Assembly: GCF_001436215.1 (NCBI RefSeq)
Contig: NZ_AYYP01000070.1
Coordinates: 526-62,499 of the forward strand
Length of the DNA stretch: 61,974 bases
Origin: Ligilactobacillus agilis DSM 20509
GTDB lineage: Bacteria; Bacillota; Bacilli; Lactobacillales; Lactobacillaceae
Direction: 5' to 3'
This document shows positions 1 to 61,974 of this stretch, one piece after another (the stretch's first letter is position 1; each line of letters begins with the position of its first letter). The notes under the pieces are model-generated. The model was not told the DNA's origin, did no database searches, and saw only the letters and a list, made by a program, of their open reading frames with translations. Position numbers and translations under genes: made by a program.

Positions 1-10
1 CCATTAATAT

Positions 11-81
11 AGGGATATAGTTTAAAGGTAGAACTACGGTCTCCAAAACCGTCGGTGTGGGTTCAATTCCTACTATCCCTG
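11..81 (+). tRNA. tRNA-Trp (anticodon CCA)
   Basis: The 71-nt sequence folds as a cloverleaf. The acceptor stem pairs AGGGATA with TATCCCT, the anticodon stem pairs ACGGT with ACCGT around the loop CTCCAAA, and the T stem pairs GTGGG with CCTAC with one G-U. The anticodon is CCA, so it reads UGG for tryptophan. The 3' CCA is not encoded after the discriminator G. The window itself opens with 'cca', which could be the end of an upstream tRNA in the same transcript, but that is only a guess. Confidence 0.95.
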
Positions 82-94
82 TCATAACTTGGTG

Positions 95-125
95 AAAGGT
101 TAGGTTAGTACCTGGCCTTTTTTAA
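95..125 (+). terminator. Rho-independent terminator of the tRNA transcript
   Basis: An imperfect hairpin pairs AAAGG-T-AGGT with ACCT-G-CCTTT and is followed by a run of T. It lies 13 nt after the tRNA-Trp gene and should end the tRNA transcript. Confidence 0.7.
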
Positions 126-237
126 TTGAACTTCTAAGATTTACGGCTTAATTCTAGAAAGAGTATTTAATTATTGCCAAACTTATGCTAAGATAAATTG
201 GTATTATCCTATTTAAATATACGAGGGAGTTTGAAAA

Positions 238-1110
238 ATGAAAGTAAGAAAAGCTGTTATTCCTGCAGCAGGTCTAGGTACACGTTTTTTACCTGCAACT
301 AAGGCGTTGGCTAAGGAAATGTTCCCCATTATTGATAAGCCAACTATCCAATACATTGTTGAAGAGGCCAAGAAGTCCGGAATTGAAGACATCTTGGTTG
401 TAACAGGTAAAGGTAAGCGTCCGATTGAAGACCACTTTGATTCGGTTCCAGAACTAGAACAAAACTTGGAAGCTAAGGGTAAGGACGAATTATTGCGCTT
501 AGTGGAAGAAACTACCGATATCAACCTTTACTTCATCCGCCAATCACACCCACGTGGCTTAGGTGACGCTGTCTTGATGGCTAAGGACTTTGTGGGAGAT
601 GAACCATTTGTAGTTATGCTTGGTGATGACATTATGGATGATAAGGTTCCATTGACTAAGCAACTAATTAACCGCTATGAACAAACTCACGCTTCAACTC
701 TAGCGGTAATGAAGGTTCCTCATGATGAAGTTAATAAGTACGGTGTGATTGATCCAGCTGCCCAAACACACCCGGGTCTTTACGATGTTAAGCAATTTGT
801 TGAAAAACCAGATGTAGATAAGGCTCCATCAGACTTAGCTATTATTGGTCGTTACCTATTAACTCCAGAAATTTTTGATATGTTAGAAACACAAAAACCA
901 GGTGCCGGTAACGAAATTCAATTAACTGATGCTATCGATCGCTTAAATAAGATTCAACGCGTATTTGCACATGAATTTAAGGGCCAACGCTATGACGTTG
1001 GTTACAAGTTTGGTTACTTGAAGACTTCAATTGAATTCGGGTTAGCTCACCCAGAAGTTAAGGCTGATTTAACAGCTTATATTAAAGAATTAGCTGCTAA
1101 GTTAAAATAA
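238..1110 (+). CDS. galU: UTP--glucose-1-phosphate uridylyltransferase
   Basis: This 290-residue protein makes UDP-glucose from UTP and glucose 1-phosphate, a cytosolic precursor of glycolipids, teichoic acid sugars and capsule. The N-terminal nucleotide-binding loop of the sugar nucleotidyltransferase family is plain ([15 protein letters not shown], residues 9-23), followed by [14 protein letters not shown], the acidic metal-binding segment [10 protein letters not shown] and the substrate motif [12 protein letters not shown]. Length is normal for bacterial GalU. The ATG start has a GAGGGAG ribosome-binding site eight bases upstream. The gene stands alone between the tRNA terminator and a strong convergent terminator, so it is probably monocistronic. 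The identification is secure. Confidence 0.97.
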
Positions 1111-1125
1111 AACCAGCTAGTTAAG

Positions 1126-1156
1126 AAAGCCCCCAACAACTCTTGTTGGGGGCTTT
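1126..1156. terminator. Bidirectional terminator between galU and the HAD gene
   Basis: A perfect 11-bp stem (GCCCCCAACAA with TTGTTGGGGGC, loop CTC) has AAA on its left and TTTT on its right. It ends galU on the plus strand and can also end the converging HAD phosphatase gene, whose stop codon is a few bases away. Confidence 0.92.
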
Positions 1157-1163
1157 TCCTATG

Positions 1164-1976
1164 TTATTCGGCTAAGTCTAAGTAATCTTCTAAGTAGCTA
1201 GCTAAACCGTCATGGTCGTTATCAAGGGGGGTAATGTCATTAGCTAGCTTCTTTAACTGGTCGGTACCGTTTTGCATTACGACACCCCAACCAGCGTAGT
1301 CAATCATTTCAGCATCATTGTGTTCGTCACCAAAGGCGATGATATCTTTTCGATCAATGGCTAGGGTTTGGGAGAGAAATTTTAACCCGTAGGCCTTGTT
1401 AACCCCCTTAGGAGCTAATTCTAAGATAGGTGTTGGCCCACCCCAGACACCGACGTTGATTTTATCGCCAAATGAACGCTCTAGTTCTGCCACAACGTTT
1501 GGTAATTTTTGGCGGTCGACTAACATGGTCATTGCAGACGGGTCGGTAGTTAAATTACTCTTGTTTAGGAACTCTTCGGGCTTAAGCTTAGCGGGAAAGA
1601 AGTCAGGAATAATGTCATTAGGTTGGTCGGCTAAGGAGAGATTTTTACCCTCGGCAGCTAACAACTTAATACCTAACTTCTTTTTAGCTGCTAAAAGTTC
1701 AAAGGCAATGTCCTTGTTGAAGGTTAATTGATATTCCTTGTCCCAAGCTCGGTGGGGCAAGTGACCAACTGCCCCGTTAAAGTTAATCATGGGTGATTTC
1801 AAACCTAGCTCATCGTAAAAGTGTTCAGAGATACGGTTAGGACGGCCGGTAACAATCGAGACGACGTGACCAGCTTTGACAGCCTTATTTAAAACGGCCT
1901 TGGTTTTAGAACTGATTTGGGATTGGGAGTTTAAAGTAGTTCCGTCCAAATCAATTGCGATTAGTTTTCTTTTCAT
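1164..1976 (-). CDS. Cof-type HAD-IIB family phosphatase
   Basis: A 270-residue cytosolic hydrolase of the Cof/YidA branch of the haloacid dehalogenase superfamily, whose members dephosphorylate sugar phosphates, FMN or PLP. The nucleophile motif IAIDLDGTT (D9, D11) opens the protein, motif II is SIVTGRP, a lysine lies in APKGVNKAYGL and the acidic metal motif is IIAFGDEHNDAEMI. The cap between them is the C2b type. I place the start at the ATG at 1976 (MKRKLIAI). Longer readings begin with TTG or ATG at 1994 or 1988, which fall on or beside the GAGG ribosome-binding site itself. The true substrate cannot be read from sequence. It converges with galU. Confidence 0.9.
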   Translation of the reverse strand: MKRKLIAIDLDGTTLNSQSQISSKTKAVLNKAVKAGHVVSIVTGRPNRISEHFYDELGLKSPMINFNGAVGHLPHRAWDKEYQLTFNKDIAFELLAAKKKLGIKLLAAEGKNLSLADQPNDIIPDFFPAKLKPEEFLNKSNLTTDPSAMTMLVDRQKLPNVVAELERSFGDKINVGVWGGPTPILELAPKGVNKAYGLKFLSQTLAIDRKDIIAFGDEHNDAEMIDYAGWGVVMQNGTDQLKKLANDITPLDNDHDGLASYLEDYLDLAE

Positions 1977-2145
1977 TTTAGTAAACATCCTCAAAATTAA
2001 ATTGCTTGTTTTATCTTACCATAGATAGCGGCTGTTAGAAAAGTTAATGCTTTGTTTGGATTATTCTTAAGCTTAGTGGCAATTATTGTCAAACCAGCTT
2101 TCATCAACTAAAATAGAAATAGATTATGAATTGAGGTGGTAGGTA

Positions 2146-2889
2146 ATGATAACTGTTACTGAAAAAACGGTAGCAACCTTACCGGTCTTAGAACTAATAG
2201 AAGCTGACTTAAAAACAAGTAAGGTTCCACTAGTATTTTTCTATCATGGTTGGACCGGTTGCAAGGAAAAAGTATTAACCCAAGGTTATGAACTAGCTAA
2301 GCAAGGCTTTAGGGTGGTTTTGCCGGATGCTTACTATCATGGTAGCCGTGCTAGTGAACCAGCTAGCAAGCATCAGTTAGAGTTTTGGCACATTATTCAG
2401 CATTCAGTGACTGAGTTTCCTAAGTTAGTGGCGGCCTATAACCAGGTTGGTTACGATAAATTAGGGGTTAGTGGCCTATCAATGGGTGGGATTACCACCT
2501 GTGCTTTGCTAGCAACCTATCCAGAAATTGATGCAGCTGTCTGCTTAGAAGGTTGTCCTCACCCACTAGCCTTTGCTAAGCAGTTAGTGGCAGCTATTCC
2601 AGGCGCAAATCAGTTGCCGGCTGAATTATTAGCACAAGAGTATCAGCAAATTGCTAGTTATGACCTAGCCCTACAACCGGAAAAACTTGCCGGTAGGCCG
2701 TTACACTTTTGGCATGGGACAGCCGATGAGATGGTTCCTTATCAGTTGACCGCAGATTTCTATCAAGCTATCAGTAAAGAAGCCCCAGCCTAAGTCACTA
2801 TGACTACTAGTCAAGGTGTAGGGCACAAAGTTTCTTATGATACCACCCTTGAAATGGCGGCTAAATTTGCCCAATATTTTAAGAAATGA
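2146..2889 (+). pseudogene. YtmA-like alpha/beta hydrolase (esterase), interrupted by an in-frame stop
   Basis: The first 215 codons encode an alpha/beta hydrolase of the prolyl-oligopeptidase/YtmA type: oxyanion loop FYHGWTGCK (33-40), nucleophile elbow GLSMGG with S112, and the acid residue in HGTADEMVPY (D194). A TAA stop follows at 2791-2793, but the same frame then continues for 31 more codons containing GVGHKVSYDT, the expected region of the catalytic histidine (H227 if the stop is counted as one codon), and a natural end at the TGA at 2887-2889. Full length would be 247 residues, normal for the family. One base change would repair it, so it is a young pseudogene or a sequence error. 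The downstream gene begins nine bases later, so the two were cotranscribed. Confidence 0.85.
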
Positions 2890-2898
2890 GATGATTTG

Positions 2899-3222
2899 AT
2901 GACTGAAAAGAGAAGCAACCAAGCAATCAAAGATGATATTTTAGCTGGGTTAGAAGAGGTAGTGGATCCCGAATTAGGAATTGACATCGTTAACTTAGGT
3001 TTAGTTTACGAAGTTAATCTAAACGAGGATGGGCACTGTGAAATTCAGATGACCTTGACAACAATGGGCTGCCCGCTAACTGATTTATTAGCGGATATGG
3101 TTGAACGTCAGTTAGTAAAGATTCCTGAAATTACCGAAGTTGAGGTTAAGTTTGTTTGGGAGCCTGCCTGGACAATGGACAAGATGTCCCGCTATGCTAA
3201 GATGGCATTGGGAATTCACTAG
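2899..3222 (+). CDS. MIP18/DUF59 family metal-sulfur cluster assembly factor (SufT-like)
   Basis: A 107-residue cytosolic protein of the DUF59/MIP18 family, linked to maturation of iron-sulfur proteins in low-GC Gram-positives (SufT) and found as PaaD in other settings. The family signatures are EVVDPELGIDIVNLGLVY near residue 20 and TLTTMGCPLTDLL with its conserved cysteine near residue 60. The C-terminal part FVWEPAWTMDKMS is also typical. I prefer ATG 2899 to the TTG just before it. It lies nine bases after the broken esterase gene and 18 bases before the next gene, so the three form one operon. No other suf gene is in the window. Confidence 0.88.
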   Translation: MTEKRSNQAIKDDILAGLEEVVDPELGIDIVNLGLVYEVNLNEDGHCEIQMTLTTMGCPLTDLLADMVERQLVKIPEITEVEVKFVWEPAWTMDKMSRYAKMALGIH

Positions 3223-3240
3223 TTAAGCGAGGAAAGATTA

Positions 3241-4224
3241 GTGGTTAAGAAAAATTTATTGGTGGTTGTCTACGTGGCTTTTTTGGCTTTTATAGCGGTT
3301 GCAACCTTCTATAAGATTCAAGAGCGGGATTTAGTAATTCAGCTAAATAACCATAATTTATCTGCCGCTGCTTATAAGGTAAAAGTGAAGTCAAGTCAGT
3401 CTCTAGCCCAACTGAATGAAGCAGTTTCTAAAAGTAAGTTAACTAATTTACAGCTACATTACCAGGCTAAGGATAATTCACAGGTCACCTATTTTTATGG
3501 GAAGGGGAAATTTGCAACTCCCCCAATGATTACGGGTAACTTCTTTTCCGAAGATGATTTTAAGTCGGATGTAGCCGTAGCGGTGGTTGGTAAAGACTGG
3601 CAAAAAAAATTGTATAAACCACAAGGGCAGGCTTACATCAAATTAAACGGGACTTACATTCCGGTGATTGGAATTATGGGTGATAGTTATAAGTCTGATT
3701 TAGATAAGCAGATTTTTATCGCCCAGTCCCAACAGCAAACCCCGATGATGAAAGCTACAGACTACAAATTAGTAGTCGATGCTAAGCAAGCCCTCACTAA
3801 AAATGACTTACGTACAGTCTTTAAGCAAGCAAAAATAACGCCTTTGGTAACCAATGTGTTCATCGTACCGCAATCAACTTGGGTGGCAGAACACCTTAGG
3901 GAGCTAGCGGTGCTAGCCTTAGTAGTGATTGGCTTAGCCTTAGAGCTCGGTTTGTGGGTAGCGTCATTTCGGCGTAAATATCAAGCGGCTAAGTTTGCTA
4001 AACTTAGCTTGAAAAAGTATGCCTTTGAAGAGTGGGAATTTTATACCTTATTTACCGGGTTAGGGCTAGCTTTCGGGACGGTTTTAGGCATTTTAAGGTA
4101 TTCCTTTACCAGTGTGAAGGCACCAATTCTTTATGCACTTGGAATTTATTTTGTGGCCAGTTTAGGTTGTTATATTTTGCTAAAAAAGAAAATGAGTGAA
4201 TTTGAGAGGAACGAAAAAAGATAG
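3241..4224 (+). CDS. Membrane protein resembling an FtsX/MacB-type permease half
   Basis: A 327-residue membrane protein I cannot name. It has one transmembrane helix at residues 5-23, an extracellular domain of about 190 residues, then three helices near 220-240, 265-287 and 292-312. That layout (one helix, MacB-like outer domain, three helices) is the topology of FtsX/MacB/LolC permeases, but no ATPase gene is adjacent and the sequence similarity is weak. The outer domain contains TGNFFSEDDF and VAVVGKDW, reminiscent of the MacB periplasmic core. Start is GTG at 3241 after GAGGAAAG. Its stop overlaps the next start by one base, so it is translated together with the rRNA methyltransferase. 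Function unknown. Confidence 0.7.
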   Translation: MVKKNLLVVVYVAFLAFIAVATFYKIQERDLVIQLNNHNLSAAAYKVKVKSSQSLAQLNEAVSKSKLTNLQLHYQAKDNSQVTYFYGKGKFATPPMITGNFFSEDDFKSDVAVAVVGKDWQKKLYKPQGQAYIKLNGTYIPVIGIMGDSYKSDLDKQIFIAQSQQQTPMMKATDYKLVVDAKQALTKNDLRTVFKQAKITPLVTNVFIVPQSTWVAEHLRELAVLALVVIGLALELGLWVASFRRKYQAAKFAKLSLKKYAFEEWEFYTLFTGLGLAFGTVLGILRYSFTSVKAPILYALGIYFVASLGCYILLKKKMSEFERNEKR

Positions 4225-5594
4225 TGGAGTTACCAAAAGATTTTATCAGTAAGTATCAACGGCTACTAGCTACTGAGGCAGAGGAGTTTTTAGCTGCTTT
4301 TGATGGGCCGGTTGAAAAGGGGTTTCGCTTAAATCCCCTAAAGGAAAATTATCAAGCGGTGGCCTATAGTTTGGCCAAGAAAGCGCCCCATGTAAAAACC
4401 GGTTATTATGGTGAAGTTAGTGGCCGAAGTCTAGATCATCAAGCCGGCTATGTTTATAGTCAAGATTTAAGTGCGATGTATGTGGCTGAAGTAGCTGATG
4501 CTAAGCCTGGTGAGTGGATTTTAGATCTATGTGCGGCTCCTGGAGGGAAATCCACTCAGCTGGTAGAAGCGATGGCTAACCAGGGCTTATTGGTGGCAAA
4601 TGAAATCAATAAAAAGCGAGCAGCCATCTTGGCTGAAAATTTAGAGCGAAGTGGTGCTAGTAACTATATTGTTCTTAATGAAAGTCCCCAAAACTTAGCT
4701 AAAAATTGGGGACCGATTTTTGACAAGATTATTGTTGATGCTCCTTGTTCTGGGGAGGGGATGTTTAGAAAGGACCACCAGGCAACTAGCTACTGGGATA
4801 AGGATTACCCTGCTGAGTGCGCTAAGCGCCAAAAAGAAATTTTAAAGTCAGCCTTAGAGTTATTAAAACCAGGCGGTAAGCTGATTTATTCGACTTGTAC
4901 CTTTGCCCCAGAAGAGGATGAACAAATAGTGGCCTGGTTGCTGGCTGAATACCCTGATTTACGAGTATTACCTATCAAACAGTATCCTGGTATGGATCAA
5001 GGCCGCCCAGACTGGGCAGACGGTAATCCTGACTTAGAAAAGACCATTCGGCTATTTCCCCACCATTTCAAGGGTGAGGGTCACTTTGTGGCTTTGCTTG
5101 AAAAGGTGGGACAAGCAGTACCTAAAAAGGTTTCAAAAAAGAAGGGAAAAGCTAAGCAAGCTAAAGGCAATCTTAGTTTAGAACAGTTAGAACTTTGGCA
5201 AGCATTTAGCCAAGAGCTTGTGGGCACAGATTTATTTGCTAGCGCAGATCTGAAATTAGTAGGTGATTACCTTTATTACTCGCCTAAAACTTGGCCAAGG
5301 TTAGCCAACTTAAGGTATTTACGCCCGGGCCTATTATTAGGAGTTTTTAAGAAAAAAAGATTTGAGCCGAGCTATACGTTGGCTTTAGCATTAAAACCAA
5401 GTCAAGTTAAGCGGGTATTAGCGGTTAGCGAATCAGAGTGGGAAAACTATGTTAAGGGCAACGTTTTAACTACGACCAGTTCCCAACAAAACGGTTGGTA
5501 CTTATTAACCTGTCAGCAAAAGGGCTTTGCATTTGGAAAAAAGGTCAATCAACAAATTAAGAACTTCTTTCCGAAGGCATTACGGTTTTATTAA
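4224..5594 (+). CDS. rsmF: RsmF-type 16S rRNA (cytosine-C5)-methyltransferase
   Basis: A 456-residue SAM-dependent methyltransferase of the NOP2/Sun/RsmF group, which makes 5-methylcytosine in 16S rRNA. The SAM site is WILDLCAAPGGKSTQL (about 97-112). The two catalytic cysteines are in VDAPCSGEGMFRKD and LIYSTCTFAPEEDE. A lysine-rich linker (KKVSKKKGKAKQAKG) leads to a C-terminal RNA-binding domain ending in GFAFGKKVNQQIKNFFPK, as in YebU/RsmF of Gram-positives. The start is GTG at 4224, sharing one base with the upstream stop. A bidirectional terminator follows directly. Which cytosine is modified cannot be read from the sequence. Confidence 0.9.
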   Translation: MELPKDFISKYQRLLATEAEEFLAAFDGPVEKGFRLNPLKENYQAVAYSLAKKAPHVKTGYYGEVSGRSLDHQAGYVYSQDLSAMYVAEVADAKPGEWILDLCAAPGGKSTQLVEAMANQGLLVANEINKKRAAILAENLERSGASNYIVLNESPQNLAKNWGPIFDKIIVDAPCSGEGMFRKDHQATSYWDKDYPAECAKRQKEILKSALELLKPGGKLIYSTCTFAPEEDEQIVAWLLAEYPDLRVLPIKQYPGMDQGRPDWADGNPDLEKTIRLFPHHFKGEGHFVALLEKVGQAVPKKVSKKKGKAKQAKGNLSLEQLELWQAFSQELVGTDLFASADLKLVGDYLYYSPKTWPRLANLRYLRPGLLLGVFKKKRFEPSYTLALALKPSQVKRVLAVSESEWENYVKGNVLTTTSSQQNGWYLLTCQQKGFAFGKKVNQQIKNFFPKALRFY

Positions 5595-5643
5595 AAAAAG
5601 GATGACCATCTAAACTTAGCGGTTTGGATGGTCATCCCTTTTT
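5594..5643. terminator. Bidirectional terminator between rsmF and fni
   Basis: A long hairpin pairs GGATGACCATC with GATGGTCATCC, extended by AAAC/GTTT near the loop. It is flanked by A-rich DNA on the left and TTTTT on the right, so it can stop both converging transcripts. It reaches the fni stop codon. Confidence 0.92.
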
Positions 5644-6679
5644 AGAATTTTAAGCTAGCAATTTGGTCTTTAAAATTAACTAACTCAGGACTGAGAAGAT
5701 AAGGAACAGTTTTTAAGTCGGAAATGGTCCGGCAACCTAATATAACCATTAGGCGTTTGAGTTGATCTTTGAGGTTAGTAATCTCAGTAACCAAAGCATC
5801 ATCGCCTTGACGTAAGAGAACGTGTAGGAAATGGCCGGCTAATCCGACGTTATCAGCTCCTAAAACTAGGCACTTAATAATATCAAGTGCAGTTCTGATT
5901 CCGCCTGTAGCGGTAAAGGAGAAGTCGGCTTGGAAGGTTTGGGCAGCTAAGAGACTTTCGGCCGTCGTGAGACTAAGTTCGTTAAAGTAACCCAGCTCTT
6001 TATTTTCACGGCGTTCATTTTCAATTGCAACAAAGTCCGTTCCCCCAGCGCCGCCTAAATCTACGTACTTAATGCCAGCTTCTTTTAACAGCATCAAACT
6101 ACGGGGAGTCATTCCTGCGCCCACCTCTTTAACTAAGAGGGGCACGTCTAGGTGGCTGTTAATTTCTTTGAGGTTGGCTAGCCAGTAGAAACTTTGGTCA
6201 CCTTCAGGCATGACCAACTCTTGGGCCAAGTTAACGTGTAATTCCAAAGCATTAGCATTAATCATCTTGACGGCGCGCTTGGCATTAGTTAAATTATGGT
6301 GAGCGCCAAGGTTAGCTAAAATAAAACCAGCAGGGTTATTTTGGCGGACAACCTCAAAGGTTGAGCTTAGGCTAGGAAGTTTTAAAGCAATACTTTGGGA
6401 ACCAACTGCCATTGGAATTTGAGTTTTAGCAGCGACCTTAGCTAGGCGGGCATTAATCTTACCCGTTTGCTCGCTGCCTCCGGTCATAGCGTTGATAAAG
6501 AAGGGGACAGCAATTTTTTGGTCCAAGAAAGTCGCAGTTAAATCGACATCGGCCAAGGCCAGTTCGGGTAGGTTAGTTGCCAACAATTTAACTTGATCAA
6601 GCTTGGTTTGAGCTTGAGGGCGGTAGAATTTTTCGGCAATAAAAACGTGCTCATCTTTTCGGTGTGCTTGTTTATCCAT
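5642..6679 (-). CDS. fni: Type 2 isopentenyl-diphosphate delta-isomerase (FMN-dependent)
   Basis: A 345-residue cytosolic flavoenzyme that interconverts isopentenyl and dimethylallyl diphosphate, the last step supplied by this operon. It is the type 2 (FMN, NADPH, Mg) enzyme and unrelated to the Nudix type 1 enzyme. Signatures are PFFINAMTGGSEQTGKIN, PMAVGSQSIAL, the glycine-rich phosphate loop VDLGGAGGTDFVAIENERR and FTATGGIRTALDIIKCLVLGA in a TIM barrel. It is the last gene of the mvk-mvaD-mvaK2-fni operon, 11 bases after mvaK2, and ends at a bidirectional terminator. Confidence 0.96.
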   Translation of the reverse strand: MDKQAHRKDEHVFIAEKFYRPQAQTKLDQVKLLATNLPELALADVDLTATFLDQKIAVPFFINAMTGGSEQTGKINARLAKVAAKTQIPMAVGSQSIALKLPSLSSTFEVVRQNNPAGFILANLGAHHNLTNAKRAVKMINANALELHVNLAQELVMPEGDQSFYWLANLKEINSHLDVPLLVKEVGAGMTPRSLMLLKEAGIKYVDLGGAGGTDFVAIENERRENKELGYFNELSLTTAESLLAAQTFQADFSFTATGGIRTALDIIKCLVLGADNVGLAGHFLHVLLRQGDDALVTEITNLKDQLKRLMVILGCRTISDLKTVPYLLSPELVNFKDQIASLKF

Positions 6680-6690
6680 AAAAATCCCCC

Positions 6691-7758
6691 TTATTCTTTA
6701 TATACGTTAAAGGCAAGTGGTTCTATTCCCGCAGCTTGCCAACGATTGATTAAGGTTGAAACTTGGTTGGTATCTGTTAGCAAGGCAATCCCACAGTCCC
6801 CGCCTCCAGCTCCAGAAGTTTTAGCGGCACCGCCAAGGTCAGTGGCAGTTTCAATCAAGGTCTTAAGCAAGGGGGTTTCGATATTTAAGCCACTAAAACT
6901 TGCCAGCTTGACCAAGAGGTCGCGGTTAACCTTGACTTGAGTCAAAATTTCTGCAGGCGAGTTGGTTTTAAAGCCGGCAATCATGTTAGTTAAGCAGCTT
7001 TTACTTGCTTTTAAAAATTCTTGGTACTTAGCTTGTTTTTCTGCTTTACTAAGGCCAACGGCGTCTACTAGGTGAGAAGTAGATGCAGGAGATCCGGTCC
7101 AACCAATGAGTAAGGTCAAATCTTTAGGCGGGGTCAGCTCTTCAATACTTAAATCAGGCCAATCCATAGCTAGTAATTGTTTCAGAGAGTATTTTTGTCT
7201 AGCTAAAATGAGCCAGTCACGGTTTAGGGAGTGGTAGGCTAACCAGCCACCATAAACGCTAGCAGCAACGTCGCCTAAGGAACCATTACCTTGAACCTCA
7301 AAGTGGGCAATCGCTGCTAATTTAAACAAAATTTCCTTGGTAGGTTTTAAATCATAGTAGGCACAGAGGGCTTTGACTGTAGCCACCGTTACTGCGGCTG
7401 ATGAGCCTAGGCCGTACTTTTTACCATCGGGACTATCTAACTGACTATCGATTTTGAGGTGGTAGCAGTCTAACACTTTACCAAGACTGCGGGCATATTC
7501 TTCCGTCAATTTGATTGCGGCTAAAATATAATGGAAGGGGTTATCACGGTTATCAAAAACAAGTTCTTGTCCTTCGCGCCGCCAGTAGATTGAGTTTTCT
7601 TCATACTGCTTGGATACAATCGAACCAAGAGAGGCGCTTTTTTCGATTGACACGTAAACAAATTGATCCAAAGCCACTAAGACAGCTGGATAGCCGTTTT
7701 CGACGACGGCATATTCACCAGCAATATAAAGTTTTCCTGGTGCTTTGACTTTAATCAC
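6691..7758 (-). CDS. mvaK2: Phosphomevalonate kinase
   Basis: A 355-residue GHMP kinase that converts 5-phosphomevalonate to 5-diphosphomevalonate with ATP. The N-terminal motif is KAPGKLYIAGEYAVVENGYPA, the ATP loop is KKYGLGSSAAVTVATVKA and the C-terminal GHMP motif is KTSGAGGGDCGIALL. The GEYAV motif and length match the Gram-positive MvaK2 type rather than mevalonate kinase. The start is GTG at 7758, preceded by AGGAAGG. It lies 24 bases after mvaD and 11 before fni. Confidence 0.96.
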   Translation of the reverse strand: MIKVKAPGKLYIAGEYAVVENGYPAVLVALDQFVYVSIEKSASLGSIVSKQYEENSIYWRREGQELVFDNRDNPFHYILAAIKLTEEYARSLGKVLDCYHLKIDSQLDSPDGKKYGLGSSAAVTVATVKALCAYYDLKPTKEILFKLAAIAHFEVQGNGSLGDVAASVYGGWLAYHSLNRDWLILARQKYSLKQLLAMDWPDLSIEELTPPKDLTLLIGWTGSPASTSHLVDAVGLSKAEKQAKYQEFLKASKSCLTNMIAGFKTNSPAEILTQVKVNRDLLVKLASFSGLNIETPLLKTLIETATDLGGAAKTSGAGGGDCGIALLTDTNQVSTLINRWQAAGIEPLAFNVYKE

Positions 7759-7782
7759 ACAAATCAGTTCCTTCCTAAATTA

Positions 7783-8745
7783 TTAAGCTAATAGATGGGC
7801 TCCGGGACCAGGAGCCGCGAGTAATAGTTGTTCTTGGTTAAAGGCTTCTGCTAATTTAGCTTTGATTTGGGCTACATCTTTTTCAAGACATAAGACCTTT
7901 ACATTAGGGCCGGCATCCAGTGTATAGTAGCAAGGAATGCCAGCGGCCCTTAGTTCTTCAACTAGTTGCATTGCTACCAAGGTTTCTGGCTGGAAGTAAT
8001 TGAAGTGCGGACTAGCAGAAAGGTTAAGGGCGTGCATCTTCATGGCATTTTCCTCAGCGATAGTCCCCAGCCTTTCGAAGTCTTTAGCTTCAATAGCCTC
8101 CTTTAGCTCACCAATGTCTTGGTGGCAAGTTTTCACCCAGGCTGGGTAGTAAGGAGAAGTAGCAACGACTGTTTGCATCCCCCTTCTTGAAGAGATTTTC
8201 TTTTCAGCATCGTTTAAAACAATGGCTAGCATCCGGATGTCCCAATCAACTTCTTCTTGAAAGGGGACAGCGTATGAATCAAGGTCACCCGTCCCCATTT
8301 TCCATTCAACAAAGCCACCGTAGATGGAACGGCAAGCAGAACCAGAACCACGGCGGGCTAGGCGAGAGAGATCTTTTTTAGAAAGGGTTAAGCCGGCAGC
8401 ACTACTAGCAGCTAAGGCTAACGCGGCGTAGGCTGAGGCCGATGAGGCCAACCCAGCCTTAGTAGGGACGTGGTTAGTTGAATCAACCTGGGCGTAGGTA
8501 GTGATTCCCGCCAGTTTTCTAACCAGATTTAAAAAGTTGGTAATTTGCTGAGCATCTTTGCTAACACCATTTAGTGAAAAGTTATCGGCGGTCAGTTCCT
8601 CTTTAAATTCAACGCTAGTATCCGTGTAGAAGTGATCAAGCGTTAATGAAAGTGAACTATTCATAGGAATAATTAACTCCTTATCTTTTTTGCCCCAGTA
8701 TTTAACTAAAGCGATGTTAGTGTGGGCGCGGGCCGTTTTCTTCAT
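7783..8745 (-). CDS. mvaD: Diphosphomevalonate decarboxylase
   Basis: A 320-residue GHMP-fold enzyme that phosphorylates and decarboxylates diphosphomevalonate to give isopentenyl diphosphate. Diagnostic segments are ALVKYWGKKDKELIIPMNSS, the ATP loop GLASSASAYAALALA, RRGSGSACRSIYGGFVEW and YYTLDAGPNVKVLC. The length is usual. The ATG start lies inside the end of mvk, with a 29-bp overlap (8717-8745), so translation is probably coupled. Its place between mvk and mvaK2 is the standard order in lactobacilli and streptococci. Confidence 0.97.
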   Translation of the reverse strand: MKKTARAHTNIALVKYWGKKDKELIIPMNSSLSLTLDHFYTDTSVEFKEELTADNFSLNGVSKDAQQITNFLNLVRKLAGITTYAQVDSTNHVPTKAGLASSASAYAALALAASSAAGLTLSKKDLSRLARRGSGSACRSIYGGFVEWKMGTGDLDSYAVPFQEEVDWDIRMLAIVLNDAEKKISSRRGMQTVVATSPYYPAWVKTCHQDIGELKEAIEAKDFERLGTIAEENAMKMHALNLSASPHFNYFQPETLVAMQLVEELRAAGIPCYYTLDAGPNVKVLCLEKDVAQIKAKLAEAFNQEQLLLAAPGPGAHLLA

Positions 8746-9706
8746 TACTAAATTCCTCCAAATTAGTTAGGGGTTGAAGCCAGGTCTGGGTCACCCCGTG
8801 TTCTTTTAAAACCGTAGCTAGATTTTGGGCTGTAGCTTGATCTTTAACCAGGCAGATAAAGCAGCCACCACGTCCACCGCCAGTTAATTTAGCACCTAAA
8901 GCGCCGTTATTCAAACTAAGTGAGATAAAATTGTCTAATTCTTTAGAACTAACCCCTAACGCTTGCAGGTGACTTTGAGCCTGGTTAAAGGTTTGCCCAA
9001 GACCTAAGACGTCATTGTGGGCCAGTTGTTTTCTAGCCAGGTGGGCCAAAGCGCCTAAAGCTTGAATTTGACCTTGAGTTGAGCTAGGGTCGTTAACTAA
9101 TTTTTCTTTAACTAGACTAACTGCCTGCTTAGTTTGCCCTTTAATCCCGCTATCTGCGATTAGTAGGTAGGCGTCAAGCGCGATTTTTAGGGGGTACATT
9201 TCCTGGTTACGAATAAGCCAAATAGGCTTTAGGCTGGCACTAGTAGCGGCATCTAGCCCACTGGGATTTTTATGAGTTTCTCTTTCTGCGAGTTGGGCTA
9301 GTTTCAGTAGCTGGGGGCGACTTAAGTTCCATGCAAAGTAAGCCGCAAAGGCACGGATGATTGCGATGGTAACAGCAGCAGACGACCCCATCCCCCGTTC
9401 GGCCGGTAATTGGCTGTTAATTTCCAAGCAAAAGCCTAACTGGGGCTGATTTGCTTTAGCCAACATAAATTTAATGAGGTTAGTAATCCCAAGCATTGAT
9501 TGGGGGGCGGTAGTCAACGGCCCATCGTAATAGCTACTTTTGATTAATTGATTATTTGCTGGCAGTGGTTTTAAGGTGGCAGTAACTGTCACGGCTGAAA
9601 GGGGGAGGGCAATTGCTGGTTGCCCGTAGACTACAGAATGTTCCCCGATTAAGATGATTTTAGCGTGACTTTTGCCACTTGCGAGCACTGTGTTCTTTTC
9701 TTCCAA
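8717..9706 (-). CDS. mvk: Mevalonate kinase
   Basis: A 329-residue GHMP kinase that phosphorylates mevalonate at position 5, the first committed step here. It shows SHAKIILIGEHSVVYGQPAIALPL (about 13-36), the ATP loop ERGMGSSAAVTIAIIRA and the C-terminal motif KLTGGGRGGCFICL. The start is TTG at 9706, six bases after AAGGAAGG; no better start exists. It is the first gene of the operon and follows a near-consensus promoter. The mvaS and mvaA genes that make mevalonate are not in the window. Confidence 0.96.
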   Translation of the reverse strand: MEEKNTVLASGKSHAKIILIGEHSVVYGQPAIALPLSAVTVTATLKPLPANNQLIKSSYYDGPLTTAPQSMLGITNLIKFMLAKANQPQLGFCLEINSQLPAERGMGSSAAVTIAIIRAFAAYFAWNLSRPQLLKLAQLAERETHKNPSGLDAATSASLKPIWLIRNQEMYPLKIALDAYLLIADSGIKGQTKQAVSLVKEKLVNDPSSTQGQIQALGALAHLARKQLAHNDVLGLGQTFNQAQSHLQALGVSSKELDNFISLSLNNGALGAKLTGGGRGGCFICLVKDQATAQNLATVLKEHGVTQTWLQPLTNLEEFSNEENGPRPH

Positions 9707-9746
9707 TAAAAGCCTTCCTTTCTAGGATTATTGGCATACGATATAA

Positions 9747-9775
9747 ATTATAACCGTTTAAATCACGAGCGACAA
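9747..9775 (-). promoter_or_regulatory. Promoter of the mevalonate operon
   Basis: On the minus strand TTGTCG (9775-9770) and TATAAT (9752-9747) are separated by exactly 17 bp, about 40 bp upstream of the mvk start codon. This is a strong sigma-A type promoter with no operator that I can see. Confidence 0.85.
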
Positions 9776-9816
9776 GAATTTATGCTAAAATGAGAAGATA
9801 AGAACATAAAAAGTCG

Positions 9817-12594
9817 GTGAAGAGTTTGAAAGCAAGTAACACTTATGCTGTTGTTGACTTAGAGACTACGGGAACTAACCTGGACGGAAGTCAACGGATA
9901 ATCCAATTTGCGTGCGTACTGGTTGAAGACGGACAGATTGTTAATCAGTTTAGTACCTTAATAAATCCGCTCCGCCCGCTAAGTCCAGAGGTGGAAAAAC
10001 TAACGGGATTAAAGCAAAAGGATTTAAAAAAAGCGCCCAGCTTCGATGAGGTGGCGGCTAGTATCTACGCCTTATTACAGGGCACAATTTTTGTAGCCCA
10101 CAATATTCAATTCGACTACCGTTTTTTGAACCTTGAGTTAGAGCGGGTAGGGTACCCAGCCTTAGAGTTAAAGGGAATCGATACAGTCCAGTTGGCTCAA
10201 ATCTTGTTACCAACCCAGTTGTCATACCGGTTAGGGGATTTAGGTAAGGCCTTAAAAATTGAACATGATCACCCCCACCATGCTGATAGTGATGCCTACG
10301 TAACTGCTAAGTTATTATTACTTTTATTAGCAAAATTAAAAGAGTTGCCACGAGATTTATTAGTTACCTTAAATAAGTTGGCAGGGGAATTGGTATATGA
10401 TACGGGCGCCTGTTTTAAAGAGGCCTTGGCCCAAAAAGATGAGACGGAAATTTTGGATGCCGACCTCTTGCAGGTGGCAGGAATTATCCTCAAGCGGCCT
10501 CACTTTGAAAGTGGGGCCAAACTAACTATGACCTACCCGCTTACCGAACAAGAAAAGCGGCAACAGTTTACAGGAATTATTGATTATCGTAGTGAGCAAG
10601 TAAGGCTAATGGATGATATTGAAGAGTTTAGCCACAGTAAGGCTCGCTATTTCTTGGCCCAAGCGCCAACAGGTTTAGGCAAGACCTTAGCTTACCTTTA
10701 CCCTGCTGCCTATCTAGCCTTAGGGGGACAAAAAGTGGTGTTGGCTGTGCCAACCAACACTTTGCAAGAGCAAGTATTAACAACAAGCATCCCCATTATA
10801 GAGCAATTAGTGGGTAAGTTAAGGGTCGTAACTTTAAAGGGAAGTCAAAACTACCTTAACTTAGAAAAGTTTTGGCAAAGCCTTAGACAAGCACAAGGAA
10901 AGTATACGCGGATTGTCCAGATGAAAATCTTAGTTTGGTTAAGTCAGACTGAAACGGGTGACTTGACAGAACTACACCTGCTAAAGACAAAGGATAGTTT
11001 TTTTGAACAAATTAGTCACCAAGGAATAGAGGGACTAGACAAGACCAGTCCGTTTTATCAAGTTGACTTTGTCAGACGCCAAGAAGTGGCAACTAAAAAT
11101 GCTGATATCGTGATAACTAACCAGTCGTATTTGCTTAACCACGCTAGCGATTTTGCTTCATTAGGTGCCCTCCTTATATTAGATGAAGCACAACATCTTA
11201 TTGACTTGGCCGCTAGTTACAACCGGCAAGTCTTAGACTTAGATGCTATTAAAATTTTGGCGGATAGTTTGTTGGTTAAAATGGAATCCCAGGTAAGTCT
11301 ATCGTTTGAGCAGTTAGTGGCAACTGGATTTATGACCCGCTATAGTTACCAACAAATTAAGCATTACACCCAAGTAATAGACCATAGCGTTATGGATGTT
11401 AGGAGTCGCTTAATTCAATATTTCTACAGGAAAGAAGCAGGTAATGAGATTTACCTAAGTAATAACAAGTTGCGCGGCTTTGTGAAGGCCCACCTAGGCG
11501 AAATTAAGCAAATTGGGTTCGCCTTTGAAAAATTACTGAACCTTAATAGCAAATTAGAAGGAAAGTTTATTCAAGCTAGTCGTAAGCAGGCCCTCACCCA
11601 AGAAGAAGAAGGACTGTTGTTAGATTACTTTACTTTGGTGACATCTTTTAACAAGGAACTAAGTCAGTGGAGCCAGTTAGATCTTGAATTAATTGAAACC
11701 AAACAAAATAAAGGCATTACCTGGCTGAGTTTAAATCGTTCGCAGGCTAACGCGCACTTACGCTTAAACTTTGGCCTCTTAGAGGGAAAGGATTATTTAG
11801 CTACCAATATCTACCAAAAGTTTGCCAAGGTTATTTTACTGGGGGCAAGTGTGTTAACACCTAAGACTAAAAGTTACGTTTTAAATCAGTTAGATTTACC
11901 GGCTGATTTAAAAATCCATACTTATAAGAGTCAGTTTAACTATCGGAAGCAAGCCCAAGTTTTAGTGGCTCGTGATGCCCCCACGGTAGATCAGCTTGAA
12001 TATAGCCAGTACCTAGTGCAGACGATTAACCAAATCGTAACGGAAAGTCCGCGACAAACCATGGTCTTGTTCAATTCCTTAGAAATGGTCGCAAAAATCT
12101 ATCAAGGATTAGTGGAGCTAGGGTTGACCGCTAAAAGAGATGTCTTAGCCCAAGGAATTAACGGGGGAGTTAATAAATTAAAGAAGCGATTTGCTTTAAG
12201 TCAAACTAAGGACAGTATCTTGTTAGCAACTGGAAGTTTTTTTGAAGGGATTGACTTGCCAGAAGATAAGTTAGAGTTAGTAATTGTAACTAGGTTACCG
12301 TTTACTCCACCGGATTCGCTTTATAACCAGGTTAGGTATCAACGCTTAAAGGCGGCGGGGAAAAATCCATTCTCAGTCTTAGCTTTACCGGAGGCAATCA
12401 TTAAGTTAAAACAAGCCTTCGGCCGCTTGATTCGGACTAAAAACGACCGCGGGGTCTTTGTTTTACTCGATAGTCGCTTTGTCACTAAACGTTACGGAAG
12501 CGAATTTAATCAGGCTTTTCCTACGGAATGTAGCTTACAGGCGGTTTTAACAAAACAAGTTGTTAAGGAAGTTAAAGATTTTTTTGAAAGTTAA
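9817..12594 (+). CDS. dinG: DinG-family 3'-5' exonuclease/helicase-like ATPase
   Basis: A 925-residue two-domain protein for DNA repair. Residues 1-170 are a DnaQ-type DEDD exonuclease (YAVVDLETTGTN, HNIQFDYRFL, HHADSDAYVT). The rest is an XPD/DinG superfamily 2 helicase with Walker A APTGLGKTLAYLYPA, DEAH-box variant ILDEAQHL and motif VI QAFGRLIRTKNDRG. I see no four-cysteine iron-sulfur cluster, as in Bacillus and Staphylococcus DinG, which differ from the E. coli enzyme in this. The start is uncertain: GTG at 9817 or TTG at 9826. It is followed by ypmB, aspB and asnS in the order of Bacillus subtilis. Confidence 0.93.
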   Translation: MKSLKASNTYAVVDLETTGTNLDGSQRIIQFACVLVEDGQIVNQFSTLINPLRPLSPEVEKLTGLKQKDLKKAPSFDEVAASIYALLQGTIFVAHNIQFDYRFLNLELERVGYPALELKGIDTVQLAQILLPTQLSYRLGDLGKALKIEHDHPHHADSDAYVTAKLLLLLLAKLKELPRDLLVTLNKLAGELVYDTGACFKEALAQKDETEILDADLLQVAGIILKRPHFESGAKLTMTYPLTEQEKRQQFTGIIDYRSEQVRLMDDIEEFSHSKARYFLAQAPTGLGKTLAYLYPAAYLALGGQKVVLAVPTNTLQEQVLTTSIPIIEQLVGKLRVVTLKGSQNYLNLEKFWQSLRQAQGKYTRIVQMKILVWLSQTETGDLTELHLLKTKDSFFEQISHQGIEGLDKTSPFYQVDFVRRQEVATKNADIVITNQSYLLNHASDFASLGALLILDEAQHLIDLAASYNRQVLDLDAIKILADSLLVKMESQVSLSFEQLVATGFMTRYSYQQIKHYTQVIDHSVMDVRSRLIQYFYRKEAGNEIYLSNNKLRGFVKAHLGEIKQIGFAFEKLLNLNSKLEGKFIQASRKQALTQEEEGLLLDYFTLVTSFNKELSQWSQLDLELIETKQNKGITWLSLNRSQANAHLRLNFGLLEGKDYLATNIYQKFAKVILLGASVLTPKTKSYVLNQLDLPADLKIHTYKSQFNYRKQAQVLVARDAPTVDQLEYSQYLVQTINQIVTESPRQTMVLFNSLEMVAKIYQGLVELGLTAKRDVLAQGINGGVNKLKKRFALSQTKDSILLATGSFFEGIDLPEDKLELVIVTRLPFTPPDSLYNQVRYQRLKAAGKNPFSVLALPEAIIKLKQAFGRLIRTKNDRGVFVLLDSRFVTKRYGSEFNQAFPTECSLQAVLTKQVVKEVKDFFES

Positions 12595-12610
12595 TTTTTT
12601 ATTTTAAAGG

Positions 12611-12641
12611 TTAACCTCAAATTAAATTTGAATGGTATAAT
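12611..12641 (+). promoter_or_regulatory. Candidate promoter upstream of the ypmB-like gene
   Basis: A perfect TATAAT (12636-12641) lies 19 bp after TTAACC. It overlaps an upstream in-frame TTG codon, which argues that translation begins further downstream. The -35 is weak and the spacer long, so this is a candidate only. Confidence 0.5.
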
Positions 12642-12693
12642 AAAAAAGTGTTACTTATCTTATAAAGAAAGGTTGCGAACTAATCAAAAGTTT

Positions 12694-13191
12694 ATGAAAA
12701 GAAGTAGACAGTCACGGTTTGGTTGGAGAAAACTGTTAATCAGTTTAGGGGTAATTTTAGCTCTTTATGGTAGTTGGTATTACTACCACCAAACCCAAGC
12801 CCCCCTAACGGTAGCTAAAGACGAGGCATATGCTTTAGCTGATAAGTATGGGCATTTAAAAACACATACGGCCTTTTACCGTTACAATCGTCAAGAAACT
12901 TATTTTACAGTTGCCGGAGAAAATCAACGGGGGCAAAAAGTATATGTGCTTATCGCTAAGCGGGGAGGTAAGATTAACATCTACTCCCAAGATAAAGGAC
13001 TTACTGCCCAAGAGGTGCAATCCTTTGTTAAAGCGCGCTATCGTCCTAAGAAAATCCTAAATTTAGCTTTGGGCTTATATAAAAAGCAACCGGTTTGGGA
13101 AGTTAGTTATCTTAACTCTAAGAACCAGTTATGTTATGACTTAATCGCCTTTAAAAATGGGCGGATAGTCAAATCTATTCAAAATCTTTAA
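12694..13191 (+). CDS. ypmB: YpmB-like membrane-anchored DUF5590 protein
   Basis: About 165 residues with a basic N-terminus, one transmembrane helix (GWRKLLISLGVILALYGSWY) and an extracellular domain ending in PVWEVSYLNSKNQLCYDLIAFKNGRIVKSI, which looks like the PepSY/YpmB fold. Function is unknown; YpmB of Bacillus occupies the same place between dinG and aspB. The frame is open from 12628, but a TATAAT box covers those first codons, so I prefer the ATG at 12694, although its ribosome-binding site (AAAGG) is too far upstream to be convincing. The next gene follows after 15 bases. Confidence 0.75.
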   Translation: MKRSRQSRFGWRKLLISLGVILALYGSWYYYHQTQAPLTVAKDEAYALADKYGHLKTHTAFYRYNRQETYFTVAGENQRGQKVYVLIAKRGGKINIYSQDKGLTAQEVQSFVKARYRPKKILNLALGLYKKQPVWEVSYLNSKNQLCYDLIAFKNGRIVKSIQNL

Positions 13192-13206
13192 AAGGGTGGT
13201 CAGCAT

Positions 13207-14391
13207 ATGAATTTTTCACAACGGGCAGCAAATATAAAACCGTCTGCAACTTTAGCTTTAGCCAATAAGGCTAAGGAAATGAAGGCACAAGGAATTGATG
13301 TTATTAATCTTTCAGTAGGCGAACCAGACTTTAAAACACCAGCTCACATCAAGCAGGCTGCGATTGAGGCAATTCAAGCTGGTAAGGCAGATGCGTATAC
13401 GGCGGCAACTGGGATTTTACCACTGCGAGAAGCAATCGCTACCTATACCAATAACGATTACCAAACTAATTTTACGGCTAAGAATGTGGCTGTTACGGTT
13501 GGGGGTAAATTATCCTTATATGCATTAGCCCAGGTTTTATTTGAAGCAGGGGATGAAGTTTTAATCCCGCTCCCTTACTGGGTCAGTTATGGTGAACAGG
13601 TTAAGTTAGCAGAGGCTAAGCCAGTTTTTGTTGCACCTGCATTAGGAAATGATAAGGTATCGGTAGTTGAATTAGAGGCTAAACGAACTGATAAGACTAA
13701 GGCCTGCATCATTAATTCTCCTCAAAATCCTGCTGGCTTAATCTATAGTCGCGAGGAATTAGAGGCAATTGGAAATTGGGCTGTTGAACATGAGATAATC
13801 TTGATTGCTGATGACATGTATAGTAAGTTAGTTTATAATGGTAATCAGTTCGTTTCTTTACTTAACTTATCAGATGCAATTCGCAAGCAAACCATTTTAG
13901 TTAACGGACTTTCAAAAGCTTATGCAATGACGGGCTGGCGGGTAGGCTACACTGTCGCTAGTGAAGAAGTAATTCAAAAGTTGGCAGCTTTCTTAGGACA
14001 CGCCACGAGTAATTTGGCGGCTGTTAGCCAGTACGCAGCTTTAGCGGCGTTAACAGGTGATCAAGCTTGTGTTGAAGAAATGAGACAAGCCTACGAAGAA
14101 AGACTCAATACTATCTATCCGCAGTTAGTGGCTTTACCCGGCTTTAAGTTTACTAAACCTCAAGGAGCCTTTTACATGTTCCCTAATATTAGAGAAACCT
14201 TAGAGTTAACTGGCTTTAAGAGTGCCGATGACTTTGCTGCCGCTTTATTAGAACAAGCTCACGTGGCGGTGGTCGTTGGGTCTGCTTTTGGGATGCCGGA
14301 TTGCATTCGAATTAGTTATGCGACCGACTTAGCTAGCTTACAAGAAGCGGTTAAGCGGATGAAGAAATTTATTGAAGAATATAGACACTAG
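13207..14391 (+). CDS. aspB: Aspartate aminotransferase (class I PLP aminotransferase)
   Basis: A 394-residue PLP enzyme that most likely exchanges amino groups between aspartate and 2-oxoglutarate. Landmarks are [55 protein letters not shown] and the PLP-lysine motif [17 protein letters not shown]. It belongs to subgroup I-beta/gamma with Bacillus AspB. The ATG start follows AAAGGGTGG. Its stop TAG is part of the TAGGAGG ribosome-binding site of asnS. Placement beside asnS suits a supply of aspartate for asparagine. Substrate is inferred from synteny, not proved by residues. Confidence 0.92.
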
Positions 14392-14404
14392 GAGGAATTT
14401 GCGC

Positions 14405-15706
14405 GTGCAAACTATTAGTATTATTGATGCCAAAAATCACGTTGATGAAAAAGTTAAAATCGGAGTTTGGCTAACTAATAAGCGTTCCAGTGGGAAGATT
14501 GCCTTCTTACAACTCCGGGACGGATCAGCTTTTTTCCAAGGGGTTGTTGTAAAAAATAACGTCAGCGAAGAAGTATTTAAGCGGGCTAAAGAAGTCAAGC
14601 AAGAAACCAGTATGTATGTGACGGGAACAATTCATGAAGACGCTCGGTCACACTTTGGTTACGAAATTGAAATTGAAGATATTGAAATTGTCGGTGAAAG
14701 TGAAAATTACCCAATTACCCCTAAAGAACACGGAACGGACTTTTTAATGGACCATCGCCACTTATGGTTGCGTTCTAAGCGGCAATTTGCAATTATGCAA
14801 ATCAGAAACGAAATGATTAGGGCGACTTATGAATTCTTCAACCAAGAAGGTTTTATCAAGTTAGATTCCCCAATTTTAACGGGAAGCGCACCTGAAGGGA
14901 CTACAGAACTATTCCACACTGAGTATTTTGACCGGGATGCTTACCTTTCCCAGTCAGGACAGTTATATGCAGAAGCTGGGGCGATGGCTTATGGCAAGGT
15001 ATTTACCTTTGGGCCAACTTTCCGGGCTGAAAAATCAAAGACGCGGCGGCACTTAATTGAATTCTGGATGATTGAACCAGAAATGGCCTTCATGCACCAA
15101 GAAGAAAGTTTAGAAATCCAAGAAAAGTATGTAGCCTTTTTAGTCCAAGCGGTACTTGATAATTGTGACTATGCCCTAACTATCTTGGGTCGGGATAAGG
15201 AAGTCTTAAAGGAATACACTAAGTTACCTTACCCACGGATTTCTTATGATGAAGCAATCAAGTTACTCCAAGAATCAGGAGAATTTCCTGATGTTAAGTG
15301 GGGCGAAGACTTTGGTTCTCCAGAAGAAACTTACTTAGCTAACCACTTCAGCAAACCGGTCTTTGTCATGAACTATCCTAAGGCAATTAAGCCATTTTAC
15401 ATGAAACCACACCCAACTAGAGATGACGTGGTTGTCTGTGCCGACCTCCTAGCTCCTGAAGGCTATGGTGAAATTATCGGTGGTTCTGAACGGGCGGTAG
15501 ACCCTGCTTACTTAGAAGCACAAATTAAGCAAGCTGGTTTAGATGTGGCCGATTATGAATGGTACCTAGACTTGAGAAGATTCGGGAGTGTTCCTCACTC
15601 TGGTTTCGGTTTAGGGTTAGAACGGGCGGTAACTTGGATCACTGGTGAAAGCCATATCCGGGAAGCAATTCCATTCCCACGTCTTCTTAACAGAATTTAC
15701 CCATAA
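14405..15706 (+). CDS. asnS: Asparagine--tRNA ligase
   Basis: A 433-residue class IIb aminoacyl-tRNA synthetase that charges tRNA-Asn. The N-terminal OB-fold anticodon domain ([24 protein letters not shown]) precedes the catalytic core with motif 2 [22 protein letters not shown] and motif 3 [26 protein letters not shown] separates it from AspRS. The true start is GTG at 14405, nine bases after AGGAGG; an earlier in-frame codon lies inside aspB and would add eleven unusual residues. A terminator follows. Confidence 0.96.
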
Positions 15707-15719
15707 AGTAAAGGTTATT

Positions 15720-15766
15720 AAATGCAAGCATTTTGACGCTGTCGTTATGATGCTTGCATTTTTCTT
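15720..15766 (+). terminator. Terminator after asnS
   Basis: AAATGCAAGCA pairs with TGCTTGCATTT across a 20-base loop, followed by TTTTTC. It closes the dinG-asnS transcript before dnaD. Confidence 0.85.
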
Positions 15767-15837
15767 CTCAAAGAGTGCTAATTAGTTAAGCTTTGTGTTA
15801 GATTGTGATAAAGTTGTTTTGTGAGAGGGGCGATTTT

Positions 15838-16563
15838 ATGGAGAATGATTGGGAGTTTTTTGTTGATGCTAAACAAGTAACTATTTCCAGTTTGATTCTG
15901 GCAAACTATCAAAAGTTAGGGTTAACTGAAGAAGAATTAGTTTTGTTTTTGCAAATTGATAGTCAACTTCAAGCCGGGAAGAATATTCCAGATATTGAGA
16001 AAATAAGCCAGGCGATGGGCAAAGCTAGCACTGACATCTACAGTCTGATGCACAAGCTAGTTGAAAAAAAAGTGTTAGCGATTAATACGGTCAGCGATGA
16101 AAATGGACGGGAAACTAACCAGTATAGTTTTAAGGGCCTATATCAGAAGTTAGTGGCCCTAAAGAGGCAAGAGGAGATGACAACTAGCCAAGCCGCCCTT
16201 AGTGTTAGTCGGGCAGAAATTTATAAGAGTATCGAGGTTGAGTTTGGAAGAGCTTTGACTCCGATGGAGTTACAAACCATAGATATGTGGTTTAGTCAGG
16301 ACCATTATCAGCCTGAACTAGTTAAACTAGCTTTAAGGGAAGCGGTTTTGAATCAAGTCTATAACCTACGTTACATAGACCGGATTTTAATCAGCTGGGA
16401 AAAGCAAAACATCAAAACGGCTGCCGATGCCCAAAAACTGCTAGTAAAACAGCGGGAGGTTAAGGCGGCGAAGTGGAGCAAACCTACCTCCCAGTCTAAG
16501 ACTAAAGATAAGCCAGAAATTCCGGTTTATAAATGGTCAAATAGAACAGAAGGTGAGCACTAA
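15838..16563 (+). CDS. dnaD: DnaD-family replication initiation protein
   Basis: A 241-residue protein of the DnaD family, which helps DnaA and the helicase loader open DNA and restart replication in Firmicutes. The N-terminal half is a winged-helix region (LTEEELVLFLQIDSQL, MGKASTDIYSLMHKLVEKKVL). The C-terminal half is the DnaB_2/DnaD domain with VEFGRALTPMELQTIDMWF and the conserved YNLRYIDRILISWEKQNIKTAADA. A basic tail follows. The ATG at 15838 has GAGAGGGG in front; the frame is open further up but those codons overlap that site. It overlaps nth by one base (TAATG). Confidence 0.93.
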   Translation: MENDWEFFVDAKQVTISSLILANYQKLGLTEEELVLFLQIDSQLQAGKNIPDIEKISQAMGKASTDIYSLMHKLVEKKVLAINTVSDENGRETNQYSFKGLYQKLVALKRQEEMTTSQAALSVSRAEIYKSIEVEFGRALTPMELQTIDMWFSQDHYQPELVKLALREAVLNQVYNLRYIDRILISWEKQNIKTAADAQKLLVKQREVKAAKWSKPTSQSKTKDKPEIPVYKWSNRTEGEH

Positions 16564-17207
16564 TGTTAGATGCTAAGGAAACCCTACAAGCGATTCAAAT
16601 CATGGGTAAAACCTACCCGACCACGGGTAGCTCTTTAGTGGCTGATACCCCCTTTCATTTTTTAATGGCAGTAATTCTTAGTGCCCAAACGACGGATAAG
16701 GCGGTTAATCAAATTAGCCCCGCCTTATTTGCTCGGTTTAAGCAACCTGAAGACTTAGCTAATGCCAAACCAAGTGAAGTAGAGCCCTATATCCAAACGA
16801 TAGGTTTATATCATAATAAAGCTAAGTATCTAGTTGCATGTGCACAGGGGTTAGTTACCCAGTTTGATGGTCAAGTTCCTAAGACTCATAAAGAACTGAT
16901 GAGCTTAGCCGGAGTAGGGCGAAAAACGGCAGACGTTGTATTAGCCGAGTGCTTTGGAATTCCGGCTCTAGCGGTAGACACCCACGTAGGCAGAATTGCC
17001 AAGCGGCTTGCAATGGTTAAAGCAGATGCAACCGTTAACCAAATTGAGCAAACCCTAATGAAAAAATTGCCTAAAGAAATGTGGATTACTGCCCACCACC
17101 GGATGATTATTTGGGGGAGAAACCAGTGTCTAGCTCGGGCACCTAAATGTCAAACCTGTCCCTTATTATTTATGTGTCAAGAAGGGCAAAAGCGGACTCA
17201 ATCTTAA
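16563..17207 (+). CDS. nth: Endonuclease III (DNA glycosylase/AP lyase)
   Basis: A 214-residue base-excision repair enzyme that removes oxidised pyrimidines and cuts at abasic sites. The helix-hairpin-helix LMSLAGVGRKTADVVL carries the catalytic lysine and ALAVDTHVGRIAKRL the catalytic aspartate. The iron-sulfur cluster ligands are present as C-x6-C-x2-C-x5-C in NQCLARAPKCQTCPLLFMC. Length is standard. It is translationally coupled to dnaD, as in Bacillus. Confidence 0.96.
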   Translation: MLDAKETLQAIQIMGKTYPTTGSSLVADTPFHFLMAVILSAQTTDKAVNQISPALFARFKQPEDLANAKPSEVEPYIQTIGLYHNKAKYLVACAQGLVTQFDGQVPKTHKELMSLAGVGRKTADVVLAECFGIPALAVDTHVGRIAKRLAMVKADATVNQIEQTLMKKLPKEMWITAHHRMIIWGRNQCLARAPKCQTCPLLFMCQEGQKRTQS

Positions 17208-17222
17208 AAAGTACCATAAGTC

Positions 17223-17258
17223 AAAAAAGTAGCTCTTATATGAAGAGCTACTTTTTTA
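17223..17258. terminator. Bidirectional terminator between nth and pbp1A
   Basis: AAAAAAGTAGCTCTT pairs perfectly with AAGAGCTACTTTTTT around a five-base loop, so it serves both converging transcripts. Confidence 0.95.
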
Positions 17259-17273
17259 GTTTAATAAAGACTA

Positions 17274-19595
17274 CTATTGATTAGGGTTAGTGGTAGTCGT
17301 TGTTGTTGCAGCCGAACTAGTTGGGTTGCTTGGCTGACTAGGAGTTTGTGACTGGGAACTATTAGTATTAGCACTGGCGGCACTTGAGCTCGAAGATTCA
17401 GCTGTAGACTGACTAGAACTGGAGCTAGAACTAGAACTCAAAACAGATGAAGTAGTAGTAAGCGAGCTAATGCTTGAAGTATCCTGTGAGCTAGCAACTG
17501 AATTGCTGGAGTGAGTACTTGAGTTTGAATGCTTCTTTTGACTAGTATAAGGATCAGAAGTACCAGCTAAGTAGAGATACTTTTGGCCATCAAGCGTCTT
17601 GGTGTAAACATTAGATGGTCGTTTCCAGTTGGTATTAGATTTACCCTGCGAGATATTAGCAATTAGTGACTTGTAAAAGGCAATTGGAATTCTAGCTGTG
17701 GTAGTATCCAGGTAATTAGCGTCACGATAAGGATGATCATAACCCATCCAAATTGAAACAGAATAATGTTTCGTGTAGGCGTTAAACCAAGAATCCATGG
17801 TGGCATTATCAGGGAAATTAGTTTCGATATCATCTGGATAAGCATTGGTCCCAGTCTTACCGGCTTGGTAAAAACCAGGGATGTTAGCACGATAACCAGT
17901 CCCACTTGGGTTAGTAATAACCTGTTGGAGCATGTAGGTTATCATATAAGCGGTTGAGGCTTGCATAACTTGCTTGCCACTGCTTTCATAGGTCTTAGAC
18001 TCACCATCAGCAATCGTAACCTTATTGATATAACTAGGTTCATAATAAGTTCCGCCGTTGTCGAAGGCAGCGTAGGCAGCCGCATTTTGCAAAGTTGAAG
18101 ATGGCATCCCAATCCCATTAGAATATTCAACACTCTTGTAGTTAAAGCCAAGCTTGTTGACGAAATTACGGGCCCGGGTTAAACCAACGGTTGCTAGCGC
18201 GCGGATAGCCGGAATGTTACGGGACTGCATCAAGGCGTCTTGCATTGTCATAGTCCCCTTATAAGCCTTATCAAAGTCATGTAAGGCAATGGAGGTACCA
18301 GGATAATTATATTCGGTATCTTCTAGTTGGTGGTAAGTTGCCCAGCTAAGGTATTCAATGGCTGGACCAAAGTCCATAAGTGGCTTAGCAGTTGACCCGT
18401 TAGTTCTGGAAGTTTGTACCGCCCGGTTGAGACCATAGGTTACATCCCCGTTTTTGCGACCTCCAAGCATGGCTAATACCTTACCGTTGTTAGGATTAAT
18501 AATCGTGGCAGCAATTTGTACCTTATTGTCAGGGTAGTAGACATACTCGTTGGTATTGGCCATATCGTATAGGCGTTTTTGGATATCCATATTAAGGTTG
18601 GTGTAAACTTTGAGGCTGGAAGCATATGGATCATAACCCTTGTCGTAAAGGTCTTTGATTACTTGCTTAAGGTAAGCGTCCGACCACTTAGCCTGCTTAG
18701 TTTGACTTGAATTAGTATGAGCATCTTGTGAAACTAAGCCGTCAGTAACACTAACGGCTTTGGCTTGAGCCGCTTGGGCTGCGCTAATCTTCTTATTAGC
18801 GACCATGGCGTTTAGGACTTCATTTCGCCTTTGCGTAGCCAGTTGCACGTTAGAATAAGGGTTGTAGCTAGAAGGAGCGTTAGGAATTCCGGCGATTAAA
18901 GCGGTTTGAGCTAGTGACAGTTCAGACAAATGCTTGCCATAGTAGTATTCTGCAGCAGTCTGCATTCCGTAAATTCCATTACCCATAAAGACCTTGTTGA
19001 TGTAGAAAGTCAGAATCTGGTCTTTTGAGTATTGCTTATCCATCTTGATGGCCAGCCAAGCTTCCTGGGCTTTTCGTTTTAAGGTTTGGTCGGACTTTTT
19101 AGTAGAGAAATAAGCTAGTTTGATTAACTGTTGGTCAAGGGTACTCCCACCTTGGAGGCTACTTGAACCGGTAACGTCATTGACAGCGGCGGACATAATC
19201 CGGTAAGGGTCGACCCCATGGTGCTTATAGAAACGCTTATCTTCAATTGAAACAATGGCGTCTTTAAGTTGTTGGGGGACCTTTTGTTCCTTGATGGCTT
19301 GCCGTTTTTCTGTTCCAAGCGTCAGAATCTTATGGCCTTTAGCATCATAGATGGTAGTCGAACTATCGCTAGTTAATTTGCTAGTGGTGAGGGCTGGAGC
19401 GCTTTTAGCGTAGGCAAAGAAGAGTAAACTCCCCCCGATGAAACCAACGAAAATCAAGGCCACCAGGCTTAAGGCAACAGTAACAGCAATCTTTTTAAAG
19501 CTCCATTTTTTCTTAGGCTGTTGACTATGCTTTTGTTTATGGGCTGCCTGCTGTCTGCGAGCTACCCGTGAATATTGTTGATCTTGCTTAGTCAT
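17274..19595 (-). CDS. pbp1A: Class A penicillin-binding protein 1A
   Basis: A 773-residue bifunctional peptidoglycan synthase, anchored in the membrane and acting outside the cell. After a basic cytoplasmic tail comes one transmembrane helix (about 36-62). The glycosyltransferase 51 domain has the catalytic E118 in SIEDKRFYKHHGVD and the motif GGSTLDQQLIKL. The transpeptidase domain has S401-TAK, S458-RN and K580-TG. From about residue 690 the chain is a low-complexity serine/threonine tail ending in TTTTTTNPNQ, likely a wall-spanning linker. It lies 16 bases after recU, as in the recU-ponA operon of Bacillus. The gene could be called ponA. Confidence 0.95.
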   Translation of the reverse strand: MTKQDQQYSRVARRQQAAHKQKHSQQPKKKWSFKKIAVTVALSLVALIFVGFIGGSLLFFAYAKSAPALTTSKLTSDSSTTIYDAKGHKILTLGTEKRQAIKEQKVPQQLKDAIVSIEDKRFYKHHGVDPYRIMSAAVNDVTGSSSLQGGSTLDQQLIKLAYFSTKKSDQTLKRKAQEAWLAIKMDKQYSKDQILTFYINKVFMGNGIYGMQTAAEYYYGKHLSELSLAQTALIAGIPNAPSSYNPYSNVQLATQRRNEVLNAMVANKKISAAQAAQAKAVSVTDGLVSQDAHTNSSQTKQAKWSDAYLKQVIKDLYDKGYDPYASSLKVYTNLNMDIQKRLYDMANTNEYVYYPDNKVQIAATIINPNNGKVLAMLGGRKNGDVTYGLNRAVQTSRTNGSTAKPLMDFGPAIEYLSWATYHQLEDTEYNYPGTSIALHDFDKAYKGTMTMQDALMQSRNIPAIRALATVGLTRARNFVNKLGFNYKSVEYSNGIGMPSSTLQNAAAYAAFDNGGTYYEPSYINKVTIADGESKTYESSGKQVMQASTAYMITYMLQQVITNPSGTGYRANIPGFYQAGKTGTNAYPDDIETNFPDNATMDSWFNAYTKHYSVSIWMGYDHPYRDANYLDTTTARIPIAFYKSLIANISQGKSNTNWKRPSNVYTKTLDGQKYLYLAGTSDPYTSQKKHSNSSTHSSNSVASSQDTSSISSLTTTSSVLSSSSSSSSSQSTAESSSSSAASANTNSSQSQTPSQPSNPTSSAATTTTTTNPNQ

Positions 19596-19611
19596 TTTTA
19601 GACTCCTTTAG

Positions 19612-20229
19612 TTAAAGAATTTGTTCTAGTAACTTATCTACATAGGTTAGGTAAGGAATTTTAGGTTGAAGCTGGTAAGTTATATGGGCACATTGTTTCT
19701 TGATAATCTCATAGGGAATCGATTTGCGCCCATTATTGGCTTGTTGATTATCCCAGTACTGAAAAAGTAGGGAGGCCGGCATTAAGAAGACCTCTTTTAG
19801 ACTGGTAAAGCGTAAAATGGTAAAGCAGATACCACCTTGTTTTTGACAGGCTTTCATATGCTCAATCTGATGGGCGTGAAAGTTTGCTAGGGGAAAAGCC
19901 GTTAAATTCTTAGTTTCCTTAGCTTCAAAATCAAGGTAATGGCCTTTGTAAACCCCATTATAGTCAGTTGTTGAAGGCTGTTTAAAGTAAGCTTCTTTGA
20001 TTACGGCAGCACTTCTTTTAGGGTAGTCAACGTTAACAATTTGAATTGGAATTGGTTTTTTATGAATAACTGCAATTCCCTGCTTGAGATAGTATTGGTT
20101 ACTTTCATTGATTTCCTCTTCCAAGGTCATTCCCCGATTACCATATAAAGTGGCAGTGGGATAGGGGCTTTTTTTAAGGGACAGCTGCTTGGTGCGATAG
20201 GGTTGTCCGTTAGGATAATGCATGACCAT
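19612..20229 (-). CDS. recU: Holliday junction resolvase RecU
   Basis: A 205-residue nuclease that cuts Holliday junctions during recombination and chromosome segregation in Firmicutes. Signatures are YGNRGMTLEEEINESNQYY, IPIQIVNVDYPKR and the active-site block STTDYNGVYKGHYLDFEAKET (D, E and K of a PD-(D/E)xK fold), then FHAHQIEHM. Two ATG codons (20229 and 20223) are possible; GGAGGG lies six bases before the first. It leads the recU-pbp1A operon. Confidence 0.95.
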   Translation of the reverse strand: MVMHYPNGQPYRTKQLSLKKSPYPTATLYGNRGMTLEEEINESNQYYLKQGIAVIHKKPIPIQIVNVDYPKRSAAVIKEAYFKQPSTTDYNGVYKGHYLDFEAKETKNLTAFPLANFHAHQIEHMKACQKQGGICFTILRFTSLKEVFLMPASLLFQYWDNQQANNGRKSIPYEIIKKQCAHITYQLQPKIPYLTYVDKLLEQIL

Positions 20230-20252
20230 CTAATCCCTCCTTTGTTCAACCC

Positions 20253-20281
20253 ATTATACCAACTAAGTGTGTAGTTGGTAA
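20253..20281 (-). promoter_or_regulatory. Promoter of recU-pbp1A with an inverted repeat between -35 and -10
   Basis: On the minus strand TTACCA (20281-20276) and TATAAT (20258-20253) are 17 bp apart. A 7-bp inverted repeat, ACCAACT (20258-20264) and AGTTGGT (20273-20279), fills the space between them and could be an operator. No matching regulator is evident. Confidence 0.65.
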
Positions 20282-20352
20282 AGCAAGCAAGTTAGAAATC
20301 TTACTTTTAAATTCCGTAAGTAAAAGATTATAATGGAATCGAGGTGATGCTA

Positions 20353-20898
20353 ATGCGGCTATGGCTTTCAGGCTATCGTAGTTATGAATTGGGGATTTTT
20401 AATGAACAGGATTTAAAGGTAAAGGTCATTAAAGCGGCCTTAAAGGAACGACTGGTAGCTAAGTTAGATCAAGGTTTAGAGTGGGTAATAACTGGGCCTA
20501 ACTTGGGTGTGGAGCAATGGGGCTTGGAAGTAGTCTTGGAATTAAAAAAAGCTTACCCTGACTTGAAGTTAGCCTTACTTGAACCGTACGCAGATTTTTC
20601 TAGTCGCTGGCAAGAGGCCAAGCAAGTGAAGCTAGCGCAGTTGCGAAGCGAGGCTGATTTTTTTGGCTTAGTGAGTAAGAAGCCCTATCAAGGAATAAGA
20701 CAGTTACAAAATTACCAAAACTTTTGTTTAAATCACAGTGATCAGGCCTTATTTGTTTATGATGAATTATACCCGGGTAAATTAAAGTTTGCTTACCAAG
20801 CTAGCAAGAAAAAGGCTAACTATCCTTGTGAATTGGTGACGATGGATGAGTTACAGACCTTTGCAGCTGATTATCAAGAAAATTACGGAAGTTGGTAA
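20353..20898 (+). CDS. ypsA: YpsA-like SLOG-fold protein (DUF1273)
   Basis: A 181-residue cytosolic protein of the YpsA/DUF1273 family, a SLOG (Rossmann-like nucleotide or NAD-binding) fold connected with cell division control in Firmicutes. Matching segments are LWLSGYRSYELGIF at the start, WVITGPNLGVEQWGLEVVLELK in the middle and LFVYDELYPGKLKFAYQAS near the end. I choose ATG 20353 because GAGGTG lies six bases before it. Earlier in-frame GTG and ATG codons fall on that site. It is divergent from recU and precedes gpsB, the same order as ypsA-ypsB in Bacillus. Biochemical role is not settled. Confidence 0.9.
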   Translation: MRLWLSGYRSYELGIFNEQDLKVKVIKAALKERLVAKLDQGLEWVITGPNLGVEQWGLEVVLELKKAYPDLKLALLEPYADFSSRWQEAKQVKLAQLRSEADFFGLVSKKPYQGIRQLQNYQNFCLNHSDQALFVYDELYPGKLKFAYQASKKKANYPCELVTMDELQTFAADYQENYGSW

Positions 20899-20905
20899 AA
20901 ATCCT

Positions 20906-20933
20906 TTGCAAGTTGTAATATTTTTGTTATAAT
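20906..20933 (+). promoter_or_regulatory. Promoter of gpsB
   Basis: TTGCAA (20906-20911) and TATAAT (20928-20933) are 16 bp apart, starting just after the ypsA stop codon and about 48 bp before the gpsB start. Confidence 0.75.
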
Positions 20934-20980
20934 TAAAAACGTTATGAGTTAAGTTCCTATTATGGAGATGAGGTGCATTG

Positions 20981-21322
20981 ATGGAAAATGTAAATCTTAC
21001 ACCCAAGGACATCGTAAATAAAAATTTCAAACCTAAAATGCGGGGCTATGACCCTACAGAAGTTGATGAATTCCTAGATATGGTTATTCAAGATTATGAA
21101 AACTTCAACAAGGAAACGCAACGGCTTCAGGTTGAAAATGACCGCTTGGTGGCCAAAGTAGATGAACTTACTAAGCAACTAGCAGTTGGTAATTCTGGTA
21201 AGACGGCGCAACCTACTAGTTCTACAACGAACATGGATATCTTAAAGCGTTTGTCTAACCTAGAAAGACATGTTTTCGGTGCACAGCTTAACGGTGATAA
21301 TAACCAAACTAATCGGTTTTAA
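20981..21322 (+). CDS. gpsB: Cell division regulator GpsB
   Basis: A 113-residue DivIVA-like protein that links septal and side-wall peptidoglycan synthesis and moves penicillin-binding proteins to the division site. The N-terminal membrane- and PBP-binding domain is clear ([33 protein letters not shown]), followed by a coiled coil ([20 protein letters not shown]), a serine/threonine-rich linker and the C-terminal trimerisation helix [18 protein letters not shown] 20981 is three bases inside a longer TTG reading. It lies between ypsA and the RNase P RNA gene, and PBP1A, a known partner in Bacillus, is encoded nearby. Confidence 0.95.
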
Positions 21323-21337
21323 TATAGTTAAATAAAA

Positions 21338-21714
21338 ATGTAGATTTCGGGTAATCGCGGTCTACCTTGAGTAGGCTGAGGAAAGTCCAGGCTTGCACAG
21401 GCTGAGATGCCTGTAGTGATCGTACTTACTGAAAAAATAAGGTAAGGCACCAATTGGTGACGGCGGATAAAAGAGCTAAGGGAAACTATGCTTGAGTAGT
21501 CCTGAAAAGTGCCACAGTGACGAAGTAATGTTGGAAACGGCATTAGTGGAACGCGGTAAACCCTGCGAGCAGGTAACCCAAACTTTGGTAGGGGCGCTTC
21601 ATGACGGAAATGAACAAATCATGGGGGCGAGTGAAAACTCGGAGATAGATGATTACCACCGAGATCGGTACCTGACCGGTCGACGTACGGAACTTGGCTT
21701 ATAGAGATCTACAT
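21338..21714 (+). ncRNA. rnpB: RNase P RNA (type B)
   Basis: About 377 nt with the universal RNase P signature GAGGAAAGTCC near the 5' end (21378 onward) and the conserved 3' region around GGTAAACCCTGC and GAAACT-type elements. The ends pair as P1: ATGTAGATTTC with GAGATCTACAT, with one G-U, which sets the boundaries. The ribozyme removes 5' leaders from tRNA precursors. Position between gpsB and ypsC matches Bacillus. Only 15 bp separate it from gpsB, so it is either read through from gpsB or uses a promoter inside its end (TATAGT at 21323-21328 is a possible -10). Confidence 0.95.
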
Positions 21715-21722
21715 ACAGGATT

Positions 21723-21762
21723 AATAGAGACTGGGAATTTTTTCCTGGTCTCTATTTTTTTG
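21723..21762 (+). terminator. Terminator after rnpB
   Basis: AATAGAGAC and GGTCTCTATT pair, with an inner GGGAA/TTTCC stem, followed by a run of T. Confidence 0.93.
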
Positions 21763-21798
21763 GCAGTAAAGGGCATTCAATAGAAAAGAGGAAAATTT

Positions 21799-22935
21799 AT
21801 GAAGAAATATAATTTAATTGCCACGGCGGCAGCAGGAATTGAAGCAATTGTTGGAAACGAACTGAGACACTTAGGCTATGAGGTCCAGGTGGAAAATGGA
21901 CGCGTGCGTTTTCAAGGAACCATTGAAGATGTATTAGAAACTAACTTGTGGCTTAGAACTGCTGACCGGGTAAAAATTGTTGTTGGCGAATTTTACGCGC
22001 GTTCATTTGAAGAATTATTTGAACAGACTAAGGCATTGCCTTGGGATGAGTTTTTACCATTGGATGCTAATTTTCCAGTAGCGGGTAAATCTCAAAAATC
22101 TACCTTACACAATGTTCCTAGCGTGCAGGCAATTGTCAAAAAGGCGATTGTCACCAAGTTAAGCCAGGTTTATCACCGGACAACGCGCTTACCGGAAACG
22201 GGAGCAGTCTATCCGCTAGAAGTCGCAATTAATAAGGATAAGGTGTTGTTAACTTTAGATACCAGTGGTTCGAGTCTATTTAAACGTGGTTACCGGGTAG
22301 CTAAGGGGGGAGCGCCACTTAAAGAAAATATGGCGGCGGCCTTGGTTTTACTAGCCCATTGGTATCCTGAAAAGCCATTTGTTGATCCTGTGTGTGGTTC
22401 TGGGACGCTACCGATTGAGGCGGCCTTAATTGGGCACAACATTGCGCCAGGCTTTAACCGGGATTTTGCTTGTGAAAGTTTTGCTTGGGTAGACCCCAAG
22501 CTGGCTCAAATGGTAAGGGATAAGGCGGATAGTCAGGCTAACTATGACATTGAGTTAGATATTTGGGGTTATGATATTGATGGTAAGATGATAGAAATTG
22601 CTAAGCAAAATGCCCTAGAAGCAGGGTTAGCTGCTAGTGTAAACTTCAAACAGATGGCTTTAAAGGACTTTAAGACGACTAAGGAATACGGGGTGATTGT
22701 AGCTAACCCACCATATGGGGAACGCTTAAGTGATCAAGCCTCGGTCCGGCAATTATATAAGCAAATGGGGCAAGTTTACCAACCATTAACTACTTGGAGT
22801 AAATATATCTTAACTAGTGATTTGGAATTTGAAACTTACTATGGACAAAAAGCAAGTAAACGGCGTAAACTATACAACGGTTCACTTAGAACTGATTTAT
22901 TCCAATACTGGGGTAAGAGAAAGCCTAGAAATTAG
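21799..22935 (+). CDS. ypsC: THUMP-domain RNA/DNA N-methyltransferase (YpsC; RlmL N-terminal type)
   Basis: A 378-residue SAM-dependent methyltransferase. The N-terminal ferredoxin-like and THUMP part (about 1-160; GIEAIVGNELRHLGYEVQVENGRVRF) binds RNA. The catalytic part has the SAM motif PFVDPVCGSGTLPIEAALIGH and the amino-methylating motif IVANPPYGERL. This is the family of Bacillus YpsC and the N-terminal half of E. coli RlmL, which makes m2G2445 in 23S rRNA; that substrate is inferred here. Start ATG 21799 follows AGAGGAAAA. It has its own short terminator overlapping the stop codon. Confidence 0.92.
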   Translation: MKKYNLIATAAAGIEAIVGNELRHLGYEVQVENGRVRFQGTIEDVLETNLWLRTADRVKIVVGEFYARSFEELFEQTKALPWDEFLPLDANFPVAGKSQKSTLHNVPSVQAIVKKAIVTKLSQVYHRTTRLPETGAVYPLEVAINKDKVLLTLDTSGSSLFKRGYRVAKGGAPLKENMAAALVLLAHWYPEKPFVDPVCGSGTLPIEAALIGHNIAPGFNRDFACESFAWVDPKLAQMVRDKADSQANYDIELDIWGYDIDGKMIEIAKQNALEAGLAASVNFKQMALKDFKTTKEYGVIVANPPYGERLSDQASVRQLYKQMGQVYQPLTTWSKYILTSDLEFETYYGQKASKRRKLYNGSLRTDLFQYWGKRKPRN

Positions 22936-22942
22936 GCTTTTC
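22919..22942 (+). terminator. Terminator overlapping the ypsC stop codon
   Basis: AAAGCCTA pairs with TAGGCTTT over a five-base loop, followed by TTCC. The stem includes the TAG stop of ypsC. The T run is short, so read-through into the permease gene is possible. Confidence 0.6.
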
Positions 22943-22971
22943 CAAATAGTTAAGAAAGAGAGTTGTTGATT

Positions 22972-24424
22972 GTGAATGAGTTAGGACAAAGGCAACACTA
23001 TATCTCTTGGCCCGTAATTGCCATGGTAGGGTTTGTGACAATTATTGGTTTCGATGATATTTTGTATCCCTTGCAAAACCAAGGGTTATCAGTTGTTTTC
23101 TCCTGGATTTTTATGGTGTTCTTCTTTGTTATCCCTTATGAAATGACGGTTGCTCACCTTGGTTCGACTTTTAACGGACACCAAGAAGGGGGGCTGGCTT
23201 CGTGGGTTAGAAGAAGTACCCATAGTGATGCTTTAGGTTATTGGACCGCCTGGATGTATTGGGCGGCTTGCCTACCTTACATTGTCGACGTGGCTAATTC
23301 AACGATTGTGTCGTATAGTTGGTTGATTTTAGGCAATAATCACCTTGATCAGTATATGTCTAGTTTTTGGTTTGGGGTTTGGACCTTCGTAATTATTCTA
23401 GCCTTTATTTTATTGGAGAATTTTTATAAAAAGTCACTAGAGCTAATGGCAACCATTGGTGGGGTGGCAATGTTTTTAATGACCGTCTTATTCGTGGTCA
23501 TGACCGCTTGGACTTTATTAACTGGGGGAAAGATTGCTACCCATCCTTTTAACTTAGAGGCGTTTATCCCTAAGTTTTCGACCTCGTATTTTGCTACCAC
23601 GGGACTATTGATGTTTGCGGTTTGTGGGGCTGAGTTAGTTGCTCCTTACTTGACCAAAATGAGAAATCCCAACCGTGATTTTCGCAAGGCAATGTGGTTG
23701 ATTGCACTGATGACGGCATTTTTAACCGTCTTTGGAACTTTTTCGTTAGCAATCTTTTTTAATGCCAATGATTTACCACATGACTTAAAGATGAACGGGT
23801 CTTATTATGCCTTCCAGCTTCTAGGACAGCAAATGGGCTTAGGCAAAGGCTTGATGTACCTATTTGCCCTAGTACAAGCAATCTACATGATGGCTCAGTT
23901 GGCAATTTTTCTAGATTCAACTAGTTGGGTTTTTGCAGCGGATACGGCTGCTAAGTTTATGCCTAAATGGATGAGGAAGCGTAATCGTAATGGGCGACCT
24001 ATCCATTCTTATGTATTAACTACGGGGTTAAGTTTATTCCTACTTATTAATGAGTGGGACCCTACCGGATATTAACGCTGTATTCAACTGGTTATTAAAT
24101 TTAAATGGAATTGTGTTTCCTTTCAAGAATTGTTGGTTGTTTTTAGCTTTTATAGCGGTTAGATACCAACAAGATCGCTTTACGTCCGAATTCGTCTATA
24201 TCAAAAATCGGATGGGGGCATTAGCGATGGGAAGCTGGTGTTTTCTGTTCTCCCTAGTCTGTGCCGTGATGGGCTTCTTGCCCCAAGATGTTACCTTTGG
24301 GACTAAGGCCTGGGATCATCAGTTATTGATGAACTTCTTATCTGTCGCAGTTTTATTTGGTGCCGGCATGATTATGCCCCTCTTAGCGCGCTTGGAAAAG
24401 CGTAAAGCGAGTGTCCAGGAGTAA
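22972..24424 (+). pseudogene. APC-family amino-acid permease, frameshifted
   Basis: Two reading frames together encode one membrane transporter of about 484 residues with some twelve hydrophobic helices. It belongs to the amino acid-polyamine-organocation superfamily and begins MNELGQRQHYISWPVIAMVGF; the exact substrate is not visible. The first frame runs into a stop at 24073-24075 shortly after LLINEW, and the second carries on in the adjacent frame with LPDINAVFNWLLNLNGIVFPF. Removing one G from the GGG at 24056-24058 would join them as INEWTLPDINAVF. So there is a one-base insertion in a G run, real or a sequencing error. GTG 22972 is the best start, nine bases after AAAGAGAG. Confidence 0.85.
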
Positions 24425-24445
24425 GATATACAAATTTCAGCAATA

Positions 24446-24499
24446 AATACCTTTCAAGTGTATAGATGCAATCATCCTATACTTGGGAGGTATTTTTTA
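24446..24499 (+). terminator. Strong terminator after the permease gene
   Basis: AATACCT, AAGT and TATAG on the left pair with CTATA, ACTT and AGGTATT on the right around a CAAT loop, followed by TTTTTT. Confidence 0.93.
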
Positions 24500-24509
24500 T
24501 GAGGTTATG

Positions 24510-24798
24510 CTAAAAATTAGCTAGTAAAAAGACAAACTTTTGCCAATTAATGCGACCGTCATTCAAAAAATTACGAATAGTTCTAGTAGTGAAAGCGGGA
24601 GCTTCTTTAGCACGATACAAAGATTGACGTGCAAAGATAGCAGTAAGCAACCACTTGATAAACTCTGTCGGGTTAATTGGAGTACGTCGTTTGAAATTAA
24701 CCTGGCGAATAATTTTACCTATACCAAATTTGCTTGAAAAATGTAGCGATTGAAAAAAATGATTCGTTATTTTCTTGAGAATAATTTATACTGGACAT
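24510..24798 (-). pseudogene. IS4-type transposase remnant, N-terminal part, frameshifted
   Basis: Read on the minus strand, an ATG at 24798 opens MSSINYSQENNESFFSIATF, then the frame shifts near 24745 (one extra base after TTCAAG) and continues as KFGIGKIIRQVNFKRRTPIN and TEFIKWLLTAIFARQSLYRA, ending in INWQKFVFLLAN before a stop at 24510. I recognise this as the start of an IS4-family transposase common in lactobacilli. The DDE catalytic part is wholly missing. So this is a short relic of an insertion sequence at the left edge of the metal-ATPase island. The recognition rests on memory of the family, not a search. Confidence 0.75.
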
Positions 24799-24799
24799 A

Positions 24800-24864
24800 G
24801 CGTAAGGACCCCTTTGTTTTTTATTTGTGCATTTAAATTATAACGCAGGTGTCCTTGCGTTTTT
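24800..24864. repeat. Inverted repeat and terminator-like structure beside the transposase relic
   Basis: GCGTAAGGACCCCT (24800-24813) and AGGTGTCCTTGCG (24847-24859) pair with two interruptions, followed by TTTTT on the plus strand. It lies immediately upstream of the transposase ATG. It may block outside transcription into the element or be part of its end. Confidence 0.6.
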
Positions 24865-24879
24865 CTATTTTTTGGCAAA

Positions 24880-24920
24880 AAAGCATGAAATAGCGGGAAG
24901 TATCCACTATTTCATGCTTT
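24880..24920. repeat. 14-bp perfect inverted repeat
   Basis: AAAGCATGAAATAG (24880-24893) and CTATTTCATGCTTT (24907-24920) are perfect complements over a 13-base loop. Read on the minus strand the stem is followed by six T, so it is a good terminator in that direction, although no intact minus-strand gene ends there. It could be the end of a lost gene next to the island. Confidence 0.7.
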
Positions 24921-24966
24921 CAAGTTTCAGTTTGAAACAAGCTAGACATTCTAGTATTTTTAAAAC

Positions 24967-25008
24967 TTGATATAAATCAATTATTATATTTCTATGCTCG
25001 GTTATACT
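24967..25008 (+). promoter_or_regulatory. FNR-type box and class II promoter of the metal ATPase gene
   Basis: The palindrome TTGATATAAATCAA (24967-24980) is a perfect TTGAT-N4-ATCAA site of the Crp/Fnr family. Its centre is about 41.5 bp before the start point predicted from the -10 hexamer TATACT (25003-25008), the classical class II activation position. A TATAAT further on (25012-25017) is an alternative -10. The AAAGGAGG ribosome-binding site follows. The identical arrangement recurs at 26897-26938. Confidence 0.8.
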
Positions 25009-25033
25009 GGATATAATAAAGGAGGTAGAAATC

Positions 25034-26890
25034 ATGCAAAAATGGTTATTACGTTATCGGAATTGGTTGACAGCAATAACTGGTGTTCTTATTATACTTG
25101 CTTTTTCATCCAAATGGGTTTTTAGTAGTGAGCAGGGTTCAGCTTATCTACTGTTTGTAGCTTCATTAGTTGGCGGTTTACCAATTTTTGTTCAAGCCTA
25201 TCAAGCTCTTAGAATTAAGGTAATTAGCATCGATCTCTTAGTAACTCTTGCTATTTTAGGAGCATTTGTTATTAAAGAGTTTGAAGAATCAGCTATTGTA
25301 GCTTTTCTCTTCTTATTTGGTGCATACTTAGAACAAAGAACATTAGCCAAGACACGTTCTGCGATTAAGAATCTCGTGGAGATGGTACCAGAGACTACTT
25401 TTCGTAAACTACACAATGGTGACTTTGAAGAGGTGTCAGTTGAGGAAGTTAATGAAGAAGATATTCTTTTAGTAAAAACTGGTGGAAAGATCCCAGTTGA
25501 CGGTGAAGTGATATTTGGCTCTGGTACTGCAAATGAAGCAAGTATTACGGGCGAATCTATTCCAGTCTCTAAAGGTTTAAGAGATAAAGTTTTTGCTGGT
25601 ACCATTCTCGAAAATGGCACTATACAAATACGTACTGAGAAGATTGGGGAAGATACAACTTTTGGGAAAATTATTGAATTAGTAGAAGAAGCACAGGACA
25701 GCAAGTCAAAAGCTGAGAGATTTATTGACCAATTTTCAAAATACTATACTCCTTCAGTTTTAGTGTTAGCGATTATTGTTTGGCTTATTAGCCGCAATAT
25801 TGAGTTAGCCGTTACTATTTTGGTTCTTGGATGTCCTGGTGCACTGGTTATTGGCGTACCAGTTTCAAATGTGTCAGGGATTGGAAATGGCGCACGACAT
25901 GGTATTTTATTTAAGGGTAGTGATGTCATTACAAACTTTAGTAAAGTTGATACAATGTTATTTGATAAAACAGGAACATTAACTTATGGTAACCCTCAGG
26001 TTGCACAGACAATCTATTATAGCAGTGATAGGAGTCTTGCTGAGAGCTTACTGGCTAGTGTTGAGAGAGAATCAAATCATCCGCTCGCGAAAGCAATTGT
26101 GAACCATTACTATTACTCAGGTTCTGTAGTAGAGGTGATTGACTCAACAGAGGTCGTTCAAGGTGGGGGAGTTGTTGCTCGTATTCAAAATCACCAAGTT
26201 CTCGTTGGGAACTCTTATTTGATGAATCAATATAATATTCCTTTCACTAACCAGATGAAGAGCGACATAGCAGGGATGGAAGCAGAAGGGAATTCAATTG
26301 TCCTAACTGCTATTGATGGACAAATAGCTCTTGTTGTAGGGATTCGCGACCAGATTAGACAAGGAGTCAAGGAGGATTTAGAGACGCTTAAGAATATGGG
26401 AGTAAAAAATCTCATTCTATTATCTGGAGATAATCAAGGTACAGTTGATTTAGTTACTAATCAGTTAGGCTTAACCGAGGCTTATGGTCATCTACTACCA
26501 GAAGACAAGGCAGAATTTGTGAGAAAACGTCAGGCAAGTGGAGAAATAGTAGCATTTGTCGGAGATGGTATTAATGATAGCCCATCATTGGCCTTAGCAG
26601 ATATTGGAATTGCCATGGGAAACGGTACAGATGTTGCCATTGAAACTTCAAATGTTGTTTTGATGAATTCGGATTTTCACAGAATCCCTCATGCGATTGG
26701 ATTGGCTAAAGCCACACGACGTAATATGATTGAAAATATCTTCATTGCATTGCTAGTCGTAGTAGTTCTTCTTATCAGCGTTCTCTCAAGTTCGTGGATG
26801 AATATGGCAATTGGCATGTTTATTCATGAAGGTAGCATTCTCGTAGTTATTTTGAATGCTATGAGGCTTTTAAAATATAAAAGAAAATAG
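25034..26890 (+). CDS. Heavy-metal translocating P1B-type ATPase with a CPG motif
   Basis: A 618-residue integral membrane pump expected to export a divalent or monovalent metal ion using ATP. No N-terminal metal-binding domain is present; the chain starts with paired helices. The actuator domain has TGES (172-175), the phosphorylation site is DKTGTLT (D311), the nucleotide domain has ESNHPLAKAI, and the hinge is VGDGINDSPSLALADIGIAM. The metal-site triplet of helix 6 is C267-P-G, not the usual CPC, CPH or SPC, while the last helix carries IHEGSILVVILNAMRLL, resembling the HEG motif of the P1B-4 group. Specificity is therefore open. The gene is more AT-rich than the surrounding core genes and follows an FNR-type box. 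Confidence 0.9.
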   Translation: MQKWLLRYRNWLTAITGVLIILAFSSKWVFSSEQGSAYLLFVASLVGGLPIFVQAYQALRIKVISIDLLVTLAILGAFVIKEFEESAIVAFLFLFGAYLEQRTLAKTRSAIKNLVEMVPETTFRKLHNGDFEEVSVEEVNEEDILLVKTGGKIPVDGEVIFGSGTANEASITGESIPVSKGLRDKVFAGTILENGTIQIRTEKIGEDTTFGKIIELVEEAQDSKSKAERFIDQFSKYYTPSVLVLAIIVWLISRNIELAVTILVLGCPGALVIGVPVSNVSGIGNGARHGILFKGSDVITNFSKVDTMLFDKTGTLTYGNPQVAQTIYYSSDRSLAESLLASVERESNHPLAKAIVNHYYYSGSVVEVIDSTEVVQGGGVVARIQNHQVLVGNSYLMNQYNIPFTNQMKSDIAGMEAEGNSIVLTAIDGQIALVVGIRDQIRQGVKEDLETLKNMGVKNLILLSGDNQGTVDLVTNQLGLTEAYGHLLPEDKAEFVRKRQASGEIVAFVGDGINDSPSLALADIGIAMGNGTDVAIETSNVVLMNSDFHRIPHAIGLAKATRRNMIENIFIALLVVVVLLISVLSSSWMNMAIGMFIHEGSILVVILNAMRLLKYKRK

Positions 26891-26896
26891 AGATTC

Positions 26897-26938
26897 TTGA
26901 TAGAAATCAATTTTTTACTCTAAATATCGTACTATACT
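26897..26938 (+). promoter_or_regulatory. FNR-type box and class II promoter of the HMA-regulator operon
   Basis: TTGATAGAAATCAA (26897-26910) is followed 22 bp later by TATACT (26933-26938), exactly the spacing seen before the ATPase gene. It lies six bases after the ATPase stop codon and 29 bp of DNA separate the -10 from the next start. It should make the downstream regulator gene autoregulated. Confidence 0.8.
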
Positions 26939-26966
26939 AAAAATATAATAAGGAAAGGAAGTAAAG

Positions 26967-27197
26967 ATGATGAAAAAAGCTATACTACAGCTTGAAACAC
27001 TGGCTTGTCCAACATGTATGCAAAAAATTGAGGGAGCCATTAAAAGTGTAACAGGTGTCGATAAGGAAAGTGTCAAAGTTCTATTCAATGCCAGTAAGGC
27101 AAAAGTAAATTTTGACGCTAGTATGACAAACATTAATGAAATTGTGAAGGCAGTGCAAGCAATTGGCTATGATGTCCTAAAAGCATCAGAAAAATAA
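26967..27197 (+). CDS. Stand-alone HMA (heavy-metal-associated) domain protein
   Basis: A 76-residue cytosolic protein with the ferredoxin-like HMA fold of CopZ-type metallochaperones: KKAILQLETLACPTCMQKIEGAIKSV, with the metal ligands C14 and C17 in CPTC, then VKVLFNASKAKVNFDAS and IVKAVQAIGYDV. It probably carries metal to, or senses metal for, the ATPase encoded just upstream, which lacks its own HMA domain. The usual MxCxxC is here ACPTC. It heads the second transcription unit, 15 bases before the next gene. The metal cannot be read from the motif; copper is common but not certain. Confidence 0.88.
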   Translation: MMKKAILQLETLACPTCMQKIEGAIKSVTGVDKESVKVLFNASKAKVNFDASMTNINEIVKAVQAIGYDVLKASEK

Positions 27198-27212
27198 TAG
27201 GAGAAAGTTACA

Positions 27213-27491
27213 ATGTTAAAACAATTTTTTGAAGCAAACGATGAGATGCTTGATCTATATACAAATGCTATTACAAAAGCTCATGGGAAAAATCATCCAG
27301 AAGTCTTTGACGTTCGCAAAGTTTATGAAACAATTCAACATAAAATTAGGGATAATAATTTAGACCTATCAAATGAATTTTCAGAACTAAGAGCTCTTAC
27401 AAAAGATTATACAATTCCAGATGATGCTTGTGAGACATTTACTAAAACTTATCAGCTATTAAAACAATTTGATGAATTATCTCAAGAATAG
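27213..27491 (+). CDS. Small helical protein of unknown function (Ric-like?)
   Basis: A 92-residue, acidic, helical, soluble protein. It has no signal peptide or membrane helix. The segments TNAITKAHGKNHPEVFDVRKVYETI and YTIPDDACETFTKTYQLLKQFDEL resemble, from memory, the N-terminal part of streptococcal iron-sulfur cluster repair proteins of the Ric/ScdA kind, but the hemerythrin-like di-iron domain of those proteins is absent. If that likeness holds it could bind metal through its histidines. AGGAGAAAG precedes the ATG. It sits between the HMA protein and the FNR-like regulator, so a role in metal or redox response is inferred from context only. Confidence 0.6.
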   Translation: MLKQFFEANDEMLDLYTNAITKAHGKNHPEVFDVRKVYETIQHKIRDNNLDLSNEFSELRALTKDYTIPDDACETFTKTYQLLKQFDELSQE

Positions 27492-27518
27492 GTTTTATCA
27501 ATTAGAAGGAGGCTATCC

Positions 27519-28172
27519 ATGGTTCAACATATTTGTGTGACACTTGTACCATTATTTCATCATCTGTCAGAAGATGAACAGATTAAAATTAATAGATTGG
27601 CACAACACAAACAATTTAAAAAAAATGAAATTGTTTTTAGACCAGGAGATGAAAATCTAGACATCGTGGCTCTCGGAAGTATGAAAGTATTCCAACTGTC
27701 TACAAATGGTGATGAACAGCTTTTACGGGTCGTTGAACCAGGTGGCTATGAGGGTGAGAATCAGTTGTTCGGTATTAAAAATGAATCTCTTTTTGGTAAA
27801 ACTCTTGAAACAACTGAAATTTGTAGATTAAGTAAACAAGCTTTTGATCAAGTAATGCTTAGGAATCCACAAATAGCTCTTAAATTATTTGAATTAAGTG
27901 CGCAAAAGATGATTCAAGTAGAGAAACAGGCCCATATTTTATCTATGGAGCGTGTTGAGGAACGGTTAGCGAACTACCTCTTGGATCTGTCAAAAGTAGC
28001 GAACGATTATCGGTTCAGTTTACCTATGAAGATGATTGATATCGCGCGATATATAGGAACTACCCCTGAAACTCTTTCTAGAAAATTTAGATTTCTTGAG
28101 GATAATAGATTGATAAAACGTTCAGGTAGAAGAATAATTATTCTTAACAGAGATGGCTTAATTGATTTATGA
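27519..28172 (+). CDS. Crp/Fnr-family transcriptional regulator (FLP-like)
   Basis: A 217-residue DNA-binding protein with an N-terminal cyclic-nucleotide-like beta barrel (FKKNEIVFRPGDENLDIVALG), a long dimer helix (MIQVEKQAHILSMERVEERL) and a C-terminal winged helix. The recognition helix TPETLSRKFRFLE has E184-x-x-S187-R188, the residues by which FNR reads TTGAT. Two perfect TTGAT-N4-ATCAA boxes precede the linked units, so these are its likely targets. There are only two cysteines (C6, C102), too few for an FNR iron-sulfur cluster, as in the FLP proteins of lactic acid bacteria that use a thiol switch. Start ATG follows AAGGAGG. Confidence 0.9.
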   Translation: MVQHICVTLVPLFHHLSEDEQIKINRLAQHKQFKKNEIVFRPGDENLDIVALGSMKVFQLSTNGDEQLLRVVEPGGYEGENQLFGIKNESLFGKTLETTEICRLSKQAFDQVMLRNPQIALKLFELSAQKMIQVEKQAHILSMERVEERLANYLLDLSKVANDYRFSLPMKMIDIARYIGTTPETLSRKFRFLEDNRLIKRSGRRIIILNRDGLIDL

Positions 28173-28180
28173 GGTGAAAA

Positions 28181-28810
28181 ATGTCGTTTAACAAATTAAA
28201 GGAATATCTACCCTATCGAGGAGAAAAATATATTAAGCCGGAAAAGGCTGGTAATTATCGCCAGTATATGATGGATTTAAGGGACCTAGCTCGACAGGCC
28301 CGGGATGAATTCAGTTTAATCAGTAAATCTTTTGAAGACAGGGTAAAGCCATTTAAAGCAGAGCGTGTTAGTCAATGGATGAATCAATCTCAGCTATGTC
28401 GTCCACATTTTTGGTGTTATTTCCGATTGCCTTCCGATGATTTGGATGATTCAGCATTGGCTATTCGTCTTTATGGGGAATCTGATAATTTTGGAATTTC
28501 CGTTGAGGTTAGTTTTGTAGAAAGAAGGAGGTCTGAAAACAGTTTAGAGAAACAAAATAAAGTTTTGAATCTTCTTCCTTTTGGAGCTATGTATTATTTT
28601 GTACAAAAAAATGGTATAAGTTTCAAAATGGATGCAACAGAAGAAAATCGAAAGAATTTACTAAAACAGGTCAAATCAGGTGAGGTTCGTAAGGTCTTGG
28701 TTAAACAGGATATTCCAATTGAGACTGACCACTCATTAGAACGGTTAATTGATGATCTATTAAAAAGTTTTGATGAATTACTGCCATTTTATAAGGAAAC
28801 AAAGAAATAA
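28181..28810 (+). CDS. Conserved protein of unknown function, 209 residues
   Basis: A soluble protein of 209 residues rich in charged amino acids, with no signal peptide, membrane helix or motif I can tie to an activity. It begins FNKLKEYLPYRGEKYIKPEKAGNY, has an aromatic-rich middle (RPHFWCYFRLPSDD, GESDNFGISVEVSF) and ends in acidic helices. It starts nine bases after the regulator stop with GAGGTG in front, so it is the last gene of the FNR-controlled operon. Composition is AT-rich like its neighbours. It may be the effector or partner in the metal response, but nothing in the sequence says which. Confidence 0.75.
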   Translation: MSFNKLKEYLPYRGEKYIKPEKAGNYRQYMMDLRDLARQARDEFSLISKSFEDRVKPFKAERVSQWMNQSQLCRPHFWCYFRLPSDDLDDSALAIRLYGESDNFGISVEVSFVERRRSENSLEKQNKVLNLLPFGAMYYFVQKNGISFKMDATEENRKNLLKQVKSGEVRKVLVKQDIPIETDHSLERLIDDLLKSFDELLPFYKETKK

Positions 28811-28919
28811 ACTAAAGGATAGGTAGAAGTAACGTAAGCACTCCATAATGAGACGTATGTAAATATTTTCCTAATCCCCCTATACTACTAACATGGACAT
28901 AGTATAGGAGGATTTTTTC

Positions 28920-29108
28920 ATGGAAAAGCAAGAGATTGTTAAGTTTAAATTGACACTAAAACGGAAGCCAAAAGCTAAAAACAGAACCAATAAGTTGAGA
29001 CTAGCTACTGAAATAAAGCTAGCCAAAGTGAAAATTTCGCTATATCACGGTGCTGATGTCGAACTTATGAATGATATCTGGGAGTTGGTGAAGAAGCATG
29101 CTGGTTAA
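28920..29108 (+). CDS. tnpA: IS66 accessory protein, first ORF
   Basis: A 62-residue basic protein matching by place and character the first small ORF of IS66 elements (MEKQEIVKFKLTLKRKPKAK). In intact elements it is one of two accessory proteins needed with the large transposase. It is shorter than most IS66 TnpA proteins and may itself be eroded. AGGAGG precedes the ATG, and the gene overlaps the next by 11 bases, as usual in this family. It is probably without function here because the transposase is broken. Confidence 0.65.
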   Translation: MEKQEIVKFKLTLKRKPKAKNRTNKLRLATEIKLAKVKISLYHGADVELMNDIWELVKKHAG

Positions 29109-29445
29109 TTATCATGCCCCTAGGCATGTGTACATTGTTTGTGGTAACACTGATTTACGTAAAGGAATTGATACGCTGGCAATCTTAATTGCCGATAACT
29201 TCGGCTTAGATCTTTACGATGACTCCTTATTTTTATTTTGTGGACGGAGAAATGATAGGTTTAAGGCTCTTTACTGGGACGGTGAAGGGTTCATACTACT
29301 TTACAAGCGGTTTGATAACGGACGTTTAACTTGGCCACGAAATAGTGAGGAGGTTAAGGAGTTGGATAGTCAGCAACTTAATCTACTTTTAAAAGGATTA
29401 AATCCTTTACCACAGCCAAAAGTTCATCGTGCCAAAAAAGGTTGA
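29098..29445 (+). CDS. tnpB: IS66 accessory protein TnpB
   Basis: A 115-residue protein of the IS66 Orf2 (TnpB) family. The family signature VYIVCGNTDLRKGIDTLAILI opens it and LFLFCGRRNDRFKALYWDGEGFILLYKRFDNGRLTWP follows. The length is normal, so this ORF is intact. Despite the shared symbol it has nothing to do with the RNA-guided TnpB of IS605 elements found later in the window. It overlaps both neighbours by a few bases. Its partner transposase is truncated. Confidence 0.88.
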   Translation: MLVNYHAPRHVYIVCGNTDLRKGIDTLAILIADNFGLDLYDDSLFLFCGRRNDRFKALYWDGEGFILLYKRFDNGRLTWPRNSEEVKELDSQQLNLLLKGLNPLPQPKVHRAKKG

Positions 29446-29815
29446 TAAGTTTTACGACTTTCTAGATACTATCCTTAATCCAAGTGGTAAATTGAAAAAA
29501 GCAATCGGTTATGCCAAGAAATTCCGCACTAGATTGGAAAAGATTTATGAAATTGGTGAATTACCGTTATCAAATAACCCAGTTGAACAAGCAATCAGAC
29601 CAGCAACTCTAGTCCGCAAAAATTCACTATTTGCGACAACGATAGCTGGAGCAAAAGCTAACGCAATCTGGTACAGCTTAATCCAAACAGCTATAGATGT
29701 CTCTAAATATCTCAACTACATCTTTTCATTACTAGAACAGCGAAAAGAGGTTGATGTTGAGGCTTATTTGCCATGGAATTCCGAAGCCAAAGAAAGTTGC
29801 GCCGTTGCAAACTAA
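29429..29815 (+). pseudogene. IS66 transposase TnpC, C-terminal fragment
   Basis: Only 128 codons remain of a transposase that normally has about 500. What is left carries ELPLSNNPVEQAIRPATLVRKN, which contains the last glutamate of the DDE triad, then FATTIAGAKANAIWYSLIQTA and the C-terminal LPWN. Both catalytic aspartates and the N-terminal DNA-binding part are missing. The deletion joins the fragment directly to the end of the tnpB accessory gene, with a 17-base overlap. Confidence 0.88.
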
Positions 29816-29856
29816 AAGGCCGTAAATTCACAATTTGTGATTTTACGGCCTTTTTT
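29815..29856 (+). terminator. Terminator at the right end of the IS66 relic
   Basis: AAAGGCCGTAAA-TTCACAA pairs with TTGTGA-TTTTACGGCCTTT, followed by T residues. It lies inside the element just before its right inverted repeat. Confidence 0.92.
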
Positions 29857-29919
29857 ACCAATAACGTCCAATTATGGAGTGATTATGTTTTTTCCCAGCC
29901 TCTTTTTAGATAACGTTTT

Positions 29920-30393
29920 TTAGCGGACAACGATTACTGAACAAGGAGCGTTTTGCGCCATTGCGCTTGCTTGGGAACCGATAAAGATTTGTTTACGGCC
30001 AGTGACCGGTTTGGTTTTAGAGCCACAGACTAATAAATCGGGCTGAAACTCTGGTAAAATATCTTCGATAATGACGGTTGAAGGCTTACCCTCACCTGTA
30101 AAAGCGAAAACTTCTTTGACGCCAAAACTTCTAGCCTTATTGACGTAACGGGCTAGGTCGTCACTGACTTGATTGCGCCGCTTTTTCATGATATCTGGAC
30201 TTAAGGTATCAAAGATGTTGAAGTCTTGAACTTCTAAGATAGAAACAATTCCTAGCGGAGCACCTAAACGTTTAGCGGTAGTAACGGCATAGTTAAATGC
30301 GCGGACTGAAGAGTTTGAATCATCTTCGTCGACAGCAACTAGAATTTTGGTAAAACTACGTGGTGTGATTTCGAAATTAATACGATCTGACAT
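29920..30393 (-). CDS. UspA-family universal stress protein
   Basis: A 157-residue cytosolic protein of the universal stress family, typically a dimer and often ATP-binding. It begins with the beta strand KILVAVDEDDSNSSVRAFNYA and ends with DLLVCGSKTKPVTGRKQIFIGSQASAMAQNAPCSVIVVR. The glycine and serine positions of the ATP-binding loop (G-S...G...S) are roughly present. It lies 30 bases after mntH on the same strand, a pairing often seen in lactobacilli, so it is probably cotranscribed with the manganese transporter and linked to its use. AAAGGGGAAAG precedes the ATG. Confidence 0.92.
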   Translation of the reverse strand: MSDRINFEITPRSFTKILVAVDEDDSNSSVRAFNYAVTTAKRLGAPLGIVSILEVQDFNIFDTLSPDIMKKRRNQVSDDLARYVNKARSFGVKEVFAFTGEGKPSTVIIEDILPEFQPDLLVCGSKTKPVTGRKQIFIGSQASAMAQNAPCSVIVVR

Positions 30394-30423
30394 AACTTTC
30401 CCCTTTCGTTTAGTGGAAAATGA

Positions 30424-31995
30424 TTAAGCTTTGTGATTAGAATTCATTTTGGCAAGGTGTTTATCACCCTTTTTAATTTCAACAATGGTCCAGGCTAACA
30501 GCAAGAGAATTGCGACAATTAAAAAGTAGGCGATGCCGTGAGCGACTGAAACTTGGGTAGCAGTTGGGTGTTCGCCAAAGAAGTCGGTAATTGAGTCAGG
30601 AAGCCCCTTGAGATTTAGGACCGTTAACGAAATAACGGAGAACCAACCTAAGACCTTAATGATTAGTGAGTTTTTAAACCGCCCCATAGTTTCTTCACTA
30701 TCGGTCATCATGATTAACGGAATCATGGAAAATGGGAGGGCAAAGGCCAAGAAGACCTGGGAGTTGTTCATTAAGGTATTCAAGGATTGGTGTTCTTGAA
30801 TGGTACTTTGACCACTGGTGAAAGCAACACACAGTAATACTGGTACCACTGCGATTAAACGCGTAACTAACCGCCGTGCCCACAGAGGCATTTTTAGGTT
30901 AACAAACCCTTCCATGATAACTTGCCCAGTTAAGGTCCCCGTAATAGTAGAGTTTTGACCAGAAGCTAAGAGGGCAACTGCAAATAGGACTGATAAAATC
31001 CCTGACTTAGCAACTGAAATCAAGACGCCGTTGCTAAGAGTTGAAGTGTCTGAGAGGGCGTCGTATAAACCAAAGAAGGAAGCGTCTTGGACTGCGCCGG
31101 TCTTGAAAACAGCCACCCCCATAATTAGTAACAAACAGTTAACGACAAAAGCAGCTGTTAATTGGATGTTTGAGTCCCAGGCTGAAAATTTAACAGCTTG
31201 CGCAACCGCTTCTTCATCGTCATGGTCAATTTGTCTTGTTTGCGAAACCGCTGAGTGAAGATAAAGGTTATGTGGCATTACGGTCGCCCCAATAATTCCT
31301 AAAGTCCCCATCAGAGGAGTCATGCCGTTGACAGTTGGTGTCGTTGAAAAAGTTTTAGCACTAGGGATGAAACCACTAAAAACTGCCCCCCAGTCAGGGT
31401 TAGAGAGTGCTACTTGGTAGGTAAAAACAAATAAAATCACTAAAATCAAGGCAACAACAATAGTTTCAATTTTTCTAAAACCAACTTTAGTTAACAACAA
31501 TAGAACTAAGACGTCTAAAACGGTAATAAAGACGGCTAAAAACATTGGAATTCCAAATAAGAGATAAAGGGCAATCGCAGCCCCGATAACTTCGGCAATA
31601 TCTGTAGCCATGATAGCTAGCTCGGTCATGATCCAAAGAATAATTCCTAAGGTTTTGCCGGTGCGAGCGCGAATGGCTTGGGCAAGGTCTAACTGGGTCA
31701 CAATCCCAAGTTTAGCTGCCATGTATTGAAGTAACATCGCAACCAAACTTGACATTAAGATAATAGACATCAAAAGGTATTGGAAATTTTGTCCCCCAGT
31801 AATCGAAGTTGACCAGTTACCTGGGTCCATATAACCTACGGCAACCAGTGCACCCGGGCCGGAGTAAGCGAGCAAAGTCCGCCAAAAACCTTTACCCTTT
31901 GGAACTTTAACGGTCCCATTAATTTCTTCGAGGGATGGACCGTTAGCGTAAGCGATAAATTTTTCTTTATCGTGCTTAGTTTCATTGTTACTCAC
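30424..31995 (-). CDS. mntH: Nramp-family Mn2+/H+ symporter MntH
   Basis: A 523-residue membrane protein with about eleven helices that imports manganese with protons, important in lactobacilli that rely on Mn against oxidative stress. The metal-site motifs are D57-PGN in helix 1 (GYMDPGNWSTS) and MPHNLYLHSA in helix 6. GQNSTITGTLTGQVIMEGF is the conserved Nramp transport signature. I start it at GTG 31995, eight bases after AAAGGTGG; an earlier GTG at 32007 overlaps that site. It leads the mntH-usp unit, with a possible MntR-like dyad upstream. Confidence 0.95.
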   Translation of the reverse strand: MSNNETKHDKEKFIAYANGPSLEEINGTVKVPKGKGFWRTLLAYSGPGALVAVGYMDPGNWSTSITGGQNFQYLLMSIILMSSLVAMLLQYMAAKLGIVTQLDLAQAIRARTGKTLGIILWIMTELAIMATDIAEVIGAAIALYLLFGIPMFLAVFITVLDVLVLLLLTKVGFRKIETIVVALILVILFVFTYQVALSNPDWGAVFSGFIPSAKTFSTTPTVNGMTPLMGTLGIIGATVMPHNLYLHSAVSQTRQIDHDDEEAVAQAVKFSAWDSNIQLTAAFVVNCLLLIMGVAVFKTGAVQDASFFGLYDALSDTSTLSNGVLISVAKSGILSVLFAVALLASGQNSTITGTLTGQVIMEGFVNLKMPLWARRLVTRLIAVVPVLLCVAFTSGQSTIQEHQSLNTLMNNSQVFLAFALPFSMIPLIMMTDSEETMGRFKNSLIIKVLGWFSVISLTVLNLKGLPDSITDFFGEHPTATQVSVAHGIAYFLIVAILLLLAWTIVEIKKGDKHLAKMNSNHKA

Positions 31996-32030
31996 AGTGA
32001 AAACCACCTTTCTTAAATTAGCACAACTGT

Positions 32031-32059
32031 ATTGTACCTTATTTTAGAAGTGTTTGAAA
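32031..32059 (-). promoter_or_regulatory. Promoter of mntH
   Basis: On the minus strand TTTCAA (32059-32054) and TACAAT (32036-32031) are 17 bp apart, 36 bp before the chosen mntH start. Confidence 0.7.
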
Positions 32060-32062
32060 GAA

Positions 32063-32083
32063 ATTTTTAGGCATACCGTAAAA
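32063..32083. promoter_or_regulatory. Possible DtxR/MntR-type operator between mntH and ypbB
   Basis: TTTTTAGGCATACCGTAAAA is an imperfect dyad resembling the TTTAGG-N4-CCTAAA type bound by manganese-responsive DtxR/MntR repressors, with one extra base in the right half. It is four bases beyond the mntH -35 and also just upstream of a TATAAT (32105-32110) facing ypbB. A candidate only. Confidence 0.4.
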
Positions 32084-32144
32084 TTATTAATTTTTAAAAT
32101 GATGTATAATAGTGAAGAGAAATTTTTTTCGTTGAGGTGCTGTT

Positions 32145-33188
32145 ATGAACTATTACTGGCTCTTGTTTTTTGATGCTAATCAGCCTAGACGGCCAGCGGT
32201 TTTGCGTCAACTATTGGCCAACCGTCAGAAGGGCTCGGCCTTATACTTTGGCATGCTAGCTAATTGGTTACAATATATCGGCTTATTTAGCGGTTTTGAT
32301 GAAGCAAAGTTTGACCGCGAAATCCAGCAGCTAGTAACGGCTGCCTATTTAGAAGCGGGTTTAGCTGGATTAACCCTGAGTACCAAGGGAGTGGAATTTA
32401 TAAACGAGAATGATTTGAAATTAGAGCTAGCGCAACCAAAATTATTTCGGATTTTTCCAATGGAACTAGTAGCCAATCTGATTTTATTGGCAGTTCAAGT
32501 CGCTTCGGAGGCCAGTTATCAAAATAAACAGTATTACGTAGTTACTGACAATGTCTACAGCCAATACTTATTTAAACGCTGGCTAACGCAAAGTAATTAC
32601 GGCCTAACTGGACTGCAAGAAGAATTAGTACCTAGTTTAGCAACTTTTTTAGCCAATGAACCACCACAAAAGGCTGCCATTTTTGCCCAAAAATTACGGG
32701 GCCATAATTTTCCGGGGCAAACAAATGAGCAGCTAGCAACTATTTACGGAAAATTCCCATTTGAAATTGAGCAAATTTGGTTAGACCTGCTCAGTAGGTT
32801 TGCTTATTATCTTTACCAAGGCGATGGAAAATTAGCTGAGCTAATGGCCCTAACTCAACCAAACTTTGAGCCAGTACGTGCAAGCAGGTTTAAGACGATT
32901 AACGCTTTTATGGCTGGAAATACTATTAAGGAAATCGCCAGCCACTTGCACATAAAGGAAAATACTGTATTAGATCACCTTTATGAGGCCTACATTTGGC
33001 ATGGAAAACCCGACTTATTAAAACTAGTTTCGGCTAAGGAACAAGAGTTGATGACTAAGTTATTTGTAGAGACAAAGAGTCAAGAAGAGTGGTCCTACCA
33101 AGATTTAGTGGCGGTTCAACCAGAAATTGCCTTTTATAAATTTAGAATCTTTGAGATTGCAAGGGGGCGGAAACGGTGGCAAACTTAG
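32145..33188 (+). CDS. ypbB: YpbB-like helix-turn-helix protein, partner of RecQ
   Basis: A 347-residue soluble protein of the YpbB family, encoded directly before recQ (recS) in many Firmicutes. The only clear domain is the C-terminal helix-turn-helix of the RecQ-associated type: FKTINAFMAGNTIKEIASHLHIKENTVLDHLYEAYI (about 250-285). The N-terminal 240 residues show no motif I know. It overlaps recQ by 13 bases, so the two are coupled and may act together on DNA. Start ATG follows GTTGAGGTG. TATAAT at 32105 may be its promoter. Function is inferred from linkage. Confidence 0.82.
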   Translation: MNYYWLLFFDANQPRRPAVLRQLLANRQKGSALYFGMLANWLQYIGLFSGFDEAKFDREIQQLVTAAYLEAGLAGLTLSTKGVEFINENDLKLELAQPKLFRIFPMELVANLILLAVQVASEASYQNKQYYVVTDNVYSQYLFKRWLTQSNYGLTGLQEELVPSLATFLANEPPQKAAIFAQKLRGHNFPGQTNEQLATIYGKFPFEIEQIWLDLLSRFAYYLYQGDGKLAELMALTQPNFEPVRASRFKTINAFMAGNTIKEIASHLHIKENTVLDHLYEAYIWHGKPDLLKLVSAKEQELMTKLFVETKSQEEWSYQDLVAVQPEIAFYKFRIFEIARGRKRWQT

Positions 33189-34633
33189 AGCAATTTTTAA
33201 AACAAACCTACCATTTTAGCGCCTTTAGGCCGGGCCAAAAAGAAGTCATTAATGCCTTGCTGGCTAAGCAGTCAATGCTGGCAATTTTACCAACCGGTAA
33301 TGGCAAATCTTTATGCTATCAGTTTTATGGACGCTACACCAACAAACGGGTACTGATTGTATCGCCTTTATTATCCCTAATGCAAGATCAAGTTAGTCAA
33401 ATGAAGTACCAAGGTTACCAGCAGGTGATAGCATTGACTTCGGAACAGGATTATTTAACCAGGCAGAAGGTGTTAGCTAATTTAGGAGCCTACCAGTATA
33501 TCTTTTTGGCTCCTGAAATTTTGCAAAATCAACTGGTTAAGCAGGCCCTCCAAACCCTCAAAATAGGTCTGTTAGTTGTGGATGAGGCCCACTGTATTTC
33601 AACTTGGGGGCCTGATTTTCGCCCGGATTACCTGCAACTGGGTAAGTTACAGCGCCTGTTAGGTCAGCCCTTAACCTTAGCTTTAACAGCGACTGCTACG
33701 CCCAAGGTTAAAGAAGATATTTGCCAGCAGCTAGGTTTAAGCAAGGTTTACCAGCGTTCGGTCAACCGGGAAAATATCTACTTAGAAGTCTTGAAGGTGG
33801 CTAGTCAAAGTCAAAAGGATCAAAAATTGCTAGAGTTAGTTAATTACTTACAAGGACCAGGACTAATTTATTTTTCTAGCAAGAAATTAGCTGACCGTTT
33901 AGCTAAGTGGTTGGGGCAACGTAGTCAGTTAAGAGTAGCTGCTTATCATGCGGGGCTTAGCCATTTGGATCGGTATTCGATTCAGCAGCAATTTTTACAA
34001 GGACAGTTAGACTTAGTTTGTGCGACTAGCGCTTTTGGGATGGGGGTTAATAAGGAGGATATTCGCTACGTCATCCACTACCACCTACCTAGTGACTTGA
34101 ATAGTTACGTTCAAGAAATAGGACGGGCTGGGCGGGATGGTAAACAAAGCTGTGCTATTCTTTTATATCAAGCTGGAGATGAATTTATTCAAAGGCAGCT
34201 GCTGGAAAATACGCTACCTGCCCCGCTTGAAATTAGCCAATATTTTATGAGTAAAGCTCAAGGCCAATCTAAAATAAGTTCAGAAAAACAACGGCTCTTA
34301 GCAAGTTTTAATGACCAAGTTGCCGGCGAACAACGGGCGCTAACTTTTTTTGCAGCTAGAAAAAAAGAACGGCTAACAGCACTTAAGCAGATGGCGACCT
34401 ACGCAAAGACCAGTGGCTGCTTGCGACAGTATATTCTAACTTATTTTGCTGAAAAACCTGGGCAGCATAATGACTATAACTGTTGTCACAACGCCGACTA
34501 CTGGCAAACGCTTGCGCAATTAGGCCTAAAAAGAAAATCCCGTGACGAAAGAAGTAATGCTTGGGCAGGCAAATTTGAATACCAAATAATCTTGGCCCAG
34601 TTATTTACCAATTACAACAAATCAGAAGAATAG
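33176..34633 (+). CDS. recQ: RecQ-family ATP-dependent DNA helicase (short RecS type)
   Basis: A 485-residue superfamily 2 helicase that unwinds DNA 3' to 5' in recombinational repair. It has motif 0/I FRPGQKEVINALL and LPTGNGKSLCYQF, the DEAH box VVDEAHCISTWGPDFRPDYLQL, motif III ALTATATPKVKEDI and motif VI QEIGRAGRDGKQS. The zinc-binding cysteines appear near the end (GCLRQYILTYF, YNCCHNADYW). It lacks the winged-helix and HRDC domains of full RecQ, so it corresponds to Bacillus RecS (YpbC). GTG start at 33176 inside ypbB. Confidence 0.94.
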   Translation: MANLEQFLKQTYHFSAFRPGQKEVINALLAKQSMLAILPTGNGKSLCYQFYGRYTNKRVLIVSPLLSLMQDQVSQMKYQGYQQVIALTSEQDYLTRQKVLANLGAYQYIFLAPEILQNQLVKQALQTLKIGLLVVDEAHCISTWGPDFRPDYLQLGKLQRLLGQPLTLALTATATPKVKEDICQQLGLSKVYQRSVNRENIYLEVLKVASQSQKDQKLLELVNYLQGPGLIYFSSKKLADRLAKWLGQRSQLRVAAYHAGLSHLDRYSIQQQFLQGQLDLVCATSAFGMGVNKEDIRYVIHYHLPSDLNSYVQEIGRAGRDGKQSCAILLYQAGDEFIQRQLLENTLPAPLEISQYFMSKAQGQSKISSEKQRLLASFNDQVAGEQRALTFFAARKKERLTALKQMATYAKTSGCLRQYILTYFAEKPGQHNDYNCCHNADYWQTLAQLGLKRKSRDERSNAWAGKFEYQIILAQLFTNYNKSEE

Positions 34634-34708
34634 CCTTTTTAGACTAACAAAAAGATATTAGCTATGGTAAAATAATACGAGTAATACTGTTTAGGAGGAA
34701 AATGAGGT

Positions 34709-35314
34709 ATGACTAGTCATAATAAAAAACCGTGGGAAAATACATTTGAAGATGAAAAAGATTCCAAGGGTAACTATTCTCGCACGGTTAACCGCCGCAA
34801 TACTAAGCGCAATACTGTTTTGACAACGTCATTATTGGTAATCTTTATTGTGCTAATATTGGGAACGATTGGGTTATACTTTGTGTCACAGCGGACGGCT
34901 TCTGAAGAACAAGCAAGCAGTTCAGTTACAATTGCTTCTACTACTAAGAGTATTTCTAGTAAGAAGACAAGCCATAAGGAAAAAAAGACTACAACCAAAG
35001 CTAGCAGTGTAAAGGAAACGGCATCAAGTAGTGAAGCCAGCAGCCAAGCAACCAGTCAAGCCGAGGAAAGTAGCCAAGCGCAAAGTACAGAGTCAGCGCA
35101 AGCAAGTAGCCAGCAAGAGCAAAGTCAAGCAGAGTCAAGCAGCCAAGAGCAATCTTCTCAAGAAGCTGCTTCTTATGCAACGGTTGGGGCTGGCCAAGGG
35201 ATTTACCGGGTGGCCGCTAATAACGGTTTAAGTATTTCTGAATTGTTACAACTCAATCCAGGTTTATCTGCTAACTCAACCTTAACACCCGGGCAAACTG
35301 TAAGGGTTAAGTAA
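34709..35314 (+). CDS. ypbE: Membrane-anchored LysM-domain protein (YpbE-like)
   Basis: A 201-residue cell-envelope protein. A basic cytoplasmic start (about 1-35) leads into one transmembrane helix (TVLTTSLLVIFIVLILGTIGLYFV). Then comes a serine/glutamine-rich low-complexity stretch of roughly 90 residues, and a C-terminal LysM domain (GIYRVAANNGLSISELLQLNPGLSANSTLTPGQTVRVK) that binds peptidoglycan. Bacillus YpbE has the same design and lies in the same neighbourhood after recS. Role unknown, presumably wall-linked. TTAGGAGGAAAATGAGGT precedes the ATG. Confidence 0.88.
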   Translation: MTSHNKKPWENTFEDEKDSKGNYSRTVNRRNTKRNTVLTTSLLVIFIVLILGTIGLYFVSQRTASEEQASSSVTIASTTKSISSKKTSHKEKKTTTKASSVKETASSSEASSQATSQAEESSQAQSTESAQASSQQEQSQAESSSQEQSSQEAASYATVGAGQGIYRVAANNGLSISELLQLNPGLSANSTLTPGQTVRVK

Positions 35315-35343
35315 TAAATTAGATAAATAATATTAAACAAAAA

Positions 35344-35373
35344 GCGAGGATGCTAGTCAGCCTCGATTTTTTT
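35344..35373 (+). terminator. Terminator between ypbE and cmk
   Basis: GCGAGG and CCTCG, with an inner CTAG/loop, pair and are followed by seven T. Confidence 0.82.
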
Positions 35374-35390
35374 ATGAGGGGTTATTTTTT

Positions 35391-36068
35391 ATGAAGAAAA
35401 AATTACAAATTGCAATTGATGGACCCGCTTCTGCCGGGAAGAGCACGGTGGCTAAATTGGTGGCAACCAAATTAGGTTATATCTACTGTGATACCGGCGC
35501 AATGTACCGGGCGGTAACCTATGCTGCCATTCAAGCTAAGGTTGCCTTAGATGATGACCAAAAGTTAGCCGAACTGCTGACTGATTTAACTATTGAATTT
35601 ATACCCGGTCAACCAGAGCAAAAAGTAATTGTTAACGGGCAAGATGCTACTAAGCAAATTCGGATGCCAGAAGTTACCAATAATGTGTCAGTAGTAGCAG
35701 CCCAAAAGAGCGTCCGGGCTGATTTGACTAAACGGCAACAAGAAATAGCAGCTGCCGGTGGAATTGTCATGGATGGACGTGATATTGGCACCACGGTACT
35801 ACCAACTGCTGAGGTGAAAATTTTCCTAATTGCTTCCGTTGAACAACGGGCACTAAGACGCTACAAGGAAAATATTGCCAAGGGGATTAATACTCCGTTA
35901 GCACAGCTAGAAGAAGAAATTGCCCAACGGGATTATAAGGATTCGCACAGAGAAATTTCTCCTCTAACTAAGGCAAGTGACGCAGTAGAACTAGATACAA
36001 CTCCATTGAGTATTGATGAGGTAGTCGCTGCGATAATGGCAATAATCGAAAAAAAGCAAGCCAATTAA
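35391..36068 (+). CDS. cmk: Cytidylate kinase
   Basis: A 225-residue cytosolic kinase converting CMP and dCMP to the diphosphates with ATP. The P-loop is [19 protein letters not shown] (7-25); [15 protein letters not shown], the substrate-binding block [19 protein letters not shown] and the lid region [26 protein letters not shown] are all in place. The length is standard. It is followed by rpsA and der, the common Firmicutes order. Confidence 0.97.
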
Positions 36069-36143
36069 TAGTTTTGACTGGAATTTTATATAATAATACG
36101 TTAAAATGTAATTTAGAGTTAGTCGTTAAGGAGGACATTGTCC

Positions 36144-37325
36144 ATGAGTGATACAGAAGCAAAAGATTTATTAGCAGCTTTAGATAGCGTACAAGAGGTG
36201 AAAATTGGAGACGTAGTTAAGGGTGAAGTTTTAGCCTTCGATGATTCCAAGCAAGCCATTATCGGAATTGAAAACGCTGGGGTTGAAGGAGTTGTTCCTG
36301 CACGTGAATTAAGTGTTAAGGAAGACGAATTACACGTTGGCGACACCTTAGAATTAGTAGTTATTTCTAAGATTGGTTCTGACAAGGAAGGCGGTTCATA
36401 CCTCTTATCCCAACGCCGCTTAGAAGCACGTAAGGTTTGGGATAACATTGAAAAGAAATTTGAAGCAGGTCAAACAATCACTGCTCCTGTTACTCAAGTC
36501 GTTAAGGGTGGTTTAGTAGTAGATGCCGGCGTGCGTGGCTTCGTACCAGCTTCAATGGTATCTGACCACTTTGTTGAAGATTTAAACCAATTCAAGGGTC
36601 AAGAATTAGAATTTAAGATTGTTGAAATCGAACCAAGTGAAAACCGCTTAATCTTATCTCGCCGTGAATTAGTTAAGGCTGAACGTCAAGCTAAGAAGGA
36701 AGCTGTGATGGCTAAATTAGTTGTTGGTGACGTAGTTGAAGGTAAGGTTGCTCGTTTAACTAACTTTGGGGCCTTCATTGACTTAGGTGGAGTTGACGGT
36801 TTAGTTCACGTTTCAGAAATTGCCTTTGAACGTGTAGATAAGCCAGCAGATGTATTGAAGGTTGGCCAAGATGTTAAGGTTAAAGTTTTAGCAGTAGACG
36901 CTGACAAAGACCGGATTTCTCTTTCAATCAAGCAAACTTTACCACAACCATGGGACAAGGTAGCAGAAGAAGTTGCTGAAGGTGATGTTTTAGACGGAAC
37001 TGTTAAACGCCTTACTAGCTTTGGGGCCTTTGTTGAAGTCTTCCCAGGGGTTGAAGGTTTAGTTCACATTTCACAAATTTCACACAAGCACATTGCAACT
37101 CCAAATGAAGTTTTGGAATCTGGTCAAGAAGTTAAAGTTAAGGTCTTGTCAGTTAATGCAAGTGACCACCGTTTAGCTTTATCAATCAAGGCTTTACAAG
37201 AAAAGCCAGCAGTTGAAAAGAAGGAAGCTGCACCTAAGGCTGAAGAAAAGGTTACTTTACCAGAAGAAGAAACTGGTTTTACTTTAGGTGACCTTGTTGG
37301 TGATGAATTAAAGAACAACGACTAA
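36144..37325 (+). CDS. rpsA: 30S ribosomal protein S1 homologue
   Basis: A 393-residue RNA-binding protein with four S1 domains, at about 15-90, 105-175, 190-265 and 275-350. The third and fourth are the most regular (VVEGKVARLTNFGAFIDLGG, LDGTVKRLTSFGAFVEVFPG). The tail is acidic and lysine/alanine rich. In Firmicutes this shorter S1 (YpfD) helps translation initiation on some mRNAs. I start it at ATG 36144, nine bases after AAGGAGG, rather than at TTG 36138. Codon use is strongly biased, as expected of a highly expressed gene. Confidence 0.94.
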   Translation: MSDTEAKDLLAALDSVQEVKIGDVVKGEVLAFDDSKQAIIGIENAGVEGVVPARELSVKEDELHVGDTLELVVISKIGSDKEGGSYLLSQRRLEARKVWDNIEKKFEAGQTITAPVTQVVKGGLVVDAGVRGFVPASMVSDHFVEDLNQFKGQELEFKIVEIEPSENRLILSRRELVKAERQAKKEAVMAKLVVGDVVEGKVARLTNFGAFIDLGGVDGLVHVSEIAFERVDKPADVLKVGQDVKVKVLAVDADKDRISLSIKQTLPQPWDKVAEEVAEGDVLDGTVKRLTSFGAFVEVFPGVEGLVHISQISHKHIATPNEVLESGQEVKVKVLSVNASDHRLALSIKALQEKPAVEKKEAAPKAEEKVTLPEEETGFTLGDLVGDELKNND

Positions 37326-37414
37326 GTTTTATTTAGTTGATATTTTTGGCTGGCCCGAAAGTCTTACCTTTGGGTCAGTTTTTTATTGAGATTAGAAAGA
37401 AAAGAGGGGATCTA

Positions 37415-38725
37415 ATGGCAAATCCAGTTGTAGCGATTGTTGGGCGGCCTAATGTTGGTAAGTCAACCATCTTTAATCGAATTGCAGGGCAAAGAATTTC
37501 AATTGTCGAAGATATTCCAGGCGTTACTCGTGACCGCATCTACGCCAAAAGCGAGTGGATGGGGCAAAAGTTTAACATGATAGACACAGGTGGAATTGAT
37601 ATCGGCGATGAACCATTTGTGACGCAAATTACTGAACAAGCTCAAATCGCAATTGAAGAAGCAGACGTGATTGTCTTCTTAGTTTCAGCTAAAGAAGGTG
37701 TGACCGATGCAGATGAAAAAGTAGCACGAATTTTATATCAAACCGATAAGCCGGTAATTTTGGCTGTAAACAAGGTAGATAACCCAGAGTTGCGGGCCGA
37801 AATCTATGATTTTTATTCACTTGGTTTTGGCGATCCCGTTCCAGTTTCAGGTACGCACGGAATCGGGACCGGTGATTTATTGGACTTAATTTGTAAAGCT
37901 TTCCCAAAAAGAGAAGCGGTAACAGAAGATCAGACTGTCAAGTTCAGCTTTATTGGCCGGCCTAACGTGGGTAAATCCTCCTTGGTAAACGCAATTTTAG
38001 GAGAAAATCGGGTGATTGTTTCAAATATTGAAGGAACAACCCGGGATGCTATTGATACTAAATTTGTTACGGAAGATGATACCGAGTTTACCATGATTGA
38101 TACTGCCGGAATTCGGAAAAAAGGAAAAGTCTACGAATCAACGGAAAAATATTCGGTCTTAAGGGCCTTACAAGCAATAGATCGCTCGGACGTTGTCTGC
38201 GTAGTTTTAAATGCCGAAGAAGGAATCAGAGAGCAAGATAAGCACGTTGCTGGCTATGCCCATGAGGCAGGGCGGGGGATTATCATTGTCGTAAATAAAT
38301 GGGATACTTTGAAAAAAGATAACCATACCATGAAAGACTTTGAGAACTTAATTCGCCAAGAGTTCCAATACTTATCTTATGCGCCAATTATTTTTGTTTC
38401 TGCTAAAACGAAACAAAGGTTAGCCAACCTACCTGCTTTAATCAAGCGGGTTAACGCTAACCACGAGCGGCGGATTGCTTCGGCGGTCTTAAATGACGTT
38501 GTTATGGACGCAATCGCACATAATCCGACTCCAACTGACAATGGGAAGAGATTGCGGGTTTATTATGCAACTCAGGTGGCCGTTAAACCACCAACTTTTG
38601 TGATTTTTGTCAACGACCCTGAATTAATGCATTTTTCTTATGAACGCTTTTTAGAAAATCAAATTCGAGCTGCCTTTGACTTTGAAGGAACACCAATCCA
38701 CCTCATTGAACGGCGGCGCAAATAA
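37415..38725 (+). CDS. der: Ribosome biogenesis GTPase Der (EngA)
   Basis: A 436-residue GTPase with two tandem G domains and a KH-like C-terminal domain, needed for 50S subunit assembly. P-loops are [14 protein letters not shown] and [14 protein letters not shown]; the specificity motifs are NKVDN and NKWDT. The C-terminus has [21 protein letters not shown] and [15 protein letters not shown] 37415 is preceded by AAGAGGGGAT; the open frame extends 26 codons upstream, but those have no family likeness. Length is exactly typical. Confidence 0.97.
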
Positions 38726-38843
38726 TTTTCATGTGATCGTTTTCTTTTGCTTAACTTAAACGGAACAAAAATTTGCCTGTTTAGGATAAAATCATAAAAA
38801 AACCTTGTTATATCAAGCTTTATATGGTATTTTATTAATTGAG

Positions 38844-38915
38844 CAATGATTGTTGGTCATTGTTTCAACTCGTGCGGATTTTCCGTAGAGTATTTTTAAA
38901 CATGGTCATCCATGT
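38844..38915 (+). promoter_or_regulatory. Three consecutive hairpins in the hup leader
   Basis: Three short inverted repeats follow one another just before the hup ribosome-binding site: CAATGA/TCATTG (38844-38862), CTC-CGGA/TCCG-GAG (38869-38890) and ACATGG/CCATGT (38900-38915). None has a T run, so they are not terminators. They may stabilise the abundant hup mRNA or control its translation. Confidence 0.6.
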
Positions 38916-38941
38916 ATTTTCGCTTCAAGGAGGTGAAACAT

Positions 38942-39217
38942 ATGGCAAACAAAGCACAATTGATCGAAAACGTTGCTGAAAAGACTGGTTTAACTAAGAA
39001 GGACGCAACTGTTGCAGTTGACGCTGTTTTTGGTTCAATCCAAGATTTTCTTAAGGATGGCGAAAAAGTTCAATTAATCGGTTTTGGTAACTTCGAAGTA
39101 CGCGAACGCGCTGCTCGTAAAGGCCGTAACCCACAAACTGGGGCAGAAATTGAAATTCCTGCAAGCAAGGTACCTGCATTCAAACCAGGTAAGGCTTTAA
39201 AGGACGCTGTTAAATAA
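38942..39217 (+). CDS. hup: DNA-binding protein HU
   Basis: A 91-residue nucleoid protein that bends and compacts DNA as a dimer. The sequence is typical of [50 protein letters not shown] in the DNA-binding arm, and [15 protein letters not shown] at the end. ATG 38942 follows AAGGAGGTGAAACAT; ten additional in-frame codons upstream overlap this site and the third leader hairpin. Codon use suggests high expression. It has a strong terminator. Confidence 0.97.
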
Positions 39218-39235
39218 GCATGCATTTAATTGCAT

Positions 39236-39276
39236 AAGGAGGGGGTCATGCCGCTGGCATGGCCCCCTTAATTTTT
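39236..39276 (+). terminator. Terminator after hup
   Basis: AAGGAGGGGGTCATGCC pairs with GGCATGGCCCCCTT over a three- to four-base loop, followed by AATTTTT. Confidence 0.93.
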
Positions 39277-39292
39277 GGATCAAGGAGGAATT

Positions 39293-40558
39293 ATGATGAC
39301 TTATTCTGAAGAAACCCTCGAGTTACTTGCAAATGGCCAATATGAAGAGGCTAAAAAGAAATTTGCTTGGGCTTTGCGTAAGGATGACGATGACATGCTT
39401 TATAGCTTAGCAGAGGAACTGTATTCGTTAGGATTTAGCACGATGTCCAAGCGGGCTTACCAAAAGCTATTGGAGCGTTATCCTAATGAAGATGGTTTAA
39501 AAACAGCCTTAGCTGATATTGCTATTGGTGAAGGTAATGATGACGAAGCTTTAACCTATTTAGCTGATATTGCTCCTGAGTCTGAAGCATACGTTGAAGC
39601 CTTACTTGTCAGTGCTGATTTATATCAAACTCAAGGGATGTTTGAAGTTAGTGAACAAAAACTACTGGAGGCATACCGCTTGGCTCCAACTGAAGAGGTA
39701 ATTTGGTTTGCCTTGGCCGAATTTTATTATAATATCAAGAAATACGAACAGGCGACTAAGTTTTATTTGGAATTAATTAAGGCTGGAACGTTTGAACTAG
39801 CAAAGGTTAACCTGGTACAACGTCTAGGGGTTGCTTATGCTTCTGACGGGCATTTTGAACAGGCTTTAGGTTACTTAGAGCAAATTCCTAAGGAAAAATT
39901 AGACCCAGACACTAGTTTCCAACTAGGTTTTACCTACCAACAGTTGGGTAAAAATGAGGAGGCTAAAAAACAGTATTCAGCCCTCCGTGAAACCAATCCA
40001 GATTATGCGACCCTTTATCCTGCCCTAGCCGAAGTTTTGGCAACCGAAGGAAATTACGCGCAAGCTTTAATCACGGTGCAAGAAGGGCTGGGGGTTGATG
40101 AATACAACCCTAATCTCTACCAACAGGCAGCTGACTATGCTCAAAAACTAGGGCAAGCTGCTAAAGCCAGTGATTATTTAAAGGAAGCTCTAGCCTTGGA
40201 ACCAGACAATATGACCTTGGTTTTAAAACTCAGCAACCTTTACCTGTTATTGGGGCGCGATGAAGATAATATCGCCTTTTTGAAACGTTATTTAGCAAGT
40301 AACGAAAGTGATGGCCAATTATATTGGAACCTGGGTAAGGCCTATGCAAATCTAGATGACTATCAAGCAGCCTTAGAATATTATGATGCCGCCTACCAAG
40401 AGTTAGACAAGAACAGTAGCTTTTTACGTGATGCAAGTTTCTTCTATCGAAATGCGGGTCAGGCTAAGCAGGCCTTGACGGCGGTTAAGAGCTATTTGGA
40501 AACTAACCCTAGCGATGGAGAAATGTTAGAGTTAGAATCTGAGCTGGAAAATTGGTAA
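39293..40558 (+). CDS. Tetratricopeptide-repeat protein (YpiA-like)
   Basis: A 422-residue soluble protein made almost entirely of TPR helices, for example YEEAKKKFAWALRKDDDD, GHFEQALGYLEQIPKEKLDPD, GNYAQALITVQEGLGVDEYNP, AAKASDYLKEALALEPDN and DDYQAALEYYDAAYQELDKNS. Such repeats are scaffolds for protein contacts. Bacillus YpiA, also acidic and TPR-built, is in the same region downstream of hbs. Start is ATG 39293 (or 39296) after AAGGAGG. Role is unknown beyond a likely adaptor function. Confidence 0.88.
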   Translation: MMTYSEETLELLANGQYEEAKKKFAWALRKDDDDMLYSLAEELYSLGFSTMSKRAYQKLLERYPNEDGLKTALADIAIGEGNDDEALTYLADIAPESEAYVEALLVSADLYQTQGMFEVSEQKLLEAYRLAPTEEVIWFALAEFYYNIKKYEQATKFYLELIKAGTFELAKVNLVQRLGVAYASDGHFEQALGYLEQIPKEKLDPDTSFQLGFTYQQLGKNEEAKKQYSALRETNPDYATLYPALAEVLATEGNYAQALITVQEGLGVDEYNPNLYQQAADYAQKLGQAAKASDYLKEALALEPDNMTLVLKLSNLYLLLGRDEDNIAFLKRYLASNESDGQLYWNLGKAYANLDDYQAALEYYDAAYQELDKNSSFLRDASFFYRNAGQAKQALTAVKSYLETNPSDGEMLELESELENW

Positions 40559-40852
40559 CAAGGTAAAAACTAGTGCGCTGACCGCTAATTCCCATTGAGT
40601 GTCTAAAGATTCCTTAGCTTTAAAATTTTAGTAAATATTTTTATGAGGTAATTACTAGCTTGAAGTTATTATTAGGCTTTAGCAGTTTAATTAGTTCTTG
40701 TAAAAAATACCTTTACTTAATCTAAATATATTTTAATTGTTTTGGAAAAAATTAGAAAAACCTATTGTAACTTAGTATCGTTATGGGTTATCATGGTTTA
40801 TGTAATGATTAATCTATAGTTATATATGATTAAGAGGGGAGATTGAAGAACC
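40559..40852 (+). other. Intergenic region upstream of the LysR gene
   Basis: This 294-bp AT-rich stretch has no gene or strong hairpin that I can find. TTGTAA and TTATCA are about 17 bp apart near 40768-40796 and may be a weak promoter for the LysR gene. No LysR operator stands out. Confidence 0.4.
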
Positions 40853-41818
40853 ATGAAGACAAAGCAAGAAAATATATTTTCTTCTAAGACCCTGAGCTAC
40901 TTTTTGCAACTAGCTGAAACAATGAGTTACACTCAAGCGGCTCAAATTTTAGGCATAACACAGCCTGCCCTAACCCAGCAAATAAAGAAGTTGGAACGCA
41001 CGGTAGGAGCGCCACTTTTTTATTCAATTGGTAAAAAACTACACCTATCAGACGCTGGTTATACCATGCTTGATGCAACCCACCAAATTTATGAGACATT
41101 AAACCGGGCGACCGATGAAATCCAACAATCAACCAGTGCAACTCAAGGTGAAATCAATATTGGGCTGTTGGCTTCGATTGAGGTGAGTGTCTTTACCGAC
41201 TTTGCCATTAAGTATTTCGAAGAAAATAACGGAATCAAATTAACGATTCATAGTTTGACTAGAAAAGAAATTTGGGAACGGTTAGAAAATAATACGATTG
41301 ATTTGGCCGTAATGTACTTACCAGATGAAAGTATTAAGAACTGGAAGCCTTATGAATCTAAGCGTATTTTAACGGAAGACTTACTCTTCTTGCATGCTGA
41401 AGACAAATTAGCTAAGCGGCGGCGTGTAAAGATGAAGGAAACCTTAAATAATAAGTGGGTGACTTACCCACCTCAATACTACTTGAACGACTTGATTAGG
41501 GAGTCTTATAAGAATGCCTTAGTTGATAAACCAATCAGCGTAGCTCACTTCACTAAGCCTGCGCAAATCTTTAATTTTGCTAAGGAAACCAACGTTTATA
41601 CTGCTTTGCCAAGTTCCTTTGTAACAGCTCATAACAGTGCGATGAACGGACTAAAGACAGCTTTATTCGAACCAGAAGTCAAATTTGATATGTCCTTTGT
41701 CTTTTGGAAGGGGAAAGATCAGATTCCACGTATTGAGAGCTTTTTATATGCATTTGAACGCTACTTAAGTCAAAAAGATTATGTTAGCCGCTTGACAGAA
41801 ATCAGTGAAAAGTATTAA
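40853..41818 (+). CDS. LysR-family transcriptional regulator
   Basis: A 321-residue regulator. The N-terminal winged helix-turn-helix is standard (SYTQAAQILGITQPALTQQIKKLERTVGAPLFYSIGKKLHLSDAG, about 24-68), then a linker helix and the two-lobe effector domain (GEINIGLLASIEVSVFTDFA onward). The effector cannot be deduced. LysR genes often regulate a divergent neighbour, but here the upstream gene points the same way, so the target is unclear. The ribosome-binding site AGGGGAG is about twelve bases from ATG. Confidence 0.9.
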   Translation: MKTKQENIFSSKTLSYFLQLAETMSYTQAAQILGITQPALTQQIKKLERTVGAPLFYSIGKKLHLSDAGYTMLDATHQIYETLNRATDEIQQSTSATQGEINIGLLASIEVSVFTDFAIKYFEENNGIKLTIHSLTRKEIWERLENNTIDLAVMYLPDESIKNWKPYESKRILTEDLLFLHAEDKLAKRRRVKMKETLNNKWVTYPPQYYLNDLIRESYKNALVDKPISVAHFTKPAQIFNFAKETNVYTALPSSFVTAHNSAMNGLKTALFEPEVKFDMSFVFWKGKDQIPRIESFLYAFERYLSQKDYVSRLTEISEKY

Positions 41819-41857
41819 CTACTATATAGAGATATTTTTAGATAGGAGTTCTGAAAA

Positions 41858-42781
41858 ATGAAAGAATTAGTTTTTGGACATCAAAATCCTGATACAGATG
41901 CAATCGTAGCCGCTAAGGCCTACTCATACTTACAAAATAAATTAGGTAAGGATACAGAAGCGGTAGCATTAGGTGAACCTAACGAAGAAACAAAGTTTGT
42001 CTTAGCCCACTTTGATGAACCAGCTCCCCGGGTTATTGAATCTGCTAAGGCAGAAGTAGAAGCCGTTATGCTAGTTGACCATAACGAAGCCCAACAAAGT
42101 GTAGCTGATATTAAGGACGTAACGGTTACAAATGTTATTGACCACCACCGGATTGCTAACTTTGAAACAGCTGGTCCACTTTATTACCACGCTGAACCAG
42201 TTGGTTGCTCTTCTACTATTGTTTATAAAGAATTTGCAAGCAATGGCGTTGAAATTCCTGCTAAGTTAGCCGGCTTAATGCTATCAGCTATTATTTCTGA
42301 CACCTTACTGTTTAAGTCACCAACCACAACTGCAGATGATATTGAAATCGGTAAGAAATTGGCCGCTATCGCTGGGGTAGATTATGAAACTTACGGTTTG
42401 GAAATGCTTAAAGCTGGGACTAACTTGGCTGCTAAGACAGAAGCAGAGTTAATTGAAGCAGACGCAAAGTCATTTGAAATGGGTGGCCTTACAGTTCGTA
42501 TCGACCAAGTTAATACCGTTGATTTAGAAGATGTCTTCAGCCGGGAAGCAGCTTTCCGGGCAGCGATTGAAGCTGAAAATAAGGCTCAAGGTTATGACCT
42601 CTTCTTGCTAATGGCAACCAACATCCTAGACTCTAATACCCGTTTATTAGTAGTGGGTGAAGGTCAAGACAAGGTTGAAGCAGCCTTTGGAGTTAAATTA
42701 GTCGATGGTAAGGCAGACTTACCTGGGGTAGTTTCACGTAAAAAGCAAGTGGTACCACCATTGCAAGCAGCCTTTGACTAA
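41858..42781 (+). CDS. ppaC: Manganese-dependent inorganic pyrophosphatase (family II)
   Basis: A 307-residue DHH-family enzyme that hydrolyses pyrophosphate released by biosynthesis. The metal ligands are in [27 protein letters not shown] and [11 protein letters not shown] (the DHH motif). The C-terminal DHHA2 domain ends in [18 protein letters not shown], with the SRKKQ substrate-binding motif. It uses Mn2+, in keeping with the Mn economy of the organism (mntH in this window). A terminator follows. Confidence 0.97.
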
Positions 42782-42810
42782 TTAATATTGGTTAAATTAA
42801 ATAGATTATT

Positions 42811-42849
42811 GACGACCTTGGCACGGTTAGTTGCCGGGTCGTCTTTTTG
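42811..42849 (+). terminator. Terminator after ppaC
   Basis: GACGACC-GGCA pairs with TGCC-GGGTCGTC, followed by TTTTT. Confidence 0.92.
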
Positions 42850-42890
42850 TGTAAAGTAAATAAAATGTTACTTTAACTAACGGTAAAAAA

Positions 42891-42920
42891 TTGTTAACTA
42901 GGCAAATAGTTTGTTATACT
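42891..42920 (+). promoter_or_regulatory. Promoter of the histidinol-phosphatase gene
   Basis: TTGTTA (42891-42896) and TATACT (42915-42920) are 18 bp apart, 25 bp before the start codon. It shows that this gene is transcribed separately from the T-box controlled his operon. Confidence 0.65.
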
Positions 42921-42945
42921 AGATTTCACTAGGGAAGGTGATTTT

Positions 42946-43779
42946 TTGAAGATAGATGGACACACACATACAGAACTCTGTCCCCATGGAAATCATGATC
43001 GGGTGGAAAAAATGATTTTAAAGGCAATCAAATTGGGCTTTACCGATTACTGTCTAACAGAACACGCACCACTTCCACTTAACTTTAAGGAACAGTTTGC
43101 AGGTAATTTGAGTGGTTTAAAGACGGCTGCGTTAACCTTTAACCAGGTTGATGAGTATTTGAAGTTAGCTGAGGACATGAAAGCTAAATTTGCAGGTAAA
43201 ATTAATATTTCAATTGGATTTGAAGTAGATTATCTTCAAGGTTTTGAAGAAGAAATCAGAAATTTTTTAGATGAGTACGGTCCCTATACTGAACAAAATA
43301 TCCTGTCGGTTCACTATATGCCCGGACTTAAGCAGCAATTTTATGGTATCGATTATGACCCAATCGAATTTGCGACAGGTTTTGGTCCCTGGCTGGAAAT
43401 GCCAGATGCCTTGTATGGTAAATATTTTACCCAGATAAAAAATTCATTACTGGCCGATTTAGGGCAATATAGTCCTATTCGAATCGGACATATGTCACTA
43501 ATTAAAAAATATCAAGATTATTTTGGACTAGATTCAAAGTGGGATGAGGAAAATTTAAAACAAATCAAGGAAATTCTAGATTTAATAAAGGAACAGGGGC
43601 GGCAATTAGACTTTAATACAGCTGGTCTAAGAAAACCTTACTGTAATGACTTTTATCCTGGTAAGACAATCATTGACTTAGCATTAGAAAGAGAAATTCC
43701 GTTAGTTTTTGGTTCGGATGCCCATAGTTTAGAAGAAGTTGGAGCAGCTTGGCATTTTTATGATGACTATCTAAATTAA
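42946..43779 (+). CDS. hisK: Histidinol-phosphatase, PHP family
   Basis: A 277-residue metal-dependent phosphatase that removes phosphate from histidinol phosphate, the eighth step of histidine synthesis. It is the PHP type of Gram-positives (HisK or HisJ), unrelated to the HisB phosphatase domain. Metal ligands are visible in KIDGHTHTELCPHG, CLTEHAPLP, GFEVDY, SVHYMP, GHMSL and FGSDAHS. TTG 42946 is the start, after GGAAGGTGA. It has its own promoter and lies before the T-box leader, so the operon can be limited by histidine while this gene is not. Confidence 0.93.
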   Translation: MKIDGHTHTELCPHGNHDRVEKMILKAIKLGFTDYCLTEHAPLPLNFKEQFAGNLSGLKTAALTFNQVDEYLKLAEDMKAKFAGKINISIGFEVDYLQGFEEEIRNFLDEYGPYTEQNILSVHYMPGLKQQFYGIDYDPIEFATGFGPWLEMPDALYGKYFTQIKNSLLADLGQYSPIRIGHMSLIKKYQDYFGLDSKWDEENLKQIKEILDLIKEQGRQLDFNTAGLRKPYCNDFYPGKTIIDLALEREIPLVFGSDAHSLEEVGAAWHFYDDYLN

Positions 43780-43790
43780 AACCATTTTAT

Positions 43791-43853
43791 TTGACACGAG
43801 AAAAAATTAGTGTTAATCTAATTAAAAATTAATAATAATTGTTAAAATATAAT
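43791..43853 (+). promoter_or_regulatory. Promoter region of the his operon leader
   Basis: TTGACA (43791-43796) and TAATCT (43814-43819) are 17 bp apart. A perfect TATAAT (43848-43853) further on has no clear -35. Either could start the T-box transcript. Confidence 0.65.
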
Positions 43854-43861
43854 GGTTTTGA

Positions 43862-44101
43862 CTAGCAGAGTAGTCAAGTTTGACTTAGTTTAGAGAGTTC
43901 CGGCAGCTGAAAAGGAATCTAGGTGGCTTGATGAACCACAGCTAGAAATAACTGGTGGATTGAAGAACGTAGGTCGACCCGGGAGTACCCGTTAACACAG
44001 TTGATTTCAAATCAACCTGAGGTCTACTTTGTGAAGAGTAGATAAATTGAGGTGGAACCACGTTTAAACGTCCTCTTGCGAAAGCAAGGGGGCGTTTTTC
44101 T
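43862..44101 (+). promoter_or_regulatory. Histidine T-box leader with terminator/antiterminator
   Basis: The conserved T-box sequence TGAGGTGGAACCACG is at 44048-44062, overlapping a terminator whose stem pairs ACGTCCTCTTGC with GCAAGGGGGCGT, then TTTTT (44067-44101). Upstream, Stem I has the GCTG terminal-loop element near 43913, and the specifier position reads GAAC-CAC-A with CAC at 43937-43939, a histidine codon followed by the usual purine. Uncharged tRNA-His should stabilise the antiterminator and switch on hisZGDBHAFIEC. The specifier fits the genes that follow. Confidence 0.93.
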
Positions 44102-44119
44102 TTTTAAAGGGGGTATTTT

Positions 44120-45298
44120 ATGACTAAGTATAAATTACCACTTGGATTTCGCGATTACTTTGGCTCAGTTGCCCAGAGTAAGGTACAAGTAGAAAACTAT
44201 TTAACAGCTTTATTCGCGGCTTTAGGATATAGCCAGATTGAAACACCTTTATTAGAAGATCAAACCGTTTTTGAACAGTATTCATTAACAAACGAAGATG
44301 TTTATCGGGTACTAGGTCCTAACGGTGAAGTCTTAGTTTTAAGACCGGACTTAACCTTGCCCATCGCCCGCTTTCTAGCAACGACTAATATTGAATTGCC
44401 ACAAAAATTTGCCTACATTGGCAGTATCTTTAAGCGAAAAAGGGAGCTGATGGGTTTTTCTAACCAAGAAGCCCAAGCCGGGGTCGAACTAGTAGGTTAC
44501 GCTAGTTTAAAGGCGGAACTAGAGTGTATTTACCTAGTTAACAAGTTAAATACCGAGCTACTTGAAAACAAGTTGTACCTAGAATTAGGACACGCTAACT
44601 TTGCCCAAGAGGTATTAGCTAAGTTAGCGATACCGTTGCAAGAGCAAGAAGCTATTAAGCAAGCATTATTTACAAAGGATTTGCCTAAGTATGAACAATT
44701 AATTCAGGCTTACAGCAAGCAAGAGCTATTTTCCTTTTTAAAGTTATGGCCCCGTCTATTTGGTAGCTTAACGGAGGTTGCAGCTGATTTAGCCAAGGTT
44801 AAACTGCCAGCCGACTTACAAGCTAAATGCCAAACAATTTTAGATCTAGGTAAACTAGTAGCTAAACTCCCTAACCAGGAGGTGCGAGTTGATTTAACCA
44901 GCTCTGCTCCCCAAGACTATTACACGGGAGTGACGTTTAAGGCTTATTTGCCGACTGAGTCAGCTTACTTGGTTAGTGGAGGAAGGTACGATAAGTTATT
45001 AAACACTTTTCAAGCCCAGCAAGTTCCGGCCGTGGGGATGGGAATTGACCTTGATTTACTCGCCCAATTGGTTATTGAAAAAGATCAACCAGGAAGGCAA
45101 GTAAAAAAACAGCTTTACTGTGAAACTAAGCAATTAAAGCAGGCCCTTGCCATAGTTGAGCAGACTCCAGATTTAACTTTATCATTAGCTACTAGCTTAC
45201 AAGCAGCACGCCTATTAGCTAAGAAAAAGGGAGAAAAATTACAGATTCTAACTGATAAGGGGGAGCTTGTAGATGACATTGAAAATAGCGTTGACTAA
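44120..45298 (+). CDS. hisZ: ATP phosphoribosyltransferase regulatory subunit HisZ
   Basis: A 392-residue paralogue of histidyl-tRNA synthetase that has lost aminoacylation and forms a complex with short HisG. It starts [25 protein letters not shown] and carries class II-like motifs ([78 protein letters not shown]). It has no proper anticodon-binding domain. It is the first gene after the T-box and overlaps hisG by 26 bases. Confidence 0.95.
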
Positions 45299-45893
45299 AG
45301 GCAGGGTAGAAAAACAGGTTGTCGGCCTACTGAAGAAGCTAAACATAGATGTAAGTCCCTTGGAAAATAAGCAGCGAAAGTTAATCATTCCCCTTGCGGA
45401 TGGACAATATGAATTTATTTTGGCTAAGGGGCCGGATGTGGTTACTTATTTAAGTAATGGTATCGTTGACCTAGGGATTGTTGGCAGCGATATTTTGATG
45501 GAACAAAATGTTTCCGGCTACCAATTATTGGATTTAAACGTTGGCAAGTGTCAATTTATTTTGGCTTCTACGACTGATTTTAATCCAACCAGTGCTGGCC
45601 GGAAAGTGATTGGTACTAAGTATCCGCGGGTTGCCCAAGAATACTTTGCACGGTTAGGACAGGACGTTGAAATCATTAAGATTGAAGGGTCAGTAGAGCT
45701 TGCACCCTTAGTGGGCTTAGCCGATGCAATCATTGATATTACCGAAACGGGGACAACCCTTAGGGAAAATAACTTACAAATTTATGACTGGTTAGCTAAG
45801 ATTTCGACCAGGTTAGTGGTTAATCCGTTAGCCTTAAAACAAAAGAAAAATGAGATTTTTCAATTAGTAGATCAGTTAGCTCAAGTGATATAA
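45273..45893 (+). CDS. hisG: ATP phosphoribosyltransferase, short form HisG
   Basis: A 206-residue catalytic subunit that joins ATP and PRPP, the first and feedback-controlled step of histidine synthesis. It is the short form without the C-terminal regulatory domain and so needs HisZ. Motifs include [43 protein letters not shown] and the PRPP-binding loop [20 protein letters not shown]. The ATG is inside hisZ, preceded by GGGGGAG. Confidence 0.96.
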
Positions 45894-45913
45894 ACCTTAT
45901 GAGGGGGATTAAG

Positions 45914-47206
45914 ATGATAAAGATTTACCAAGAAGATTTAGAAACGATGAAACGAATTGTTGCTGATTATACTGAGCAAGTCGTTGATTTTGAGATTGAA
46001 GCCAAGGTGCAAGCAATTATTACTCAAGTTAGAAAAAGAGGAGATCAAGCCTTAATCGATTATGCCCGCCAATTTGATGGGGTAAGTCTAACCGATTTAA
46101 AGGTAGCTGAAGAACAACTAGAACAAGCCTGGCTGCAATTAGATGATTCATTAAAGACTAGTTTAAAATTAGCTGCTCAAAACATTACTTCTTTCCACGA
46201 ATTAGAAAAGGAGAAAGGGTTTGTCGATGCTAGTCAAGCTGGAATTGTGCGGGGACAAAAGGTAACGCCCTTAAAGCGGGTAGGGTTATATGTTCCAGGC
46301 GGGACGGCTGCTTATCCCTCGACTATTTTGATGAACGCAATTCCCGCTAAGTTAGCTGGGGTGGAAGAACTAGTGGTGGTTACGCCGCCACAAAAGGAAG
46401 GGATTAATCAAGCGGTTTTAGCAGCGGCTAAACTTGCCGGGGTTGATGCCATCTACCAAGTTGGGGGAGCTCAAGCTATTGCAGCCTTAGCCTACGGAAC
46501 CGAAACAATTAAGCCGGTTGATAAAATTGTGGGGCCAGGTAACATTTTTGTTGCAACTGCTAAAAAACAAGTTTTCGGAACGGTTGCAATCGATATGGTG
46601 GCTGGTCCGTCTGAAATCGGTATTTTAGCTGATGATAGTGCCCAAGCCAGTGAAATTGCAGCTGACTTATTATCACAAGCAGAACACGATAAGCGGGCCC
46701 GCGCAATGCTTATTACAAATAGCTTAAGCCTAGCCCAAGCCGTGGCTAAAGAAGTCGAGAGGCAATTAGTAAATTTACCGCGAAAAGAAATTGCCCAAGC
46801 AGCAATTATGGATAGGAGCTTCATCGCCGTAATGCCTCAAATTGCTGAGATGTTTGACCTAATGAATACAATCGCACCGGAGCACTTAGAAATTCAGCTG
46901 ACCGAACCCACTGCTTATCTAGGGTTGGTTAAAAATGCGGGCTCTGTTTTCTTAGGGAGGTATGCTTCAGAACCATTGGGTGATTACCTAGCTGGGCCTA
47001 ATCACGTCTTACCAACGGGTGGAACGGCGCGCTTTTCATCACCACTGGGAGTTTATGATTTTGTAAAAAGGATCCAGTTTGTGCAATATTCAAAGGAGGC
47101 CCTAGCTGAGGTCGAAAAGGCAGTTACGACCTTAGCGCGAACCGAAGGATTAGAGGCCCACGCCCGTGCACTTGAATCACGATTTACTAATTACGAGGGG
47201 GAATAA
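45914..47206 (+). CDS. hisD: Histidinol dehydrogenase
   Basis: A 430-residue zinc enzyme that oxidises histidinol to histidine in two NAD-dependent steps. Signatures are [73 protein letters not shown] with catalytic residues, APEHLEIQL and [27 protein letters not shown] 45914 with GAGGGGG upstream is the start; the open frame runs five codons further back. It lies 20 bases after hisG. Confidence 0.97.
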
Positions 47207-47208
47207 AA

Positions 47209-47793
47209 ATGCGGACTGCTACACTTACACGCCAAACAGCGGAAACAAAAATTACGGTTAGTTTAAATTTAGACCAGGAAAGTGGAATCGATATCCAAAC
47301 TGGGGTCGGCTTTTTTGATCACATGTTAACCTTGCTTGCTAAGCACGGTCGGTTTGGACTAAAGGTTATGGCCGAAGGTGACTTAGAAGTAGATGCTCAC
47401 CACACCGTTGAGGATACTGGAATTGTGCTGGGTGAGTGTTTAAAACAGGCCCTAGGCCAGAAGGAACAAATTGAGCGCTATGGTCAAGCTACGATTCCTA
47501 TGGATGAAGTGTTAGCTCAAGTAGTGATTGACTTAAGTGGTCGCTCTTACCTGGTTTTTGATGCAGATTTGACCAACCCTAAATTAGGTAACTTTGAGAC
47601 GGAAATTACCGAGGATTTCTTTCAAGCCTTGGCATTTAGCGCCCAAATGAATCTACATACACGTATTATATATGGGCGTAATACCCATCATAAAATTGAA
47701 GGGCTATTTAAGGCAACCGGCCGGGCATTACGACAAGCAGTAACAATTAACCCAGCCATTAAGGGGGTTAACTCGACTAAGGGGGTAATTTAA
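47209..47793 (+). CDS. hisB: Imidazoleglycerol-phosphate dehydratase
   Basis: A 194-residue manganese enzyme that dehydrates imidazole glycerol phosphate. The metal-binding histidine motifs are [35 protein letters not shown]-type [22 protein letters not shown]. Only the dehydratase domain is present; the phosphatase activity of the E. coli HisB fusion is supplied by the PHP protein upstream of the T-box. It begins three bases after hisD and overlaps hisH by one base. Confidence 0.97.
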
Positions 47794-48401
47794 TGTTAGC
47801 AATTATTGATTATGGTGCAGGTAACACCTATAACGTGGCCAAGGCATTTGCTTATCTTGGCTATGAAAGTCAGCTAACCTCAGATCCTGCTCAAATCGCT
47901 GCCAGTTCCGCCTTAGTTTTACCGGGGGTAGGCGCTTTCAATGCAGCCTATCGCAAGTTGCAAGCAGACGGGTTAGTAACAGCAATTAAAGCAGAAGTGG
48001 CTAAAGGAAAGCCGTTGTTGGGAATTTGTTTAGGGATGCAACTACTGTTTGACTCTTCAGAAGAGTATGGTAATACCCCAGGGTTAGGCTTAATTCCCGG
48101 CCGGGTTATCCCAATTCCTGCCAATAATCTCTTAGTTCCACAAGTAGGTTGGAACCAAAATAAATTGCTACAAGAGCAGAGCTTATTTAAGCGGGTGAAA
48201 GATGAATACACCTACTTTGTTCATTCTTATTATGCCAAGTGTGAGCAACAGTATGTTGTCAGTTACGTTGACTATGGGGTTAAGGTGCCGGCGATTGTTA
48301 ATTACCAAAATGTTTACGGAATGCAGTTTCATCCAGAAAAAAGTGGGCAAGTCGGTTTAGGCTTACTTAAAGACTTTATGGAAGGGAATGGGTTGAGATG
48401 A
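47793..48401 (+). CDS. hisH: Imidazole glycerol phosphate synthase, glutaminase subunit
   Basis: A 202-residue class I glutamine amidotransferase that delivers ammonia to HisF. The nucleophile cysteine is in LLGICLGMQLLFDSSEE, the oxyanion region in LPGVGAFNAA and the catalytic His-Glu pair in YGMQFHPEKSG. Starts at ATG 47793 sharing a base with the hisB stop, and overlaps hisA by four (ATGA). Confidence 0.97.
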   Translation: MLAIIDYGAGNTYNVAKAFAYLGYESQLTSDPAQIAASSALVLPGVGAFNAAYRKLQADGLVTAIKAEVAKGKPLLGICLGMQLLFDSSEEYGNTPGLGLIPGRVIPIPANNLLVPQVGWNQNKLLQEQSLFKRVKDEYTYFVHSYYAKCEQQYVVSYVDYGVKVPAIVNYQNVYGMQFHPEKSGQVGLGLLKDFMEGNGLR

Positions 48402-49117
48402 TTTTACCAGCGATTGATTTACAAAACGGTCAAAGTGTCCGTCTCTATCAAGGAGACTTTACAAAGGAAACCATTATTTCGCCAGCTCCGGTTAAACAAG
48501 CTAAAGAAATTAATGTAGCAGGTGTCTACGCTTTACACCTGGTGGATTTAGATGGGGCTAAGGCCGGTTCTCCCAAAAATTTAGCGGTCATCAAAAAGAT
48601 TCGGGCAGAATTTACGGGGTTAATAGAGGTCGGTGGGGGCATTAGAAGCTTAGACACGATTGAAACTTATTTAGCTATGGGGATTGACCGGCTAATCTTG
48701 GGATCAGTTGCCCTCAAAGACCCAGCATTTACGAAGCAAGTTTTGGCTAAGTTTGGTCCCGAACGTATTGTTATTGGCGTAGACGGAACAGATGGTAAGG
48801 TTGCAGTTGATGGCTGGCTCAAACAGTCAGAGGTAACGATGGCAACATTAATTAATGAAATGCAGCAGGCAGGAGCCAAACACTTCATCGTGACCGACGT
48901 AGCTAAGGATGGTACGATGACCGGGGCCAATATGGACCAACTGACAAGCTTACAAAACCAGTTTGTCCACGCTAATATCATCGCCTCTGGAGGAATTAGA
49001 AATTTACAGGATATATTGGCGCTTCAAACGGCGGGAATTGCCGATGCGGTTGCTGGAAAAGCTTTGTATGAAGGAAGCCTTACCTTAAAAGAGATTGCGG
49101 AGGTGAATGGATGTTAG
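48398..49117 (+). CDS. hisA: Phosphoribosylformimino-AICAR ribotide isomerase
   Basis: A 239-residue TIM-barrel isomerase of the fourth step of the pathway. The two catalytic aspartates are in [18 protein letters not shown] and [16 protein letters not shown]-type strands 1 and 5; phosphate-binding loops are IEVGGGIRS and IIASGGIRN. It shares the half-barrel ancestry of HisF, encoded next. Overlaps hisH by four bases and hisF by seven. Confidence 0.96.
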
Positions 49118-49869
49118 CTAAGAGAATAATTCCTTGTTTGGATGTTGCTGATGGCAAGGTTAAAAAGGGGGTAAACTTCGTCAATTTGATTGATGTGGGT
49201 GACCCGGTCGAGATTGCGGCTGCCTATGAAAAACAGGGGGCAGATGAACTAGTTTTCTTAGATATTAGCGCAACAAACGAACAGCGTAAGACGATGGTGG
49301 ACGTTGTTAGCCAAGTTTCTAAAGAGGTTTTTATGCCTTTAACTGTTGGAGGGGGAATTAATAGCGTGGCTGATATGCAGGCCCTGTTGAAAGCGGGGGC
49401 TGATAAGATTTCTTTAAACTCTGCTGCTGTGACTAATCCAGACCTAATTAGCCAAGGAGCTGAGTTATTTGGGAGTCAATGTATTGTAGTTGCGATTGAT
49501 ATTAAAACTGACCCAGTAACGTTAGAAAAATATGTTTATACTCATGGTGGCAAAAAACGGACTGACTTAAAGGCGCTAGAGTGGGCTCAAAAAGTAGTGG
49601 CCCTAGGAGCGGGGGAATTATTAGTTACAAGTATGGATCATGATGGCACGCAAGCAGGCTTTGATGTAGACTTCTATCAGACTTTAACCAACCTAGTTAC
49701 TGTGCCCGTCATTGCCTCTGGAGGTGCTGGGAGTCTAGCTGATTTTAGTGAGGTCTTCTTAAAAACCAAGGTAACAGGAGCATTAGCTGCTTCCGTTTTC
49801 CATTTTGGTAAGTTATCAATTCCTCAGGTAAAAGCGGAGCTAAAAACAAAGGGAGTGACGGTGCGATGA
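49111..49869 (+). CDS. hisF: Imidazole glycerol phosphate synthase, cyclase subunit
   Basis: A 252-residue TIM-barrel that uses ammonia from HisH to form imidazole glycerol phosphate and AICAR, which feeds purine synthesis. Motifs are [21 protein letters not shown] with the first catalytic aspartate, [33 protein letters not shown] with the second aspartate, and [12 protein letters not shown]. Starts within the last codons of hisA. Confidence 0.97.
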
Positions 49870-50174
49870 GAGAACCAGACTTTTCTAAGGGACTGCTAAC
49901 AGCGGTAGTGGTAGATGAGCGCAGCAAGGATGTTTTGATGGTGGCTTGGATGAATGAAGAAAGTTACCGGCAGACACTTGCTACCAAGGAAACTTGGTTT
50001 TGGTCTCGCTCCCGCCAAGAGCTATGGCATAAAGGCGCTACAAGCGGTAATACTCAGCGGGTTAAAAAGATAATGCTAGATTGTGATCAAGATACCATTT
50101 TGCTTTACGTCAACCCAACCGGACCAGCCTGCCATACTGGGCATACAACCTGTTTTTTTGAACAAATTTTATAG
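49866..50174 (+). CDS. hisI: Phosphoribosyl-AMP cyclohydrolase
   Basis: A 102-residue zinc enzyme that opens the adenine ring of PR-AMP. Signatures are [48 protein letters not shown], the metal-binding DCDQDTIL and the cysteine motif [11 protein letters not shown]. It is the free-standing cyclohydrolase, not fused to HisE. ATGA overlap with hisF. Confidence 0.96.
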
Positions 50175-50185
50175 AGGTGATTATC

Positions 50186-50506
50186 ATGCAAGATTTAGAG
50201 GCATTATACCAATTAGTCAGTGAAAGAAAGCAAAATCCTAAAGAGGGTTCCTATACCGACTACCTTTTTACTAAGGGGTTGGACAAAATTTTGAAAAAAG
50301 TAGGGGAAGAAACAACCGAAGTAGTCGTGGCCGCCAAGAATCACGATAATGATGAATTACGTTATGAAGTGGCCGACCTCTTATATCATTTAATGGTACT
50401 GTTGGTTGAACAAGGCTTGAGCTATGAACAGGTTAAAGTAGAATTAGCTAGTCGCGAAGGCTTGATGAGTCAGTTTAAAGACCGGCCAGAAATCAAGAAC
50501 TTATAG
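50186..50506 (+). CDS. hisE: Phosphoribosyl-ATP pyrophosphatase
   Basis: A 106-residue all-helical MazG-like enzyme that hydrolyses PR-ATP to PR-AMP. Family segments are LYQLVSERKQNPKEGSYTDYLF, KKVGEETTEVVVAAKN with metal-binding glutamates, and YEVADLLYHLMVLL. The start is ATG 50186 preceded by GAGGTG; the GTG that forms part of that site is also in frame but less likely. Confidence 0.95.
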   Translation: MQDLEALYQLVSERKQNPKEGSYTDYLFTKGLDKILKKVGEETTEVVVAAKNHDNDELRYEVADLLYHLMVLLVEQGLSYEQVKVELASREGLMSQFKDRPEIKNL

Positions 50507-50517
50507 GGGGAACTTAA

Positions 50518-51591
50518 GTGAAAGAAGAGATTAAAAAGCTAAAAAGCTATGTGCCAGAAGAACCAGTGGCAGCGGTTAAAGAAAAGTATGGCTTAGATAG
50601 GCTGGTTAGGTTATCGGCCAATGAAAATCCCTTTGGAACTTCCCCCAAGGTTAAAGAAGCAGTGGTTAATTGGACATTTAGCGAGAGTAATCGTTATCCG
50701 GATGGCTACGCAACCAAGCTGCGCCAGGCAGTTAGTGAGCGACTTGGCCTGCCTGAAGAACAGCTAGTTTTTGGGGTAGGATTAGACGAAATCCTAGAAT
50801 TATTATCACGGACTTTCTTAGAAAAAGGGGATGAAATTCTAGTTGCAGACCCAACTTTTTCTGAGTATGCCCTCCACGCGCAGATTGAAGGGGCACGGGT
50901 AATCAAGGTGCCGGTTAAGCCAACGGATGGGCACTACGATTTTGAAAGGGCACTAACTGAGATTAGTTCCAAGACCAAGTTAATTTGGCTGTGTAACCCT
51001 AACAATCCGACTGGTGTTTATGAGCGTAGTTCTCAGATAGCAGCATTCATTAAACAAGTTCCAGCTACATGTTTAGTTTTAATTGATGAAGCCTACATTG
51101 AATATGTTACGGATGAAAAACCTGCTACTAGTTTGGACCTTTTAAACGATTACGATAACGTGGCAGTCTTACGGACATTTTCTAAGGTTTACGGCCTAGC
51201 TAACTATCGGGTTGGCTATATTGCGATGGCTCCTAAACTGGCCGAGTATATGCAGACCGTGCGTTTACCCTATAACTTAAATTCTGTAGCCCAAGTGGCT
51301 GCGGAAGCTGCCCTGGCCGATCAAACTTTTGTCGCAGCTTCGGTCGCTAAAACTGTTGAGGGCCGTCAGTATTTGGAAGAGTTTTTAACTAACAAACAAA
51401 TTAAGCACTTCCACTCCCAAGCTAACTTTGTTTACCTTAAATATCCGGCTGCGCTTGAATTGGCCCAAAAATTATTGGAAAATGGCTACCAGGTCAGGAC
51501 TGGCTTGCAGCTGGATTGGCTCCGAATTACGATTGGTGAATTAGCTGATGTTAAAGCAATTTGCGCCTTAATTGATGAGGATTTAAACTAA
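50518..51591 (+). CDS. hisC: Histidinol-phosphate aminotransferase
   Basis: A 357-residue class II PLP aminotransferase of the seventh step. Motifs are LSANENPFGTSPKVKEAV, WLCNPNNPTGVYE, LIDEAYIEYV and the PLP-lysine segment LRTFSKVYGLANYRVGY. It can often also use aromatic amino acids. GTG 50518 is the start, after AGGGGGAAC. It is the last gene of the operon and is followed by a terminator. With hisK upstream, all enzymes from PRPP to histidine are present in the window. Confidence 0.96.
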   Translation: MKEEIKKLKSYVPEEPVAAVKEKYGLDRLVRLSANENPFGTSPKVKEAVVNWTFSESNRYPDGYATKLRQAVSERLGLPEEQLVFGVGLDEILELLSRTFLEKGDEILVADPTFSEYALHAQIEGARVIKVPVKPTDGHYDFERALTEISSKTKLIWLCNPNNPTGVYERSSQIAAFIKQVPATCLVLIDEAYIEYVTDEKPATSLDLLNDYDNVAVLRTFSKVYGLANYRVGYIAMAPKLAEYMQTVRLPYNLNSVAQVAAEAALADQTFVAASVAKTVEGRQYLEEFLTNKQIKHFHSQANFVYLKYPAALELAQKLLENGYQVRTGLQLDWLRITIGELADVKAICALIDEDLN

Positions 51592-51604
51592 AGTAGTTAT
51601 TAAC

Positions 51605-51637
51605 GGCTTTTAGGTATGTTTACCTAGAAGCCTTTTT
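51605..51637 (+). terminator. Terminator of the his operon
   Basis: GGCTTTTAGGTA pairs with TACCTAGAAGCC (one mismatch) over a TGTT loop, followed by TTTTT. Confidence 0.94.
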
Positions 51638-51754
51638 AACTGTGGAAAAGAAACTAACAGCTTTTTTACGTCTAAATACTTACACATCCTTATTTATTTT
51701 CAGAGAAATAAAGATTATAATGAAGATAAGAGACTATGTAAGGAGGCTGGGGTT

Positions 51755-52519
51755 TTGAGCCAAGAAAAAAGAATTGAATTAATTAAGCAATTATTGGCAG
51801 AAAGACAAGAGCTATCGACTAAAGAAATCATGGAGGAGTTTGGAATTTCACAGGATACTGCCCGCAGAGACATTGTCCTTCTAACTAAACGGGGGGAAGT
51901 TAAACGGACCCACGGGGGGATTTTACCCCTTGATTTTGGCCGGAGTGTACCTAATTTTCAAAGTCGGCTCAGTCGTTTTACCAAGGAAAAAACACAGATT
52001 GCTTTGGAGGCTACTAATTATTTTCGGCCCCACCACGTTTACTTTGTAGATTCATCTACGATTCTGCTGAAGACTTGTCAAAATGTCAATATGCCTCTAA
52101 CGATTGTAACGCACTCACTAGATAATTGTATGGCGTTAGCAGAAAATAATAAGGTGACGGTTAAAGTTTTAAGTGGGACCTTGAATCATGAAAACCGCTT
52201 TTTCTACTCCAACCGGGCAATGGGGGAATTACAAAATGTAGCTTTTGATACAGCCTTTGTGGCTGCCTCAGGCATTGATGAAAATGGTATTTACCTGTTA
52301 GATCAAGGCGATGCCGAAATTGTGGGCCTGGCTGTTGAACGGGCACGCAAGGTGATTTTGGTTGCTGAGCACCAAAAATTCGTGAATAAATCTTACTATC
52401 GAATCTGTTCGCTAGATAAGATTTCACTGTTTATCACAGATGAGCCTTTAACTAAAGCGCAAAGAGCGATGTTTCCAGAAACGACGGAGATAAAAGTAGC
52501 GACTAGAAGCGATAGGTAA
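51755..52519 (+). CDS. DeoR/GlpR-family transcriptional regulator
   Basis: A 254-residue repressor-like protein. The N-terminal helix-turn-helix is canonical for DeoR (LSTKEIMEEFGISQDTARRDIVLLTKRGEVKRTHGGI, about 18-54) and the rest is the sugar-phosphate binding DeoR C domain (FVDSSTILLKTCQNV, TAFVAASGIDENGIYL, KVILVAEHQKF). No sugar operon is adjacent, so its target is not visible. TTG 51755 is the start, eight bases after AAGGAGG, and a TATAAT lies at 51716-51721. Confidence 0.92.
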   Translation: MSQEKRIELIKQLLAERQELSTKEIMEEFGISQDTARRDIVLLTKRGEVKRTHGGILPLDFGRSVPNFQSRLSRFTKEKTQIALEATNYFRPHHVYFVDSSTILLKTCQNVNMPLTIVTHSLDNCMALAENNKVTVKVLSGTLNHENRFFYSNRAMGELQNVAFDTAFVAASGIDENGIYLLDQGDAEIVGLAVERARKVILVAEHQKFVNKSYYRICSLDKISLFITDEPLTKAQRAMFPETTEIKVATRSDR

Positions 52520-52585
52520 AATTTCTTTGGCATAAAAGTAATAATTGTGTTAGAATTAGATTAAATTTTCTAAGGGGTGAAGGCT

Positions 52586-53752
52586 GTGCCAATTAAAGAT
52601 AAATTCAACCATAAAATCGAAAAAATTGCGGTTTCTGATATCCGTCAATTTGATACCGAAGTTAGTTCAATTCCAGGAATTATTAAGTTAACCTTAGGAG
52701 AACCTGACTTTAATACACCAGAACACGTAAAGCAAGCAGGGATTAAGGCGATTGAAGATAACCAATCACATTACACTCCTAATCCTGGCATCATGCCACT
52801 TCGTGAAGCAACGGCGGCTTACTTTAATGAAAAATATCACTTAAACTACAAGCCAACTCAAGTAATCACGACGATTGGGGCAACAGAAGCAATTAGCGTG
52901 GCATTACAGACCATCCTCAATCCGGATGATGTGGTAATTATGCCAACCCCTGTTTTCCCAATCTATAAGCCAATTACTGAGATTAATCAAGGTAACTGCA
53001 TCATGGTCGATACTAGTGCGGATGGCTTTATTTTAACTGCAGATAAGCTCCGCCAAGTTTTAGCTGAAAATCAAGCTAAAACGGTCAAGGCCTTGGTTTT
53101 AGTATACCCAAGCAATCCAACCGGAGTTACATACAGTCGTAAGGACCTAGAAGAACTAGCTGAAGTTGTTAAAGAGGCAGGCATTTGGGTCTTATGTGAT
53201 GAAGTTTATGCTGAATTAACTTATAACGGCCAGCACACTTCGTTAGCAGAAATTATTCCTGATCAAGTCCTATTAGTTTCAGGACTATCCAAATCCCATG
53301 CTATGACCGGTTGGAGAATTGGTTACTTATTTGGCCCTGAAGATTTCGTTGAACAAGCGGTTAAAGCTCACCAATACATGGTGACTGCACCAACTGACAA
53401 CGTTCAGTTTGCGGCCTTAGAAGCGATGACTAATGGTAAAGAAGATAGTCAAGTGATGAAGGCCGAATACTTAAAGCGGCGTGAATTCTTACAAGCTGAG
53501 TTGGCAGAAGCCGGGTTTGAAGTTGCTAGTCCTGATGGAGCCTTCTACCTCTTTGCCAAGATTCCGGCTCAATTTGAACCTGATTCATGGGCATTTGTCC
53601 GTCGACTAGCTAAGGAGGCCAAAGTTGCCTTGATTCCTGGGATTTCCTTTGGCCCTGGGGGCGAAGGCTATGTCCGCCTAAGTTATGCTGCCTCAATGGA
53701 AAACTTAACAGAAGTAGCTAAGAGAATTAAGGCTTTTGTAGCCGCTAATTAA
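52586..53752 (+). CDS. Class I PLP aminotransferase (PatA-like)
   Basis: A 388-residue aminotransferase with LTLGEPDFNTPEHVKQAG, HYTPNPGIMPLREA, VYPSNPTGVTYS, LCDEVYAELTY and the PLP-lysine motif VSGLSKSHAMTGWRIGYLFGP. It is closest in character to PatA/AraT enzymes that act on aromatic amino acids or N-acetyl-diaminopimelate. The substrate is uncertain. GTG 52586 has AAGGGGTGA upstream; an earlier GTG lies within that site. It is a different branch from the aspartate aminotransferase at 13.2 kb. A terminator follows. Confidence 0.9.
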   Translation: MPIKDKFNHKIEKIAVSDIRQFDTEVSSIPGIIKLTLGEPDFNTPEHVKQAGIKAIEDNQSHYTPNPGIMPLREATAAYFNEKYHLNYKPTQVITTIGATEAISVALQTILNPDDVVIMPTPVFPIYKPITEINQGNCIMVDTSADGFILTADKLRQVLAENQAKTVKALVLVYPSNPTGVTYSRKDLEELAEVVKEAGIWVLCDEVYAELTYNGQHTSLAEIIPDQVLLVSGLSKSHAMTGWRIGYLFGPEDFVEQAVKAHQYMVTAPTDNVQFAALEAMTNGKEDSQVMKAEYLKRREFLQAELAEAGFEVASPDGAFYLFAKIPAQFEPDSWAFVRRLAKEAKVALIPGISFGPGGEGYVRLSYAASMENLTEVAKRIKAFVAAN

Positions 53753-53762
53753 TTATTACTAA

Positions 53763-53803
53763 CAAGCCCTTGTGAAAAGTTCTTCTTTCATGAGGGCTTT
53801 TTT
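53763..53803 (+). terminator. Terminator after the PatA-like gene
   Basis: CAAGCCCT-TGAAA pairs with TTTCA-AGGGCTT, followed by a T run. Confidence 0.92.
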
Positions 53804-53888
53804 ATAAAGAAATTTAAATTCCTACTTTCTTTTTCGAGAGTATGATAAAATTAACTGGTAGAATTAGATAGATAGGAAGTAGACTGGC

Positions 53889-54665
53889 ATGGATTTGCAA
53901 ACAGTAAAACGACCCATTGGAGTATTTGACTCGGGTGTGGGTGGAATTAGCGTTTTAAAAGAGGCGGTAAAATTACTGCCTAATGAGGATTTTATCTTTT
54001 TTGGGGATTCAAAAAATGCCCCCTATGGAGTAAAATCTGTCGAGCAAGTTTATCAGTTGAGTAAAAAAATTGTTACGGATTTCATTGCCCAAGATGCTAA
54101 AGCAATTGTGATAGCATGTAATACAGCGACTAGCGCAGCGGCTAAGCGTTTGCGTAGTGAACACCCCGAAGTACCAATTATTGGCCTAGAACCAGCATTA
54201 AAACCGGCGGTTTTAGCAAAAGAAAATTCACATGTGCTTGTGATGGCGACCCCGCTGACGCTAAAGGAGCAAAAGTTTGCTGATTTAATGAAGCGCTTTG
54301 AAAGTCAAGCTAAGATTAGTAAGTTACCAGCTCCAGATTTAGTAGAGTACGTGGAAAAAGGGGAGGTTGCTAGTCCAAAGCTTAAGAAGTATTTGCGCTC
54401 GATTTTAGCACCTTATATTGGGCAGATTGATAGTCTAGTTTTGGGCTGTACCCACTTTCCTTTTGCAGCACCGGCGATTGCAGAGATTGTTGGACCTGAG
54501 GTAACTTTATATGATGGTGGTGAAGGGGCTGCTAGAGAATTACGGCACCTGTTAGTTAAAAATCAGCTCAGCCGAACTGACAAGCGCCAGGGAAAGGTAA
54601 CTTTTAAAAATAGTATTAACACCGAAGCAGAATTAAACTTGTGTCGGACTTTATTTAGCTTATAG
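53889..54665 (+). CDS. murI: Glutamate racemase
   Basis: A 258-residue cofactor-independent racemase that makes D-glutamate for peptidoglycan. The two catalytic cysteines are in VIACNTATSAAAKRL and LVLGCTHFPFAAP; IGVFDSGVGGISVLKEAV and FFGDSKNAPYG are the substrate-binding strands. The length is usual. AGGAAGTAGACTGGC precedes ATG, about ten bases. Single gene with a terminator. Confidence 0.96.
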   Translation: MDLQTVKRPIGVFDSGVGGISVLKEAVKLLPNEDFIFFGDSKNAPYGVKSVEQVYQLSKKIVTDFIAQDAKAIVIACNTATSAAAKRLRSEHPEVPIIGLEPALKPAVLAKENSHVLVMATPLTLKEQKFADLMKRFESQAKISKLPAPDLVEYVEKGEVASPKLKKYLRSILAPYIGQIDSLVLGCTHFPFAAPAIAEIVGPEVTLYDGGEGAARELRHLLVKNQLSRTDKRQGKVTFKNSINTEAELNLCRTLFSL

Positions 54666-54673
54666 TTTTAAGC

Positions 54674-54710
54674 TGGGGGCTCACTTAATTTTAAGTGGGT
54701 CTCTTTTTTG
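54674..54710 (+). terminator. Terminator after murI
   Basis: GGGCTCACTTA pairs imperfectly with TAAGTGGGTCTC over a short AT loop, then TTTTTT. Confidence 0.82.
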
Positions 54711-54735
54711 TTTTAGATAATTGAGGTGAGAAATT

Positions 54736-55620
54736 ATGAATCGAATTACAGAAATGTTAGAAATTAAATATCCAATTATTCAAGGAGCGATGCAAGATGT
54801 AGCCAAAGCAGGATTGGTGGTAGCTATTTCTAATGCTGGTGGTTTAGGGGTGCTAGCTTCAGGGTAAGATACACCTGAACAGGTACGCGAAGAAATCCAT
54901 AAAGTAAAAGAATTAACTGATAAGCCATTTGCTGTAAACTTGATGTTTTTAAATAAGAAAGTTCCAAAAATCGTTGATGTTGTCATTGAAGAAGGAGTAA
55001 AAATTGTAACAACTGGTGCTGGTACACCTAAATTGTATATGCCTAAACTAAAGGATGCAGGGATAAAAGTAATGCCTGTTCAAATGTAAAAATTGCTAAA
55101 AAGATGGAAAATCTAGGTGTAGATGCTACTATTGCTGAAGGTATGGAAAGTGGAGGCCATATCGGAACTATAACATCGCAAACTCTTTGGCCTCAAGTTG
55201 TTGATGCCGTAAATATTCCTGTTATTGCAGCAGGGGGAATTGCTGATAATGTGGGGTGAAGGCAGTAATAGCGATGGGTGCTGAAGGTGTACAATTTTCT
55301 TGATTTCTAAGGAAAGCCTCGTTGGTGATAATTGGAAGAAAACGATTATTGAATCAAAGGACACTTCTATTGGTGTAATTGGTACAAAAATGGGAGTGGC
55401 CAGCCGAACGGTTGTAAATAAGAAAGCTAAAGAGCTATATGAGTTAGAAGATAGAATGACTGATAAGTTAAAATTCAATCAATTGTCAGATGGAGCATAT
55501 CAGAAGGCCGTGTATCAAAATGATGTAGAAAATGGAATAATATTTGCAGGCTCAGTTGCTGGTATGATTCATGAGAGTAAGAGTGCTGCAGAAATTATTT
55601 CTGATTTAATGAAGGAATAG
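54736..55620 (+). pseudogene. Nitronate monooxygenase / enoyl-ACP reductase II-type flavoprotein, decayed
   Basis: Pieces in several frames make a recognisable FMN-dependent TIM-barrel of the NMO/FabK family: ITEMLEIKYPIIQGAMQDVA, ISNAGGLGVLASG, then a TAA at 54865-54867; ELTDKPFAVNLMFLNKKVPK and IKVMPVQM, a stop at 55087-55089 and a frame change; [20 protein letters not shown] and [22 protein letters not shown], another shift near 55255; AVIAMGAEGVQFS, a stop; and a final open part ending in AGMIHESKSAAEIISDLMKE. At least two stops and two shifts, with about 295 codons in total, near full length. A relic no longer making enzyme. GAGGTGAG still precedes the ATG. Confidence 0.9.
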
Positions 55621-55800
55621 TAAAAGCAAAATAATATTGAAGCTAAAAACATGCTAAGGATAAAAATTTATCTTTAGTGTGTTTATTTTATTAGGAATAA
55701 ATATTACTAATTTCTATTACCATAGGGGTGCTAATAGAGTAGTTTTTGCTTCTAAAGTACTAAAAATATACTTGATTTCTAATATGAAATAAAACAAATA

Positions 55801-56226
55801 TTATTTTATTTTTTTAGAATTTTTATTTTTTAATAGAATATCTTGTAGTTTTTTAAAATGCCATTTCAATTTGAAATCAGGAGATTCTATACCTTTATCT
55901 AGTACATTAGACATTAATTCGTTAAGTTCTTCTAATATTTTGATATTTTTTTGATATTCTTTAATTTTTAACTGGATTTCCTTTTGAATAAACGTTTTGG
56001 AGTAACCATTTTCTTCAGTAATAAGTAAGATTTTTTTGATATCAGCTAATGTAAAGTTTAGAGAACTTAAATTTTTGATTGTAGTTAGGATAAAAATAGT
56101 ATCTTCATCATATATACGATAACCATTTTGGGCACGTTTAGGCTTAGGTAAAAGACCAATCCTTTCATAATAGCGAATGGTGGATACTGGTGTATCAGAT
56201 AATTCAGAAATTTTTTTAATATTCAT
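55801..56226 (-). CDS. MerR-family transcriptional regulator
   Basis: A 141-residue regulator with the MerR N-terminal winged helix MNIKKISELSDTPVSTIRYYERIGLLPKPKRAQNGYRIYDE, then a hinge and a long dimerisation coiled coil (YSKTFIQKEIQLKIKEYQKNIKILEELNELM). The short C-terminal part lacks the cysteines that mark metal-sensing members, so it resembles AdhR/TipA-like stress regulators. It is AT-rich and divergent from a membrane esterase; the promoter between them has the long spacer typical of MerR control, so that esterase is its likely target. Confidence 0.92.
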   Translation of the reverse strand: MNIKKISELSDTPVSTIRYYERIGLLPKPKRAQNGYRIYDEDTIFILTTIKNLSSLNFTLADIKKILLITEENGYSKTFIQKEIQLKIKEYQKNIKILEELNELMSNVLDKGIESPDFKLKWHFKKLQDILLKNKNSKKIK

Positions 56227-56238
56227 AAAGAACCCCCC

Positions 56239-56270
56239 TTGACATTAAACCATGGTATAACGTTTACAAT
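56239..56270 (+). promoter_or_regulatory. MerR-type promoter of the esterase gene
   Basis: TTGACA (56239-56244) and TACAAT (56265-56270) are 20 bp apart, too long for ordinary sigma-A use but usual for MerR-activated promoters. The spacer contains the near-palindrome TAAACCATGGTATA, the likely MerR operator. Confidence 0.8.
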
Positions 56271-56300
56271 AATTATATTACAGAAGAAGGAGGGATTCAA

Positions 56301-57647
56301 TTGTCAAGAATCAATCATATTATTAGTGGTACTGTTCCTATAATATTAGCCAGCCTACTGTTTTTGTTGGGATTTGCAATTCAAAATTTATCAGAGTTCA
56401 TGATCGTAGCAATGATAATAGTAGGAGCTTATGTATGGTTTAATCGTCAGAAACTATCCAAGTCAATGATTATGATAGGAATATTTTTTATCATTAGTGG
56501 AGGAATTTGGATTATATTTCGACCATTAGCTTTTTGGATTTTAGCATTAGGTTTATTAATCATTTTCCACCTGTTGATATGGTTACACATAAAAAGCTCT
56601 TTTATTTGGGCAAAATGGTTAAAAATTGGATGTTCGGTAGTATTAACAGTGTTATTTATCGGCATGCAATTAATTATGATTAAGCCAGGAATAATAGTAC
56701 CTTTATTTCAACAAAAGTCAGGTTATATAAATAGCTACCATGCATTATCTTTACCGCACTCCAAACTATCAAAGGAAATTAAAGCGCAATTTAATATTTC
56801 TTATGGTAAAAAGTATCCTCGGAGTTACCTAGATGTATTTACTAAAAAAGATCAGTCAGAAGCTCCAACAGTTATCTACTTACATGGAGGCGGATGGGTA
56901 GCAGGAGATAAAAGTGCTGGAGATCCCAATCAATCAGGTAATAAAAAGAATTATCAAATTGAGCATTTTGAAAAGACTGTAAAAGCTGGTTATAACGTAG
57001 TCTCACTCAATTATGCTTTAGCACCAGCTTATCCTTATCCAACACAGTTGAAGCAGATTTCTCAAGCTGTAAAATTTTTACAATCTCATGCAAAACAATT
57101 AAACATCAACATGGATAAAGTAATTATTTCAGGAAGTAGTGCTGGAGGAAATTTAGCTGCAGATTTTGTGACATTACAAGTAAATCCAAAACATCCGCAA
57201 GCTAAAAGAATAAAACCTGTTTTATCTAGAAAGGTACTAAAGGCGATGGTATTAGAAGTTCCTGCTACAGATATGACGCAAGTAAATCATACCTATCGAC
57301 CAGTTCATACGAATGACTATTTTTTTGGAATATCTGTCATGAGTTATACTAATCAGCCAATGGTTAGTTATGATAAAACATATTTAGCTAAGATTAGTCC
57401 AATTAATTATGTAACAAAAGATATGCCCCCGACATTTATTACAGATGGAAATACAGGGAGTTTCATGAAAGCTAATCAAAGATATGCTGAATTGCTAAAG
57501 AAGGCAGGGGTACCAGTAGAATTATACATTCCTACATTGAAAGAAGGTACTGCTGGACATGGATTTTTAGCAGATTTACAAAGCCAAATGACCCAAAAAT
57601 ATTTAAAAGATAAATGGGAATTTTTAGAAAAATATGTTTACAAATAA
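56301..57647 (+). CDS. Membrane-anchored alpha/beta hydrolase (esterase/lipase)
   Basis: A 448-residue protein with four transmembrane helices in its first 125 residues (for example PIILASLLFLLGFAIQNL and GCSVVLTVLFIGMQLIMI), then an alpha/beta hydrolase domain of the hormone-sensitive lipase/BD-FAE type that should face outward. The oxyanion motif is HGGGW (195-199), the nucleophile S280 is in GSSAGG, and H420 lies in TAGHGFL. The gene starts with TTG, seven bases after AAGGAGG. It is driven by a MerR-type promoter and is AT-rich, so probably acquired. Substrate unknown. Confidence 0.88.
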   Translation: MSRINHIISGTVPIILASLLFLLGFAIQNLSEFMIVAMIIVGAYVWFNRQKLSKSMIMIGIFFIISGGIWIIFRPLAFWILALGLLIIFHLLIWLHIKSSFIWAKWLKIGCSVVLTVLFIGMQLIMIKPGIIVPLFQQKSGYINSYHALSLPHSKLSKEIKAQFNISYGKKYPRSYLDVFTKKDQSEAPTVIYLHGGGWVAGDKSAGDPNQSGNKKNYQIEHFEKTVKAGYNVVSLNYALAPAYPYPTQLKQISQAVKFLQSHAKQLNINMDKVIISGSSAGGNLAADFVTLQVNPKHPQAKRIKPVLSRKVLKAMVLEVPATDMTQVNHTYRPVHTNDYFFGISVMSYTNQPMVSYDKTYLAKISPINYVTKDMPPTFITDGNTGSFMKANQRYAELLKKAGVPVELYIPTLKEGTAGHGFLADLQSQMTQKYLKDKWEFLEKYVYK

Positions 57648-57663
57648 TTATTATTCAGACTGA

Positions 57664-58572
57664 GATTTTATAGGTGAAAAATGTTATATTCCTAAACAAT
57701 ATAAAGGAAATAATCAAATTAGGTATCAAATCAATCATCATATGAATTTAGCACATGCAATTGCGTGTAAGTTAGTTCATGAACTTGTTCCAAAAGTAGA
57801 CACACATGAATTTTATTCAAATCGTGATAGTCAAAAATTACCATATAATCCATGGAGTTATATAGTTCGTTTTTGTGATGACAGTGGTAAGGTAATTGTA
57901 GATATTTTGAACTTTCTTTGTCATCCAACTGTTTTACATGCAGAAAATATAGCAGTCAGTACTGATTTGATTGGAGGTATTCGAAAAGCGTATAATCAGC
58001 CACTAATGATTTTACTGGGAGAATGTGGCGATGTAAGTACACGTTTTACAAGAAAAGAATCTAGTTTTGCAGAAGTAGCACGATTATCACAGAAAATTAG
58101 TGAACAATTAAAGAATGGAACATGGCAAGCATTATCAGGTGATGAGTTATCTGTACAAACATTAGTATTCGACAATACCTATCATCCAAGTGAGGATCAA
58201 TTTTTATTAAAAAGTCAACAGAAGTTACAGCTACTTGTTCAACAGGATAAAAATTGTCAACCTCTTTTGGAACGTTTAACAAATCGTCTCAAACAATCCA
58301 CTCAGACAATGCATTTACAAGCAACAATAGTAAAGTTGGGAGAATTAGCGATGATATTCTTACCATGTGAAATTGTGTACGCGTTAGGGAAAGAATTGCG
58401 TGAAGTTAAAGATAAAGTTTTAGTTGTAGGTTATACAAATGGATTTTTGGGATATGCAGTCAATCAAGATGCCTATGAACAAATTGCTGAAAGTTTAATT
58501 AGTGAAATTCCTTATGGTCAGGCAGATAAGATATTTCACGCGTTAGCACAAACATTATTAAAATTGAAGTAA
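57664..58572 (+). pseudogene. Neutral/alkaline ceramidase-like protein, 5'-truncated
   Basis: The open frame from 57664 to the stop at 58572 has no start codon with a ribosome-binding site; the first ATG is at 57742 without one. The sequence shows FLCHPTVLHAENIAVSTDLIGG and ILLGECGDVSTRFTRKESSFAE, then IVKLGELAMIFLPCEIVYALG, which I recognise as the middle and end of the neutral ceramidase-like family. The N-terminal part, around 150 residues, is missing. The break lies close behind the esterase stop codon, as if a deletion joined two loci. Probably not functional. Confidence 0.7.
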
Positions 58573-58669
58573 ATCTTCATCTACAAAATTATAGGGCTAT
58601 ATAAAAGATATTAAGTACTTCGTAAGGAAATTATGTGGTATTTGATGTCTTTTTTAGTGGGCCATAATT

Positions 58670-58705
58670 TGCTATAATGTTGATTAAAATTTAGTGGGAG
58701 GAGAT
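58670..58705 (+). promoter_or_regulatory. Orphan promoter and ribosome-binding site
   Basis: An extended -10 TGCTATAAT (58670-58678) is followed by GGGAGGAG (58697-58704), but no reading frame follows. Mobile-element DNA appears to start within about ten bases, so these are probably the control signals of a gene disrupted by the tnpB element. Confidence 0.55.
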
Positions 58706-58855
58706 TAACTGTTACCAAAAATATAGAGTATTGTAGAAATTAATAGAATTGTAATCAATCGGAAATTAAAAATGTGGGATTGATGCATTCTAGAACTTAT
58801 GTTTTGAAACTTACCTGAGAAAGTGCTATCATCTCTGTAATGGGAGGTGGGCTTA

Positions 58856-60007
58856 ATGCTACGCGTACAAAAAGTTAGACTGGATCCTAATGAAACCATG
58901 AAACAAGTTCTTGATGATTTATGTGATTATCGCAGATATTGTTGGAATCAAGGCTTAGCTTTATGGAATGATATGTATGATGTTTCCTTAATTTTAGGCG
59001 ACAAGAAGTTACGTCCAAGCGCACGTAAGGTTCGCGATGAGTTAGTCGCCAACAAGGAAGATTGGCAGTACCAACTGTCGGCTCGTTGTTTACAGCTAGC
59101 CATTTCTGACTTAGGTAAAGCTTGGCAAAACTTCTTTAAGAAGTCATTACCGGATTGGGGCAAACCAAAGTTTAAGTCTAAAAAGACAGCCCGCCAAGGT
59201 TTTAAAACGGACCGAGCTCAAATTGTTGACGATAAGTTACGGTTGGATAAGCCGCATGGGGTTAAGGACTGGGCTGATATTAGTTTTAAGGGCGCTGACG
59301 ACCTAAATGGTGATTTAAAAGTTGTCTCGATTTACCGTGAAAACGGTAAGTACTGGGCGAGCTTACCCTTTGAAGTTAAAGTGACGAAAAAAGCTAAGAC
59401 CGGGCAAAAGACAGCCGTTGACGTTAACGTTGGTCACTTTGACTATCCTGAAGGTCAAGTCAAGACCTTGCCTAACAACTTAAAGGCTTTGTACAAACGC
59501 ATTAAGCATTACCAACGCCTCTTAGCTAGGAAACGAGTGGCAAATGGAAAGAAAGCGACCCAAGCAAATAACTACGTTAAGACGAGAGCCAAGTTACAAC
59601 GTGATTATCGTCGGGTTGCCAATATCCAACACGATATTGTTCAAAAGTTTACCACCATGCTAGTCAATAATTATGACCGCATTGCCATCGAAGATTTAGC
59701 TGTTAAGCAGATGCAGATGAGTCACGTAGCGTCTAAAGGCTTACACCGGTCGATGTTTGGCTATTTCAAGCAAGTTTTAAAATATAAGTGTGAATGGTAT
59801 GGCAAGGAGTTAATCTTAGCGGATCGTTACTATCCAAGTACCCAGCGGTGTTCCCAGTGTGGGCATGTTAAGGTCGGCGCAGATAAAGTCGGACTTGATG
59901 GCAACAAGAAACATGGAACGAAGCACAACGAGTATATTTGTTATGAGTGCGGGGCAGTTATGGAGCGAGACGAAAATGCCGTGAGAAACTTACTTGCTTT
60001 ACTGTAA
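58856..60007 (+). CDS. tnpB: RNA-guided endonuclease TnpB (IS605 OrfB)
   Basis: A 383-residue TnpB, the IS605-family relative of Cas12. In studied members it cuts DNA next to a short target motif under guidance of an RNA made from the element's right end. The split RuvC triad is complete: D189 in AVDVNVGHF, E279 in IAIEDLAVKQM and D372 in ERDENAVRNLL. The zinc finger has C332, C335, C362 and C365 (QRCSQCG, ICYECG). ATG 58856 has GGGAGG eight bases upstream; a GTG nine bases earlier overlaps that site. No tnpA is nearby. It looks intact and may be active. Confidence 0.93.
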   Translation: MLRVQKVRLDPNETMKQVLDDLCDYRRYCWNQGLALWNDMYDVSLILGDKKLRPSARKVRDELVANKEDWQYQLSARCLQLAISDLGKAWQNFFKKSLPDWGKPKFKSKKTARQGFKTDRAQIVDDKLRLDKPHGVKDWADISFKGADDLNGDLKVVSIYRENGKYWASLPFEVKVTKKAKTGQKTAVDVNVGHFDYPEGQVKTLPNNLKALYKRIKHYQRLLARKRVANGKKATQANNYVKTRAKLQRDYRRVANIQHDIVQKFTTMLVNNYDRIAIEDLAVKQMQMSHVASKGLHRSMFGYFKQVLKYKCEWYGKELILADRYYPSTQRCSQCGHVKVGADKVGLDGNKKHGTKHNEYICYECGAVMERDENAVRNLLALL

Positions 60008-60110
60008 AAATTAACGGGGTGGGCTACACCCTTAAGCTACAAGAGTCAGTCACTGTCATTACCCCCGAGTTGGGATATGGGAATACTGATGTTGACGGTA
60101 GTAAATAAAA
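60008..60110 (+). ncRNA. Candidate omega (guide) RNA region / right end of the tnpB element
   Basis: Directly after tnpB comes GGGTG-GGCTA-CACCC, a stable hairpin, then further imperfect dyads. In IS605-type elements the 3' end of tnpB and the right end form the guide RNA scaffold, with the guide taken from the flank. Exact ends cannot be set here without related copies. Confidence 0.45.
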
Positions 60111-60201
60111 TTAGGAAAGGAAAAGTTATATTCTTTCTAATAATGTAGAATTAATAGATGTTATTCTATATTATTCCACATTTTATATAGCAGGGTTGCT
60201 A

Positions 60202-60723
60202 ATGATTTATTTAAGACCAGCAACTATGGAAGAGTTACCTTTAATTATGCAGATTTTTACTGAAGCTAAGGCCTTATTAAAAGCTGATGGGAGCAGTCAG
60301 TGGCAAAGCGGTTCCCCTAACGAAGAAACTTTTAAGGCGGATATTGCAGCTAATGAGGGGTACGTTTTAATAGTGGATGGACAGGTTGGTGGTTATTTAG
60401 CGCTTAAGGCGGGAACTGATCCTAACTACTTAGTAATTAGGGAAGGTAGCTGGCACTTGCAGGAAGATTACCTAGCCATTCACCGGGTGATGATTAGTAG
60501 CAAATTTAGGGGAAAAAAACTAGCTTCCTATCTATTTTCAAACCTTTTAAGCTTAGCGTACGCGCAAAATAAGTTTTACCTTAGAATTGATACTCATCCT
60601 AAAAATAACCGCATGCAGCATCTTATTAAAAAAGCAGGCTTTGACTATTGTGGTCTAATCGAAATTAGCGGTGACCCGGACCCAGATCGATATGCTTATG
60701 ATTTAAAATTAGGGGGAAGATAA
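60202..60723 (+). CDS. GNAT-family N-acetyltransferase
   Basis: A 173-residue acetyl-CoA dependent acetyltransferase. The N-terminal strand IYLRPATMEELPLIMQIF and the acetyl-CoA loop HRVMISSKFRGKKLASYLFSNLL (R-G-K-K-L-A) are typical, followed by FYLRIDTHPKNNRMQHLIKKAGFDYCG, the usual end of this group. The acceptor substrate is unknown. I prefer ATG 60202 to the TTG six bases before; the ribosome-binding site CAGGG is weak. It is four bases from the next gene and probably cotranscribed with it. Confidence 0.9.
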   Translation: MIYLRPATMEELPLIMQIFTEAKALLKADGSSQWQSGSPNEETFKADIAANEGYVLIVDGQVGGYLALKAGTDPNYLVIREGSWHLQEDYLAIHRVMISSKFRGKKLASYLFSNLLSLAYAQNKFYLRIDTHPKNNRMQHLIKKAGFDYCGLIEISGDPDPDRYAYDLKLGGR

Positions 60724-60726
60724 ACG

Positions 60727-61407
60727 ATGAGATTTAAAACTTTACTGTTTGATATTGATGATACCTTACTAGACTTTGATGCTAACGAAAACCAAGCCTT
60801 GGCACGCTTATTTGCTAGCCTAGGCATAGAGCTGACTCCACAAGTTAAGGCTGAGTATAAGGCCTTTAACCAAAGCCTTTGGAAAAAGCTGGAGTTAGGT
60901 CAGATTAGTCGCGATGAATTAATGGCCCACCGGTTTGCAACCTTTTTCAAGGAACATTTCAACCTTAACGTGGGTAATGAATTAAATAAGCGTTACCTAG
61001 GTTACTTGGCAGAAGGCCACCAAGAAATTAGTGGTGCGAAACAGTTGTTGCAAAATTTACAGTTAGCAGGGCACGAACTTTACGTAGTTACCAATGGGGT
61101 TAAGTTTGTTCAAGAAAAACGGATTACGGATGCTAAACTAAGACCTTATTTTAAGAACATCTATATTTCAGAAGAAGTTGGTTACCAAAAGCCGGCCCGC
61201 CAGTTTTTCAAGCACGTTTTTGCAGATATCGGTAAGATTGACCTAGATAAAACGGCTATTATTGGTGATTCCTTAAGTTCCGATATTAAGGGAGCCGTTA
61301 ATAGTGGGATTAGTTCAATTTGGTTTAACCCTAAGCAAGTTAAAGCAACGGGGATTACCCCTAATTACCAGGTGACTTCCTTAACAGAAATTGAAAAAAT
61401 TGTCTAA
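60727..61407 (+). CDS. YjjG-family HAD hydrolase (noncanonical pyrimidine nucleotidase)
   Basis: A 226-residue HAD phosphatase with the nucleophile motif TLLFDIDDTLLDFDANENQAL, motif II VVTNGVKFVQEKRI, a lysine in VGYQKPARQFF and the acidic motif AIIGDSLSSDIKGAVNSGI. The DFxxNE stretch and length match the YjjG/YfnB group, which removes phosphate from unusual pyrimidine nucleotides. ATG 60727 follows GGGGGAAGA. Substrate is inferred from family only. Confidence 0.92.
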   Translation: MRFKTLLFDIDDTLLDFDANENQALARLFASLGIELTPQVKAEYKAFNQSLWKKLELGQISRDELMAHRFATFFKEHFNLNVGNELNKRYLGYLAEGHQEISGAKQLLQNLQLAGHELYVVTNGVKFVQEKRITDAKLRPYFKNIYISEEVGYQKPARQFFKHVFADIGKIDLDKTAIIGDSLSSDIKGAVNSGISSIWFNPKQVKATGITPNYQVTSLTEIEKIV

Positions 61408-61476
61408 AATCCTTGCTTAAAGTTAACTTTGAGGTTGTAAACTTAAAGTAAGTATTTTAGAAAGAAGTGAGTTAGT

Positions 61477-61974
61477 TTGAATCAACACCCAGATTATCTT
61501 TTAAATAAGGTGACACGACCTGCTGATATCAAAGCTTTTTCTATGCCTGAACTGAAGCAGTTAGCTAGTGAGATGCGGCAGCTGGTTTTAGAAAAGGATG
61601 CGGCTATTTCCGGACACGTTGGTCCCAACTTTGGTGCGATGGAAGCCACGATTGCCTTTCACTATGTTTTTGATTCGCCCAAGGATAAAATTATTTGGGA
61701 TATTTCACACTTAGCTTATGGGCATAAAATGTTGACGGGGCGCAAGGAAGCTTTCTTAGACCCGGATCACTACCACGATGTTTCAGGTTACAGTGCTCCC
61801 GATGAAAGTGAACATGACTTCTTTACGGTTGGGCATACTTCTACTTCAGTTGCTCTGGCAGTAGGGATGGCTAAGGCCCGAGACATTTTAGGCCAGCAAG
61901 GAAACATTGTCGCCTTCGTTAATTTAGGGCGGGATACCAGTGGTTTTAACCACTGGAGGGATAGCCCTCACTGT
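61477..61974 (+). pseudogene. 1-deoxy-D-xylulose-5-phosphate synthase-like protein, interrupted and cut by the window end
   Basis: TTG 61477 opens a frame that is clearly thiamine-diphosphate enzyme of the DXS type: QLVLEKDAAISGHVGPNFGA, FDSPKDKIIWDISHLAYGHKM, SGYSAPDESEHDFFTVGHTS and TSVALAVGMAKARDILG. At QGNIVAFV the family should go on with a GDG cofactor motif, but the frame instead reads NLGRDTSGFNHWRDSPHC, encoded by DNA that is two hairpins. So the gene seems to be interrupted near 61919. Homologues occur in lactobacilli that use the mevalonate pathway and may serve other thiamine-enzyme roles. Confidence 0.75.
61937..61969. repeat. Two adjacent hairpins at the DXS break point
   Basis: CCAGTGGTT (61937-61945) pairs with AACCACTGG (61948-61956) over two bases, and GAGGG (61956-61960) pairs with CCCTC (61965-61969) over ATAG. 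Tandem imperfect palindromes like these are found at ends of IS200/IS605 elements. The window stops five bases later. Confidence 0.65.

Follow-up and report, generated by a model that had tools for sequence, protein, structure and literature searches.

The cassette and its two promoters

The window, which is the whole stretch of DNA analysed (61,974 nucleotides from Ligilactobacillus agilis DSM 20509), carries a cassette of five genes on the forward strand. The genes named in the preliminary description (an ATPase, an HMA protein, a small helical protein, an FNR-like regulator and an unknown) were all found in the window. The features are given below.

24931..28833, + strand: whole exchanged DNA block; left edge at 24931-24966 depending on the relative, right edge at 28831-28833 in 7 of the 9 closest loci
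24967..24980, + strand: putative Flp box 1, TTGATATAAATCAA, a perfect TTGAT-N4-ATCAA before the ATPase gene
25003..25008, + strand: -10 hexamer TATACT of promoter 1, 22 bp after box 1
25034..26890, + strand: P1B-type metal ATPase, 618 aa, without an HMA domain of its own, TM8 HEGSI (TIGR01525, 544 bits; Pfam; PDB alignments)
25832..25840, + strand: codons of the CPG motif (C267-P268-G269) in TM6 of the ATPase
26897..26910, + strand: putative Flp box 2, TTGATAGAAATCAA, a perfect TTGAT-N4-ATCAA before the HMA gene
26933..26938, + strand: -10 hexamer TATACT of promoter 2, 22 bp after box 2
26967..27197, + strand: HMA-domain protein, 76 aa, with a CPTC motif, a putative metallochaperone (PF00403, 1.2e-13)
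27213..27491, + strand: OrfY, a 92-aa four-helix protein resembling parts of the RIC/ScdA iron-sulfur repair proteins (profile and model)
27519..28172, + strand: Flp, a Crp/Fnr-family regulator of 217 aa with C6 and C102 as its only cysteines and the helix E184-T-L-S187-R188
28181..28810, + strand: accessory protein P5, with a weak, below-cut-off match to the HI_0552 family
28826..29894, + strand: IS66 remnant adjoining the block, with imperfect terminal repeats, a complete TnpB-like frame and the C-terminal end alone of the large transposase

The block was compared with its closest relatives using blastn. The identity was 96.7-98.5% over about 3.9 kb for six loci (L042, L043, L044, L045, L046 and L050) and 92.8-93.4% for L047-L049, the matches of L047 and L048 ending at 28562. 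This near-identical DNA lies in other genera, and the module is almost unchanged among Ligilactobacillus, Streptococcus and Enterococcus. The model of P5 had moderate confidence (pLDDT 79.2) and showed a weak fold match to B. subtilis 2a8e (E 2.4e-3, TMq 0.50). No Rfam match was obtained in 24400-30000.

The two palindromes had been described as perfect and as lying exactly 22 bp before TATACT, and these coordinates proved right to the base. They are the only exact TTGAT-N4-ATCAA boxes within the window, where 0.098 would be expected under a first-order Markov model of its sequence; for the box followed by TATA(A/C)T at 22 bp the same model expects 0.00007 against 2 observed. The two 22-bp spacers are identical at 8 of 22 positions, which argues that the promoters are not one recently duplicated stretch, and chance or block duplication as the origin of the two promoters was rejected. 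The distance from box to -10 hexamer is consistent with the class II position proposed earlier, which would place the box centre at about -41.5 from a predicted start point. The whole genome holds 13 exact boxes against 6 for the reversed-pattern control. The pattern TTGAY-N4-RTCAA with TAnnnT at 22 bp gave three matches in this genome, namely the two promoters and box 1 on the other strand, and 0 in the control. A large Flp regulon was also rejected for lack of any sign of it in this genome, where TAnnnT at 22 bp follows the two cassette boxes only, the opposite-strand reading of box 1 being set aside.

Promoter architecture in related loci

The relatives used were the best 80 of 574 confirmed, and the comparison set for box and spacing comprised 86 Flp loci. 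The preliminary description had proposed a search of related genomes for the same gene set and box spacing; in the homologous cassettes of this set the box, the 22-bp spacing and the gene set were conserved, distant relatives included. A box with at most one mismatch was found before the ATPase gene in 63 of 72 loci and before the HMA gene in 71 of 77. As a control, 1720 random 310-bp stretches were taken from these same loci, real boxes included; 173 of them held such a box, and the control is hence conservative. Of the promoters that could be scored, 60 of 61 for the ATPase and 61 of 67 for HMA had the 22-bp spacing, boxes with more than one mismatch and -10 hexamers with more than two being excluded (63 reduced to 61, and 71 to 67). 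Five HMA promoters had a spacing of 21 bp (three Enterococcus, two B. thermophilum). Fourteen of the 86 Flp loci had no ATPase in the examined stretch, some of them being cut by contig ends.

The near identity of the window block in several species could be explained by shared descent of one block without selection, or the box and spacing by chance, and close copies therefore say little. When one locus was taken per Flp cluster of less than 80% identity (42 clusters), all 30 scorable ATPase promoters and 25 of the 28 that could be scored for HMA nevertheless retained 22 bp, with most spacer similarity lost, which leaves this explanation next to no probability. In those 61 cluster-representative promoters the box and the -10 hexamer were conserved and the first spacer positions were T-rich, while positions 23-35 carried at most 0.22 bit. 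Past its T-rich start, the spacer is kept in length and almost not in sequence. TAnnnT occurred at offset 22 in 57 of the 61 promoters; of the remaining offsets between 10 and 28, none had it in more than 7. A -35 hexamer (at least 4 of 6 positions of TTGACA at 16-18 bp) was found in 0 of 58 promoters, where shuffled spacers expect 3.3; the missing -35 consensus would fit activator dependence, without proving it.

The arrangement was also seen where the genes are placed differently. On two plasmids, from E. faecium and L. salivarius, a box with no more than one mismatch and the 22-bp spacing precedes each of the Dps, Flp, HMA and ATPase genes. At one locus (L153) the CPG ATPase lies on a different contig from Flp, yet an exact box with the 22-bp spacing is retained. 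Among the ATPase-side loci, script scoring gave a box at 22 bp in 36 of 41 (four of them with two mismatches), and separate reading of 8 further loci gave 2; the script scored L141 at 24 bp, though a one-mismatch box at 22 bp exists there. Across 151 genomes the strict promoter pattern had matches in 78 and the control in about 7. Several of the strict-pattern matches resemble coding sequence.

The co-occurrence of Flp and the ATPase was counted in 251 genomes of the window's family. Both were present in 155, Flp only in 15, the ATPase only in 2 and neither in 79, the Flp count being loose as E <= 0.001 admits remote Crp/Fnr relatives too. A Flp match was thus obtained in 155 of the 157 ATPase-bearing genomes, CPG having been read in part of these. 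The preferred reading, to which a probability of roughly 0.6 is given, is that the cassette would be a compact, horizontally exchanged, self-regulated module, with Flp as the activator both of the operon that encodes it and of a P1B-4-like pump.

The Flp regulator and its possible signal

The regulator is, by its sequence, a Flp protein of the L. casei FLP and L. lactis FlpA-FlpB family. PF00027 (cNMP-binding fold) and PF13545 (Crp-type HTH) were both matched above cut-off. The recognition-helix residues E184, S187 and R188 occur as previously pointed out, and they are present in 86 of 86 Flps. The earlier designation of an FNR-like activator was retained in part: the cassette has its own Crp/Fnr-type regulator, and the comparison upheld two class II-type promoters. 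The protein, however, belongs to the known Flp family, is without the cluster cysteines of E. coli FNR and is an activator by prediction. We infer binding and activation by Flp, and also its signal and any redox sensing. The L. casei FLP and L. lactis FlpA/FlpB operons likewise have a Crp/Fnr-family regulator with two cysteines, and L. casei FLP and L. lactis FlpA presumably use an FNR-type box, as in the cassette.

E. coli-type FNR holds its 4Fe-4S cluster by four cysteine ligands. In the Flps, C6 was found in 85 of 85 having that position and C102 in 86 of 86, and exactly two cysteines were present in 75 of 86. On this count the ligand set of E. coli FNR was rejected for Flp, the window Flp having two cysteines, though other residues might hold a cluster. 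An oxygen-sensing iron-sulfur protein like FNR appears quite improbable from the number of cysteines, although the PDB chains matched best are labelled 'FNR type regulator' and agree in the recognition helix. It is also favoured by passages of one article (PMC5039431), in which S. suis FlpS responds to oxygen and L. lactis FlpA is mentioned as reported to have an oxygen-labile iron-sulfur cluster held via non-cysteine residues. The same passages describe unchanged arcABC expression in FlpS C129S, which counts against a simple cysteine switch, and present streptococcal Flp as known for arginine deiminase control and not for metals (PMC5039431). For L. lactis, passages of a 2013 paper state that the published FlpA motif is absent upstream of flpB and that a different motif lies near both flp genes (PMC3547956).

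The two cysteines may have another role, in that Flp could be a direct metal sensor, binding the exported metal through C6, C102 and the frequently conserved H4, with no part for redox. H4 stands beside the conserved C6 in 78 of 86 Flps, the genes predicted to be controlled are those of a metal pump and an HMA protein, and a self-regulated set of pump and sensor is a common design in metal resistance. The two cysteines, however, equally suit a dithiol switch, and the Dps-like and RIC-like partners point to oxidative damage. The regulatory switch of L. casei FLP, reportedly published by Gostick in 1998, also speaks against direct metal sensing, which is considered unlikely. We take the cysteines of L. 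casei FLP to lie at positions 5 and 112 and its active form to be the disulfide, with dithiol-disulfide control of DNA binding. C6 and C102 of the window Flp agree with the family layout of one cysteine close to the N-terminus and a second some 100 residues further.

The CPG-type pump, its partners and the proposed system

Known metal pumps have CPC, SPC, CPH or TPC at the position where the window ATPase has CPG. All 70 readable Flp-side ATPases, that of the window among them, show the CPG motif, the reading being limited to frames of more than 450 aa (70 of 72; L059, in pieces, and L063, cut, were unreadable). It was also found in 49 of 49 ATPase-side loci, which represent 48 distinct places as L135 and L180 are the same place; 8 of the 49, without the exact string DKTGTLT, were read separately, the two sets may share species and several loci are close copies. 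HE-x-SI was present in TM8 of 18 of 18 aligned relatives.

P1B-4 ATPases have a TM8 motif of the HEG(G/S)T type and no N-terminal metal-binding domain. In the PDB alignment, 7qbz, which we take to be CoaT of the P1B-4 class, shows HEGST in TM8, and the window ATPase shares HEGS followed by N-A-x-R-L. No match to an HMA domain within the ATPase was found using Pfam, as in the P1B-4 ATPases PfeT, PmtA, FrvA and CoaT. Unlike these, the cassette pump has no SPC motif in TM6, CPG standing there instead, and a Flp box in place of PerR/Fur control. As CPG differs from SPC, the cargo deduced by analogy is weak, and we infer both the metal of the pump and its direction of transport, export included.

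The HMA proteins carry CP[ST]C in 77 of 77 cases, window included. The best NCBIfam models for that of the window are copper chaperones, and HMA chaperones often serve copper, which would suit a pump for Cu(I) export; a supply of zinc to the cell may also be considered, the L. lactis flpA flpB mutant being reportedly zinc-depleted. Against these readings, the HMA score of 47 is far under the CopZ cut-off of 91 bits, and TM6 CPG with TM8 HExSI is unlike the CPC of two other pumps of the same genome (L126 and L127). Such other cargo or direction is regarded as rather unlikely. Analogy with the Bacillus PerR-MrgA-PfeT model suggests, as the most likely cargo, a Fe/Co/Zn-group divalent ion that would turn harmful when peroxide or thiol stress sets in.

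The gene between HMA and Flp encodes either a Dps-type mini-ferritin or, as in the window, a RIC/ScdA-like helical protein. The small helical protein described earlier was thus present, with the added resemblance to iron-sulfur repair proteins. OrfY matched the ScdA helices by profile (9r7j, 2.3e-7) and by model (pLDDT 97.3; TMq 0.74 and E 2.1e-3 to 9r7j). At just 92 aa it gave a partial match to the RIC/ScdA/YtfE family and none at full length, far below the family cut-off (TIGR03652, 2.5e-11, 43.8 bits against 204.7). Presumably OrfY may be without part of the RIC di-iron ligand set. In L. cremoris (L117) the flp gene comes after HMA and a gene whose product agrees at nearly every residue with 1zuj, a Lactococcus protein of known crystal structure; compared with this Lactococcus flp operon, the middle gene of the window is RIC-like and not Dps-like.

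In the proposed mechanism, an active Flp dimer, most likely with a C6-C102 disulfide, would bind both boxes centred at about -41.5, stand in for the missing -35 element and recruit RNA polymerase. Promoter 1 would drive the CPG-type P1B ATPase. From promoter 2 the HMA gene, the middle gene (RIC-like or Dps-like) and flp would be transcribed, so that Flp would enhance its own expression by positive feedback. A transition metal would pass from the HMA protein to the pump, and the middle gene product would shield DNA or iron centres. Work on the Lactococcus flp operon is said to have partly anticipated this link between redox and metal. In the B. subtilis PerR regulon, as outlined in parts of one article, the mini-ferritin MrgA and the iron pump PfeT are under a peroxide-responsive regulator (PMC9993123). 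The logic of mini-ferritin and metal pump would be the same if Flp is redox-driven; PerR, however, is a metal-bound repressor, whereas Flp should be an activator in a compact, exchanged, self-regulated cassette.

The literature searched gave no description of a cassette with a CPG ATPase, of paired 22-bp promoters or of a spread to Actinomycetota, the early Flp operon papers by Gostick (1998, 1999) and Scott (2000) being covered through the citing papers PMC5039431, PMC3547956 and PMC4628341. At somewhat less than even odds, the CPG ATPases may be an undescribed P1B subgroup with a dedicated CP[ST]C chaperone, joined with Flp, in Bacillota and Actinomycetota alike, into a single regulated system of efflux and protection, whose wiring (box, 22 bp and -10) is kept despite gene reordering and plasmid transfer. 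The Flp family is already known and has been studied since the 1990s, and what appears new, as far as the literature searched goes, is the unusual type of metal pump to which it is linked, together with the wiring. The exact DNA sites are now available for testing regulators of the Flp type, and the cargo of a P1B pump with a CPG motif should inform how P1B pumps select metals. The module is small and near-unchanged between its host genera. If the proposed system is true, many Flps, known in streptococci for arginine deiminase, would primarily be regulators of a metal system.

Predicted promoters and their conservation

The layout of the cassette was analysed together with its two boxes, each a TTGAT-N4-ATCAA palindrome. 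The features in the window are listed below.

Features of the cassette (coordinates, strand, description)
24967-24980, +, box 1, perfect
25003-25008, +, -10 hexamer TATACT of promoter 1, exactly 22 bp past box 1
25034-26890, +, P1B ATPase, 618 aa
26897-26910, +, box 2, perfect
26933-26938, +, -10 hexamer TATACT of promoter 2, exactly 22 bp past box 2
26967-27197, +, HMA protein, 76 aa
27213-27491, +, OrfY, helical protein, 92 aa
27519-28172, +, Flp, Crp/Fnr-family regulator
28181-28810, +, P5, 209 aa, no function assigned

The two perfect boxes, each 22 bp before TATACT, were confirmed at the positions claimed in the preliminary description. A Markov model of the window gave an expectation of 0.098 boxes, and of 0.00007 boxes with TATA(A/C)T at 22 bp; 2 were observed.

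The conservation of the promoters was examined in a set of 86 loci, comprising the window, the best 80 of 574 genome loci with a related Flp and five plasmid loci. Of the 72 ATPase-bearing loci, 63 carried a box with no more than one mismatch close to the start of that gene, and of the 77 HMA-bearing loci 71 did so close to the start of the HMA gene. Where a -10 hexamer was recognisable, the spacing was 22 bp in 60/61 ATPase and 61/67 HMA promoters; in the remaining promoters it was 21 bp (five), 20 bp (one) or 27 bp (one). The preliminary description had named unconserved boxes or spacing in homologous cassettes as grounds for its refutation; both were found to be conserved. To thin out close copies, the 86 loci were then grouped into 42 clusters with Flp identities below 80% between them, and a single locus was retained from each; the spacing was 22 bp in 30/30 ATPase and 25/28 HMA scorable promoters. 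The logo of 61 promoters from these clusters revealed TTGAY-N4-RTCAA, two well conserved bases, a T-rich stretch, thirteen positions of at most 0.22 bit and the -10 hexamer exactly at 22 bp. TAnnnT stood at offset 22 in 57 of these 61 promoters; elsewhere between offsets 10 and 28 no position had it in more than 7. The geometry between protein and polymerase would select for such a pattern, in which the length of the spacer persists and its sequence does not. At the -35 position, 0/58 promoters examined agreed with TTGACA in four or more bases (shuffled spacers give 3.3), which makes the promoters look activator-dependent. Less favourable to the proposed wiring, among loci reached from the ATPase side a box at 22 bp was present in 36/41 plus 2/8, with two mismatches in 4 of the 36.

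In 8/10 loci of Aeriscardovia, Lactobacillus, Bifidobacterium, Galliscardovia and others (L056-L065), the HMA box lies within the 3' end of the ATPase frame. A gene upstream of the cassette in Lactococcus and Streptococcus (L047 3171-3749, L048 2964-3542, L049 3174-3752, L051 2950-3528) is preceded by an Flp box with one mismatch, which stands 22 bp ahead of TACAAT. Its product belongs to the uracil-DNA-glycosylase superfamily in both tested loci (L047, L051), which hints at DNA repair within the Flp regulon.

The regulator Flp and its signal

Flp combines a cyclic-nucleotide-binding fold with a Crp-type HTH, and PDB chains named 'FNR type regulator', from A. fischeri, align with it in the recognition helix. 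E184, S187 and R188 were present in all 86 Flps of the set (best 80 of 574, five plasmids and window). Against the proposed module, 14 of these 86 loci show no ATPase. The window Flp has exactly two cysteines; in the same set C102 was found in 86/86 and C6 in 85/85 with that position, the remaining one being that of L050 (Ligilactobacillus equi), where the flp frame (6501-7153) is interrupted. A disulfide switch has reportedly been described for Flp proteins of this kind (L. casei, L. lactis).

According to PMC5039431, Gram-positive FNR-like proteins often carry two cysteines, their activation is debated, and the C129S change in S. suis FlpS left the target operon unaffected. The same source mentions a possible cluster in L. 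lactis FlpA, bound through residues other than cysteine. That the cassette Flp is an iron-sulfur protein is improbable. The main rival for the signal is direct metal sensing by C6, C102 and H4, and H4 was present in 78/86 Flps of the set (best 80 of 574, five plasmids and window). Given the C129S result and the cluster mentioned for FlpA, redox control by C6-C102 is put forward as an inference. Against the present reading, a 2013 L. lactis study (PMC3547956) states that the published FlpA motif is missing upstream of flpB and that both flp genes have another motif some 200 bp upstream. As the cassette sites sit before the HMA and ATPase genes, a conflict with these motifs may not exist and the two results may be compatible. 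The known role of streptococcal Flp is to control arginine deiminase, not metals, which also speaks against the proposed module.

The CPG-type pump and its partners

The TM6 motif CPG was found in all 70 readable ATPases at Flp loci, 2/72 being unreadable (best 80 of 574, five plasmids and window), and in 49/49 loci (48 distinct places) examined from the ATPase-side search. In the window's genome, CPC is present in two further P1B pumps (L126, L127); in a third, L128, the motif expression found no match. TM8 reads HE-x-SI in 18/18 aligned CPG pumps, close to the HEGST of the P1B-4 pump 7qbz; TM6 of 7qbz is SPC, in contrast to CPG. The SPC test for P1B-4 membership was negative for the cassette pump, which is, judged from these motifs, P1B-4-like yet without SPC. 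The P1B TM6 motifs given in PMC9045314 are CPC, CPH, SPC, TPC and CPS, with APC added, and PMC10654040 describes P1B-4 pumps as exporting Fe(II) when iron is high.

A reverse search with the ATPase alignment (E <= 1e-140) matched 157 of the 251 genomes of the window's family. With a loose Flp limit (E <= 0.001), 155 genomes had both, 15 Flp only, 2 the ATPase only (one of them 65% complete) and 79 neither. The ATPase is sometimes on another contig than Flp with the box at 22 bp kept, as in L153. In Sharpea porci (L067 4049-6190) ATPase and HMA share one 713-aa frame; S. azabuensis (L069) has a separate frame for each.

CPTC or CPSC was present in 77/77 HMA proteins, and near Flp an OrfY-like gene was found in 36/86 loci, a DpsA-like gene in 33/86 and neither in 17/86 (both counts from the best 80 of 574, five plasmids and window). 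At 1.6e-68 or better the DpsA-like profile picked up 1zuj and L. lactis DpsA (1zs3); these two scores are not independent, since the profile includes L. cremoris L117, a locus with a gene almost identical to 1zuj. Other Dps/ferritin chains matched from 9.3e-14. The matches nonetheless show a crystallised Lactococcus protein (1zuj) to derive from a locus of this type. OrfY resembled pieces of ScdA/RIC by profile (2.3e-7), being short and far under the family cut-off, and its model (pLDDT 97.3) resembled S. aureus RIC (TMq 0.74, E 2.1e-3). The set rearranged as Dps, Flp, HMA and ATPase occurs on two plasmids, one of E. faecium and one of L. salivarius, and all four genes there have a box at 22 bp.

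Spread and predicted role of the cassette

An exchanged block of about 3.9 kb was delimited, with its left edge at 24931-24966, just ahead of box 1, and its right edge at 28831-28833, just past P5, where the window's IS66 remnant starts. Among the best 80 of 574 loci, the block shares 96.7-98.5% identity with Streptococcus 'caviae', E. cecorum (two), S. alactolyticus, L. hayakitensis and L. equi, and some 93% with three species of Lactococcus, in two of which the match ends at 28562; related cassettes also occur there in Bifidobacteriaceae (Actinomycetota) and Olsenella bins. The P5 end is also found on Lactococcus plasmids, adjoining a second Crp/Fnr gene. This gene is convergent and lies past the P5 sequence (plasmids L035 7280-7951 and L036 7275-7946; Streptococcus 'caviae' L042 7838-8509); its neighbours on both plasmids are genes for DUF1971 and class Ib ribonucleotide reductase. 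Just left of the block is a near-perfect inverted repeat (24880-24920; 17-nt arms, 7 nt between), possibly a terminator. A membrane-transporter-like gene (22963-24424) consists of two overlapping frames (22963-24075, 24050-24424), is probably frameshifted and putatively encodes an amino-acid permease.

The core of the preliminary description stood, while the regulator is to be placed in the Flp family, the pump is of CPG type and the helper is RIC-like. Active Flp would most likely occupy both boxes as a class II activator, and this would raise the pump, the HMA protein, a protective middle gene and Flp itself; this reading as a whole is given a probability of 0.6. Redox activation, the cargo and the direction of transport are inferred. 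The nearest logic is that of PerR with MrgA and PfeT, as described in PMC9993123, from which the cassette would differ in using an activator.
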